Shown piece by piece: positions 1 through 64,000 of a stretch of 64,000 nt of DNA (positions are counted from its first letter, which is position 1; the number at the start of each line of letters is the position of its first letter). The notes under the pieces were generated by a model. That model was not told where the DNA came from and ran no database searches. It saw nothing but the letters and a program-made list of their open reading frames with translations. The stretch spans positions 23,169,322 through 23,233,321 of the forward strand of contig OX365955.1 of the NCBI GenBank assembly GCA_947247005.1. The letters are read 5' to 3'. Origin of the DNA: Spisula solida. Lineage: Eukaryota; Mollusca; Bivalvia; Venerida; Mactridae. Position numbers and translations under genes: made by a program.

Positions 1-68
1 TCAAATGTTCCAGTAAGGCATTTGATAAACAGTATATGTATGTACTGTTTGGAATTTTCATATCAGAT

Positions 69-289
69 TACTGTAAAATCATTATTTTTCGAGGGAGTTT
101 AATTTACGTTGATTTCGTTGTTTCACTCGACCACGAAATCTAATCCCCACGATTAATCGACATCTCAAATATCGAACATAGGTTTATCTTTTCATGTTTT
201 GTAATCCACAAATTTATGACCCCACGAAAATGCATTTTTATCAAAATCAACGAAAATTAATACTAACGAAAATATGTGACTTTACAGTA
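69..289. mobile_element. MITE family A copy 1 (TACTGTAAA termini)
   Basis: A 221-bp element has terminal inverted repeats TACTGTAAA / TTTACAGTA. The interior has repeated sub-palindromes around ACGAAAT and TTTCGT. It closely resembles 41938-42154. No coding potential; the small ORF across it is incidental. Confidence 0.8.
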
Positions 290-1410
290 TTCTCTGTACC
301 ATCTAAGAGCAATGTGAGAGATAAGGAACTTCTGGCAGGTATAATGCCCAGGTTTGCAGAAATTTTGCAATTATACCGCGTTCCTATTAGGCATATTTAC
401 AAAGTTAAAAGGCAACATTGTAAAATGGTCCAAAGTTGTAGTCACTTTGTGAATAATTTCTATTCAAGGATAGCGAATTGAGTTTGATTTCCTACAAGAA
501 GAATTATGCACCGCACATTGACCCTAAGCAAGACTATGTCTAACAATGAGTGCAACCCAAGATAAAATGGGATACAAAATGCATGTCACCAAATTTATAA
601 ATTGAAAGTGTAAACAAGGCGAACACAGTTGTAATGATGCTAATTAATACAGTGTCAAATTTTGCACCGATAACCAACTGTCCAGTACTACCCTGAAATG
701 ACCCTTTTATCTGACCATCAAGCCCCCTACATCTGGACATTAGTGTATGGACAATAATAGGAATTTAATGATCGACAAATGATTTGTTGGATTAAAATCA
801 CTTGATAAATATGATATTAAGTTTTCGGAATATACTACAACATTTGATTTAGAGCAGTATTCAGCATAAAATAAAATGGAGTCTGTAAAAATTTTAAACT
901 TGTTCACCATTTCACACAAAGACCTACCCCATGAAAAAACAAAACAATAGTCGCTATAAATATTTATAAGCCAATATAACACAATAACTCTCGAAACATC
1001 TTAGGACAACTCGTAGTGTTCAAATCTCAAACAAATCCGATGATCCTTTATAAAACAGACGTCGGCCCCTCGGGCTCTCGTGATACTCGATCTAATACAG
1101 CCCTATCATTAGACATCCCTCTACATTTATGATAATTACTGACAAATTATAGCATTTTGTATTTTTTTGCTCGAGATAAGTTGTTTTTGCCAGGGGCTAG
1201 AATAGATCATTGGAAGAGATACAAAACGTGTATTTTGGTATCCGAGATTATATCATTATGATAACACATTCTCGCTCTTCAACAACATTCACAAAAGCTC
1301 TCGTAAGACGAGAGTCAAATCACACTGAAATCATCGAGATAATATTAATGGGAAAAATTAGAAAATAATTGGTTATAACAGGAAAATGTCTTCAGGCAGA
1401 TAATGCATTA

Positions 1411-1880
1411 TGGGTAAAGGGGAAGAGTTTGACAAGGGAGGTAACAATGAAAAATTTGGCCAGGGAGGTAATTCAATGTGGAGTTTGGCAAGGGAGGCAA
1501 GTCAAGGAAACTTTTGGCAAGGACGTTACAAGGAAGAGTTAGACAAGGGAGGAAACAAAGAAGAGATTGGCAAGTGAGTAAGTCAAGGAAGAGTTTGACA
1601 AGGGCGTCAATGCAATTTGGCAAGGGTCTTGTAAGTCAAGGAAGAGTTTGGAAAGGGCGTCAATGCAATTTGGCAAGGGTCTTGTAAGTCAAGAAAGAGT
1701 TTGACAAGAGAGGTATTTTACAACAAAGAAAGGTTTGGCAAGGGAGGTAAGTCCATGCAAAGTTTGGCAAGGGAGGTAAGTCAAGGAAGAGTTTAACAAG
1801 GATGGTAAGTCAATGCAGCACTTTGGCAAGGGAGGTAACTCAGGTAAGTTTTGGTAAGGGTGGTAACTCCGGAAGGAGTA
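1411..1880. repeat. GGCAAGGGAGGTAAGTCA-type minisatellite
   Basis: About 14 imperfect copies of a roughly 30-bp purine-rich unit (AAGAGTTTGGCAAGGGAGGTAA variants). Many copies carry GAG|GTAAGT on the plus strand, a consensus 5' splice donor, but that is antisense to the only recognised gene here. Small ORFs on both strands simply follow the repeat. Confidence 0.9.
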
Positions 1881-2315
1881 ATTTATTATTTGAGATTAAA
1901 TCAAGAGCATTTTTAAACAGTGAAAAGAGACCTTAAAATAGAGGTCTTGATTATGAGATGGTCATCATTTGAGGTTTTAGTGTATTTATTAAACATCTGA
2001 ATATCTTTTATATAAACTTACCGAACTTTTGACACTGAATACATGGCAGTAATGTTGTCCAGTCTGGATATCACGTGTAATGTAGGCAAAGAAGTTGAGA
2101 TTGTCAGTATCTTGACAGGCACAGAAAATATTCCCAATCTCATGGTCACATATCACTTTCTGAAATCAGATAGATTGTCAAATAATAATTCCAACAAAGG
2201 ATACCTGGCCCCTCAGGATACCTGGATATACAGAATATATTCCCAATCTAATGGTTGCATAGCATTTCTGAAATAAAATAAATGGTCTAATGTGAAGGGT
2301 TTTAGACACAATAAT

Positions 2316-2545
2316 GTATGTATCCTACAAAGGGCCATAACTCTGGCAAAATCATCCAACGTAAATTCAAGACAATGTGCACAACTAGGCTTGGTACCAA
2401 TAATTCATGTAGAGTTCATTGTAACCCAGCCAGTGGTTAAAGAAAACTAGACTTAGTACAGACAACTGACTAACTTTGTGACCTCCATCAGTCCATCCAG
2501 ACAGCAGTCAGCACCAACCTACTATATACGGGAGACATAATTCAT
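2316..2545. repeat. Dispersed repeat starting AAAGGGCCATAACTCTGG
   Basis: This repeat is shared with 24951-25110 and 33998-34190. All contain a block like GGCTTGGTACCAAxxATTxATGT followed by a GACCAGTGGTT-like block. It is a degenerate family with no clear termini; orientation is the same in all three copies. Confidence 0.65.
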
Positions 2546-2737
2546 CCACTGATGAAACCTGGCCCTTCAGTACCCTTCAAGGTACATTAATCAATTAAAT
2601 ACCATAGACACAAACAAATTCAATGCAAATTCATGAATAATATCAATAATCCAATACCATGGGTATTCACAAAAAATCAAAGTCCATGTAAATTCATGAT
2701 AGGGTAAATTGTAGTACAAGTTCCAAGTTCCACTCAC

Positions 2738-2824
2738 CTTTGATTTAGCATCAATAAACTTGACACCTTTGTATGAAATTGATAACATAATGATGGGAAT
2801 CTTGGCTAGTATGTCGGCTGATTT
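2738..2824 (-). CDS. ANKS1A: ANKS1-like PTB domain, third exon
   Basis: The exon encodes 29 residues: KSADILAKIPIIMLSISYKG then VKFIDAKSK. It aligns with vertebrate KSTE.MKK(V/I)PTIILS(V/I)(S/T)YKGVKFIDA.NK, beta strands 2-3 of the PTB domain. It is phase 0 on both sides; the acceptor is GTGTATTTTCAG and the donor AAG|GTGAGT. The next expected PTB segment (the IAEHEIRNISCAAQDPED-type exon) was searched for by eye in 1-2737 and not found, so it presumably lies to the left of the window. Confidence 0.96.
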
Positions 2825-2999
2825 CTGAAAATACACAAATTAATTAACTCATCAATTTATGATGCTAAACAATTTATAACATTAACCTCAATCATATAAG
2901 AACACCTTGTAAAACAATACAAAATATTCTTCATGTGATTGACATGTGTTGGTCCTTAGATAGTTGAGCTTGAATAAAAAGACAATAGTGGAGATATAA

Positions 3000-3221
3000 A
3001 GCCTAGGTCCCACTAAGTATTTTTTGCCTCGGCGATGTACTCCTGATAGAAATTAAAGAGCTTTCAGGACATCGGGAACAGGTTCCTTGTGGTCTTGGGA
3101 AACCCTCGTGGAAGTCATGAGATAGTTAGTGACATAGGAAAGAATCGTGATGAATCGGGAGGTATCGGAAGAAATCAGGATAACATCGCCGATGTGGAAT
3201 GTCCTCAGTGGGACCTAGGCT
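3000..3221. mobile_element. MITE family G copy 1 (AGCCTAGGTCCCAC termini)
   Basis: A 222-bp palindromic element begins AGCCTAGGTCCCACT and ends AGTGGGACCTAGGCT, with subterminal CGGCGATGT / ACATCGCCGA. An inverted-orientation relative is at 33167-33391. Confidence 0.9.
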
Positions 3222-4683
3222 AAAATAAAGCTTTTTAGATGTTGTCATATTCTTGAGGTGATCTGTAAGCAATGTTTGACTGTTTATAAATGAATGTTTT
3301 GACTTTTTTCAATTTCTGTTTGTAATAACATTGACAAGGATGTATATCATTAAAATTACAATAAAACAGCATTTTGAGGACAATAAATACAATATGAAAT
3401 TCAATGTAATTAATTCTGTACAACATAGAGGGTCGTCAGTGCGTTCATCCTCCTACGCCTGTATGTACCCGCCTGTACCACAGACAATATTCAAAGCATA
3501 CATCAATATATAAAATAAAGTAAGTTTTTGGAACACCCAGACTGCCACATAGAGTGAATATATTCACATCTTTACGAGCCAAAAAAACACAAACAGCACG
3601 ACGTTATACAAACTGATCTTAAAGAAACAGCGAGCTGCAAGATGCTATGAAAGGAACCCACGGTGAAAACAATAAGATCAAAGGAATATATGATTTACCC
3701 TGGTCCCTCCATGCCTGTAACGTTTCATTCATTAACAAATTTGGTTAAAAGAGAAGCGACTAAAGAACAGTTTAATAAAACTGATTTAATTCTGACACAT
3801 TAGGGGTAATTTAATAAACCCATGCTGTTTTATGGCAACTACTGACGGGAATAGCCTGCAGTGAAAATACGAGCGAAATGTTAAATTTATAAACCCGATT
3901 TATATTATTCAATTTTGACAAAAAAAATATATTTATTTTCCATCTGATTTTATGATTTATTAAAAAATATTGAAGATGTGTCAATACGCGGTAAAAGGCG
4001 TGAATCAATTAGGGTCGACATCAAAGCTGGGCAAAGTTGTCAACAAACATTAGACAGGATTCGATAGTGCTACATAGTGTTTTTCTGTGCCATTTCACTC
4101 GTTTAAACAATATTTTCTCTTAAATTAAACATTGCAAAATAAAGTGTAAAAGCACAAATTATGTTTGATATGATTCGGACAGATTAGCGGAAGTAACCGA
4201 GAGAGGGTAACCCATCATTTAGTCCACTAGGTGTCGCCCTAACATCTATGATTTGACAAGACAACTTCCGCCGACACTTTAAACGTGTGAAAATAATTCA
4301 CAGTGATCAGCAACCGAGCGTGAAGAAATTGTCAGAATCAGATTGGAACGCATTAAAAAGCGGAAAAAGTCACATCATACATATTGTTTTACAAAGCTTT
4401 TTACAGCTACTATCATGGGCATTCACGTTCTCATATTTATATCCAAACAAGCTTTTATGGTTTTAAAGTGTGGGGCACAAATTGCACAATGAAGCGCAAA
4501 GAGACATCAGTATCTTTCCGTTTATTTCTAATTCTTTGGTGACATTAATTTCTGTGATGCTCATCAGATCAGTGAAATTTCAGCTCGACTGTTAATGTTT
4601 GTGATAAAACAATACTTGAAACTATTCCAACAGTAAATGAGGAGGCACACACTGGAGCAATGAGAATATCTCAATGGATGAAA

Positions 4684-4783
4684 GTTATAATAATACGTCC
4701 CTTTGGTGCAACAAGGTTGTATCTCTCTATATAGTATATAGTGAGATACAACCTTGTTGCGCCAAAGGGACGATATTTATAAC
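4684..4783. repeat. Near-perfect 100-bp hairpin
   Basis: Two 30-bp arms (CGTCCCTTTGGTGCAACAAG and following; GGTGCA pairs with TGCGCC through one wobble) flank a short TATA-rich loop, and pairing continues imperfectly into the AT-rich flanks. It could be a tiny palindromic MITE or a source of a small hairpin RNA. No other copy is seen in the window. Confidence 0.85.
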
Positions 4784-5723
4784 AAGTCTATCTTCTTGAC
4801 AACACCTTTAAAGGTTCATTTCAAGTTTTGTTCTAAATTATTCCACTTTAAGACTGAGACCAACTCCTTAAGAAGACCAGTTACAAATAAGAGCACCAAC
4901 TAAATAACAAAGCATAATACAATAATTTTCAAGTATATTTCAAATTTTGCTCATTATTGAACTTTGTTATTAACAATAACTCCTTAAGAAACCCAGTTAT
5001 TGAAAGTTGTTACAGTGGACTTACTAACCAGGTTAAAATACAAATAATGGAAAATTCGAATGGTTTAGGGAAGTTTGGTGGACCTCAATCCTTTTTGTGC
5101 TGAATGTATCCCTAATTACACAATAACATGGGTGAAAGTTAGAAAAACTTATAAAACCCCAAAATCCTCAAAAATTGACAATTTATATAAGGAAACTAAA
5201 GAAAAACATACATTTTGGTACACTGAAAAACCTGAAGTTCAGGCATAGAAAACTTTCACCAATGCAATTATAAACTTAAAAGTTTTAGCTAAATGAGGAC
5301 AAGAGTAGTTCAGACAACGACTGCAGATGGGGGAAGGGGCGGGGCAAGGGTTATAGTTTTATTTTATATTTAGAATTCAGTATCCAACTGATCCAGTTGA
5401 CAAGGTAACATGAAACATTGAATGATTATGGAAGCATCACCCAAAGTCTTAATTCATTATCATCGTACCATACTGTGAAACCGTGCACAATGCATTCTAT
5501 TTCGGCAACTTGCATGAAAGCATCAATCATGAAGAAAACAATTAAAAAGTAATTAAACAAAAGAATTATGTATCAGAGACACAGGGAGCCTGATCTGGTC
5601 ATATCGAAGAATACTGATAATGAATTGAAATATTTTTAATTCATAATCAGACTGATGTGAGCCATAATGATAATTGGTTTGGCAATTATATTATCCCAAA
5701 AAAATAAAGACGTTATTTAAGTA
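4784..5723. other. Intronic stretch, no gene seen
   Basis: AT-rich DNA inside the 17-kb PTB intron. I see no long ORF, tandem array or recognisable element, apart from a GGGGAAGGGGCGGGGC run near 5329. Confidence 0.5.
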
Positions 5724-5830
5724 CAGTGGAATCCCGCTAATCCAGACCCCTCCAATCCAGATTTCCCTCTAATCTGGGCAAATCTGTTGGTCCCGAATAT
5801 TCGTATTATGTTATCCTGGAATTTATTATA
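5724..5830. mobile_element. Tigger/pogo-like terminal fragment
   Basis: Starts CAGTGGAATCCCGCTAATCC and continues with TAATCCAGA / TAATCTGGGC motifs, the pattern of pogo/Tigger-type DNA transposon ends. Only one end is recognisable. Confidence 0.5.
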
Positions 5831-6022
5831 ATTAGGGCCTGCCTGATGATGACCCTATAAATACCATTATTGCAACACATTCCTTTGTATGTTACAGACT
5901 TGCACAGAATATAGATTCCACAAATCAGTTTCCAAAAAGGGCCTCATAAAAATATTTGCATGAATATTATGTTATTGTTCCCTTGAAAATAAAACTGTCT
6001 TTAGAAATGAAATTTATATATG

Positions 6023-6282
6023 TATAGCACAGAGAATTTGACATGATCCTGACCTTTATGCATGAATATATTACAAGGTTCTTGCGTTGAATATATAAAT
6101 TTCCGCGAGTAAATCGTGCAATATCGGTTCTTTAGGTTTGTGTTGGTATTACATCTCGAGCGTCTTCGTGATACTATCTGCTTATGAAAACATACGATCG
6201 GGCTAATAAATATAGACAATATATCAGCTGTTGAATTATGCTAATTGAAGGTAGAGCGTCGTGTCAAATTCTCTAGACTATA
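6023..6282. mobile_element. MITE family B copy 1 (GAGAATTTGACATGA termini)
   Basis: A 260-bp element with ends TATAGCACAGAGAATTTGAC and GTCAAATTCTCTAGACTATA, and an interior with TTATGAAAACATAC. Five good copies and one diverged copy lie in the window. Small ORFs inside the copies are repeat-derived. Confidence 0.9.
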
Positions 6283-6342
6283 GCATATAACTGATTCTGA
6301 CATATATCCATAATATACTTTATTTTATACTAAATTATTTAT

Positions 6343-6451
6343 TACTGGTACCATTTTTATTTCCTCTTTGGTGTGCGCAGCCTGTGATCAAACCTGAGAC
6401 CTCCTGCACTTGTATCGGACACTCGATCACCCACTTGACTATCGAGGAGGC
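6343..6451 (-). mobile_element. tRNA-derived SINE family 1, copy 1
   Basis: Read on the minus strand it begins CCTCCTCGATAGTCAAGTGG (A-box-like) and has GGTTTGATCAC (B-box-like), then an A-rich tail ending near GGTACCAGTA. It resembles 9881-9986. Confidence 0.75.
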
Positions 6452-7700
6452 GGTATAATATTACTTTGATTGAAAAAAAGACAATTGCAATTAATATAAA
6501 TATTTTTATTATGATTTAGTTGAATGGATCAGCCAAATTGTTTCAATCAATCCAAATCTCAACACATCGCAAGAGTAAAGAGTTGAACACACAAATGATT
6601 CGAAAAAATAAATATTAAATTTCACAATATTCCAAATTGCAACGACAGAAGTATGATCAGTTAAGTAATCACCCACAAAATCGCTACCCACAAATCGCAG
6701 GTAAATAAAATCATTGATAAAGATTTGTTTTACAGAAATTCAGAAATCTATTACATACTTAGTACATAAATTTTACCCATTTTTTCATTTGTTTTTTATT
6801 TCTTTTCAATGATACATTTACCTGTGCCACAAACAAGTATGTTGTCCAGTTGTCCAAAAAGATACAGAAAAAGTCATAATATTGAAAGAATATTATGTTT
6901 TTGATAATAATCATGATGATTGACAGGCACTGAAAACATATGGAAGTCAGGGCAAGTAATAATTTCAACACCACACTCGTCGGGAGACGATTGACAACCA
7001 AGTGTCAACACAATCTTCCGCCCCAACTCAGAACGTAATCAGACAATTCATATTGTGTAAAATATGGATGTATCAGAGCGTAAAACGTAGGAAATAGGGT
7101 GTCTAGCAGTAGAAAATTTGATTTAGGAAATAGATGAATCTGTGTGACCACAGATGACACGAGTGTTTGATTAAGTATTGATGCACCATTAAGACAAGGA
7201 ATACAATCATCTCGCGTCATCTGTCATCATTCCCGGCACTTTATCATCGTCAGAACAATAACACACCAACTCAATGTTTTATTCACATGTAGATAGAATG
7301 CTAAAGTATTGTGCTATAAATAAACATAGTCGTCAATTTCACTTTAATAGAGGAAATAATTAATAAGAATCATTATTGACTGTTATTGGTTTTATTAGAT
7401 ATATCAATTGATTTATGAAGATAATGAACAGCATTGATCAGCATCTTCAAATCAATAATAAAATAATATTATTATATAAGTCAGCACTCATGTGCTCAAT
7501 ATGTGATAAGTTCAGTTGGTAGAGCATTATAAAGGGGTTCTACTGAGGCATTATACCCTGAATCCTAAAAATGAGTCACAAGTCTGAGTTTCACATGCCA
7601 TTATATAATAGCACACATCCCTGCTACACCTTAACTAGGTTTCAAACATTGTTTTATCAAAGAATACAAGAAAATGCATAGTAGTGTAAATCCATGGTTT
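6452..7700. other. Intronic stretch, no gene seen
   Basis: AT-rich. A relic tRNA-like block (CAGTTGGTAGAGCA) occurs near 7514 but has no clear B box. Nothing else can be supported. Confidence 0.4.
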
Positions 7701-7719
7701 TATTATTAAAATTCATACT

Positions 7720-7870
7720 ATGGAACTTCAAATGGCCATAACTTTGTCAATTCTTTGAATTTTTTCATCAAATAACTTATTTTGAGCAGAAAAAATAGTT
7801 CTCCCTGATGCAGCAAATCCAGATTTCAGGATTTGTTTGGAACATACTTCAAGAATATAAGGACATTAAG
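7720..7870. repeat. Dispersed repeat with GGCCATAACTTTG block
   Basis: Shares ATAACTTTGxCAATTCTTTGA-like and TCAAATAAxTTxTTTTG blocks with 22228-22370. It is probably an old non-autonomous element; the ends are not defined. Confidence 0.5.
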
Positions 7871-9880
7871 GTTAAGCGAGTTCCAATTGGCATCAGGATT
7901 TTTGAAAACTCATTCTTCTTTTATTTAATACCCCCAGCAAAAGAATACTAAAACTTATGTTAATACAACATATCTTGGCACATGCCATAAAATTCAAAAT
8001 GGCATAAAGTCTAAGACTTTAAAAACATCTGTGCTTGCAAGAAGATTTTTTTTGTAAAATCAGACCAATGTGTCCAGAGAAAAATATGTGACATCCCAAC
8101 AGCATGTAAAAAAATCTTATCTTACGATGTCAAAGACTGACAGAAAGTGACATGGTGTAAAGTTTGATTTGCAGAAAATGGCCACAATTCACAAGAAACA
8201 CTCATCGAGTCAGTGAACGTAGAAATCACATTATCAGCTTCATCTACGATACGTAACATTCATCCATTCCTCCTTTCGGTTCAAAAATTTTCTTGACAGA
8301 ATTTCGAGTAGCAACAAATTACCCAAAATGCATTGTTACTATGAAAAATCATCCTCAACTCCCATTCCGCACCAGTTTCCCGTCGAGAAATCAGTCGGTA
8401 AAGCGCTCAACTGGAAACATGACAGACCCGACATAATGGACGAAACACCACATCTATATCGTGAACAATTTCATCGACAAACGTACAAATTCATTAATTT
8501 TCGTTACGTTTCTGCTAGAGTAGATCTGAAGAATAGATTTTCCCTGCAGTAGCACAACTGTCAAAAGTACGGCTAAAATTAAATTTCGTAAACTCCGTCA
8601 TGGATTTCAATGTAATCAATTTAATGCATATTTTCGAATAAATAATCCCTACATTTTGATCTAATCAATGACATTACATTGGGTCAAAGAATCTAGTACG
8701 ACCCTCATAGTTTTATTGTAGCTCTCCCAATAAATAATCAGCTTGACGATGAATTAGTTGGCAGACCACAACCAGTGCTATAGCTGTGTCACAAATGAAT
8801 TCACTAGAAACTGATATTCGTCTTCAACATCGCTACATTAGAGGTCATTTCATCTTTAGAAAAAAACGCCAGCATCATGCAACAAAAACAAGCCGGGAGA
8901 AAAAATCAGTGATATTAATGATGATTTTCATTACCACACAGCACAAAACAAGAATTGACGCGTGATTAATCGGAGTAAGTTGGTAATAATTCTGTCCCCT
9001 AATCTTATTGTGAATACTTTTATATTGGTATGATGAGCGACAAAATGTACTCATACAAACAATGATCATACAAAAGCTACAATTACACTGGTGACAAACA
9101 GTAAAAGGAAAATGTCATTAATACGGCTTACTGCTTGTGTAATCTCGTTAGGAAATGTACATTAAAATAACATTAGGCACAATCCGTCGCAACATGCCGC
9201 AAATTTCCTGCAAACTTCTGCCATTAGAAAATTGAATAACTCTGAATCCCCTATCAGAATAAGTGCTTTAGTTGAATGATCGTAGAGTTTCCTACAAACT
9301 GTTAATGGGTAGGAGTTCCAGGAAATTAAATCATACTTTGCATGGAACGCAAGATGTTTGACAGTACCATAGGATCGCAGACCCTCACAAAGAATCCGAA
9401 CAAGGAGGTACAATATGAAGAAACCGAACATGCGTTGGGGTAGTTTCTACCATTAAAAGCAATTTTCACCATTTTTAAATCTGTGTTCTTATTTTAAAAA
9501 GAATATTATATATTTAAATTTTCATTAGAACAATAGAATGCAACACATTTCTTAGTAAAATGCAATGTTCTACAAAGACTTAGATGTAATTTCTGGGGCC
9601 CGAAAATAAAAGACAAACAACCTATTCACTGATATTGCAATAAATATACAGAGTTAAACAGTTACTGGTCCTAGGAAATTTCCATAAAAGTCAGGAGGGT
9701 TCTGATAATAAATGTTTAGTTTAATATACTATTTATTTTTAGGTTGATTGTGAAACAAGTTTTTTCAACTTATATTAATCACTCTTGACACCTCATTCCT
9801 GATGTTTAATAATTCATCGCTACGAGGGTATGAGAGAAGAGAAGCCAGTTTCCCTTTTAGCAGAGTGCAAATGAGAGAAA

Positions 9881-9986
9881 TATTGGTACCGTTTTTATTT
9901 CGTCTTCGTTATGACGTGGCATGGGATTGAACCAGAGACCTCCTGCACTTGAAGAGGACGCTCAACCACTAAGCTATCGAGGAGGC
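9881..9986 (-). mobile_element. tRNA-derived SINE family 1, copy 2
   Basis: The minus strand reads CCTCCTCGATAGCTTAGTGG, then GGAGGTCTCTGGTTCAATCC. A box TAGCTTAGTGG and B box GGTTCAATCC are intact, so a pol III promoter is plausible. The 3' tail AATAAAAACGGTACC is shared with copy 1. Confidence 0.85.
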
Positions 9987-10091
9987 TATAAACAAATGTT
10001 TTATATGGTAAGCTATAAGACAGAACCAGTCAAACCATGGAGATTATTTACATGTATCATACAATTGTTTTTTTTAAACAAATGCTGTGCA

Positions 10092-10217
10092 TAGCCTTTA
10101 TTTGTCAGTGACAGCTTTCAGCTGAAATATGGCAGACATATGAGTGCCTCCTCCCGTATTTGAACCTGGGTGCCAGATTAGATGGCAAGCGTGCTAACCA
10201 TAGAGCTACGGAGGCAC
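10092..10217 (-). mobile_element. tRNA-derived SINE family 2, copy 1
   Basis: The minus strand reads GTGCCTCCGTAGCTCTATGG (A box), then CCAGGTTCAAATACGG (B box), then a tail with ATATTTCAGCTGAAAGCTG ending AATAAAGGCT. Relatives are at 28857-28977 (same strand) and 47657-47785 (plus strand). Confidence 0.85.
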
Positions 10218-13200
10218 GTGGAAGTTATGAAAACAAGTAGTTATAATAAAAACTCATTCAAAAAAAATATTTCTAGTAAAAATTTCTATCACATTGTACA
10301 TGTATCATTATGGCATTATTGCTTTGTAAAAAAAACCTTTTTTTTGACTTCTGACATCCAATGTTAAGAAGTGACATCATCAAAGCAAAAAATGATGTTA
10401 GAACTGAGGACTTATTGTAACTGAAGTCCAACATCTTTCTCTATCCAATATACTTAACAATTTTAGCAATATTAATTTAATTATCCATAGATGATAGTAT
10501 TACATGTTCAAATAAAAACTCGGGTTTCCCTGCTTTCAAAGCCATTCTCGTAATCTCATGTCTCCATTTTGACGATTACATGAAAGTGAGCGAAAGTGAT
10601 TTTCATCAGTATTATTAAAAATATCGCCTCCTAAGGGACTGTCACTAATCCCTTAAAAAATCTGTAGTTTACAAGAAAGTCAGTGTGCAAGCAGGTTTGA
10701 TGTACGGCGGAATAAAGGATCAGCGCAAACAAGCATCAATTAGATGACAGTGTTTTTGTGTGAAGTTCTCCGAAGGGTTAGAGTCAACAATGTCCGCGGT
10801 CACGGGACTGCATTCCAGCCCCTCTAACTATCTATAGGAAGCCCTTATTGTGACAAAGACTAGAGTGATTTTTTTATTTGATCTTTTCTATAACCATATG
10901 GATTATTATTGTAGGAGATTTTGTTTGATTTCTGCAATAATTAAGTTTGGATACCAATGAATCATGTCTGAGGATGACAACAGATGACACTTTCATACAA
11001 ATTGTTGACAGTCGTTCAAACAGTTCTACAGTTAAATTGCATAAAATGTGATTGACAAGACCATTTCTGTAAAGTACTGTATATATTCCATGCTGATGTG
11101 GACCATATTGAAAATTGGTCTAGAACCAAATATGTCATCCACGATAAATAAAGTTGTTATTATTATTTTACCATTGATTCTAAAACATATAAAACAACAA
11201 CAACAAATTAAAACATTTATTCAGCTTCTAAGACACACTTGGCTTCTAGTCTACAAGTATAATAAAGTAATGTTGCATATCTATGGTTCAGCCAAGTTTT
11301 TTGGCCTTTACAAACAGCACAAAAATGGGTATAATATAACAGTGACATATGTATACATCATTATCAAAATTTAACAAATGATATCGCTTCCTATGGATAA
11401 TAAATCAAACCAGTAGGTGTACTAAGTACTGCTGGGGTTTTCTGTTGTTGTATTTTTTAAATCCTTATGGCCTTACTAAAGTTAACAACATATTTACATT
11501 ATTTGAAAATTCTGACTCGTATTCCTTCATTTTTTTACTAACTGTCTAAGGGTCATATAATTTTTATTGGCAGGGGTATAGCTATGTCAAATTTTTGTTT
11601 AAGGACGGCCTAATCATCATTATACATCATTAATATGTTCATAGCATAGATAGGGGATTATAATCCAGTGAATATATGAATTTGTCTCATTCGTTGAAAG
11701 TCATACAAATACTATATCATTAAGGACTCCGCATTATCCGCTACAATTCATACAAAACAGGTACATCATGGGAAAGGGGACAACTTATTATTTTCAAATA
11801 ACCTACCATCAAAAGACGGTAATATTAGGGTAAAAAGGGTCGAGTTCACACAGTGTAAAAAAGGACCTATAATCTGTTTTAAATGAAATATATTGAATAC
11901 AGTGCCAGAGTATGGTGTTATACTACTGTAAGTGTTGCTTAAGTAAAGCTCAAGTTGCAACACTCTACCGTCTATACTTCAATATTAATTTCAAAAATTA
12001 ATTTAAGTCAAATTATGCTGTGACAATTGCATCTAGAAATGTATTTTTCTCTCAACTGCCTGCGTTTGATCTTGAGGTGATATCTATATTACCAATTGAA
12101 ATCAACAGGTGTTAAAAGCTTATCACGACCAACGAGTTATAGAATTGAAGTGACGCGCAAAAAATCAATTTCACAATTTTCCGCATGATTAGGAAATTAT
12201 CATATAATTCAATTTTTTTTCCTTTTTGAAACATGAAATAAGCATTTCAATACTGCCAATCTAGAGTCAAACTGCAACAATTGCTCATTGCTTTAATTCC
12301 ATTACCCATTGAGAATTTATGTTTGCAAAATAACCCTGTTTGTTTACAATGAGCATAAAAGATAAATTGATTTCTAGGTCAACGGTGTTATCACATAATC
12401 CAATCCAGCGCTACCCTGTTTATAGGTAGTATTTCCATGAAACAGTATCGCACACGGATCATCATAGTGTTCATATTAGTACATGAAAATACGGTGCCTA
12501 ATAAACTTCATGCAGAGATGTCAGTCTCAAAATATAAAATCCTGAGAGCTTGAATGTGACAAAAAGTACATGTACATTATAATGTTTGATCCAATCAACA
12601 TTTTTTAAAAGAATGTTCAGAAAAGGATGATTCTCATGAGCAAGGGGAAAGAACTCCAGATTAGGAAAATTTCAAAATCGAACTTTAAAACGTTTCTAAT
12701 CCGGAGTTCTCTCACATTTCAAAACAAAAGATCGAAATGCACAGATGAAAATGCAAAAGAAGCATAGTTTAGCAATCATTATGAACTATAGCTTATGATC
12801 TGAGGTCTTTTCAATTTATGGCAAATGCAATAATTGGCGTTAGATAAATGCATACGACCGCACTTGTTCGGTCCATGAAAATATTTCACATATAATACAT
12901 TACGGTGGATCACCCTTATCAAGTTCGGAATCATTACATTAAGCACCAGTTGGACAACATAAATCATTTTCGTCCATTCAATCGCAGGCAGATCTATTTT
13001 TGCAACAAACGGGACGGGTTGTGATTGGTTAACGAGAATAAGCATAGCCCAGTAAGTAATTTTATATCGTTACTAATTACATGTGCAATGACTTTGGCTT
13101 CTTTATAGCATGTTGGCTTCTTTTATTACAACATACTGAAACTTTACGATCATTTTTCGCTACACGCCAAATAGCATACATTTTAATTGCCGCAAGCAAA

Positions 13201-15100
13201 TTATCGCGCAGTTGAAAAAACTGACAGGTTCGGTATCATATCACCTTGGCTTTATTGACATTCCACCTCAACTTATACCTGTAAATGTAACGAGCAATCT
13301 GATTGGTCGATTCATATAATTGTAATTATATTGATTTGACGAAGGTCAGGGCGACAAAGACTAAATGATATTTCATTTTTGTGTAAACGTCAATAGAATT
13401 AATAATAGTTACACATTATTGGGCATATACATTCATTTCAGATCAAATAACAAAACTCAATACGTTACGGTTTTCACAAACGCGACTTGAGTTAAGTCGG
13501 TACATACCATCTTCAAAGAATTTCTGTCTTGTCTAATAGCATTCAGCTAGGCTTATACTTTTTGATTAATTTAATCGAGTGAACGGAATCGTAAAAGTGA
13601 ATTCCATGGCCGAATCTTCTTAAAGCTATGAAATGGTTTTGATCTACGATGCAAGGCGCTTACAAATTTTCGACTTTTATATTTTCATAAATCATTGAAT
13701 AACCTCTGAGCTGTTTGATGAGAATTTAATGACAGAGATACCGAGGCGACTGCAGCAGTTCAAACATATGACTTAATTTCTGGCAACAGGCTTTAATATC
13801 TCACCTGAAACCCTTCAAATCCCCTTAAAGGCAGACAGTAAAAAACATATTTTAAGGGGCCAGTAAAGTGGATTTTATAACCTGTATAATTAGCAGTCAA
13901 AACATGTTTGGTCAAAGAGTGCATCAACTCTGGGCCCTTAATGGGCGAGACAGGTATTTATTACATAAAAGTATATCATATTAAGGGATCAATGGATGAG
14001 TTAGCCATGTGCACACTGTGGTATCAGTGACAATATAGGCCTGTAAGTCCACAACATTCATCCTTCCATGTTATAATTATTGTCTTACATGCAAAACTCA
14101 ACGCTTACTAAGGGCTGCAGCGGTATCGTTTTCTACACTTACGACAGAAATGACATTTTTAGCGTAACATCGACATAAAAATGACTTTTTGAGACTCATC
14201 ATGATGGAGTAAAAGTGCCCAGGCCGGTATTTTTAATATATATTTAATAAGACGTTAAGCGAACTCAATTCACTCAGAAATAATGCGAACCTGGTGCAAA
14301 GTTAAGTAGACGGTGCACGTCTTAGACACGTTAATGATAATTAAGGTCGAGTTCATGTCAGATCTTACAGATAATCGATAAAAGCGCAGATAAAACAAGT
14401 TACGCTCCTATAATGCACTTTTAGAATTCGACCCATAAAAATACATTTTTTCAAGAAGCGGCCATTTTGAATATCGGAAAAATATCGTTATACACACTGA
14501 GTCATGCGGTGGTTTACTGTTAACGTATAATTATAGTAAGTAGGTCAAATAGTGTGTCTTCTACAATCGTGCGTACATGGTAACTTGCAGTTGTTAATAA
14601 AAAATTGCAACAGCAAAACAGTGAGGAAAGACAGTTAAAAGTGATCTTTTCAAAATCGTCGACGGGGTGAAAAAAGGGTTTGCAACGGTAATAAAAACAG
14701 ATCAAACTGACAAGCGTACACATATCAAAGACCGTTAACCTGAATTTGAACGCAATGTATTTTGCAGTATAATATAAAATTAAAACATTGAACGAAGTTA
14801 ACAATATTTCGCCAAATAATCGTACAAAATCATGCTGATGTGATTCAGTGCAAGGCCGATTTTATCGAGAATATTTAATTCCTAATTATGCCCGTACCAT
14901 GGCGGTTCTTTCCGAATGGTTGCGATCGATTGTCATAAATCAGCGATCATTACTGTAACTCTTAGAAACAGTAACGATACACAACGCACAATCCCATAAT
15001 GCCGCTACACAATTTGACCTCTAAAGACAGCGGCCATTTTGAATAACGCAAAAAATAGCATAAAAATTCTGAATCAAAATGCGGTTAACTGTTTACAAAT
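10218..15100. other. Intronic stretch, no gene seen
   Basis: AT-rich DNA in the 17-kb intron. Holds a small hairpin at 12650-12714 and a partial duplication: the GCGGCCATTTTGAAT block at 14458-14540 recurs at 15029-15110. CpG is somewhat less depleted at 13-15 kb than around it. No exon could be supported. Confidence 0.5.
12650..12714. repeat. Imperfect hairpin
   Basis: AGAACTCCAGATTAGGAAA pairs with TTTCTAATCCGGAGTTCT around an AT-rich loop. Single copy in this window. Confidence 0.6.
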
Positions 15101-15829
15101 AATTCCATCTTTAATGGACGCTTCTGCCTAACGAAACTCTAAGACGAGGACTTCACTGGTATATCAGACGCTTAACTTTAAAACATTCTATTTAAAATTT
15201 TAAATACAATCCTAACAAAAAAATTCTCATCTCGATCTTCAACAGTAAAAACAAAAACAACAACAACCACATTTCCTATTCTTTAAGAAGGGAACTATAC
15301 ACATACATAGGCCTACTGTTAGTTTAGACATGCAATGCTTGTAACTAATTCATTACATGGACTGATTGACAACAGGTCTGACAACAAATCAGAAATATCA
15401 TCAAATTGTTAAACTTATTAAAACTTACTGCATTTTGAGAGAAAATCTGAAGTCTTTATAACACTTCTAACATTTGAGCCAGAATGTGATATTGCTCTAT
15501 TCTATTCTATTCAACATCAAAATGGAACTTTTCAGACATGACTTTGCATTCATACTGTTATAGCATTGTTTACTGGTAATATTCTATCTGAAGTTCATAC
15601 ATTATGGAATATAGATACTTCCGAACTGTTAATTCTATGCTGATATTTCATGGAATTGGAACAGTTCAATATAAAGTTTAAACTAATATAATAGTATATA
15701 TATAGTCACAGGAATCACAGGAAAAGTTGGATGACTGTTGAGTCAAATGTTCCAACTCTTTGTGTTACCTATAGACTGGACAGGCATCCTGTTCTCCTGT
15801 GACATTGATGGGACCATGAAGTCCTTAAA

Positions 15830-16612
15830 TAACTCACTATAAGAGGCATCAACTCAGGGAGCAGGGTGAATGTTAGATAAAGATGGGACCCTGTGTATGT
15901 TGTCAATGAAACCACTCACTGTAACAAGAGGCATCAATTTGGAATGTATGATGAAGGTTGAATACAGATGGAACCTGTATATGTTGTCCATGATGGAACA
16001 GTAAGGGGCATTGACTCATGGAGCATGTTGAATGTTCGATAAAGATGGGAACCTGTCTTTGTATTCATTAAAGGAATAGTAAGGAGCATCGACTCATAGA
16101 GTATGTTGAACGTTAGATACAGATTGGACCCTGTAGTCAATGAAGGGGCATTGACTCGGGGGGAGTATGTTGAACGTTAGATACAGATGGGACCCTGTAT
16201 CTGTAGTCAATGAAGGGGCATTGACTCGGGGGGAGTATGTTGAACGTTAGATACAGATGGGACCCTGTAGTCAATGAAGGGGCATTGACTCGGGGGGAGT
16301 ATGTTGAACGTTAGATACAGATGGGACCCTGTAGTCAATGAAGGAACCGTAAGGGACATCGACTCGGGGGGAGTATGTTGAACGTTAGATACAGAAGGGA
16401 CCCTGTAGTCAATGAAGGAACCATAAGGGGCATTGACTCGGGGGGAGTATGTTGAACGTTAGATACAGATGGGACCCTGTAGTCAATGAAGGAACCATAA
16501 GGGGCATTGACTCGGGGGGAGTATGTTGAACGTTAGATACAGATGGGACCCTGTAGTCAATGAAGGAACCGTAAGGGGCATCGACTCGGGGGAAGTATGT
16601 TGAACATAAGAT
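15830..16612. repeat. Minisatellite with GTATGTTGAACGTTAGATAC unit
   Basis: About ten copies of a 62-78 bp unit with a TGGGACCCTGTAGTCAATGA core. Units from 16150 to 16590 are nearly identical; those before 16150 are diverged. Long and short forms differ by a GAACCATAA-like insertion. Minus-strand ORFs here follow the repeat and are not genes. Confidence 0.93.
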
Positions 16613-17856
16613 AGAGACAGCAACAATTAAGGTGAATGCACTCATCTAACAGGTTCATACAAACTGACAGCTCGGCTATTCATGCAATATAATGTCTATA
16701 TGATATCAGATTATCTATTCGGCTTCACAATAAGCTCTACACTGACACAGATACCTGCTCCATTACACAGGTAACAAAACAAGGTGATTACCAAACTAAT
16801 CACTTCCTTTGTCCTGACACAGACCATTACCTAATGTCATCAAATGAAGCAAGATGGGTGAAAAATGCAGAAATTTGCAGACAAAAGTTCTTTATACCGG
16901 TAATCTATTTTCTTTACAATGCTTTACGAGATACTGTGATAAAAATCAGTATTTATATATTGAAAAAAAATCATTCAGCATATAGCAAGTGCAATAATGT
17001 AAGGGAGGCAATCCAATATTCACCTGAAGAGAAAATCTGTTCAGTATTACCTCCCTTGGTTAGAGTGCTCTCATGGAAATATGAATCAAAACGGAACAAA
17101 AAACACATGCTTATATTATTGAAGAATCAATGAAATTCTTTAAACAAAAACTATTTTTAGAATTATAAAAAGTACGTAATTAAACTCACCATTACCAAAA
17201 ACAATACGAAGGGTTGGGGAGAGAATAAGTAAAAACACCAACAATAGATAGGAAAACTAGAAAAATGTGTTCACAAATCTGGGTAATAAAATGGTTGTCA
17301 AGATCAAAACTGTCAAAGCATTGCAATTTAGGCAAATATTAAATAATATGAAAATTACACAAATATATCATCTAGTACTAAAAAGTTCGTAAAAATTATT
17401 ATAAAGGATATCACCAATTATTTTTACATTTTCATCAACCTAATTTGACTGGACAACATGGTTATGTCATTGAACAACTATCGCTCTGTCCATATAAATG
17501 CTGACCAGTGTTCTTGGATGACCAACCAGTGCAGACAATTGTCATCTATACAAGTTTTTATCTGGTAGGAATAACAATGCATTCTTCAAGTATAAATGAA
17601 ATATCTGATAAAAATTCTAGTTGGGAACAATGTTTAACCCCTAAAAATCCCTAAGACCGCTTAAGTCTAATATTGAGAAAATTAATATGAAGAGCACTCA
17701 GTTAAGATGTTAAAATACAAACAAACGGTCCTACTAACTGCTGAAGCATAGGCATGCTTATAAACGACGTTACATAAGCGATCGAAAATATATCTTCCAG
17801 TCCTACCTAAATATACACAACATCAGAGGGTAAACAATATCCAGAAACAACTGAAA
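16613..17856. other. Intronic stretch, no gene seen
   Basis: AT-rich sequence with a 99-codon plus-strand open frame at 16834-17133 that has no recognisable domain or coding-like composition. I do not call a gene. Confidence 0.5.
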
Positions 17857-18086
17857 ACTGTTTTATCAAAGCACTTACGAAAATCTTAAAGTTACCCTCA
17901 AATTTAAATTCTTAATATTTGTTTACAACTATAAAGTGTGGTAAATGTAGCCGCAATACTAATAATGATTCAGTTACTGAACCCTACAAACCATATCAGT
18001 CACCAATATGCAGTTGTAAAAGAAATATAAAGAATTTAAATCTGAACGTAAGTTTGAGAAGTTTGTAAGTGCTTTGATAAAACAGT
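17857..18086. mobile_element. MITE family H copy 1 (TTTTATCAAAGCACTTAC termini)
   Basis: Ends CTGTTTTATCAAAGCACTTA and TAAGTGCTTTGATAAAACAG. An inner inverted pair AAATTTAAATTCTTAATATT / AAGAATTTAAATCTGAACG follows. A second copy is at 44667-44900. Confidence 0.9.
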
Positions 18087-19261
18087 ACGCTGAAAACTAA
18101 ACAGAATATAATATTCATGCTTGTTACAATTGTAATTATATATAACTAAAACTGTTGGATGCAAGAAATACACAAGAAAATTGGGTAACACAACAACAAT
18201 ATTGGTTAGAGCGTGTTAACATCGCAAACTGACCTGCAATTGACGTAAAAACCGATGCTGAAATAGAACAAAGTCAAACTACGTCTGAACAAATAAACTT
18301 AAAAAAAGTAAATAATTAAGTCACCCTCTGTCTCGTTATTTCAAACAAGAGCTAGGAACACTGTTTTTCACACCTATATTAGTAACGTTACAGAAGTTAC
18401 CATTGAAGGTCTTTTCTAGTACGGTTGATAGACATTTTTCCGAACGGTTTAATAACCTTTTTCCAGTACTGTTTTATAAACCCTCAAGTACTGATTAAGC
18501 ACTTTTAAGGACCTTTCATACTGTTAAAAGCCACATTAGGCCTTAAACGGCTATTTTCAAAAAGCAAACTCCAGTTGGTTTGTTTACAAAATAATGAATT
18601 ATAAACAAAAAGTGCACAATTTATAATCTAAGGGAAGCAACTCTTGCAAAATTAGTATTTTGTCATCCATACATTTTACCTAATGTGATTTTTGTCACAC
18701 TATTTAAACAGATACATTTAACATTCTGTCGTCATCAATTATTGGTCATTAGTGAAAAATATCCCAATTCCTTGTAATTAGTCTATTTACTGGATGATTG
18801 GAAAAAGGTCTTGGAAGAGATAATGAGGTTTTAAGCAATATTCCTGTACTTTTTCAAGTTAAAATTACTCATTCTCTCAAAAATTTACTGTAAGGTTGAT
18901 TATTGAGATACCATTGGGAGTTGTCAAAGACAAGAATCAATTCCAGCAATTTCAAAGCAATTATGAGACCTGACAAGGAACTACCAGTGAATTATTATTC
19001 AAATATCAAACATACTACAGTTCAAGGAGAGTTGTTTCTTTGATTAGGTTTGACCAAGACAGACGTCAGTGTGAATTCAGTATTTTCCTTGCCAGAGATT
19101 GGGCAAAGACCTCTACCTTCAAGGGAAGAGACGGTTGTGTGAAACTTCAGCTCTTCCCGTATAGACTTCTTGTTAAATTTAACGTTTCAAGGTGTACAGC
19201 AGGGTAACTACCTCTGGATTACCAACAAGGACATCTTTAGTTTAGTGGGAAACACTGAAAA

Positions 19262-19345
19262 GTGTTTCAGAAATGACCAAGTGTCCTGGCCGAGGATCAA
19301 ACCATAGACCTCTTAATCTATAGTTGAGACCCTTATCCATTCAAC
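19262..19345 (-). mobile_element. tRNA-derived SINE-like block, family 3
   Basis: The minus strand reads CCCTGTGGTTGAATGGATAA (A box TGGTTGAATGG) and later GGTTTGATCCTCGGCC (B box). It is a likely SINE head; the tail is not resolved. Confidence 0.6.
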
Positions 19346-19511
19346 CACAGGGATTCATGTATGCCATCATGGCAGCCAAATACTGGTAGTCAGAAAGGCC
19401 ACGGATGGCGAGTGCAGATAGACTGACACACAAAAAGCAAGATACCCCTCATTTAAGATGGGGGACATAAACATTACTCAGCCAAAGCCAAAAGCACTGC
19501 AAAGAAAATCT

Positions 19512-19809
19512 TGAGCCTGCTGCCAAATCAAACTGCTACTGAGCACTCGGTAGCACTATGCTAGGAAACGACTTGCTTCAAAATTTTTTATATGCTTGCA
19601 GATAGCAGACCGCAGCATAGCAAAGTGCTATCGAGCGCTACCAAAGCAGTCCACTGCACAAAAAAGCCCTCGGTAGCGCTCGCCTAGCAAAGTTTTAAGA
19701 AATGGTATGCAATAGGCAAGCACTGCTCGCATGTAGCGTGTCGTTGCATAGAAATAGGTAAGCGCTCGATAGCACAATTTGGAAGTGGCTTGGTTAGGCA
19801 ACAGACTCC
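19512..19809. mobile_element. MITE family I copy 1 (TTGCCTAACCAA-type termini, AGCGCT-rich)
   Basis: An inverted-repeat element with ends CTGCTGCCAAATCAAACTGC and GTGGCTTGGTTAGGCAACAG. The interior is dominated by short palindromes around GGTAGC, GAGCGCT and AGTGCTATCGAGCGCTACC. Relatives are at 31286-31420 and 56839-57167. The element ends 135 bp from the end of the PTB exon at 19944. Confidence 0.8.
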
Positions 19810-19943
19810 TGGTATTTTAATAACAATTTTCTAAACAAATAAGTTTTTGTTTATAACCATGTTTGTCAGCACGGGAAGTGCTAATAAAACTGCGTCAAAG
19901 CTTGAAAAGGTTAGTCAATCTCCCTAGCACATACTGGACATAC

Positions 19944-20018
19944 CTTTAACTTGGTGATACCAGCTCTTGTAGACTCGGTACCCCCGGTCAGCTCCGGAAC
20001 TACTGTAGAACCTAGGTA
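19944..20018 (-). CDS. ANKS1A: ANKS1-like PTB domain, second exon
   Basis: The exon encodes 25 residues: YLGSTVVPELTGGTEST then RAGITKLK. YLGS...L.GTEST is the hallmark first beta strand and loop of the ANKS1/Dab-type PTB fold and matches vertebrate YLGSMLIKELRGTEST closely. It is phase 0 on both sides, with acceptor TTATATTTCAG and donor AAAG|GTATGT. The following intron is 17,119 bp, far longer than any other recognised intron of this gene in the window. Confidence 0.96.
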
Positions 20019-20464
20019 CTGAAATATAATAATAACAATTATAATAAACACTTTATTTATAGAGGAAACATAGTTAGGCTTTTGCCCAATCTTCCCTACG
20101 AGCCTCTTAAAATTTAACCCATTTACATAATACTAATAGTTTTTTCCTTATTTAAGCTTTGTTTCCATTACATTATCTTTCCAGACTTAATACAACTTAT
20201 CAAACCATGATTCATTAGAAAATGTCAAAATGAAATTAGTAAAACAAATACAAATGTATTATAAGTCATTACATATTTATAATCGTAGTCTATATTCATA
20301 TGAATGGAACATTTCTCTTCAATATTGTACAGTCTAGATTAAATTGTTAAAGAAGACAAACTCGCAATCTTTTTAAAAACACAACACATTTCAACTTAAT
20401 TTTAATGCTTTCCTCATGTGTATTCTAAACAAAACATATGAGGTCATAACAATAACTTAGATTG

Positions 20465-20713
20465 TATAGAACAGAGAATTTGAACTGATCCTGACCTTTA
20501 TGTATGAACATATTACAAGGTTCTTGCATTGAATAAATCGATTTCCACGAGAAAATCATGCAATATCAGTCCTCTAGATTTGTGTTGGTATTACATCTTG
20601 AGCGTCTTCGTGACACTTCTCGATTATGAAAACATACAACCGGAGTTATAAATATAGACAATATATCAGCTGTTAAATTAGGTTGATAGTCAAGTCAAAT
20701 TCTCGATACTATA
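20465..20713. mobile_element. MITE family B copy 2
   Basis: Ends TATAGAACAGAGAATTTGAA and GTCAAATTCTCGATACTATA. It sits 29 bp downstream (in transcription) of the donor of exon 20742-20870. Confidence 0.88.
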
Positions 20714-20741
20714 ATACTTAACAAAGGGAGAGAACTCCTAC

Positions 20742-20870
20742 CTGTGCTGTATAATTACAACATCCCTTGATTAACATTTCCGGTTTATGTCTCCACTGTC
20801 TAGCTGGACTTGATGTTTGAGCCAGGTGTGGGGGTCGTAGGTGAATGTCTCGGTTTCTAATGGACTGACC
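20742..20870 (-). CDS. ANKS1A: ANKS1-like PTB domain, first exon
   Basis: The exon encodes 43 residues: a lead-in containing IHLRPPHLAQTSSPARQW, then RHKPEMLIKGCCNYTAQ. This corresponds to vertebrate ITLRPP... followed by the PTB start QxWQHxPEKLIFxSCxYxAxY, with matching L-R-P-P, W, H-P-E and C-Y positions. The PTB domain binds NPXY-type peptides in receptors and APP (family knowledge). It is phase 0 on both sides; the acceptor is GTACTTACAG and the donor CAG|GTAGGA. A 249-bp MITE ends 29 bp beyond the donor. Confidence 0.95.
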
Positions 20871-20936
20871 CTGTAAGTACAATATAACAACATTTATTAT
20901 CATCAAGAAACTGTCAAACAATTTAAACTTTATACC

Positions 20937-21133
20937 TACAGGGGTTCCATTTGACTTAGGAGTAGGGGTTTTGACCTTTTAAAATTCCAGAAAGTCCTAT
21001 TTTTGACCCTCAATATTTCGGTTTCATGGTCTTTTTCTGTTTAAAGCAAGGGTATTTTGCCTATAAAATGGTAAAATTTAGTCATAAGTATCTGAATGAC
21101 CCTTCACTCTTAAAAGCTAGTGGAACCCCTGTA
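20937..21133. mobile_element. Short MITE with TACAGGGGTTCCA termini
   Basis: A 197-bp element with inverted ends TACAGGGGTTCCATT and AGTGGAACCCCTGTA, in the intron between the PTB and acidic-linker exons. Single copy here. Confidence 0.75.
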
Positions 21134-21545
21134 CCTAGATAGCCTAGTGGAGTGCAAGAGGTCTGTGCTTTTAGACTTGTTTAAAAAAGTTGATTTCCAA
21201 AGACAACTCTTGACGAATCCTATATCTCTTCCCTACGCCATTGCCAATCTCTATGTAAAACAAAACCTGCCCGACCCAGTATTGAACCCCGAATTGCTTG
21301 GATGACCAAAATGTTAAATCCACTTGAGTTGACCAGCAACCAAAACTTAAGTTATGGCTATGGCCATTTAGTCATGCAAGTATTTGATATCAGACCAGGT
21401 AATTTGCAATCATTCTAAAGCCTGAAAATCCCAGTTTAAACCTAAAACTCCAAAGAAGGAAAATTCAGGATTCAAAAACCGGAAATAAGACTCAGGCCTG
21501 AAAAATACATGAAACTCATTGGTTTAAAACTGTTGGAATGTTTAC

Positions 21546-21722
21546 TTGTTTTTTGAACACATCTTCATCTTCGCTACTATCTACAACCATCTGGGAGGAT
21601 TCCTTGATATCTTCTTCCGATGACGACACAGGTTTAACATGTGTGTAATCTTTGAATAAATCAATGTTGTTAAACGGAGATCTCGTCTCTTCTGGACTCA
21701 ATGAACTGATACTTCTTTTCTT
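21546..21722 (-). CDS. ANKS1A: ANKS1-like acidic linker between SAM2 and PTB
   Basis: The exon encodes 59 residues, basic at the start (KKRSISSLSPEETRSPF) and strongly acidic and Ser-rich later (VVDSSEDEDVFKKQ). It lies where vertebrate ANKS1A has its disordered SAM2-PTB linker, which is longer there. SPEE and RSPF resemble proline-directed phosphorylation sites and the SSEDED run resembles casein kinase 2 substrates; this is motif-level inference. It is phase 0 on both sides, with acceptor GTATTTTACAG and donor CAA|GTAAAC. Being a multiple of three and phase-symmetric, it could be alternatively skipped. Confidence 0.85.
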
Positions 21723-22087
21723 CTGTAAAATACAAACATATATTAAATACTTGCCGCCGTAACGTTATAAAGAATAGTGACATTATTTCTAAAGGTTTGA
21801 TTGTACTTATATTGTGAATATAGAATTATGAATATAAAAGTTTATGTTCTTATGGACAACACTAATTACACTGACCTAACCGACCAAACAAAACTTTAGG
21901 TAGACAAAAAGAAAATATGAAGTCAGACAAGTGGACAAGTAGATCAGTAGTAATAAATGTTTAAAATAAACTCTCAGAAGCAGAACATAATCAACTGATG
22001 AACATATCTGCAAAGTTTCATGATAAGACAAATAGACCCAGAGAGGCAAACAAAGTTTAAATCTTTCCACTAATAATAACAAGGTCA

Positions 22088-22370
22088 AGGGTGTCAATAG
22101 AGCCAAATTAAAAATCCTGAAAATCATTTGCCTCCAATTTTGTCAAACAAGAAACCTTCATGTCACTTCAACCACATTGTTTCCATATTTAATTCAGTTT
22201 GCACTGAATAAAATCCTTCAGAGCAGATTAAATTGACCATAACTTTGCCATTTCTTGAGATATTTTTATCAAATAAGTTTTATTTTGTTCAGAAATCAAA
22301 GCTTTCAGGAAAGATAAATCTGGAATTCCGGATTAATCAGGAATATTGACACCCCTGCAAGGTACAGTCC
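22088..22370. repeat. Dispersed repeat, intact copy
   Basis: Contains GTCAATAGAGCCAAATTAAA, ACCACATTGTTTCCATATTT, CTTCAGAGCAGAT and ends near AATATTGACACCCCT. A second copy at 22738-22885 is interrupted by a 1.1-kb element and resumes at about 24040. Confidence 0.75.
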
Positions 22371-22737
22371 ATTACAAAATATCATTTAAAGTTAACAATA
22401 TACTATATTGACAATGAGGGATATGCAAAGCATACAAGTATCTGGGTAGCACTTGCAGAGTGGATAAAGCTCTCAAATACAGATTGATACAAATGAAGGT
22501 TCCTGCTTCGATTTTCAGCTGGGAACTTGGTCCTTTCTGAAAGGCTTTACAGTGTTTTCCCACCCAACTAGAGATGAACTGCTTGATAAATCAATGAGTC
22601 CATTTCCTAGCACCAAACAACTTTCTCTTTCCTCAAAGTCAGAAGTCATTGCCCAATCTGGCAGGCAAAATGAATGTCCATGCACTTACAAATGTCTTCG
22701 TGTGCTGCCTTCCCTGTCCGATTTTCTATTATCCAGG

Positions 22738-22897
22738 GGTGTCAATAGAGCCAAATTAAAAATCCTGAATATCATATGCGGCCGACCATTTATGCCAAAC
22801 AAAAGACCTTCAACCACATTGTTTCCATATTTAGCTCAGTTTGTATAGAATAAAATCGTTCAGAGCAGATGAAATTGATCGATAAAAATATCGATAA
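22738..22897. repeat. Dispersed repeat, copy split by an insertion
   Basis: Matches 22088-22230 and stops where the pearl-like element starts. The missing end (GGAATTC, TCAGGAATATTGACACC) reappears at 24040-24075, directly after that element. Confidence 0.75.
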
Positions 22898-24030
22898 AAC
22901 AAGACTGCGTTCAATAAACGCTTATGCCCCCATGGAAGCCTTGCCCATAAAAAGCTAAGTCAATCAGGTGCCATAATTCTGTAATAATGTTGGATAGTGT
23001 TACATGGCTTTGATAATGTAAGGGGCTTATGATGGTAAACAAGTATGCCAAGTTTTAAGGCAACGCCATGATGGACATGATGTAAAACGAAACTGTCAAT
23101 TCGATTTAACCAAGAATTAGACGCTTAATAAGTCTAAGTCCAAAATTAGGTCAATGTGACGGTCAAAATGAGGTTAGGTGATATAGGTGTGTAGAGAATG
23201 TTCAAATACAACAACCATGCAAGTATGAAAGCTTTGTAGCAAGCCATATTAATGCTAGAAGAAACGGTCAATTTGGGTTAACCAATAATTTAGCCCTCCA
23301 ATCAGGTCAAGGTGAAGGTCGAAATGGTGTCATATGATACAGGTGTGTGAATAGTGTTCATATACAACATCCATGCAAGTATGGAAGCTTTGTAGCAAGC
23401 CATAAAAATGCTAGAAGAAACGGTCAATTTGGGTTAACCAGGAATTTTACCCTTCAATAAGTCTAAGTCCAAAATTAGGTCAAGGTGAAGGTCAAAATCA
23501 GGTCAGGTGATACAGGCGTGTAGAGAGTGTTCATATACAACATCCATGCAAGTATGAAAGCTTTGTAGCAAGCCATATTAATGCTAGAAGAAACGGTCAA
23601 TTTGGGTTAACCAAGAATTTGGCCCTTCAATAAGTCTAAGTCCTAAATTAGGTCAAGGTGAAGGTCAAAATGAGGTCAGGTGATACAGGCATGTGGAGAG
23701 TGTTCATATACAACATCCATACAAGTATGGAAGCTTTGTAACCGGCCATAATATTGCTAGAAGAAACTGTCAATTTGGGTTAACCAGGACGGACGGACGA
23801 ACGGACGAATGGACGGATGAACAGACGTACTCATGAGACGGTACTTGTGGGGTTTTCTTTTGTTCTTTCTTTTGTTTGGTTGCAACCCACAAGTGACGGA
23901 ATGAATGGAATCTAAAAATAGCCTTTTGTTCCACACACCACAACTACCTGTGCATTCGTACGGACGGACGAACGGACGGACGGACAGGTGAATCACTATA
24001 TGCCTCCCTATATATCGATAGAGGGGCATA
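22898..24030. mobile_element. Pearl-like element, long copy with tandem core
   Basis: Starts AACAAGACTGCGTTCAATAA (hairpin GCGTT-CAATA-AACGC) then ACGCTTATGCCCCC, and ends GAGGGGCATAA. The core is about four tandem copies of a roughly 175-bp unit containing AGGTCAAGGTGAAGGTC and GCTTTGTAGCAAGCCATA, followed by ACGG-type microsatellite. It matches the general architecture of bivalve pearl elements (family knowledge). A further insertion splits the microsatellite at about 23826-23958. No protein coding. Confidence 0.85.
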
Positions 24031-24120
24031 AAAATTTTTGGAATTCTTTATAAATCAGGAATATTGACACCTCTTTGTTAACTTTTAATGCAAAAAACCC
24101 CAAAGCCTACAATTACCCAC

Positions 24121-24198
24121 CTGTGAGCCCTGAGGTTTCCTCTCTCCTAATGAAGTCAGTATTCTCTTCCTATGTCCCAGCATAGATATATCTAGCAC
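24121..24198 (-). CDS. ANKS1A: ANKS1-like SAM domain 2, second half
   Basis: This 78-nt exon encodes 26 residues: VLDISMLGHRKRILTSLGER then KPQGSQ. The (L/I)GHRKRI(L/I)(A/T)SL core is the most conserved ANKS1 SAM2 signature. In AIDA-1 the HRKR basic cluster is part of a nuclear-localisation signal masked in the SAM tandem (family knowledge); it is retained here. It is phase 0 on both sides; the acceptor is CATATGTTTGTAG and the donor CAG|GTGGGT. Confidence 0.95.
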
Positions 24199-24741
24199 CT
24201 ACAAACATATGATAAAACAAAATATTCAATAACTACCATGATGATGACACGAAGTAAACAATATATGTACACTGTACTTCGTAATGGGTGCTGTATCAAC
24301 TAGAGCTGTCATTGATAGAAGTAATTTTGATGTATCAACAATATTTTTTAGTCGATCCATTATCGATTCACATTTTGAAATATCGATACTTGAATAAATG
24401 AATGGAATCACCAAAAATCTTCCTTTTTTCTGCATACAATCACTTTTTTTGATTAAATAACATTTTTTATACCAAATGTATTCAGTGTAGAATGGCTAAA
24501 TAAGCTAATCATGACCAATGGGCATGTTACTGGTTCATCATGTGCACAACAAGTTTATCTTTGTATTGTCGGTACTGATCTTCTGATATATCGGAATCAA
24601 CAATATGCCTAAGATCGTATCAATGACAGCTCTACTATCAATTCTGCTTACTGGTGAACTGGAATTATATACTGTATTTAACAAATATGCGGTGTTCTGC
24701 CAGGGTCGAAAAATGTCTAAATTTCTAAAATGGAGAGTTAC

Positions 24742-24881
24742 CGTTCTTAGCTGAAGCTCCCAAAGAATGCTCTGTACTTTTTCCATTGTATCATAACCAT
24801 GAGAACGGAAGGTTTCCAAATAATCGAGCAACTGTAGCTGTAATAACCACTCTTCTACAGATGGTGGTGGATTGTTCGGAT
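24742..24881 (-). CDS. ANKS1A: ANKS1-like SAM domain 2, first half
   Basis: The exon encodes 46 residues beginning with a Pro-rich hinge (DPNNPPPSVEEWLLQLQLLD), then YLETFRSHGYDTMEKVQSIL and WELQLRT. The pattern matches vertebrate ANKS1 SAM2, including the unusual LWELEL-type motif. SAM2 packs against SAM1 and in AIDA-1 contains a nuclear-localisation signal in its second half (family knowledge). It starts in phase 1 and ends in phase 0; the donor is ACG|GTAACT. Confidence 0.95.
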
Positions 24882-24950
24882 CTATAAATAGCATATAATG
24901 ATAAAAGATACATAATTATTAACTAGACAGATTATTTACCCAAATTTCGT

Positions 24951-25110
24951 GAGTCTCTCACAAAGGGCCATAACTCTGGAAATCTTCATCTGACCTAAAA
25001 TTTCTGATATTATGCAAAGCTTAGGCTTGGTACCAAGTATTTATGTGAAGTTTCATTGAAATACGACCAGTGGTTCAGAAGAACAAGCGTGGACAAAGTT
25101 ATTGTGATAT
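24951..25110. repeat. Dispersed repeat AAAGGGCCATAACTCTGG, copy 2
   Basis: Closely matches 2316-2545, including GCTTGGTACCAAGTATTTAT and GACCAGTGGTTCAGAAG. Confidence 0.7.
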
Positions 25111-25462
25111 GTGCTGCTAACATAAGTCAATGAAAACTGTATTGTATATATTGAAAGTGCAACTTCTCCATAGCAACCCTCTCATGAGCAACAACCTGTC
25201 CTTTTAAAAAATCGGTGTAGAAATAAAATACTGCAATTTTTGTTTTCGAAGCAAAGCAAATTTCGTCTTGGATTTGTAGCCTTTAGTGACGTCAAAGTCA
25301 CAAAGTATTACTACAATGCCTCAGCAATGTTAAAATTTTGTTCCATACTTAACCAATAATTACAATCAATTTTTCCTTTCCATTGCACACAACCTCTGTA
25401 CAACAACCAAACATTGGGTTTTCCCAACAGGTATTGTTCTAGAAGGGTTGAACTGTATTGTA

Positions 25463-25751
25463 AACAAGACTGCGTTCAATAAACGCTTATGCCATGGTGC
25501 ATGCCTTCTCCAACTATCTAAGTAAATCAGGGGTGATGATTATGTTGAAATGTTGGATAATGTTATATGGGTTAGACAATGCAAGGTGTATATGATGGTT
25601 AACAAGTATGCCAAGTTTGAAAGCAATGCCTAGATGGACTTAAAAAATAATTGAGTTTTAACAACTTTCGGTAATATTTTTGGACGAACAGACCAACAGA
25701 TGGACAGGACAATCACTAAATGTCTCCTGCATCAGACGATGCCAGGGCATA
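25463..25751. mobile_element. Pearl-like element, core-deleted copy
   Basis: Starts AACAAGACTGCGTTCAATAA and ends CCAGGGCATAA. The tandem core is replaced by a diverged segment, and the ACGG tail is degenerate. It directly abuts the next copy at 25752. Confidence 0.75.
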
Positions 25752-26039
25752 AACAAGACTGCGTTCACTAAACGCTTATGCCCCCTGTGGAAGCCTTGTC
25801 CATAAATAAGTCTAAGTCCAAAATTAGGTCAAGGTGAAGGTCAAAATGGGGTTAGGTGATACAGGCGTGTGGAGAGTGTTCATACACAACATCCATGCAA
25901 GTATGAAAGCTTTGTAGCAAGCCATATTAATGCTAGAAGAAACGGTCAATTAGGGTTAACCAGGACGGACGAACGGACGAACGAACGGACGGACAGGTGA
26001 ATCACTATATGCCTCCCCATCTATCGATACGGGGGCATA
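25752..26039. mobile_element. Pearl-like element, one-unit copy
   Basis: Starts AACAAGACTGCGTTCACTAA and ends GGGGGCATAA. It has one core unit and an ACGG/ACGA microsatellite. Its end is 27 bp from the SAM1 exon (26066). Confidence 0.88.
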
Positions 26040-26065
26040 AAAAGTAAAGAAAATGTAAAACATAC

Positions 26066-26177
26066 CGATGGCTTGTAGTTGAGGTAGTGATCTGGTTGCT
26101 TGTAATAATTTCTGTCTGTGATCATGTGACAACACACCAATCTGTTCAAGATCACCTTCTTCCAATATCTTATGGTC
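26066..26177 (-). CDS. ANKS1A: ANKS1-like SAM domain 1, second half
   Basis: The exon encodes 37 residues including LEEGDLEQIGVLSHDHRQKL and then LQATRSLPQLQAI. This is the C-terminal half of SAM1: the L..IG(I/V)...HR.K(L/I)L motif is diagnostic of helices 4-5. It starts in phase 0 and ends in phase 1; the acceptor is TCTATTTTAG and the donor ATCG|GTATGT. A pearl-like element ends only 27 bp beyond the donor (at 26039), and a minisatellite of acceptor-donor-like units begins about 40 bp before the acceptor. The exon is therefore tightly hemmed by repeats on both sides yet has an intact frame. Confidence 0.95.
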
Positions 26178-26199
26178 CTAAAATAGACAAAATATTACC

Positions 26200-26535
26200 C
26201 CTTTAGGGACGCAACATTAATAAGGGAAGTAACTCTAACATACCTATCATATTAATAAAGGGAAGTAACACTAACATACCTATCACATAAATAAAGGGAA
26301 GTAACTCTAACATACTTATCACAATAATAAAGGGAAGTAACTCAATCAGGCTAATAAAATTGATAAAGGGAAGTAACTCTAACATACCTATCATATTAAT
26401 AAAGGGAAGTAACTCTAACATACTTATCACAATAATAAAGGGGAGTAACTCGATCAGGTTAATAAAAATGATAAAGGGAAGTAACTCTAACATACTTATC
26501 ACATTAATAAAGGGGAGTAACTCTCACAGTCTTGT
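26200..26535. repeat. Minisatellite (AGGGAAGTAACTCTAACATA) beside the SAM1 exon
   Basis: About nine copies of a 33-39 bp unit. On the gene strand each unit reads roughly TTACTTCCCTTTATTAATAT then GATAGGTATGTTAGAG, i.e. a pyrimidine-rich tract, AG, and GTATGT. Open frames on both strands (repeats of LELLPFI and of KGSNSN) are created by the repeat and are not genes. Confidence 0.92.
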
Positions 26536-27434
26536 GTTATAATAATTCAGTGAGAAAAAGTTGAGCTGACAAATTGTATGATTTATCCGTTACAGTAAAC
26601 CATGAATGCTTGTCTTGTTTTATCAACAATGAAACATAGAGCATTAGCAGCATGACTGATAGAAATAAATCATTAACAACCAATCCAGCATGTTTACGTA
26701 ATAAAAACTAGTTATAGAACAGAACAGAATGTTTGTAGGAACAGATGCAAGTTTTTTTTCTATTATAAATCAAACAAAAAAACACCAGATTTCTTGTCAA
26801 ACGGCCAAAATGAGCAATTTTTTACAATAAATAGTTCTAACTCTGGAATCATAAAACAATATCAAAAGTAGGTTTTGTTTCCAGTAAATCTCCTACTTCC
26901 TTTACACAGACATGTACCCCCTGTATCATTGAACTCAAGACATGGATAGTTATCAGCAAGACCAGTTAATATAAGCCATGGGTTTAATTCTTTTTTTTTA
27001 AATTCTCATGAAAAATATGTGTCATAATCTATAACTTGAACTCCTTTGCCATTTGTATGATAATTTACATACTAAGTACTTAACTTCTTGTGTATTGCTG
27101 TATAAACTTGAAAATTTACACAAATTTTGAGTACAGGACAGATCTTAATTGACACGTTTCGTAAAATTGGAATCTCATTGAAATCCTTACCATTATTTCA
27201 CATCATTAGTTGAAACCATACACACTGATGGTACATTGTATTATCAGGTGTTATTGATACCCTATGAATGAATACGAGTATTGAAATTACGTTGCACTAT
27301 CTAGTACTTTTTCAGAGTTTCAATAAAGGGAGAGAATAAAAATTCCTCAAGAAGGGAGACAATTCCAAAATGGAAGTAGATTATCTCTAACGAACTTGGA
27401 TACTATCAACAATACAGTGGTTTCAAAGACTTAC

Positions 27435-27538
27435 CAAGAAATCAATGTTGTCGTAACCATTAGCAACGAAGGCATTCTCATACTGTGGAAAACAGACTGA
27501 CTCCAACCATTCACCAACACTTATCATCTGACCAGATC
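27435..27538 (-). CDS. ANKS1A: ANKS1-like SAM domain 1, first half
   Basis: The exon encodes 34 residues with the canonical ANKS1 SAM1 start: SVGEWLESVCFPQYENAF followed by ANGYDNIDFL. The vertebrate SAM1 has the same VGEWLES..L.QYE pattern. SAM domains are five-helix bundles used for homo- or hetero-oligomerisation; in ANKS1A SAM1 is reported to take part in receptor binding (family knowledge). It starts in phase 1 and ends in phase 0; the acceptor is TTTCAACTCTAG and the donor TTG|GTAAGT, a perfect U1 match. The domain is completed by the exon at 26066-26177. Confidence 0.95.
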
Positions 27539-27656
27539 CTAGAGTTGAAAACAAGACAAATCACAATACAAAATACGTACACACATATACAGTGTACAAG
27601 TACATAGATGTTGACAATGGCTTAAATGAGTATAATTTGAGGCTAATAATCTTTCA

Positions 27657-27781
27657 TACAGTCCGACCCACAGGTAACTGTATGATTGATAAAAAGTAAC
27701 AAAATGTTTTTGTTCTTTTTATAAATTTTATAAATGTTTTTTACTCTTTATCAATGATACAGTTACCTGAGGTCCAACCTA
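27657..27781. mobile_element. Hairpin MITE (CAGGTAACTGTAT termini)
   Basis: ACAGGTAACTGTATGATTGA and TCAATGATACAGTTACCTGA form the arms, continuing with TAAAAAGTAA / TTACTCTTTA. It lies about 120 bp upstream of the first SAM1 exon. Confidence 0.8.
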
Positions 27782-28434
27782 TGTTAAAAGACAACATACA
27801 AACAAAGGCCATGATCACAAAATTTGTTTGCAAAGACAACCAATTTTATCTCCTACCAGACCACCATTTCCAATGATATTTAACCCGTTAAGAGAGACCA
27901 TCTGCCCATAAAGACACATTTTTTGCTTTTACTGTAACCACAGGCGGTCTTGATACAGATACTCATGGTAAGACTGTTTCTAAGAACTTAAAGTGCCATC
28001 TCAACAATGAATTATCATTATCTTAAATATGACTTTCTGTAGCATAGTCTTTCTAATTGAAATATAAAATAAATCACAGAAAATATCTACTCTTGACAAT
28101 ATAATATATCTCAGGACCCCATTATTTAATTATAAGTAGAGCTACACCAGACCCCAGGGATCTGAGTCCTTTGTACTCATACAATACAACTTTAATCTCA
28201 GAAACAAGGGTCATAACTGTGCACTGCTTTCACTCAACTAAACAGCAACACTTCAATGACAGTTCATGCATACAAGGCTTCATAGGAATCTCACTCACAC
28301 ATGCCAAAACATATTTTGCAAACTAACTGGTTAACTGATTAGATCGACCCTAAGAGACTGTTTGGTGACTCCAACACCCCCCCCCTCAACCTTCAAGGTA
28401 GGTAATTCAATGACTTAAGTCAGTTTAACTGAAG

Positions 28435-28738
28435 AACAAGACTGCGTTCAATAAACGCTTATGCCCCCTGTGGAAGCCTTGTCCATAAATAAGTCTAAGT
28501 CCAAAATTAGGTCAAGGTGAAGGTCAAAATGGGGTCAGGTGATACAGGTGTGTGGAGAGTGTTCATATACAACATCCATGCAAGTTTGGAAGCTTTGTAG
28601 CAAGCCATAATGATGCTAGAAGAAACGGTCAATTTGGGTTAACCAGGACGGACGGACGGACGAACGGACGGACGAACGGACGGACAGACGGACAGGTGAA
28701 TCACTATATGCCTCCCGATCTATCGAGGTGGGGGCATA
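28435..28738. mobile_element. Pearl-like element, one-unit copy
   Basis: Intact ends AACAAGACTGCGTTCAATAA and GGGGGCATAA, a single core unit and an ACGG microsatellite. It is the cleanest copy for defining the family. The 64-codon ORF crossing it is the translated microsatellite. Confidence 0.9.
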
Positions 28739-28856
28739 AAAAGTAACGCACAGAAGATGTCTCAGAGTTTTATTGCAATGCGCCTAGATCCAGACACCGA
28801 CATTGAATCTCAACATCCAGAAGAACACGCTTAATGTTGTTGTATTTTACTAAATT

Positions 28857-28977
28857 AGCCTTTATTTGCTAGTCAGCTTTCTGCTGAAATATGGCAGGCA
28901 TATGATTGAGTGCCTCCATCTGTTTTTGAACCCAGGTCACCAGAGTAGATGGCAAGCACGCTAACCATTGAGCAAGG
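28857..28977 (-). mobile_element. tRNA-derived SINE family 2, copy 2
   Basis: The minus strand contains TGGTTAGCGTGCTTGCCATC and a GGGTTCAAAAAC-like B box, with the family tail ATATTTCAGCAGAAAGCTGA and AATAAAGGCT. The 5' end is slightly eroded. Confidence 0.75.
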
Positions 28978-29732
28978 ATCAAAGCAAAATATAATTGCAC
29001 AAAGGAGAGGCTTAAAATCATCAGGTTGTGATCTGTTTCAGGGAGGGAGGGGGGGCAGTGGAGTGGGATAGAGGGGGTATTGAACTAAGCTAGTATGAAA
29101 GATATTTCAATGCAGATGAGATATTGTCATGAAATATAAGTTCACAAACCACTAACAATGCACATACACTCCTACATGCAAGTATTGCTATAATACAAGA
29201 CCTCATTTCATCTATAAACCTTAATATTGAACTTTAGTACTCAAATCTCAGATTTTTTCTGTTCCAAAAATTACTTGCATTTTGGATGAAAGAACAACTT
29301 TTTTGTAAGGCATAAAATCTCCTGACCTGTCATTACTTGACCTGCTGATTACCAATCCAGCTCTACGACTCTTATATTACATTTAGGTGTTTTAAAACAA
29401 TTTTTGGCAATCACCAAAAAAATATGGTTCTTTTCGGACACAAATGCATAGGCTAAGAGGGTGTTTTGTGATCCATGGCACATGAAATAGAACATACTGG
29501 TAATTATAAGGTAGTTGTGTCATAGACTAGCAACTAAATGCCCTATAGGCCTACCTATACCATGCGTCCCACCTTAAAAGCCCTCAAAAAACATTTTTTT
29601 GCAAGATTGTGACATTTGAGTGAACTGAAGTTTGAGTACGCAGAACAATCTCAAGCTTTATTTATCGTCATTATAATTAACTATAATGAGATTATTCTTC
29701 TATGAAACATAATGCACATAATACTCAAGTAC

Positions 29733-29826
29733 CTGCTAGTAATTTTGTGAAGGCTGGTTGAAAATCACGAACAAATACACTTTCTCTCGCTATACCACCC
29801 CCAAATGACTCCATTATATCTTGTAT
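29733..29826 (-). CDS. ANKS1A: ANKS1-like alternative exon B (mutually exclusive with 31823-31955)
   Basis: This 94-nt exon encodes 31 residues beginning IQDIMESFGGGIARESVF and ending in a short hydrophobic helix (FTKLLAG). It starts in phase 0 and ends in phase 1, splicing in frame to SAM1 (LAG then SGQMISVGEW). Acceptor is TTTATTCTGTAG and donor GCAG|GTACTT. It is shorter than exon A but clearly derived from the same ancestral exon. The choice between A and B changes the segment just before SAM1, so it could alter partner binding or phosphorylation; that is inference. Upstream lie about six tandem copies of a 23-26 bp unit containing the exon's acceptor. Confidence 0.87.
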
Positions 29827-29972
29827 CTACAGAATAAAGTGTAAGAACCATTCTATATAAAAAGTGGATACCATTCTATAGATAAAGTGTGAAAACCAGA
29901 CTATATAAAGTGTGAAAACCAAACTATATGTTTGAACACCACAGTCTATATATAAGTGTGAAAACCAGTCCA
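29827..29972 (-). repeat. Tandem array of exon B acceptor copies
   Basis: About six 22-26 bp units. On the gene strand each reads like TGGTTTTCACACTTTATATAG; the unit next to the exon is TGGTTCTTACACTTTATTCT then GTAG, and its AG is the real acceptor of exon 29733-29826. Each upstream unit keeps a T/C-rich stretch and a terminal TAG, so each is a potential competing acceptor. Confidence 0.9.
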
Positions 29973-29975
29973 AGA

Positions 29976-30240
29976 TATAGTGCGGAGATTTTGACGTGAT
30001 ACTCGACCTTCTATTAGCATAATTTACCAGCTGATATCTTAGTCTATATTCAGAACCCTGGTTGTATGTTTTCGTAAGCGAGGAATATCATGAAGATGCT
30101 CTAGATGTGATTCAAACACAAATGTAAAGGACTGACATTTGAACAATTTGCTTGCAGACATTGGTATAATTTCAAACGCAAGAACCTCGTAATCTATTCA
30201 TGCATAAAGGTGAGGATCAAGTCAATATCTCCGTACTATA
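29976..30240. mobile_element. MITE family B copy 3 (inverted)
   Basis: Starts TATAGTGCGGAGATTTTGAC and ends CAATATCTCCGTACTATA, reversed relative to copies 1 and 2 (TTACCAGCTGATATC near its left end). It abuts the exon B acceptor array. Confidence 0.85.
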
Positions 30241-31204
30241 CATGGTAAGACATGGCAGGAGAAGTTGCTTATTAGCAGTTAAGATGCCAAGATGCTGCAG
30301 ATGGTCAAGATGCTGCAGACGCATGCAATGATGTCACAGGACTCATCAAGGTGTAGTAGGAGCTTGCTGGAAAAATACACGAAACAATCAACAGTTACTA
30401 TGAAATAATGAACACAGCTTTAGTGCGCCCACGATAATGAGAATGGCGGGAATATTTGGTATACTCCACAAACAAAGGTGGATTTAAATCAGTTATGCAC
30501 AATTTACAGGTGAGGTGTTTAGTACAAAACTGACCATATCTGTTTTACTTTAGTTATTTGTAAAACCAATTTTGCAACGATTGACCAAACAGATTCATGT
30601 TTATAAGCATTACATCATCCTGGGTGCACTATAACAAACACAATAGATGATGACCATACATATATTCCAGGGAACGTGAAATATGTACATACATACAGTC
30701 TACAAATATTTCTGAAATTCAGACTGGTCTGCTATATGTGTGCATTCATGCAGTTTACAAGTATCTGCTAAATCTGGTAAACATCACAGAACCAGTCAGG
30801 CTTGCACATAAATCTTCAGCATAGACATTACAGTCAGACTTTTAATTTAATTTGCAAGTGATTCATTTACAGAATAACTGAAGTGCCAAAATGGAGTGCA
30901 AAAATACCAACGCAGTCCATATATAGATTCTAGTTGATATAACACTTGGAGCAAAAACTCAAATAGAAATTCCAATTAACTGCAGATAATTAAGGTAATT
31001 GATATTAACAATTTGCCAGCAAAAATTACTATTAGAATAGTGAAAAGAGTAAAGAATTTAGAAACATTTAATTGAAGGCATACAAAGACATGAAAAATGT
31101 AGCAAGTGGTAAGGTAGACACGATATCATTAACTATAAAGAAGTTAAAGACTGTATGTAATATGGAATTTAAAATGACCAGCCCAATGGTGACCCCCTTG
31201 TCTA

Positions 31205-31618
31205 GTCCAGGGAGATATGAACCTGATCCTCTCAAACTCTATTAGCATAATTTTAACAGTTTAATTCTTGTCACTATATAGCTTCAGGAGTCTGTTGCCA
31301 AAGCATAGTGCTTCAGAGCGCCTAAAATTTATTCAGTTGCCTTCAGTTAAATAGAAGGCATGGATAACCTCCCTTGGAAAGCGCTATGTGGCGCTTACCC
31401 TTGTTAACAGTCTTCAGCTTTGTGTATATTTATTGAGCAGGAAAGTTACAAATATGCATAAGGTCCACTAAAACTAATATACAAGAGGTGCACTAACAAA
31501 GAATCGAAAGGACCAATAATGCATCATTAATATGAAAATCTATATATTTATAATGAACCTTGTGATATACTAAGACATGCATTCAATAAGGTCAGGATCA
31601 GGTTAATATCTCCAAGGA
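31205..31618. mobile_element. Diverged family B-like MITE with nested insertion
   Basis: Ends GGAGATATGAACCTGATCCT and AGGATCAGGTTAATATCTCC form an inverted pair related to family B. A family I element (31286-31420) lies inside it. Confidence 0.65.
31286..31420. mobile_element. MITE family I copy 2 (short)
   Basis: Begins AGGAGTCTGTTGCCAAAGCA and ends near CCTTGTTAACAGTC, with the family AAGCGCTATGTGGCGCTT palindrome inside. It is an internally deleted relative of 19512-19809. Confidence 0.6.
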
Positions 31619-31822
31619 CCTTCGACCAAGGTCATGGACAACCATGAAGTGATCACAGAATGTACAATGGACGATCAACACCTTTGGTTAAACACAGTAA
31701 AATACATTCTATAACCCTACATCCTGATTCATACAGGTTCACATGCACTTTATGCCAAGGTCACCATGCACAGATCTTGCATCGCATCAGCATCAAAGGT
31801 CAGAGGGCAAGGTCATTTATAC

Positions 31823-31955
31823 CTCTTTCCCGTTTGGACAGCAAATTGTCCATATAAGCTTCAAATGCATTATTAAATTCTTCCTCACTGGGCGAGTATG
31901 TCGGTGAAGTAAAGGTGGTCAAGTTTCCACCAAAACTTGACATAATATCTGCTAT
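31823..31955 (-). CDS. ANKS1A: ANKS1-like alternative exon A (mutually exclusive with 29733-29826)
   Basis: This 133-nt exon encodes 44 residues starting IADIMSSFGG, with a Ser/Thr/Pro-rich middle and an acidic amphipathic end (SEEEFNNAFEAYMDNLLS). It starts in phase 0 and ends in phase 1; the acceptor is GTGTTTTCAG and the donor GAG|GTATAA. The start resembles the IMSS segment before SAM1 in vertebrate ANKS1A. It is a paralog of exon B at 29733-29826: both share I-x-DIM-x-SFGG and a later F..AF...L..., and both have the same phases. Joining A to B would shift the frame and meet TGA inside B, so only one can be used per productive mRNA. The intron just upstream is a tandem array built from this exon's own acceptor region. 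Confidence 0.85.
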
Positions 31956-32410
31956 CTGAAAACACGGGTACAATTAACACAATGTATGACATATAGTAAA
32001 GGTCAAGGTAATATATGTATGACATAAAAATGTCAAGGTCACCTGAAACACGGGTACAATTAACACAATGTATGACATAAAGTAAAGGTCAAGGTCACCT
32101 GAAAACACAGGTACAATTAACACAATACAATGTATGACATATAATAAAGGTCATGGTCATATATTTATGACATAAAAATGTCAACGTCGTCTGAAAACAC
32201 GGGTACAATTAACACAATGTATGACATATAGTAAAGGTCAAGGTCATATATTTATGACATAAAATTTTCAAGGTCATGTATTTATGACATAAAACGGTCT
32301 AAGTCATATATTTATGACATGAAAGTGTCAAGGTCACCTGAAAACACGGGTACAATTAACACAATATATGACATAATAATATTATAGTAAAGGTCAAGGT
32401 CATATATTTA
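31956..32410 (-). repeat. Tandem array of exon A acceptor copies
   Basis: The segment adjoining exon A (plus strand CTGAAAACACGGGTACAATT and on to TATGACATA) recurs at about 32043, 32098, 32191 and 32338. On the gene strand every copy ends GTGTTTTCAG like the real acceptor. Between copies are tandem TTTATGACATAAAA and AAAGGTCAAGGTCA motifs. The array was evidently made by amplifying the exon's own upstream intron. Confidence 0.92.
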
Positions 32411-32433
32411 TTTTACTATAAAGAGTACTAATA

Positions 32434-32630
32434 TACAGTAAAACCTCATTAACAAGACCATCTCAATAATAAGACCACCACAATAAGACTACCTCAAAAT
32501 GAGACCAAAAAATTATGTCAATTGTCATTGATTTAGCTTTTTATTCAACCTCAATATTAAGACGTCCATAAAGAAGACCAATTTTCAAGGATAACTAGGG
32601 TGGTCTTTATATTGAGCTTGTACTATATTA
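32434..32630. mobile_element. Pogo/Tigger-like MITE
   Basis: Starts TACAGTAAAACCTCATTAAC and ends with the loose inverse (TGGTCTTTATATTGAGCTTG then TACTATA). The interior repeats AATAAGACCA-type blocks. CAGT-AACCTC ends are typical of pogo-like elements. Confidence 0.6.
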
Positions 32631-32805
32631 GCTAATTTATTAAATATATTGATGTGTAACTATGTGTAACACATTTTCTGAAGGACCAAAGTCTTCATAT
32701 CAGATCAAATCTGAAGGATTTTCATCTTGTAGGCATCCTATGATATAAATATATTTCCTATGACATCAACTTCACCATCCTACAAAATAAAGTTCTTATA
32801 CACAT

Positions 32806-32957
32806 GGGGTGGTATTGTATTCAATATAAATCTTATTTAATTTAAAATAAGGATAGCCAATCATATCGCCTGTTACTGACCAAGAGTTTAATATGGTGTG
32901 ATCTGATTGGTTGTCCTTATCCTTGAGTCAAGTAAGCTCAATATTGAATACCACTCC
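32806..32957. mobile_element. Long-hairpin MITE (GGTGGTATTGTATTCAATAT)
   Basis: A 152-bp nearly full-length palindrome: GGTGGTATTGTATTCAATAT / ATATTGAATACCACTCC, with inner AAGGATAGCCAATCA / TGATTGGTTGTCCTT. Confidence 0.85.
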
Positions 32958-33166
32958 TGATCAAATCTGAAACATGTTTGACCATGTAGACAGGAAAATC
33001 CACTCTATTTTCTATAAATGTCTGATAATATCAGAGCAGCAATGGAACAGACAGAAGTCAATAGTGTACATCTCCTTTCTCTGACACCACAATGCACTAG
33101 CTTGTTTTATTTAGGATTATCAACAGTACTGCAAAGAATGTTTAATAGCCACCATTTAACATGTGA

Positions 33167-33391
33167 AGCCTAGGTCCCACAAAGGAATTCCACATCGGCA
33201 ATGCTCTCCAGATTTCTTCTGATATCAACCGATTCATCACAATTCCTTCCTTCCGATATCACAAACTGTCCCATGACTTTCCCGAAGCTTCCCCTAGACC
33301 ACAAGGAACCTGTTCCCGATGTCCTGATAGCTCATTAATTTCCATCAGGAATACATCGCCAAGGCAAAAAATGCTCAGTGGGACCTAGGCT
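33167..33391. mobile_element. MITE family G copy 2 (inverted relative to copy 1)
   Basis: Ends AGCCTAGGTCCCACAAAG and CTCAGTGGGACCTAGGCT, 225 bp. The body matches the reverse complement of 3000-3221 (CACAAGGAACCTGTTCCCGA). Confidence 0.9.
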
Positions 33392-33670
33392 TTATACAGT
33401 ACAACCTCTCCTAAGCAAATAACCTTTACAGATGAACATTACGAATGTTGGTGATAGTTTGATGCTCAAGGGAGGTAATACATCAAAGTAGTTTGAATGT
33501 TTTGTCACCAGAGACTTTGATAGTGTGATTGAAGTGAGGTTGGTACTCAAGAAAGGTTGTAAAGTTGTTAGGTTAGCATATTGAACAACATTTGTGTTTC
33601 ATATGTTTTACATCAAGGCTTCAATGTAAAACACATTCATTACATTAACTTAAAAGGGAGATAATGGTAC

Positions 33671-33906
33671 CTTAGCCCATTCTTCGGTGTCGTCGAAGTT
33701 GCCAGCATCGGAGGTGGAAGCCCGCTTCGCTACCTCGACATCGATCGACTTCATCACCTGATCTACATCTATATCCTCGTCTTTATCCATGTTTGGTTTT
33801 AGGGGCTTCGAGTCGGGGTTTCGGATACGGCTCTGACGTATAACATCATTGTAAAATTGTGACCGAACCTTCGGTGGTCCACCTATTGTTGATCCTCTTA
33901 ACAGAC
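33671..33906 (-). CDS. ANKS1A: ANKS1-like linker exon upstream of SAM1 (236 nt)
   Basis: The exon encodes about 78 residues of low-complexity linker: a basic, Gly/Pro-containing start, then an acidic middle (MDKDEDIDVDQVMKSIDVE) and a final EEWAK. The end aligns with the segment of vertebrate ANKS1A just before its SAM1 domain, where a similar EW-containing helix precedes an IMSS motif. Acceptor is CCTATATTTCAG and donor AAG|GTACCA. It starts in phase 1 and ends in phase 0. CpG and GC content are higher than in flanking intron, as expected of coding DNA. It feeds into either of the two alternative exons, both of which start in phase 0. It is intracellular and probably unstructured; no catalytic function is expected. 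Confidence 0.88.
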
Positions 33907-33997
33907 CTGAAATATAGGAGAAATCATTTAATTAAATATATGTTTTTTTATAATTATAAAAAAGAACTTAAAGGGTTTTTGACACAATGATACAGAA

Positions 33998-34190
33998 ATG
34001 TATGTGACTGTCTCCCATAAAGGACCATACATGAAACTCTGGCAATATTCATTCAACCTAAAATTCCTGACAATATGCACAACTAAGCTGGGTATTGAGT
34101 GTTCATGTGAAATTCCATTCAAATCCGACCCATAGAACTAGAGCAGGCAAACGCTGACAGACAGCACAAAAACTCTAAGAGGAGACATAA
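33998..34190. repeat. Dispersed repeat AAAGGGCCATAACTCTGG, diverged copy 3
   Basis: Retains AAACTCTGGCAATATTC, CACAACTAAGCTGGGTATTG and CCGACCCATAGAACTAGAGC. Short ORFs here are incidental. Confidence 0.5.
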
Positions 34191-35424
34191 ATATATTTGT
34201 TCTAAACTCTCAGTACAATGTTTATGTATCAGACACATTATTGTAATAACTTGCCACTCAACATTCTCTCAGGTCTTGACATATTGAGAAATATAAAGCA
34301 AATATAACAACATAACATAGTAAGTCGTTCAATCATAAAATCACCCAGTAGACATTTCTTGGCTTCCTTCTCCATTCATCATCCAAGTAACTGTTATGAA
34401 ATAATAGGTTAATTATAGATGTCTACTCAGGAAATGTTCTGTAATTAGCAGGTAATATACTGTGTTTATACTACCTTACTTAACACTGTGTCAAGTAAAT
34501 ATAACAATATAACACATACTGGGTAAAGTGCCAAAGCTATTTATATAATTTTATACTGAATGGAATTCACAGTTTGTTAAGATTACCGGCACTTGAAATA
34601 CATCAGGTCCAAAATACAGACATCAGCAACGTAACCATATCATTTTGAGCAAATTCTGCTTATTTCGGAGCAAAATCTGCTAGCACAACATATGGTGTCT
34701 GTAATTCAGAGCATGATGCATGCCTGTAATAATTGACAATTCACTTCAAATGAGAGTAAAATTAACAGCATAGTGCCAATCATATTTGAAGGCTTACAGA
34801 GATTACCAAATACTTACAATTACACATACGAAAAACATTATAAAATTATCTTCATTTAAATTGACTGCAAGCAAGAACTAAAAGCACACACATTCCAACC
34901 CAAATAACAACTCATAGCTCTAACACTATCCCTAAATAAACACTCAAGATAAGAGACACAGTATGGAACCATCAACTTCAAAAACCCAAGTGGTATAAAA
35001 TAGCTAAACATCTATACAGCAAAAACTATAAACAGCATGGTTTGGAGTCAAGTATAACCTATAGCTCCCACAATTAACCAAAAAATATATCATTTTCATC
35101 ATATAGAAGCAAACAACATGCTGCCCAGTGGAACATTAGCCATTGGTTGCCAGGCAATATAATGGCATATTAGGAGTAAAAAGCAATTTAGAAGAACTTA
35201 GGATTAAAGTTTAAGCTACAAGAACACCTCATTCACATTTTTTTAAATGCCTCCTTACAATAAGGCTGTCAGGTCCTAAGGAAATAGCAATTCCTATGAA
35301 ACATAGGGGGTTGATGATAAGTGAGGGTATATACTTCATGAGAGTCATGTCCAATGAGAGACATAAGTGACATATAAATTATCTCCCTTGTAAGATAAAG
35401 CCCGAGGTAGACCAATTAGCATAC

Positions 35425-35469
35425 CGGTCCTAACTAGTTGAGATCCTCTGACTTTATCCTTGTTTTTAA
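35425..35469 (-). CDS. ANKS1A: ANKS1-like linker exon, 45 nt (candidate cassette exon)
   Basis: This short minus-strand exon has acceptor GATATTTCAG and donor G|GTATGC. It enters and leaves in phase 1, so the 236-nt exon downstream reads on without a break; the joined peptide includes RGSQLVRTGLLRGSTIGG across the junction. It is basic and polar, typical of the disordered linker between the ankyrin repeats and SAM1. Because it is a multiple of three and phase-symmetric it could be a skipped or included cassette. It is the most 5' exon I can place. Evidence is the open frame, phase match and good splice sites only; there is no domain match, so it is less certain than the others. Confidence 0.55.
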
Positions 35470-35929
35470 CTGAAATATCATTGATTTTAGATATGAAATT
35501 TCTCACTTCTGTATTACCTAATATGTTAGGGCCATAAAAATGTATATACCATGGTGTGTAAACAGCATGTAGCCAAATTTATTATTTGATCTGATAATTA
35601 ATGTTGCAAATATTTTAGCCTAATTACTACCATGTGCAACAAACAAAACAGGGATAAAAGCAGAGTGATCCGCATGATAGGACCGGTGGAGTTTTAGAGA
35701 GTAGTAAGGGGGGATAATTTACTATTTTCCCCCATTAAACAGACTTTAAATGATGCTCTTAGGTCATGCACATGCAGTCTTAATCATTTTGAGACAAACA
35801 GCAAGACTAAACAGGGTTGTAGTGGAATACAAAGATTCAATCACTGTTGAAATGCACCAAAACTGTATCAAACTAACACAGGAAGTATGAAGTCTAAGTG
35901 TTGCAAGACAGACACTGGGGAAACAACTC

Positions 35930-36185
35930 AAGGCTTCGTGTGACACCATTGCAAACATTTGTGTTTCACCAACCTGTGTCTTTGGGTAACACCAACACAT
36001 GTCTTGGGAGTCAACATTGCAAGCATTTGTGTCACACCCAACACATGTCTTTGAATGACAACATTGCAAGCCGTTTGGCAACACCAACACATGTCTTTGG
36101 GTGACAACATTGAAAGCCTTTGTGTCACACCAATGCATGCATTTTGCTGACAACATTGCAAGCCAGTTTGGATCACACCAACATA
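35930..36185. repeat. 47-bp tandem repeat
   Basis: About five copies of a 46-48 bp unit with CAACATTGCAAGCxTTTGTG and ACACCAACACATGTCTTTGG. It generates a 157-codon minus-strand open frame that is repeat translation, not a gene. It lies about 460 bp upstream of the 35425-35469 exon. Confidence 0.85.
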
Positions 36186-36249
36186 TTAAAGTATTAGGGT
36201 CTGTTGGGTCACAATAAAAAAATATCAAAACATACAAATGCTAATATCA

Positions 36250-39170
36250 AAGCAGCAACGCTGAACTCTACTAGTCTCAATCAGAAGCTGACTTTCAAAC
36301 TGAGACTACACAGAGACAGGAATTGCCCCGTTCACCAAAGGTAGCAATAAAATACCCAGTAGTCAGTAAACTGATAATGTCAAACTATGGTATCTGGGTA
36401 ATAAACCTATCAGTATACAATGAGAATTGCCATAGAAATTATATCTTGTATGAACTAAAATATGCATCTTGTAGGAATGTAAACTGAGTGCCCATACAGA
36501 ACTCACAGTAAAAACATTGGTTATATTTAAGTGTTTTTATGGCAGGAGATTTCATGGTCAAACTAAGCAATTTTTGCTAGAAATATAAGCAACAAATTAC
36601 TATCTCAGTGGTAGCAGTATTTTCTAAACAGTTCATGTATTTATATAATGTATATACATAAATAACATTTTACAGGTTTTTCTTAAATTTTAATATTTTT
36701 CAACAATTTTTCAAGGCATGAATATTTATCTTAAGTTTTTGGGACACTTTCAATCTGAGTGAGGTTTGCAACTTTGTCAGCTCTGAAACATCAGCATAAA
36801 TAGTCTTTATCCAGTCAGGTATACTTGGACAATAAATCACTCATCATAAGCAAACTTTGAACCAAGCAATGTTCTATAATAAATTGTTAGATTGACATAA
36901 AAGCAAATTGCCACCCAGTCTGAGGCTAATGTATCTATTAAATTGCCAGAAAACTCCATCTATAAAGTATTGGCCATTAAATGTTATTACACAGATAGAT
37001 ACCAGCTGACTAATCCAACAAACTGACACAAGAGACATGAGTATGCCTATCAGACTCAAGCTGTATTCTGATGTAAAATAGAGCCACAATTTTGGCTACA
37101 AAAACCTTACCAGCATTTCAGAAAGAAACTGGAAATACACAGAACTAAATATTTTCCATACCTAAATTACCTTACTCTTTACTCCCCATAGATGCCACTT
37201 AACATCCACATAACATCATACAAATGTTTTTTATGCAATATAAACAACAACCACACAAACAGAATACTTTCCTAATAGAATACCGTAATCCTCACAGACC
37301 TGTGATCAAGAGATCTGAGCAAAACATGAACATGCTTACCAAACACATTGTGAGTTATATATAATAGTCACACCACTTTAAGTACTTGAAATACATCGAA
37401 TATATAACGTTACATTCAAAGGAAAGTGAAGGTCAAACTCGACAATTGCTGAATAATTTTCCTTGTAAATTCTAAATTCTTTTCTGAATGAAACTGAATT
37501 ATGTTTGAACGAGTAGCGCGCAGATTGGTTTGTTAAAATACAAATAAAACTTCCGCACCAAAATTCAGACTAGCACTAGGTTTTGTATTTTACATATCAG
37601 AGCTCCCAATGGATGCTCCAGCAGCCCTAAATCCCCACACCAAAAATGTGAAATCTCGTTGAATGGTATTAGCCGGAATTATATGAACCATGAGAATGTG
37701 AGTATGTCGATCTTCTACAATGGTTCAGCTTCCTGTAACATTAAACTGAATTTGATAGGATAATGCTGATTGTAGGATAAGGACAAACACATATCATGAC
37801 CTGAGCAGGTGGATTACAATGATTGTTCAGACTAAATCTATAGTCAGCCTAGACATTATCTCCGTTCCCTTCTATCCACCCCAATCATTGCTTCATCTCT
37901 GCATCGTCTCCAGCTCAAATAGCTTGCGGTCTGTGAATTTTCTTTTCATGTGTGTCCCTTTTTGTTTCTGTCTTGTCCGACTGTTTCTGTAGCTCAACTG
38001 TTTCTGTTATATGCAGCCTTGCCAGGGTAGACATTTTGCCAGTGAAGGAGTGATAATGTTAATTATTGCTATCAAAGTTTTCACCATACCTTTCTGTCAT
38101 TTCTAGCACCATTAACTGACCCAGTGTCAGTTCTGGTATCTGGTTATTGCATTCTAAGGTCCAGAGTAATGAGTAGCCGTACTGAGGTAGCCAGGAATGA
38201 CAGACATACAAATAAACACATGTGGTTTATGTATATTTCTGGGCTTGTTATTACTTTGCACCACGGTATTGTTCCAGGAAAATGAGATATGGGTAAGCAA
38301 ATACGTTCTCTGGTAGCTAAGCTCTAAAAGATAATGGCTCATTTTTTTATGTTACCAGAGAGAGAAAAGCATTTTTTATTGATGGATGTGTTTGCATGTA
38401 GTTCATGTTTAGACTTCTGTAAACATTCCATATTTCTGACACCTCATTTAGAACTGTTATAGGACAGCAATCATTCAAACATTGATAGTCTCTGATAGAT
38501 AAACATGATTTGTTTGTTTGTCTGTATCTTGCTTAGCACGTTTTTCAACAATTGTTCAGCCAATGTGGATCTGATTGTACACTTCCTGGAATTTAATAAT
38601 TCACTGGAATTTAATAATTCACTTTTATCAACTTCAGCTCTTCTTCAGACAACTGAAAACTTCTCCACATGTGGAGGATGATGACTATAGCAAATATCAC
38701 AGAAGAACATATCCTGCCTGAAGCATTAAACCCCAACTGACCGGGTGACCAGCAAGTGCCCTTTAAATTATATCCACTGCGGTAACCCAGTCTGAAAGCC
38801 AGTGTACACAGACACCTTAAAAATCACAGCACTTATTTTGAAGCCCATAGCATCAGAGATAATTTGACTGAAACTTGAAATATTTCCCAATAGTAGAAAT
38901 CATTAAACATCAAATTACACTTGGAATCAGTCTCAAGTTGAGATTTTGGCAAATTGTGTTGAGAATAAACAGGAATTTGAAATTTTATAGATTTGAATCA
39001 AAGTGTTCACTCAGAGCATGTTTTGGAAAGCAGCGGCACTATAATAGATGGTAGATACAAGCACATCAGTGAGTACATGGAATGTTAGACAGCTGTATAT
39101 TGTGTACAGTGGTATGTATCCTACAAGCTGTTGGTATAATTGTATTATAAGATATTTGATAGATCTCTAC
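36250..39170. other. Stretch without recognised exon
   Basis: AT-rich DNA that would be 5' intron of the ANKS1-like gene. The segment 37860-38050 is purine-rich on the minus strand, and a 64-nt open segment with fair splice sites lies at about 38091-38154. Neither could be tied to the gene by phase or similarity. Confidence 0.45.
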
Positions 39171-39177
39171 AACACCT

Positions 39178-39429
39178 GGGCCCGATCTCCTGAAGCATCT
39201 CAGTAGAAATATTAACTCAAATTGAGATTTCGTCCAAGTCAAGAGTAAAATTTGAGATCATTCTTAAGTTTGTGTTAAAAAAAATTGAATATAAGTAAAC
39301 TCAGATAAATGTATCTGTTTTGTGGTGCCAACTTTGAGACTGGCCTCCCATGGAAGTTATCTCAAAGACACACGGCAGTTTTTGAGAATAATCTCGACTC
39401 AGATTGAGATGCTTCGGGAGATCGGGGCC
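39178..39429. mobile_element. MITE family F copy 1 (GGCCCCGATCTCCCGAAG termini)
   Basis: Ends GGGCCCGATCTCCTGAAGCA and TGCTTCGGGAGATCGGGGCC; inner TGAGAT / ATCTCA pairs repeat through the body. Other copies are at 45265-45516 and 54188-54440. Confidence 0.92.
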
Positions 39430-39504
39430 TGGTACTTACACTTGCGTACACTGGCAGGACAACCATTTACATCAAGGTAACTGTACAAGAATTTAAACAT
39501 CCCA

Positions 39505-39690
39505 AGGGTTGTTCTCAGATGGACCCCTGAGGGAAAAAGGAGAGGAGGAGGCCCAAGAACAATAGAGACAGAAATGAAGGAAATTGGTTTCACCTGGGGA
39601 GAGCTAGGAAAGATGGCCAAGAACAGAGATGAGTTGAAAGCTCAGCCTCTAGTCCTTGCCCTATGTGCCTCTGGGCACGACAAGGACTAA
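39505..39690 (+). pseudogene. LINE reverse-transcriptase ORF2 C-terminal tail (fragment)
   Basis: An open segment of 61 codons ends in TAA. It encodes LRWTPEGKRRGGGPRTIETE..., GFTWGELGKMAKNR and LVLALCASGHDKD. This is the typical C-terminal tail of metazoan non-LTR retrotransposon ORF2 proteins (WTP-GKR-RGRP...TW...A.NR...ALC..GH..D). Upstream reverse-transcriptase motifs are absent, so it is a 5'-truncated dead copy. The short block GCAGGACAACCATTTACATC at 39452 recurs at 39761, suggesting a local duplication or a second fragment. The exact clade cannot be set from the tail alone. Confidence 0.7.
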
Positions 39691-40427
39691 GCAGTAGGTA
39701 GGTGTGGTACGGACACCATCATGTCGGTTGTTGCCTGTATATAATAATCATTACTGGCGCAGGACAACCATTTACATCAAGGGAAAGCCTCCATCATGTC
39801 CGGTGATATGGGCAACATCTACCACCAAGTATTTGTCAGCTCTATTATAGGTGGCCTTTACTCCTTCATAATGAATTTAGTATTCACTCACTTAATCAGT
39901 TTGTGGCAATTTTAACCCTTCAATCAAGTATGTTTGGTTGACCATCTAAGAGAATTAAGACATGCTCATAATCTAAGAGACTTGAACTTGCTCGTTCACA
40001 GCAGTACAGTAATTGTGCCACCAACATGCCTTGCTAACATGGACAGTCCAGTTTCAAATCAAAGCACTGAAAGGACAAGCATAAGGCTGTGGTTGTTTCA
40101 GGGTTGTCCTTGTGGTGTGGGATCGTCCTTTTGGTCCGGTCTTGTCTTCTGGCTCTTGCTCTGGATCTATTTGACTGACCGAGACGACTGGCTGTCCGAA
40201 TGGGATGTCGTGTTTTTGTATCTGTGCAGTGTTTTGTACTGTACAGTTTTCTGATGAGTGCACACTTCCCTCTCTGATTATCATTATCTTAATGAAAGTA
40301 CACTTGTTATCAAGTGAAAACACTTTTACTGCATTTTCATGTTTCATTGGGACTTATAGTATCTGCTTAAACATCATTATGTTTCAGTTATAGCTCACTT
40401 GGAATATAACACTGAATGTTAAGTTAA

Positions 40428-40735
40428 AGTTACCAATTTTCCAGGGCTGCTCTCAGCAGTTCAGCCACCCTTTGACATTTGACTCCACCACTGTTCTGGT
40501 CAATGGGCTACCTATGGAAACCTGCGTTCGAGTCTCCCTGTGGAGACTATTTCTTTTCTGGTGCGTGTGCAGCCAACATGGATCACCGCCCTCACAGGTA
40601 CAAATTTACACCTTGGTCGAGTGGAGCATGTGGTTGTTCTTGCTTAGAGAAATTAAGCAGTGGTCCAGAGGGACCTCTCGATCCAGAAGCATGCGCCCTA
40701 CCTCTTAAGGCCACTGCTCCCAACAATTGATAAAC
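40428..40735 (+). mobile_element. Composite SINE-like element, copy 1
   Basis: Shares more than 250 bp with 58306-58640, starting AAGTTACCAATTTTCCAGGG. An internal pol III-like pair is visible: TGGTCAATGGGC (A box) and GTTCGAGTCTCC (B box). Small ORFs in it are not genes. Confidence 0.7.
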
Positions 40736-41257
40736 TATACAAAATCAAATTTAATTTTAAGTTTTACAGAAATCACTTATGCAAGCCATTGAAAGCAAAG
40801 TATTATTATTTCAATACTACTGGGAAAAAAATATGAACATTAAACTTAAAATGATGCCTGTAGTTTATCAGGTAATTTTATCTTTCTGGAAAATAAACTG
40901 GTAACATGCTGAGGCATTTAAATCATGTAGCATGTCAATAAAATATTCCCATCAGAAAAATATGGCAGATCAAATCATACAACTTCTCAGTAATTTGACA
41001 GTATGGTGAAGACTTTTCTGATTTTTTCATGTAAATCATGAAAACAGTATGGCATAGATTTGTTGATATCTCAGAGAATAAATTCTCATGAAAATCTTCA
41101 CAATCTTGTAGGAGATAATTTATGTAGGAGATAATTTATGTAGGATTATGTTAGATTTTGTTGACATGTGAACTAGTGTTGACTGGTGTTTGATATAATC
41201 CCTGGCAGGATTCTGTTACACTTCAAAATGTTTTATATAATTGAAAAGACAGCAAAT

Positions 41258-41579
41258 CAGGCGCGTAGCTACCTGTACGCAGAATAAGCAGCTGCGTACA
41301 CATGCTTCTCAAAAAGTGATAAATTAATGATTGAAAAATGCAATAAAAACTGATGCCTATGTCTTAAAGGGGGTAAGCCTTTAATATTTTCAGCATTTCT
41401 TAGAAACACTTTTAAAAAGCTCTGGTTTTATCAGTAAAAATAATGTTAAAGATGATGCAAAAAAAACACGCCATAACGCACCAGGGACGTTCTAGCGAAC
41501 ACAATTTTTCCGGGGGAGAATGCCCCCAGACCCCTAGCCTTCTTGCGTACACATTCAATTACCTCTAGCTACGCCCCTG
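41258..41579. mobile_element. Non-autonomous hAT-like element
   Basis: A 322-bp element begins CAGGCGCGTAGCTACC and ends CCTCTAGCTACGCCCCTG. CAGGGGCGTAGC-type ends are typical of hAT superfamily elements. An internal CCCCCAGACCCCTAG block near the right end is also common in this group. The flanks share CAAAT but I cannot confirm a full 8-bp target duplication. Confidence 0.75.
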
Positions 41580-41937
41580 CAAATGATGGATGAGATGTTT
41601 TATGAAGTTTAATATGAAGAAATCCAGTTGGTTTATGAAGTTCCTGCATGATGTGAAGGCCACTGCAGTTAGGCCTCAAATAGTGTTTAAATCATCATCA
41701 CATGGCCAGACCAGCATCTATACATTGAGGTTAATTCATGAATGTTACATGCACATTCATCAGGTCACAGTAAACTTCAAGTAGGTTATTATCATTAAAA
41801 TTTGACAAGAATAACAATTACATTGTATAATATAATGTGCTGAAATAATTACCGGGCAATTGTTAAATCAGGAAATAAAACAATATAAGCCATTGATTTC
41901 AGTGAACTCTGGATATCACAACTTTATTGTTCGGCTT

Positions 41938-42154
41938 TACTGCAAAATAGTTATTTTTCAAGGGAGTTGAATTTTCGTTGATTTCATTGTTGCGAGACCA
42001 CGAAATCTAATCCCCACGATTCATCGACCTCTCAAATATCAAACATGGGTTTATCCTTTCATGTTTTGTAGTCCACAAATTTATGACCCCATGAAAATTC
42101 ATTTTTATCAAAATCCACGAAATTCAATACCAACGAAAATGTGATTTTACAGTT
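41938..42154. mobile_element. MITE family A copy 2
   Basis: Body closely matches 69-289 (CCACGAAATCTAATCCCCAC; CACAAATTTATGACCCCA). Ends are TACTGCAAAA / TTTTACAGTTA. Confidence 0.85.
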
Positions 42155-42159
42155 AACAA

Positions 42160-43180
42160 TCAATACAATTTGTCCATTAATTTACATGTAGCCAAATTAA
42201 AGGAGCTATTAGCCTTCTGTTGCATATGCTGATAGCGGATCTCTTTGGCTGTCAATGGTCGTCATATTTGCCGAGAAGTTATCATTTAATTATAACACAC
42301 ATAATGGTTATATCAGTGCTTCATATTATCCTATAATATTTTATTAATAAAATGTAAATCACTGATGTTGATGAAGACTTGATTAAGAAAGAAAGGCTCG
42401 GCACTTGATCAAACAAATAATAATTATATTCCAATTACCTGGAATAATTGTATAATCCTTTTTCACAATTATTAATCCTTTTTCCCAATTATTAATCCTT
42501 TCTCCTGATTATGAAGTATTTTCCCTATATAATAGAATGCAGAGACTGCATGGAATCAGTCGACAATAACACTCACACCTGACATTAATGGAAAGACCTG
42601 TAAAATGACGCCACTAGAGAAATTACCTGCAGATTTAAATGTACCACAATATTCTCACTGTGTCAAGATTATTCCACTCATACTGTGAATGTTATTAATT
42701 TTCAACGTAGAGTAGACATATGCACCTGCAAAATACGCTTGTTTTAATATTCTGCAAGTTTTCTCCCCTTTAGAAACTGCTTCACGGATAGAGTAATATC
42801 ATGATTAAACATCGAAGAAAAGACATATGCACCTGCAAAATATGCTCTTTATTCGGGAAGTTTTCCCCAATTGAAGAAACTCTTCACAAATGGAGTAATA
42901 TCAAGATATCATAACATTTTCCTTTCAATTCCACTAGGTTTTTTATCTGTAAATTCCGCTTTCATTGAGCGACAAGTGGCATGATAGGATCACACGAGCA
43001 TTCCATGCAGGGTTCCCCATGTTATTTCTTCCGTCCAGAGAGATTTCAGAGAACAAGTTGACTTGTTATACTCAAAGATTTATTTGTATGATTAAATATA
43101 TGTGGCTTTTCTATCAATCTGGTATAAAACAGAAGGTTTCGAGTATTTCTCGTAGATCTTAACTAGTAGTACACTTCATA
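42160..43180. other. Stretch without recognised gene
   Basis: AT-rich. A local duplication places ACATATGCACCTGCAAAATA at about 42717 and again at about 42823. No coding feature is supported. Confidence 0.45.
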
Positions 43181-43183
43181 TAA

Positions 43184-43363
43184 TGTGAACCAAGAATTTT
43201 TTTTCTGTGATTTAATTTCGCGGAGTTCACTGCGAAAGTGCTAAAACATTAATATGGTCATTGCAGGAAACTTTAAAACGCGAATATTTGCACTCGCAAA
43301 AATGCCGACAATCAGGCCCAAACGTGAAAGTTAGTATTTTTGAAAGTAAATTGGTTTACAGTA
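43184..43363. mobile_element. MITE family E copy 1 (TGTAAACCAAGAAATTATTT-like)
   Basis: Begins GTGAACCAAGAA and ends AAATTGGTTTACAGTA, with body ATTTAATTTCGCGGAGTT and AAACATTAATATGG. Relatives are at 54566-54759, 61762-61977 and 62172-62281. Confidence 0.82.
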
Positions 43364-44660
43364 ATGTTGTTGCCACAAATAATCTTATAAGACATTGACT
43401 TTCTGTTATTTTTTGTATAACTATATGAAATTCAAAGAATTTAGAAACAAATTTCAACATGATGTAATATTGACTCACTAGGTCATCAAGGATTGGAACA
43501 TTTAGATCTCAGAGTCCAAATAAAGAGTTCCGAGAAGGGGAACAATTGAACTCAATTACAGGGGCTACAGCTATAATAATTCACAGTTAATATTTATTCA
43601 AATTATACCACATTTAAGAACAGTGTGTCTGACAAAACAGTTCTGCTGGTTAGGTAATTATAAGCAATTTTGAGCAATCCCTATAAGTAGTAGTAGGTCC
43701 CATAGAGAGTAATTGTAACAAACGTTCAGAGAGGCTAGGGAAAGGCAAATCCCAGAGACATTAAAATTGCTGTAGGACAAATTAATCCAGAAATTCCTAT
43801 CAAATCATGGTAGAACCATCATACTTGCACAACAATCAGAGATTTTGTAAGAGTGGTATAATCACGCAACAAATCTTACAGATAGCAAAAAAAATCCTTC
43901 GGAAAGTTCCCAATGACGTATATATACGTACAGTAGTGAACATCGTACAGCTGCGGGATCAGAGATTGGGGGATATATTTTACCCAGAATCGATCGATAA
44001 ACAAGCAGCATCATGCTTCCTATACTTGAATACACCTGAAATTCTTGGCATGCAGAGAAAATAATGCAGGAACATGGTGTTTATTCTGCCAATTAAAAAT
44101 TGGTACCTGAGATAACAAGAAGTATAATTGCATCTAAGGTGCAGCTACTTCTGTATTGGAAATTGATTAAACCGGATACCTGACTGTACGCAGACCACCA
44201 TGCCACAGGGGAAATGATTTGGGTGTGTTAATAGATACAGCAAACAATCAAACCAATTATTCGTACCAGAAAGAAATATAACAGTAAAAATTGGACCTAA
44301 GGTCACCTTAATTGCGATACTAAATTTAAGTATACTGCATAAAAATAAAGCTTTGTAAAATGTTTTTCTGGCCAATTTATCTAATTATCAACAAGCCAAT
44401 CATTAAATGGCAGTTGGTCCTTAAAGGACCCCATCCTTTCCTTAAAGTGTAATTGGAGATTTGGACATAACGGTGAACATTAATTAATGAAATTACACGT
44501 CAACTAAATCTCCATCAATATTAATTAGTATAGGAAATTGCTCTTGATTATCTTGTTCAGACATCACAAGATTTATGTAAATACATCATCATCAGCTCTG
44601 ATACAATACTGCTTCTACAATACAACAAAGACACATTCGAGAGTCACCAGTACTGGAGTC
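43364..44660. other. Stretch without recognised gene
   Basis: Contains an 85-codon plus-strand open frame (43807-44064) of mixed composition, with no domain I recognise and no splice or promoter support. It is left uncalled. Confidence 0.4.
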
Positions 44661-44666
44661 CAAGGT

Positions 44667-44900
44667 TCTGTTTTTTATCAAAGCACTTACGGAAATCATA
44701 AATTTATGTTCAAATTTAAATTCTTAATATTCTTTAATACCTACACATTGGGGACACATATTGTTTGTAGGGGCTCATTGTCTGAATAGTTATTAATACT
44801 GAATGACTCTTTGCCACAGTTTGTAGCTATTAAGGAGTTATAAAGAATTTAAATTTGAACGTTAGTTTATAATTTTTGTAAGTGCTTTGATAAAACAGTA
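44667..44900. mobile_element. MITE family H copy 2
   Basis: Ends TTTTTTATCAAAGCACTTAC and TAAGTGCTTTGATAAAACAG; inner AAATTTAAATTCTTAATATT as in copy 1. Confidence 0.9.
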
Positions 44901-45264
44901 CCCAGAACTCCCTAAATCCTTCAAAATATTAAAAATTCATAAAACGACACACAGAGATGCATGTTTTGACAGTTTGCAGGACTGAAGTTTTCCCACCACA
45001 TCCAACCATCTGTGTACATCAATCATTTATCAATCAGTCTCAATCACAAACAATTAGTGGACAAAATCCAGACATCAATTATTCACAGTATAAAATATTT
45101 ACAGCCATGATTGATTAACAAGCTCGTTACCAGATACCACCAAGTTTCTCGCAGGCAAAGAAAGAAATCAAATCTCAAGTACAAGAAAAACATTGATGTA
45201 ATATATCCAATGTCCCTCCAGCCCATTTTTACCGGTAGTCAAACATTATGCTGGCCGATTATCA

Positions 45265-45516
45265 GGCCCCGATCTCCCGAAGCATCTCAATATGAGAAAA
45301 ATCTCAACCCAAATATTGTCACACCTCGTTTAGTGAATTTCCATGTGATATTGGACTCAAAACTGGTATCACAAAACAGAAACACTATTTTGGGTTTATT
45401 ACAGTAAAATGTCAAGAACTTCAACTTCAGATTTGTCTGTAACTCAGACTCTAATTTGAGCAAAATCTCAATTTGAGATGAGATTTCTACTTGAGATGCT
45501 TCGGGAGATCGAGGCC
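45265..45516. mobile_element. MITE family F copy 2
   Basis: Ends GGCCCCGATCTCCCGAAGCA and TGCTTCGGGAGATCGAGGCC. This copy is 252 bp. Confidence 0.92.
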
Positions 45517-45519
45517 AGA

Positions 45520-47650
45520 CTAACAGTCATCAGATTGGATTTGTGACCTACTGGTATAAAACAGCTTACATGTACATCATATAATATAAATCCCATTTAT
45601 AGTCATATATTGATCGTTCGCCGATAATATAACGCCTAAGCCTTTATTCACAAATAAAAATTAAATGCATTTTCCATGTCCATTTTTGTTCAATCTTGTG
45701 CATAATTACATTTAATTCATATACTTTTTCAATCTACACTGTTAACAAGTGGCCAGTCAACCGTTCAGTGTTTATATTATCCATGTTTATTTATTGATAA
45801 GGTTAGAGTTATCTCTGACAAGCTATATACTAAATGCATGACATTGTTATCATTAATTGGTGTATCCCTTGACTGCCTACTTATATTTATAAGACTTCTA
45901 AAGTGGGAGGGGGGGGGGGCATAATTATACAGGATTCGATACATTGGCACTAGCTGACATTCCATTTGGTACTGTAAATAGATCAGTAATATGGTCAAGG
46001 GTTCATGCTCAGATCTGCTAATTAACTGGTAATAAGTCTGATCGAGGTGGCCTATTGACACATTAGTTGGATCTAAGGCTGATGTGGAATAATAATGATA
46101 TTCCATTGTACACTGCCACATCAATACACTAGTAAACTGAAAAGGCTGCTGTATTTAAAGGGAATCAATGTGGCATTAAATAAAATGCTCTCCATATAAT
46201 TGCTGAGCCTAACTCTACTTTTCTCTAATATAAACTGTAATTTTAATTAAAAACATTTTAGTTGAATATTTTTTTTTTCATTATTTATATATTAATATGT
46301 AACAATAATATGCACAAAATAAATATATTAGTACATATATCCACCAATAACAAACAGATATTACTCAGACATTACTCAGAATCGGTGATGATCATTACAT
46401 ACAAAAGAATCGGGACCAAAATTAAATAATATTTGATATTTAAGTCCTCCCCTAAAAATACACCTTGCCGTACCTCAGTCAAAGAATGAGATGCAAAATA
46501 ATGAGTAAACAAATAGAATGTTTACATCCAGTAATTACAAGATATCATATGTTTATTCAGGTCTGTCACTTAATTATACGAGTTATACATCCAGTAATTC
46601 TAGATACCATAATGATGTCAAAATTTTCACAACAATATATATTATAAGTGTGAATATCTCACTCACCGAATATTTATCATATATTAACAATATCACTCTA
46701 TGAATACCACAAGCCAGTACAGCAAACCATGGAATCCATAAAGAATCCTAAATCCATTCACTGTTTTCACGTCACAATCACAGACATTGACGCTCATAAA
46801 TCAAAGCTTAATGCAAACAAATCCAGAATAAAATCAATCATTAATTACATTGATTCATCCAATAGCCAGCTGTACACTAAGCCAAAAATATCCAATACAT
46901 GTGAATATAGTAACCCTGGATCACATCACCAATATAAATGACCATCAGACTGACCAGTTGACCAGTAAAATATCAACATTACAAATCGGCTCCCCGCTGG
47001 ACATGATCAATATGAAAACAAGCCATCATCATATATACACCATATAGTGGACATCGGTCATCAGGATTTCATATAGGTCAAGCGCATTATCTGCATTAAA
47101 ACTACCTAAAATGACCGTACTGATGACCTAGCTGGTCACTAACTGGCCATTATAAGATTATGAAAACATTGGGTTAGATTTGTTATGGATTTTTGACCAT
47201 TGTTGATGTAATTATAAGTGGCCTGGAATGACCAGTGTAAACAAAGTTAACGTGATCGCTGATCTCGGTATGATTGCGATAGAGTTGTCAAAAATGGTAA
47301 CATAATGAATCCATATAAATTACGAGAATCAGAATAGAACGATTTTGTCATATACATACAAATTTTAAATTCGATAACAATTACTATGCCAGTGGTTAAA
47401 TAAAATGGGTGCTCTTAATCTTTTAATACTTTTGATTTAATTTTATTTTTTCAATTAATATATCTTATTTTTATATAGTTTTTTTTCACTTTTAAATTGT
47501 TATTAACTTTTTTAACCAAAGTTTTCTTTGCTTCTTTTATTAATGATTAAATGCCACATCGATTTTGTTATAATTTATTTTTTATTATAACATTTTTAAG
47601 ATTTATTTTTGTGCAGCAATTTGGTTTTCAACTTTTTGTTGAGCCGCCTC
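45520..47650. other. Stretch without recognised gene
   Basis: AT-rich DNA with a G-run at 45909-45919 and long A/T tracts near 46269 and 47460. Short open frames are of chance length. Confidence 0.45.
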
Positions 47651-47656
47651 ACCAGT

Positions 47657-47785
47657 GTGCCTCCGTAGCTCAATGGTTAGTTATTTGCGGTCTAATCTGA
47701 CCATCCGGGTTTCAAATATTGGTGTAGGCACTCATATATATGCCTGCCATATTTCCGAAGAAAGCTAACTTGCAAATAAAGGCTA
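47657..47785 (+). mobile_element. tRNA-derived SINE family 2, copy 3
   Basis: The plus strand reads GTGCCTCCGTAGCTCAATGG (A box), CCGGGTTTCAAATATTGG (B box with an extra T), then ATATTTCCGAAGAAAGCTAA and AATAAAGGCTA. Confidence 0.85.
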
Positions 47786-48548
47786 CCCGGGTATGCTCGG
47801 CAGTAAGTTTTAACATGAGCTGTAGTCAAACCACCAAGTCAGAAATATATATCTTAGTGACATTTATAAAACTTGCAATTGCCTCACTCAAGTTTGAATT
47901 TTTACTGACGACATTCTTCAGTTTGTTCAATCAATGATTTTATTGCTTCATAAATCTGAGGACCACATGCATGTAACTACTGGCAACAAGAAATGCTGGC
48001 AGATTTTACAACAAACCAGTAATTTTCTCAATAGATTAACACATTTCCCAGGAATTTTAAACAATAAAAAATCTCCAATCATTTAGAACAGGAGATGATA
48101 CTGTGACATTGCATTACGAACAAAAGGATAAGGGCCGAGTTTGTTTTGAGACAGAATTTGAGAAAGATGCCAATACCTCCACTAAGCAGCATAAAGTACA
48201 GTAAATTAGTGTTTAGCTTTACATGACATACACAATTATGACCAATTTCATTTACAGAAACCTTGAAAAAATTGCAAGACACTAGTGTCAGTTTTTTGTA
48301 GAACGGAGGGCTTATTTTACAGAAATATGTAATATCTGACCGTTATGATTTTTTTTTTAAAGTCAGTTATAATGCCTCACTGGGCTGCATGCCATGGCTA
48401 AAAAAGTCTGTCTATACAGACCCTTAATATAATGTTTAATTAGACCCTATGTTTAATTAAGGGAGACAACTCATCACCCACCTCTTTTTTTCATGAAATC
48501 ATTTCCCTTTGCACCCTCATACTTAGGTAGATAATCAAGCCCAAAAAA

Positions 48549-50081
48549 CAAGAGGGCCCAAAGGGCCATAGGTCGCTCACCTGTCCTAGTAGTTCATGCA
48601 CCCCTAATGGTAGCCTCTATTGCATGTACAAGGTTTTCATATTGTCTTATGCTTTATAGTTTACATCACATTTAGACCCAATGACATATTGAAGTGATTG
48701 GACCTTGTGACCTAGTTTTTGACCCCGGATGACCCAATATTGAACTTGACCTGGATTTTTTTGAGATGATCATTGTGACAAAGTTTCATAAAGATTAGAC
48801 AAAAATTGTGACCTCTAGTGACTACACAAGGTTTTTTATGATTTGACCTTGTGACCTAGTTTTTGACCCCGTTTGACCCAATATCGAACTTGACCTAGAT
48901 TTTGTTGAGATGATCATTGTGAACAAGTTTGATAAATATTCGGTCAAAATTGTGACCTCTAGTGACTACACAAGGTTTTTCTATGATTTGACCTTGTGAC
49001 CTAGTTTTTTACCCCGGATGACCCAATATAGAACTTGACCTAGATTTTGTTGCAATGATTATTGTGAGTAAGTTTCATAAAGTTTAGGCAAAAATAGTGA
49101 CCTCTAGTGACTACACAAGGTTTTTCTATTATTTGACCTTGTAACCTTGCTTTTGACCCCGGATGACCCAATATCAAACTTGACCTAGATTTTGTTAAGA
49201 TGATCATTGTGTACAAGTTTCATAAAGATTAGGTCAAAATTGTGACCTCTAGTGACTACACAAGGTTTTTCTATGATTTGACCTTGTGACCTAGTTTTTG
49301 ACCCCGGATGACCCAATATCGAACTTGACCTAGATTTTGTTGAGATGATCATTGTGATTAAGTTTCATAATGATTAGACCAAAATTGTGACCTCTAACGC
49401 CTACACAAGGTTTTTCTAATATTTGACCTTGTGACCTTGTTTTTGACCCTGGATGACCCGATATAGAACTTGACCTAGATTTTGTTAATATGATCATTGT
49501 GACCAAGTTTCATAAAGATTAAATTAAAATTGTGACCTCTAGTGACTACACAAGGTTTTTCTATCATTTGACCTTGTGACCTAGTTTTTGACCCTGGATG
49601 ACCCAATATCGAACTTGACCTAGATTTTGTTGAGATGATCATTGTGACCAAATTTCATAAAGATTAGACCAAAATTGTGACCTCTACTGACTACACAAGG
49701 TTTTTCTATGATTTGACCTTGTGACCTAGTTTTTGACCCCAGATGACCCAATATAAAACTTGACCTATATTTTGTTCAGATGATCATTTTGACCAAGTTT
49801 CATAAAGATTAAGACAAAATTGTGACCTCTAGTGTCTACATAAGGTTTTTCTATGATTTGACCTTGTGACCTAGTTTTTGACCCCGTATGACCCAATATC
49901 GAATTTGACCTAGATTTTGTTGAGATGATCATTGTGACCAAGTTTCATAATGATTAAGCTAAAACTGTGACCTCTAGTGTCTACACAAGTAATTGTGAAC
50001 GGACGACGGACGGACGACGGACGGACGACGGACGAAGAGTGATCACAAAAGCTCACTCTGTCACTGTGTGACAGGTGAGTT
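48549..50081. mobile_element. Pearl-like element with nine-fold tandem core
   Basis: Starts ACAAGAGGGCCCAAAGGGCC then ATAGGTCGCTCACCTGTC, and ends GTGTGACAGGTGAGTT. The core is about nine tandem units of roughly 145 bp, each with TGACCTTGTGACCTAG, TTTTTGACCCCGGATGACCC, TTGAGATGATCATTGTGA and GTGACCTCTAGTGACTACAC. It is followed by a GACGGACGACGG microsatellite. No coding. A short relative is at 62354-62886. Confidence 0.93.
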
Positions 50082-50686
50082 AAAAATCTAGCTGAAATTG
50101 AAAATAAATTTTTGATAATTGATTGACAAAAAATATTATCTAGACGGATAGCCAGACTAGCCAATGGATGCAAGTCACTATTAATGTCCAGCATATTCAA
50201 AGATGAAATAATTTCTTTTTGGATGTAATAATTACTTTATGAGATTAACAAATGTATCAACATACAAAAACACTACATTATCTATAAACTAAAATACAAA
50301 ACCCAAGTCCAGCCCCTTTAGAAACTAAAAGATGAATAATTAATGAAACAATCAAATCAAACAGCATTCCCCAGATGGAGACATTAATGATGCTTAGTGA
50401 TTTACAACAAAACTTAAAGAAGATTGAATGCCGTACTGATCTAAATTAAAGCCCCCCCTCGGGTCATCATGAAATATTGCATGTTTATTGTATTATTCCT
50501 TTATGGGATAACAGGTTACAGAATTTTACTTTGTAAATATCCTCAGGTGATAATTCTGTTACTTTAAAATCAAATATTATAATGCAAACAAATTTCATAG
50601 TTTTTATTTACATTGTTCAGACAATTTGTAAATATTTAGGGTTTTAAATGTCTTTTTTGTGTTGCTAATTTATCTTGCTTGAGGTG

Positions 50687-50924
50687 TATAGCAAGGATAA
50701 TTTGACCTGATCCTGACCTTTATGCATGAATATATAACAAGGTTCTTGCATTGAATATATAAATTTTTGCGAGCAAATTGTGCAATATCAGTCCTTTAGG
50801 TTTGTGTTGGTATCCGCTTATGAAAACATACATCCAGGATAATAAATTTATACAAAACATGTATATCAGCTGTTAAATTATGCTAATAGAAGGTCGAGAG
50901 TCATGTCGAATTCTCCGGACTATA
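50687..50924. mobile_element. MITE family B copy 4
   Basis: Begins TATAGCAAGGATAATTTGAC and ends TCGAATTCTCCGGACTATA. It is slightly deleted (238 bp) and lies 14 bp from copy 5 in the same orientation. Confidence 0.85.
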
Positions 50925-50938
50925 CTACAATATGAGAG

Positions 50939-51198
50939 TATAGCACAGAGAATTTGACATGATCCTGACCTTTATGCATGAATATATTACAAGGTTCTTG
51001 CGCTGAATATATAAATTTCTGCAAGCACATCGTGCAATATCGGTCCTTTAGATTTGTGTTGGTATTACACATCGAGCGTCTTCGTGATAGTCCCCGTTTA
51101 TGAAAACATACAACCGGGATTATAAATATAGACACTATATCAGCTGTTAAATTATGCTAATTAAAGTTCGAGAGTCATGTCAAATTATCTGGACTATA
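50939..51198. mobile_element. MITE family B copy 5
   Basis: Begins TATAGCACAGAGAATTTGAC and ends CAAATTATCTGGACTATA. It is the closest relative of the copy at 6023-6282. Confidence 0.88.
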
Positions 51199-51381
51199 AT
51201 TTTTATATATTAAGACACTGTACTAAAGATAAAAATATTAAGTACCTGCTAATAACTATTTAATATATTGAATAATTCCAATTAGTGAAGTTAAGAAATC
51301 TCATTATAAATGTTAATCTTAATCCCCTTGATTATTTATATAATCCTCAGTGAACTTGAATGTAAGTGAGTGTGAATGTGA

Positions 51382-51640
51382 TATACCCACTGCATATAAA
51401 CCAAATCACTGTACAACTTATTGGGATACTATACAATTCAACTTGTATGACTTATTATGATTGAAAGGTGTCTGGTATGATATACAAACCGCATATATAC
51501 CACATCACTGTACAACTTATTGGGATACTATACAATTCAACTTGTATGACTTATTGTGATTGAAACATCAAGTAATTTCCTATCACTGTACGACTCATTG
51601 CAAGACTATACAATTCAATGTGTACTCCTTATTGTGATAA
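51382..51640. repeat. 115-bp direct repeat, two and a half copies
   Basis: The block TCACTGTACAACTTATTGGG ... CAATTCAACTTGTATGACTT occurs at about 51407 and 51505 with near identity, and a diverged third copy begins near 51583. Confidence 0.85.
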
Positions 51641-52445
51641 CCGGAAGTTGACTCGTTTACACATTGTGATACAGATTGCTTAACAAAATTCGGAAATAAA
51701 ATACCACATACTGTCCTGAGATGACCCGAGGTGTCCTGAGATGACCCGAGATGGCATGTGATGATATGTGATGATCTGAGAACTCCCACAATGAATCAGG
51801 GAATACATTACAACTTCTGTTTGAAATCTGATCCAAAAAACCTAACATCAGGCCTGATATACAATGTTAGCTGAATCAACACACAGCCAGAAAAAGGAAC
51901 ATTAACTGAAAAATAATCTTATAAAAATACAATTAAACAGTTCACAGTGAGTGAGGACCATTGGAAATAGACAGATGTGTGTCCAAAATGACAACAAAAG
52001 CCTAATAAATCTGTAACAAATTGTATGGCTTCCAGTCTGTGCCACCTGAAGTCCACGCAGTCCATGTCAGCATTATATGAAATAATGGTAGTGCCATATC
52101 CGAAAGTGAAGCTATTCTATCTAAGTCCCTATGAAATGGAGTAATAATAAATACTTTACAATTACATGTATGTTTAGATGGAGTTATGTTGTCTAGGGTT
52201 TCCTATAAAGGCTAACGGTAATTTGTTATAAATTTGAGGCGGTCACAACAGCCATTTCATCAAATTAAAATAAGTGAATTACCTAAGTTATGAGACGGCC
52301 AGTTGCAATCGAAACATATGCATTTTGGCCTAGTCACCTCTTTATGACAACTCTGGTTGCCTGATCAAATATCAAGGATTCTTTAGTGGAAGTTTAACTC
52401 CTAATGCAGGAAACACTCGCTAAAGAATCCTACACACTGGTCATT

Positions 52446-53432
52446 TATAGTTAAGGAGCCTCAGCCATGATGGTCACTTCCAACAATCCAAGTCTGGGCT
52501 ATATATACTCAAACGCAAAAGAAACTGTGCATGAGGTTTTCACTTATTTTTTCAGACATCCATAAAAGAAAGAATATTGTGTTTGGTGTCAAATTTTAGC
52601 TTATTCAATTGCCAATAAAAAAGAATACATTTCATTTAAATAGCACAGTGAAAATAATCGTGTTTTTCGTTTAAGCGTGGTAGGGGTCAAACTAAAAATT
52701 GTATAAATTGTGATATCGGTGTTTTTGAGAATAAGATTAAGGTGTAAGATTCTCTAAATTGTTTAATTGTTATAATTTCATTAATATCGGATATGATCTC
52801 CATTTTGACGTATAACCTGTACGATACGACGTCTCATGGAATTGACGTCACGTTGTACGAAGTGCGGAGGACTTTTATTCCATGAAGATGATTCTGCAGG
52901 TCGTACCAATTGTTGACATCATGTCGAGATCGTACCTTTATACCGAGAAGGCCCGTGGCACATTATCAATAGAGGTACCTCTAATGAGCATCATCAACGT
53001 CTCAATTCGCTGACGTTCTTAGTCTCCTCGGGGTTGCTAAAAATTAATTAGGAGTTATTTGACCGATTTCACCTTTATCAAGCCTCTGTACGCGCAAATC
53101 ATGCAAACATACTGTTTTGTGACGTTACGTAACATCTCATCCGATAGGGCCTATTTGTGTCCATGGTTCGACAAAGTGACACAAATGCTTTACATGGTTT
53201 CAAAAATGAAATGCCTACGACAGATATTTCCATAGTTATCCCAATTTGAAACATGCACAGTTTCTTTTGCGTTTGAGTATTATAATCAAGGACCCCCTGT
53301 CTTGTCCCCTCAGAGGTGGAATGAGTATAGCACAATGGTCAACCATAGCCTCCATGCCTGGTTCTATACATATGTGCTATACTTATTCTGAATTTTTGGA
53401 AGTGACCATCAAGGCTGAGGGTCCTTAACTAT
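52446..53432. mobile_element. Outer inverted-repeat element with nested insertion
   Basis: Outer arms TATAGTTAAGGAGCCTCAGC then ATGATGGTCACTTCC, and GGAAGTGACCATCAAGGCTG then AGGGTCCTTAACTATA. The inner element at 52506-53279 sits inside it. Confidence 0.75.
52506..53279. mobile_element. Tc1/mariner-like non-autonomous element
   Basis: A 774-bp element with perfect ends TACTCAAACGCAAAAGAAAC (then TGTGCATG) and CATGCACAGTTTCTTTTGCG (then TTTGAGTA), flanked by TA dinucleotides. That layout suits the Tc1/mariner superfamily. The interior (52780-53200) is CpG-richer than its surroundings and may be a degraded transposase, but no frame is intact and I recognise no DDE motif. Confidence 0.75.
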
Positions 53433-53585
53433 AAAAGTTAAAGCCAAACAACTTGAGTGCTAGTACAGGTGTATTCCACTCATGAATTTTGTTTAGTCAT
53501 AAAACATCTAGTGTATCTATCAAATTATGATAGGGAAGGAATTTGTACATAAATAACCAAGCACTTGTTATAAAACTTATCAGGA

Positions 53586-53952
53586 CTTGCAACATGAAGA
53601 TGCATATTATAGATATAAATGCAACATTTTCAGAAAAATCTGCAGATTCAACGAAATTCCACACGATTCCAGGACTTTCGATTCATTGAGTTTGGTGCGA
53701 TACTGCCGCAACTCTTCATGGAATGGAGATAAGATATGCAGCAATTGCATCATTGGTAAATTATTAACATTACGATACGACAGCATGGGAAAACTGATAT
53801 GTACAGCAAAAACACTATGTATCTTTACCACCTGCAGTGCAGGCAAAACTGAATGCCGAACTGGTATAATAGTTTGTTATTACAATATCTCCGTGCGTAT
53901 CAATTTCATTCTTGGATTGAAAATGCATTAATTGCACATGTTGTGCAAGTTT
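53586..53952. mobile_element. Possible MITE with CTTGCAACATG / CATGTTGTGCAAG ends
   Basis: Inverted ends ACTTGCAACATGAAGATGCA and ATTGCACATGTTGTGCAAGT enclose a 114-codon plus-strand open frame of Cys-containing but unrecognised sequence. The ends are imperfect and there is no second copy. Confidence 0.35.
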
Positions 53953-54187
53953 TTTTGCAATAACATAGCTGAGATTTTGTCTAACAATTCCCGATAAAAC
54001 ACAAATGTAGTAAAATGTCTTGATTTACAATGTCCTTCAATGATTACTTCTTCAGACCTGAATGTTCAAACAGATGGCATACATACATGTAGAAAATGTA
54101 TGGAAAGGCCAAGAAAACTTTGGATTTTTCAAACATTAAAGAGCCACGACTCTGTTGTAACTTGGTTTCAGAAAAAACAAAACACCA

Positions 54188-54440
54188 GGCCCCGATCTTC
54201 TGAAGCATCTCAAGTAGAAATCTCAACTCAAATTGAGATTTTGCTCAAGTCAAGAGTATAAATTTTAGATCATTCTTAAGTTCGTGCTCAAATTTTTTAC
54301 TGTAATAAACTCAGAACAATGTATCTATTTTGTGGTGCCAACTTTAAGTCTGGACTCCCATGGAAATTATCTCAAAGACACATGACAGTATTTGAGAATA
54401 ATCTCAACTCGGATTGAGATGCTCGGGGAGATCGGGCCCT
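54188..54440. mobile_element. MITE family F copy 3
   Basis: Ends GGCCCCGATCTTCTGAAGCA and GATGCTCGGGGAGATCGGGC; the body closely matches 39178-39429. Confidence 0.9.
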
Positions 54441-54565
54441 GATGTACCTTAGGGATATGGATGGTATGTTTTTTTTCTGTCTCATGTGTGGGTGGCTACT
54501 CAGGTGTTGTTGCTGTTTCTGTATGCATGCTTTGAATAATGTCTGGGAATTTACAGTATCTTTCG

Positions 54566-54759
54566 TACTGTAAACCAAGAAATTATTTTGCGTGATTTAA
54601 TTTTGCAGAGTTGGCGAGTGGTAGAATTTTGAGTTACCGCGAAATTGCTTAAACATTAATATGGAAACTTAAAAAATAGGAAAATTTGTAGTTGCGAATA
54701 TGCCGACCATCAGCAAAATGCGAAAGTTAGTATTCGCGAAAGTAAATTGGTCTAAAGTC
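54566..54759. mobile_element. MITE family E copy 2
   Basis: Begins TACTGTAAACCAAGAAATTA and ends AAGTAAATTGGTCTAAAGT. The body has GATTTAATTTTGCAGAGTTG and AACATTAATATGGAAAC. Confidence 0.85.
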
Positions 54760-56830
54760 AATTGATGTACTGCAAAATTGCATGAATAGTTTAATCAACT
54801 ATAGTTTTGGATATTAAACAATACAATTGTGACACAATTCTGAGGAGACTCATAAGTTAAACCCAATTGCACATCCATCAAATTTGCTGATCAAAACACC
54901 AGATTTTCCGATACAATAAAAAGAGTCTTTTTATTTAAGACTAATAATTCTTGACATGGAAATTGCTAGAAATACAGAGAACATCATCTAGAAGTGATAT
55001 TCATGTTGCCTCTGATTTGGCACAGGAAGACCATTAAGAAGCCAAAGGCTAAGTATTTTATTGAAATACCATTAGTCTGTATCTTAGCCTTCAAACATCA
55101 GACAAAATTGATTTAAAACTCCCGAGTATCTAGGCTATGAAGTTAGCTCCCATCATTTTGGCATCATTATGATTTGTTTGATGTAATGCTGATTAGGTTC
55201 ATCCTCTCAACAAGCGGACTCCATCATCTCACCATATCTCAGTGGTGCACAGGATTGGCTGATTTCAGAGACCTAGCTACTCCTGGCTATTAATGTAAGG
55301 TTTGGATTTTCATGAATTTATTGGTTGTAGATCAATCATTTTTTGTTAGTTTTTAAGACCAGCTGTAAAATATCGACTGAGTAACATAAACAGAGAATAC
55401 AAGTGCCATCATAATCATGTCAAAATTGAGAAAAAGTATACATGATTAAACTATAGCTGGTGGATCAAGTCAAGCCAAGTCAAGTCAACATTTATTTATT
55501 GTCGGAACTTTGGTACAACAAAATAAACATAATTGCTTTTGACCCTTGTCCATCACCAATTATTTTCCAATTAAATCATAGATAGTATGGTGCAAAGAAT
55601 TTAACTAACATTGTAAGTATTTTAAAATTATCAAGACACTGTATAACATTTGTTAGGCATTCATTAAGCACTGAGAAGAAACAACAGACATAAGGTTACA
55701 TTACGTTGAAGCAATGTTTGTACACCTCAGGTACAACACCATACCAAGCTCCTCCATCATCATGGTTCATTTAGAAAGGAAACACCATTATTAACCCTGC
55801 CATAACAATCATTAACCTTGATTACAATACCATATGGATAGTCTGTACAAGTGGTTTAAACAATGTAAACCTACCACTAAACATGTACATACATTATAAA
55901 CAGAAACAGGAAATGTGAGTACAGTTCATCACCCAGACTTCCTCAAGTACAATATATCCACATTGAAATTACTCCCCTGTGGTAAATAAAATGCACAGAA
56001 GTACTGGATAATAATCACTAAATTGACAGATGTACTCAATTTTTATTTTTATCGAGTCAAATTAGACTATCCTGTCACAATATCTGGAGACCAACCAGCA
56101 TGCAGTCATGGAATATATACCATTGGGTGCCAATACTGCACCAAGCTTAAAGGAACAGCAAGATCAATCTACACTACAATGCTCCGACAGATGTAGTCAT
56201 GTCTTAATTATCAGAGAAACAGCGTGAATTGAATGTTGCGTGGAATTGAATGTTGCAAAAACAGACAGATGGACAGACGGGCGGTCATTCACAAGTCCTT
56301 AGATCCAAAAGAAATCTCGAAATCGAGATTTGCTGGTGAGAAATACAACATCACTACTCGCCCGTCATCAGTGTTTACCTCTGTCACGTATTCGTCATTC
56401 GGTGGCGTATTCGTCGGGTTATACCGTGTGAGTTAGTTGCATTCTAAGCTGAGATCAACATTGCAACTGCAATACAACTTTATCCTAAACAGACATGGAT
56501 TATATTATGATACAACAACACAGTCATAGTCATTACAAACCAAACCAGAATTATAAGAGATTGATTCTGCAATAACCTATATTGCATATACAACAAAGAA
56601 GACTAAATATATGTATTATTCATATGAACATACATACCTAATACCACAGAGTACAACAGCTTAGTAGTTTGTATCAACATCAGATATCAATTATGAATGG
56701 GCATCACTTTCATAACGACCATAGAATACCAACCAGGGAGGTTTTTGTTACAGAAATATTACTATTATTACTATACAATAATACAAGAACTATTCAATAA
56801 ACATTGATGTAACCTGCTATACAGTAACAG
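54760..56830. other. Stretch without recognised gene
   Basis: Mostly plain AT-rich DNA. A GTCAAGCCAAGTCAAGTCAA-type tract with TTTATTTATTGTCGG at about 55470-55505 looks like an old retroelement 3' end. A CpG-richer island at about 56240-56440 is open in several frames and holds the near-palindrome AAATCTCGAAATCGAGATTT at 56312. It could be an unrecognised exon or promoter, but phase and splice support are poor. Confidence 0.4.
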
Positions 56831-56838
56831 AGACACAT

Positions 56839-57167
56839 GCAGCCCGTTGCCTAACCAAACCGCTTCAAAATTGCGCTATCAAGCGCTTTCCTACATCAAT
56901 GCAATGACACGCTATATGATTGAACAGTGCTTGCCGATAGCACACCATTCCTTAACACTTTGCATAGAGGCAAGCGCTACCAAGCACTTTCTTCTGCAAT
57001 GGACAGCTTCAGTTCGACTCGATAGCCCTTTGCTACGTAACGGTCTGCAATCTGCAAGTGTTTGCCAGTAGCAAATAATTTTTTCGCTTCGTCCCCTATG
57101 TAGCACTTTTTTAAGCAAGCATAGTGCTATCGAACATTCAGTAGCACTTTAGATAGGCAAGGGCTGC
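56839..57167. mobile_element. MITE family I copy 3
   Basis: Ends GCAGCCCGTTGCCTAACCAA and GATAGGCAAGGGCTGC. The interior is packed with AAGCGCT, GTGCTATCG and TAGCACTTT palindromes. Confidence 0.82.
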
Positions 57168-57790
57168 AGAGTATGTGTGTTGAAAAATGCAATAATTTGT
57201 GTGTTTGGAAAATGCAATAATTTATTATGTATCATTTCATTTTCAGTAGCATTAAATATTTATTAATCAAAAGCCCATGGAATATATAATAAACTTGTTC
57301 ATGGTGAACGGGCTCCACAGGTTGGCCGGTTCCTTAGTACGAAGCTCATTAATACAACATACAAGTGAGCCAACATAGCTCTGAATGGCTCACCGGTCTA
57401 TCACTTCATACAACCAAAGGCTCAACTTAACTTAGATTTTATACAGATGACATATGTGAAGGTCACTGGTCTTCCAGTGGAATTATTATTATTATTTACC
57501 AGTGGAATGTGATGTAACCTGATTCATGTTATCAGATAATCAATTTTTTCATGAATATATAATTATCTCAATAATTAGATTTATTCATGACTTCCCCTAT
57601 AAATAAATTACAAAATACTTACAACTCTTTATAAATACATTAAATATACTGGTAGATAGAAATACAGTGCAACCTCTCAAGAGCGGCCATCCCATATTGA
57701 ACATTTCAACCTCTCTTTAGACACTGTCAGAAGATTACCATTTTGCTCAGAAGTAACAATTATTAACATATAATTTTACCTCTCCTGAGA

Positions 57791-57955
57791 ACAACAACCT
57801 CTGTATAACACCCAACTTTAAGTTTCCCAGAACAACAACCTCTGTATAACACCCAACTTTAAGTTTCCCAGAACAACAACCTCTGTATAACACCCAACTT
57901 TAAGTTTCCCAGAACAACAACCTCTGTATAACACCCAACTTTAAGTTTCCCAAAG
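57791..57955. repeat. 41-bp tandem repeat, four copies
   Basis: Four almost perfect units starting ACAACAACCTCTGTATAACA at 57791, 57832, 57873 and 57914. The flanking CTCCTGAGAACAACAACCTC is similar to the CAACCTCTG blocks near pogo-like ends at 57668 and 25390, so a pogo-like fragment may be the source. Confidence 0.93.
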
Positions 57956-58305
57956 GATGTTGCTCTAGATATGTTGTACAGTACAAGGCAAGCCAGTTTG
58001 TCTGATGTTTGAGGATTGAGTATGATACATGCATGCAATTGTTTGCATGTACATGTAGTCGGAATGTGAAACTTATGATGAAAGAAAGTGTATTATAAGT
58101 ACCAGTAATACAGAGTATATATTACACTTAAGATATGCATTATTTGTAAGTATACAAACAAACACAAGTGCTGGTCACAATAACATCAGTTGAAGTACAG
58201 TGATTGAAGTTTTTAAGTGATAAAGAAGCTGATTCACCAACACCATGACATCTAAAGACAGCTACCAAGCCTGCTGACTTGGCCAATGGCCAGTTAAAAA
58301 AAAAG

Positions 58306-58640
58306 GTAAGTTACCAATTTTCTAGGGCTGCTTTCAGCAGTTCAGCCGTTCAGCCACCATTTGACATTTAAACTTCCCCTGGTCATTAGGCTACCTATGG
58401 AAACCTACGTTCGAGTCTCCCTGGGGAGACTATTTCTCTCCTGGTGCTGGTGGGTGTGCAGCCAACATCGATCTTCGGCTCCCAGGACTATCGAACATGT
58501 TCAGACACAGCCCTCACAGGTACCGATTCACACCTTGGTCCAGTGGAGCATGGGGGTTATTAGTGCTCAGAGAAATTAAGCAGTGGTCCAGACGGGGGTT
58601 GAACCCGGGACCTCTTGAGTATTGGAGTTTTGAGTATGTT
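58306..58640 (+). mobile_element. Composite SINE-like element, copy 2
   Basis: Matches 40428-40735 with extra segments (about 58460-58510). The A-box-like TGGTCATTAGGC and B-box GTTCGAGTCTCC are kept. It ends with a second tRNA-like block that reads GGTCCCGGGTTCAACCCC on the minus strand. Confidence 0.75.
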
Positions 58641-61600
58641 ATTAGCATCATACAGACAAACATTATAGTAATTCATTTGCCTTGATCTTGACTTCATCTC
58701 TTTGATAGGTGGAAGCATGAAAATCATCAGGTAATTAACATTTTTAGGCGACATAATTTGTAACACAAAGACAAACAAAATGACTTACCAGTATATTTAC
58801 ATGTAAAATCCTTGCCTGTATAAATATCACATATATCCAGTGAATATCTTCAGGGCAGTAAAGTTGCAAACAAGTTAATTAATCCAAATACACACATACA
58901 GTGTACACCTAACTGATGTCATGTAGAATTCTCCCTCGTTAAGCTAAATCATACACATGTTAACACTCTCGTTAACATTTACCACTCGTTAACGTAAATC
59001 ACCATAAACTGTCCAACAAAAACATCATGAGGACACATCAGTAACAGCTGATCGAATCATCAGCTGATCAAATATTTAACCAATATCTCAGATTCCCTTT
59101 ATAATCCATTACCAAACCATTATATTAAAGGTCATATAAATGTTTGATACTTTCCTCATTTAAAACATTATCTTCCACTTTCAATTGTTTTGTTACGCAC
59201 TTTTAAGGTCACCACAATATGCTGATAAAAACATAAACACAATTAATGAAATATCATATAAAGTAAGATAAAAGAAAGTTCAATTGTAGCAATAATCATG
59301 CACTAGCTGCATTTACATTTTATGATAGATTTCCAGTTTACTTAAAATTAGTAGTTCATTAACTCATACATGAATATTTTCAAGTAGATTGTTGTAATAA
59401 AGGCCTCAGGGTTGTTTTTGTTGCAAACTGAGAACATAAAACTGACAGATAGGAGACCAGTCTAAAATCTCTGATCTCTGATTGGTTGTTTCTGAACTCA
59501 ATCATGAATCAGCCAATGACAAGGCAGCATTCTTAGACTGGTTTACAAAACCACCATGTTTGTTCTCACACTTAATTTCATGCTTAACTAATTTAAAATG
59601 ATTTACTGTATTAATAGATAGAAAATTACAGCAGATTTTCCAGTTTGTGAATTCTGCAGTTCAAATTGAGCGGTCAAAGGAAAACAGTAGTAAATTTACT
59701 TGTTTATTTATATTTTTACAGACACACAACTTCAGGTTTGCTTTGACTCAAGGATTAGATTCAAATACCACATAAACCTAGAATCTGTGAACATCTGAAC
59801 TGCTTCTCTGGTTGTCCTTTAATATCATACTGAGCTACAGAAAGTTTGCACAATAATTTTGAAAATTAAACAAACTAAATTTAGTCCTTTTACACTAATT
59901 GAATTTCATCCACAGCATTTAGGTGTTTAACCATCGACAAAGTTAAGAACACAGCCTAATCAGTCTTTCACACTAATTGATTTTTTAAACAAGCCATTAA
60001 ACAATTCACCGATTTAAATTTGAACTTCACTAAAATACAAACACACATTTTACATGTATAACAATAATATAATTTTATATTATAATCCTCAACAATTATT
60101 TGAGAAGAATTTAACTATCAGACAATTTTATCCAAGAATTATTATCAAACAATTATCCACCAAGAATTACTATATCAGTATCCAATCTAATTTATCAATT
60201 ATATTGTCTATACACACAGAAAGATTATCTAGTAAATAAACAGCCAGCAATTAACCAGCAAGGTATATCCAAAACAAACTACTCACTAATAGCTGAATAA
60301 ACTCCTTGAAAATTGTGAGAACATAGCTTCTACCACAATTGACTAAGAAATGGATTACTATAAACAAGATCAGAATACTAATTTGCTCCAAAACCTCAAC
60401 CAGATAATTATACAGATCACGAGGCAATACTATAATAACCACATCGTTTCCTCAGGTTGAGATACAACAGTTCTATGGCCTCTCTAATTATCCATTTACT
60501 TAACACAGGTTCTCATTATGTAACGAGTTGCATCACTGTAACTGAAGAAAATACTGTACTCCTACACATCACAAGAAAACAGAAATATCCCACGAAAATG
60601 AGAAAATGAGAAAACTTCTAATCGCAGCTATTAGTCAGTACATGTGTAGGAATATATATAAACATTTCAACTAACGATTAATTCCACATTCAAATTCATC
60701 ACCACATTACATTCCAAAGTAACAGGTGGGGGGTTGAAACATATATATGAGAGTTTATTATACACAAGTGTTTATATATTTTACACAGCCTCTAATATAC
60801 TTGTATATATATATAACCAACCCACTTAACCTCAGACTTTACTAACAACTTCCAAGCACCCTAAAGAGTACTGGGGTAATTAAAACTTCCTAATTAAACC
60901 ATTTGACCAAACATAAGTCCATGTTTGTTTCTAGTCCTACTTACGAAACCTTTACAAATTATCCTATCATAATTGGTTCTTGTCCTCCTGTTGAAAGATT
61001 AATCATTATATTGTTCCTTACTCTCCAATTGCCTGGCCAGAATATTTTGTTGCTCTACATGTTCTAGGTATGAATTGAAACGGTTAAGTGAAAAATCAAA
61101 GCGCTGTGGGGAGCGTAATTGTTCCTCATCCTACCGTTTTACTTCATGCACCATACACTACATTAAGAGATGCATGAGCTTGAACATGTACACATTACAT
61201 GTGCAGCTTCTTGGGACAAAGAGTGATCTCCCTTGATAAGATACTTTGTTAAGTCCAATTCCATAGTTGGATTGTCTCCCCTCCCTAATCGATATTGAAA
61301 CATAATCAGAGATGGCCATGAGATAGGGACACACAATTCATGTCAATTTTAATGTATAGATGGAAGTAGAGGGCAAATGTTAAAAATTTATTGTTCCTGT
61401 CCTACAAATAAGGAATATTAATACTTTCAGACTGGGCACATAGTTATGAAGAGTATTTTTTTATCGGCCTCACCAAAACAACTTGTAGTATTTTCATATT
61501 ACTTTCAATCTGAGGACATACTAACATTTTGTCATCTGCTTCACCAAAATAACTTGTAGTATCTTCAATGAAGAAACAAAAACAATAAATATTTTATCAT

Positions 61601-61760
61601 TGGCCTCACAAAAAGCCATGTAGTATCTTCAATGAATGTATGAGTGAATTAAAGCAGCAGGTAGTTTATGGCTGTTCTCCAATTATTGGTCTAGCATCTC
61701 TTACATCATGGTTACCTACAGTTAGATATATAGGTCACTGACTTTCTATATCCGCCATGT
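58641..61760. other. Stretch without recognised gene
   Basis: AT-rich with a hairpin element at about 59446-59580. At 58925-58995 CTCGTTAA occurs three times at short intervals (an imperfect tandem). Near 61460-61620 a GGCCTCACCAAAACAACTTG-type block is repeated three times. Confidence 0.5.
59446..59580. mobile_element. Hairpin MITE (ACCAGTCTAA termini)
   Basis: GACCAGTCTAAAATCTCTG with ATTGGTTG pairs with AGCCAATGAC and ATTCTTAGACTGGTTT. The layout recalls 32806-32957 (both centre on GATTGGTTGT), but the ends differ. Confidence 0.65.
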
Positions 61761-61761
61761 A

Positions 61762-61977
61762 GAACTGTAGAAAAAGAAATTATTTCGCGCAATTTAGTTT
61801 CGCAGAGCTCACAAGAGGTAGAATTTCGTGAAATTAAGTTGTCCCGATAGTGCTAAAAACATTAATATGGACATTTCGGGAAACTTAAAAACGTGAAAAT
61901 TTGTAGTCACAAATATGCCGACGATCAGCAAAAACGCGAAAGTTAGTTTTTCGCGAAAGTAAATTGGTTTACAGTAT
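61762..61977. mobile_element. MITE family E copy 3
   Basis: Begins AACTGTAGAAAAAGAAATTA and ends AAATTGGTTTACAGTA; body as in copies 1 and 2 (CCGACGATCAGCAAAAACGC). Confidence 0.85.
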
Positions 61978-62171
61978 AACAAACACACATATTGATTAAA
62001 CATGACGTGAATCTGTTAAATCCATACTGTGATGGATTCATTTCAAATCATACAGTTAAACCTCGATCATTACAATCAATGACCTGATTAGGACATTCTG
62101 GAATCATTCATTTAATAACTATTCGGGTATAACATCGTTTTTTCAAAACATTTTCAGTTATATACATTTTA

Positions 62172-62281
62172 AGTTTGCCGCAATGTCCATATTAATGTGT
62201 TTAGCACTTTCGTCGTAAAATTCAACTACTCGCAAACTCCGCGAAATTAAATCGCGCAAAATTATTTCTTGGATTACAGTA
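62172..62281 (-). mobile_element. MITE family E copy 4 (truncated, inverted)
   Basis: The minus strand starts TACTGTAATCCAAGAAATAA and runs to GACATTGCGG; the right half is missing. Confidence 0.75.
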
Positions 62282-62353
62282 AGACGGACAATTGTCACCC
62301 AATCAGCTTTCCTGTAATACATGTCATATTATAATCCTGACCAGTACTAAATT

Positions 62354-62886
62354 ACAAGAGGGCCGTGTGGCCCTAAAGCGCTCACCTGATGACTAGCAGT
62401 AACGGCAGAATCAGTATTTGTAATGAATATATGACATTAATAATTGATGTAGATTTTACAAATACACACTTTATGGCCAGGTTTTATAAAGATGAGGTAA
62501 AAATGTGACCTCTAGAGTATAAACAAGGTTTTCTTTGATGTGATCTGGTGACCCCAGATGACCCAGTTAGGAACTTGACCTAGATTTCATAAACACAAAC
62601 ATTGTGACCAAGTTCCATAAAGATTAGGTAAAAAATGTGACATCTAGAGTGTTAACAAGGTTTTTCTTTGATTTGACCTTGTGACCTAGTTTTTGACCCC
62701 AGATGACCCAGTTATGAACTTGACCTAGATTTCATAGAGACCCACATTGAGACTTAAGTTTCATAAAGATTAAGTGATAACTGTGACCCGAGTGTTAACA
62801 TTCTAATTGTTGACGACTGATGGTGGACGACGGACATAGGGCGATCACAATAGCTCACCTTGAGCACTTCATGCTCAGGTGAGCTA
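62354..62886. mobile_element. Pearl-like element, short relative of 48549-50081
   Basis: Begins ACAAGAGGGCCGTGTGGCCC then GCTCACCTGATGA, with about two and a half core units (TGACCTTGTGACCTAGTTTT; CATAAAGATTAGG). It ends in a hairpin AGCTCACCTTGAGCACTTCA with TGCTCAGGTGAGCT. Confidence 0.88.
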
Positions 62887-63786
62887 ATATAACCATTACA
62901 TAAGGACCAGCAAACTTCTCCACATGTGGAGGAAAAGTGACATTGTTATCAAACTTTCATGGAAGGGTACTATGACCTGCCGCGACTGAGAATCAAGCCT
63001 AGACACCGGGCTACAAATCTAACACATTGCAGGACCACATTTGCATCGCTACAGTCTTATATCAAAGATATCATATAAGACATAATTCATCGCAACACGC
63101 TGAACCCAATAATTTATACAGATGATTTTTTAATATTCATAAAATCGAACGTCATATATAAATATTTATGAGCGGCCAGGGATAATATATAACAGATGCA
63201 ATGTATGTTGTAACATGGTCATCCATGTTGAATGACTCAACATGAATGACCAGTTTAATTTTTTAAAATTAACATATATCATAATACCAATAAATGACAA
63301 AACACATGATCAAAACTTTATAACATGTACATATGAAATAATCACAGCTAAAATGTGGGGTTTCCGAATTATATATAAGTTAAAGTACTCAATATTTATA
63401 GATCACATACAATATCGGAAATATAAAAGATTAAAATTCAATATTTAATACATGTACTTAAATAAAATCGAGCATTCATCATAATATTTAGTAATACACT
63501 AATCTTTATTCTTACAGTAAGATCTTGTATCATCACATGTGACATACTAACAGTGCAAGATTACATATACTCAATACTGTACATACATATATCATCATCA
63601 TATAATATATTATTATAAATAATACACATAGGGTACATGAAAACAGTAAATACATGAATACAGTAAATATATGACCGACTTCCTGTACCACTTATACCAT
63701 ATCATGGTGTATGTATAATATAAACAACCACTTAGTGACTTATAATATCATGAAAACACTATATTAATACGTAAAGTATTACAGAA

Positions 63787-63861
63787 CAGCCCTGCGTTCA
63801 ACAAAAAATTGTGTGCAAAACGCAACGTGCGTCACGTAATTCTTCGTTGAACGCTGGGCTG
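63787..63861. mobile_element. 75-bp hairpin MITE (CAGCCCTGCGTTCAAC)
   Basis: CAGCCCTGCGTTCAACAAAA pairs with GTTGAACGCTGGGCTG; the inner ACGCAACGTGCGTCACGT is itself palindromic. Confidence 0.8.
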
Positions 63862-64000
63862 GTACACCTTGTCAATTTCCTGAGAAAGGTAAGCTAGCTG
63901 CCCATTCCTCTCCTCCTCCACCCGAGTAAATATGAAAAGCCTACTGTTCTATCTATTGTCGATATTTTTTCCATACACTGTTCAATCCTCATTGTGGGCA
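63862..64000 (-). pseudogene. Possible Penelope-like reverse-transcriptase fragment
   Basis: In one minus-strand frame the sequence reads LFIFTRVEEERNGQLAYLSQ before running into the hairpin element. FT-x-E-E-E-x-NG-x-L-x-(F/Y)L resembles the conserved block before the LD motif in Penelope-like reverse transcriptases. An upstream stop and the short length mean it is a relic at best. The match is from memory of the family pattern and could be chance. Confidence 0.3.

What the first reader, a model, noticed from the sequence alone, without database searches (positions are those of the whole stretch)
29827..32410. Both alternative exons are preceded by tandem copies of their own 3' splice acceptor
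Upstream of exon B, a 22-26 bp unit ending TATAG is repeated about six times, and the last one is the real acceptor. Upstream of exon A, a longer unit ending GTGTTTTCAG on the gene strand is repeated at about 32043, 32098, 32191 and 32338 besides the real one at 31956. The two arrays are unrelated in sequence, so acceptor amplification happened independently next to each member of the pair. This suggests decoy acceptors, spacing control or steric competition as a selection mechanism for mutually exclusive splicing. Chance minisatellite growth is the alternative.
Basis: partly seen in the sequence, partly recalled or inferred. Interest (0 to 1): 0.9.

Follow-up and report, generated by a model that had tools for sequence, protein, structure and literature searches.

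The report
Splice acceptors copied in tandem trains
In an ANKS1 gene of what is likely a clam, the splice signal that ends the intron is present in several tandem copies in front of each of two predicted alternative exons, and similar trains stand before other exons of the same genome, so they are likely a general kind of repeat growth rather than the switch that chooses between the two exons.

Summary
The arrays are real. On the minus strand exon A (31955-31823) follows four extra copies of its acceptor; copy 32191 equals the real one over 45 of 45 nt. Exon B (29826-29733) follows five 22-25 nt units ending TATAG. The gene is ANKS1; nearest named relative Mactra antiquata. A or B alone reads open, both or neither hits stops, and 9 of 9 extra acceptors give stops. 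The exon pair is old (both forms in bivalves and gastropods); array A looks young. Such arrays are not special to the pair: of 99 other acceptors sampled in this genome (ANKS1, myosins, kinesins), 7 have a tandem array ending within 25 nt, about 1.3 expected; donors 2 of 106. In 4 of the 7, by eye, the units carry the acceptor itself. Before a myosin P-loop exon, nine upstream copies match the real acceptor's last 15 intron and first 8 exon nt. I read the arrays as minisatellite growth that takes in 3' splice sites and is tolerated. A role in choosing A or B is unsupported, not excluded. The acceptor-over-donor bias is suggestive (Fisher P 0.09), not proven.

The parts
31956..32410 (-). array A: tandem copies of the 3' end of the intron before exon A; extra acceptors end at 32338, 32191, 32099 and 32043, the real one at 31956
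31823..31955 (-). exon A, 133 nt, phase 0 to 1, IADIMSSFGG...; one residue differs in Mactra antiquata P0177
29827..29968 (-). array B: 22-26 nt units; five end TATAG (29946, 29924, 29901, 29876, 29853), the sixth carries the real acceptor ...TTCTGTAG at 29827
29733..29826 (-). exon B, 94 nt, phase 0 to 1, IQDIMESFGGGIARESVF...; form shared with arthropods, a priapulid and echinoderms
33671..33906 (-). exon n1, common upstream exon, ends ...EEWAK
27435..27538 (-). exon S1a, common downstream exon, first half of SAM domain 1
26214..26528 (-). 36-bp array ending 37 nt before the acceptor of exon S1b (26177); some units hold acceptor-like TAG, none in register with the real acceptor

Best explanation
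Each array is a run of tandem copies of the intron's own 3' end (pyrimidine-rich stretch plus AG) standing directly before exon A or exon B of an ANKS1 gene, most likely grown by ordinary minisatellite slippage, and it is likely a burden the spliceosome tolerates rather than the device that makes the two predicted alternative exons exclusive. Shown: the copies; the shared 0-to-1 phase of A and B; stops when both or neither exon is included; stops after use of any of the nine extra acceptors; similar trains before other exons of this genome. Inferred: a segment spanning the acceptor is duplicated by slippage or unequal exchange, and selection keeps the copy next to the exon because only it gives an open frame. 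That copy is predicted to be favoured by exon definition and, at B, e436 and e813, mostly also by a better pyrimidine tract. Use of an upstream copy is predicted to end in nonsense-mediated decay. In array A, where the extra acceptors score as well as the real one, they would modestly lower exon A yield. Exclusivity itself is predicted to rest on the frame clash and decay.
For: Frame: A alone or B alone gives 469 or 456 open codons over the exons placed, A+B or neither gives stops, and 9 of 9 extra acceptors give stops. Age: A-type and B-type segments as isoforms of one gene in Saccostrea and Haliotis rubra and spread over other molluscs; array A copy 32191 identical to the real site over 45 nt. 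Recurrence: 4 of 22 acceptors of this gene have an array edge within 25 nt, 0.23 expected, P 0.0004, donors 0 of 22; myosin exons 4 of 44 acceptors, 0.60 expected, P 0.0045, donors 1 of 47. Origin from the acceptor: in a myosin P-loop exon nine upstream units repeat the acceptor plus the first 8 exon bases. Local: the A 23-mer has no exact match elsewhere in the genome.
Against: In the window alone arrays are not significantly near acceptors (3 of 12, P 0.11). A cruder count on 30 myosin exons showed no acceptor bias (2 upstream, 4 downstream within 60 nt). Kinesin exons gave 1 of 35 acceptors and 1 of 37 donors. Pooled acceptor against donor is only P 0.09. Three of the seven acceptor-side arrays outside the pair are not in register with the acceptor. 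Array edges in A and B fall within a few bases of the exon, which slippage alone does not predict. No RNA was seen, so tolerance and decay are untested.
Confidence: 0.72

Rival explanations
1. The arrays are working decoy acceptors: they hold U2AF or divert splicing into dead-end products, so each array sets how often its exon is used and so helps to choose between A and B.
For: Extra acceptors in array A score 2.97-4.62 against 2.97 for the real site; one of five in array B scores 6.66 against 6.38. All nine lead to stops. Minisatellites near alternative exons have been linked to splicing in C. elegans (PMC4039745, passages).
Against: Trains also precede other exons of the gene and a myosin P-loop exon; four of five B copies are weaker than the real site; the pair is much more widely shared than the near-identical A copies suggest for the array.
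Confidence: 0.15
2. The arrays carry ratchet points: AG followed at once by GT lets the long intron be removed in steps, so each extra acceptor is spliced away again.
For: Three of four extra A acceptors read CAG followed by GTGACC, which scores 3.12 as a donor against -0.56 for the donor of n1.
Against: They rank only 6, 11 and 13 of 248 AG-GT sites in the window; +5 is C; the fourth A copy and all five B copies lack GT after AG; the myosin and e813 units lack it too.
Confidence: 0.04
3. The choice of exon is set by competing RNA pairings between mobile-element ends in the A-B intron and the exon starts, and the arrays are loops of these structures.
For: 31205-31230 could pair with 31594-31619 (-40.3 kcal/mol) or with 30214-30232 (-34.0); the stretch before array B pairs with the start of exon B at -29.5, shuffles -15.3, and with the start of exon A at -27.9.
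Against: The elements belong to a dispersed MITE-like family with four more copies of 72-80% identity in the window; 26 of 7970 places scanned in the window pair as well in the same geometry; no conservation could be tested.
Confidence: 0.06
4. Plain coincidence: introns here are full of minisatellites (8% of the window, 11% of the gene region) and some end at exons on either side; nothing favours acceptors.
For: 3 of 12 in the window, P 0.11; one search showed 2 upstream and 4 downstream of 30; kinesins 1 and 1; pooled acceptor against donor P 0.09; density.
Against: Shift tests in two sets of genes, and units in register with the acceptor at 4 further exons, against no in-register donor array among 106 (by eye; Fisher P 0.053).
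Confidence: 0.3

Closest known systems
Tandem duplicated, mutually exclusive exons kept apart by reading frame (U2AF1 exons Ab and 3, PMC5224494; list of enforcing mechanisms in PMC7969005; passages read)
   Same: Duplicated exons; including both or neither gives stops
   Different: No RNA evidence here; a train of acceptors precedes each member
Intronic minisatellites or VNTRs tied to splicing (CeRep25B, PMC4039745, passages read; ABCA7 VNTR, PMC5954066, search listing)
   Same: Tandem arrays in introns beside exons
   Different: Here the repeated unit contains the acceptor itself
Intron gain by tandem genomic duplication (PMC4974935, PMC3443670; search listing)
   Same: Tandem duplication of a stretch that holds splice signals
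   Different: Here existing acceptors are multiplied inside an intron; no new intron is shown
AG exclusion zones and distant branch points (PMC1431707; search listing)
   Same: Concerns AGs between branch point and acceptor
   Different: These arrays put AGs every 22-147 nt upstream of the predicted acceptor

Membership tests
Mutually exclusive duplicated exon pair | adjacent exons with related sequence and the same phase | tested here: met
   IADIMSSFGG and IQDIMESFGG starts, both phase 0 to 1; no blastn match between A and B at DNA level at E 0.01
Mutually exclusive duplicated exon pair | both or neither breaks the frame | tested here: met
Mutually exclusive duplicated exon pair | either form occurs as an isoform of one gene | tested here: met
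Mutually exclusive duplicated exon pair | transcripts of this species carry one or the other | not testable with these tools
   no RNA reads
Minisatellite | head-to-tail copies of a unit of tens of bases | tested here: met
Decoy 3' splice sites | score like the real site | tested here: met
   array A 4 of 4; array B 1 of 5
Decoy 3' splice sites | compete with the real site in splicing | not testable with these tools
   needs RNA or minigenes
Recursive splice sites | acceptor followed at once by a good donor | tested here: inconclusive
   3 of 4 A copies have GTGACC; ranks 6, 11, 13 of 248
Mobile introner or transposon | copies dispersed in the genome | tested here: inconclusive
   exact 23-mer of array A only in this array; the similarity search with a whole unit did not complete
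Docking/selector RNA structures | pairings conserved across species | not testable with these tools
   no related genomic DNA was available

The most novel reading that the evidence does not exclude
In this genome the 3' splice site itself is a unit of minisatellite growth: a few per cent of exons (4 of 99 sampled outside the given pair) stand behind trains of up to nine intact, near-identical acceptors, and the spliceosome reliably takes the last one. Acceptor choice there cannot be decided by the local branch-point, pyrimidine-tract and AG sequence and must be set from the exon side.
Probability: 0.4. Interest if true: 0.8.

Novelty: new variant of a known kind. Interest (0 to 1): 0.55.

Why it matters
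How one AG is picked when several equal ones are offered is an old question, usually studied with engineered introns. These trains are natural experiments: near-identical acceptors in series, only the last of which gives an open frame. If RNA shows that the last copy is used, exon-side definition must override first-AG scanning; if not, the arrays are a measurable load on expression that varies with copy number. The widely shared A/B exon pair beside SAM domain 1 of mollusc ANKS1 also deserves a look for its protein function.

Tried and rejected
Acceptor matrices from 10 acceptors of this gene were noisy; I leaned on a generic frequency table recalled from memory. Local RNA accessibility did not separate real from extra acceptors. 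Arrays A and B fold better than shuffles (z -2.66 and -1.9); not pursued. Whether the start of exon A itself resembles the array A unit: not convincing (local P 0.046, anchored P 0.12-1.0). Exon-start pairing and competing mobile-element ends: set aside as probable chance or element effects. Recursive splicing: weak. One search misjudged the strand of seven myosin loci; redone. One search returned no BLAST rows (settings); redone. Paper searches (one search listed nothing) listed no report of tandem acceptor trains that I recognised from titles and abstract starts; the library lacks most subscription papers. Searches failed on a search term.

Full report
What is there. The window lies at C13:23169322-23233321 of a 932 Mb, 36-contig genome. 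A minus-strand gene of the ANKS1 family crosses it: two SAM domains and a PTB domain, 12 exons placed in the window, and further matches to a relative's protein from C13:23147782 to 23272400. The nearest named protein is from Mactra antiquata (P0177; 81% identity over the searched region), so the source is likely a related clam.

The exon pair. Exon A (133 nt) and exon B (94 nt) both start in phase 0 and end in phase 1 and begin with related peptides. A alone and B alone read open through the later exons placed; A plus B, or neither, runs into stops. Sorting relatives by eye from the printed sequences: A-type segments in Mactra, Saccostrea X3, Haliotis rubra X4, Mytilus coruscus and galloprovincialis, Mizuhopecten, Pecten X2, Sinanodonta, Patella X2, Pomacea X2, Babylonia X2, Plakobranchus and Candidula; B-type in Saccostrea X1, Haliotis rubra X2, Mytilus trossulus, Argopecten X3, Potamilus, Gigantopelta, Biomphalaria X11, Lymnaea, Elysia, Batillaria, Octopus sinensis, Priapulus, arthropods and echinoderms. 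Both forms from one species were seen in two (Saccostrea, Haliotis rubra). B looks ancestral and the pair older than the bivalve-gastropod split (inference). These are mostly database predictions, from lists capped at the best hits. P0177 carries exon A with one changed residue.

The arrays. Array A has four extra acceptors scoring 2.97-4.62, against 2.97 for the real site; array B has five, four below the real 6.38 and one at 6.66 (recalled frequency table). Copy 32191 equals the real A site over 45 of 45 nt; ungapped alignment of copies with indels gives larger distances (mean 0.16; B units 0.27). All nine extra acceptors lead to early stops. Neither array resembles the other, and the A 23-mer has no exact match elsewhere in the genome.

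The wider pattern. DNA of the gene above the window showed two more arrays that end at acceptors: e813, 25-nt units most of which end in TAG in register with the real TTTTAG, and e436, 39-nt units carrying TATATTTTAG. Over 22 exons, 4 acceptors have an array edge within 25 nt against 0.23 in circular shifts (P 0.0004), donors 0 of 22. A and B prompted the test; without them it is 2 of 20. Four acceptors and one donor had an array within 25 nt (expected 0.60 and 0.67; P 0.0045 and 0.49); within 100 nt the excess is not significant (4 against 1.9, P 0.13). Of 130 kinesin matches I fetched 40, taken from the first 42 and leaving out two with many stops: 1 of 35 acceptors, 1 of 37 donors. Pooled without A and B: 7 of 99 acceptors against about 1.3 expected (the kinesin share of that figure is my estimate), donors 2 of 106. 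Poisson P for acceptors is 0.0004, but acceptors against donors gives only Fisher P 0.09. By eye 4 of the 7 are in register (e436, e813, the myosin P-loop exon, kinesin L062) and three are not. An earlier cruder count on 30 of the myosin exons, from hit edges, showed no acceptor bias: 2 upstream and 4 downstream within 60 nt. In the window alone the association is not significant (3 of 12, P 0.11).

The clearest case. Before a myosin exon that begins SGESGSGKTEATK, nine upstream copies match the real acceptor in the last 15 intron nt and the first 8 exon nt, with at most two mismatches over 24 intron nt and one copy identical; a tenth unit has lost its AG. Entry at any unit gives a stop within 23 codons. 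These copies include exon bases, so the duplicated segment spanned the splice site: there the acceptor seeded the array, not the reverse.

How I read it. Slippage or unequal exchange likely duplicates a stretch around the acceptor, and such arrays persist because the copy next to the exon still works. At e436 and e813 the real copy has the best score, and at B all but one; in array A and the myosin exon it does not stand out, so exon definition is the likely arbiter. Exclusivity of A and B needs no array: the frame clash suffices, as described for U2AF1 (PMC5224494, passages) and listed among enforcing mechanisms in PMC7969005 (passages). The n1-A, A-B and B-S1a introns are 1.7-2.2 kb (coordinates), so a clash between 5' site and branch point is not expected. 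A decoy effect that tunes exon A remains possible.

Limits. No RNA, no relatives' introns and no gene annotation were available. Acceptors outside ANKS1 were taken as the best-scoring AG near a domain match. In-register calls were made by eye after seeing the arrays. Whether the myosin and kinesin exons are constitutive was not tested. The distance rules differ slightly (96 also allows arrays that run up to 12 nt into the exon).

Noticed in passing
L019 (C1:56025817-56026044, minus): Myosin P-loop exon behind eleven 29-nt units that each hold the acceptor plus the first 8 exon bases; nine upstream AGs are intact.
   Followed up: partly
L010 5605-5950 and 7898-7983 (C13:23258926-23259271 and 23261219-23261304): Two more acceptor-ending arrays in the same ANKS1 gene, 25-nt and 39-nt units, before exons e813 and e436.
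   Followed up: yes
L062 (C19:24227850-24228668): Kinesin exon behind a 34-nt array of about three copies; two upstream TTTATTGSCAG copies in register with the real TTTATTTGCAG.
   Followed up: partly
window 29976-30241: MITE-like element next to array B with four more copies in the window (72-80% identity); its end could pair with the start of exon B.
   Followed up: partly
window 31205-31619: Second, related inverted-repeat element in the A-B intron; its arms could also pair with the element at 29976-30241.
   Followed up: partly
window donors at 33671, 31823, 29733: Donors of n1, A and B all lack G at +5; n1 and A are the two weakest of the 12 donors scored.
   Followed up: no
window between 19944 and 2824: P0177 has eight residues (HRFLRQLQ) between the residues of exons p2 and p3 that my model lacks, so a microexon probably lies in this intron.
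   Followed up: no
window 48695-49989: 145-bp satellite of about nine copies; L048 holds a 145-bp array that looks like the same sequence on the other strand.
   Followed up: no
L036 (C9:32467960, donor side): 66-nt array starting 7 nt after a myosin donor: arrays can abut donors too, but this unit does not carry the donor.
   Followed up: no
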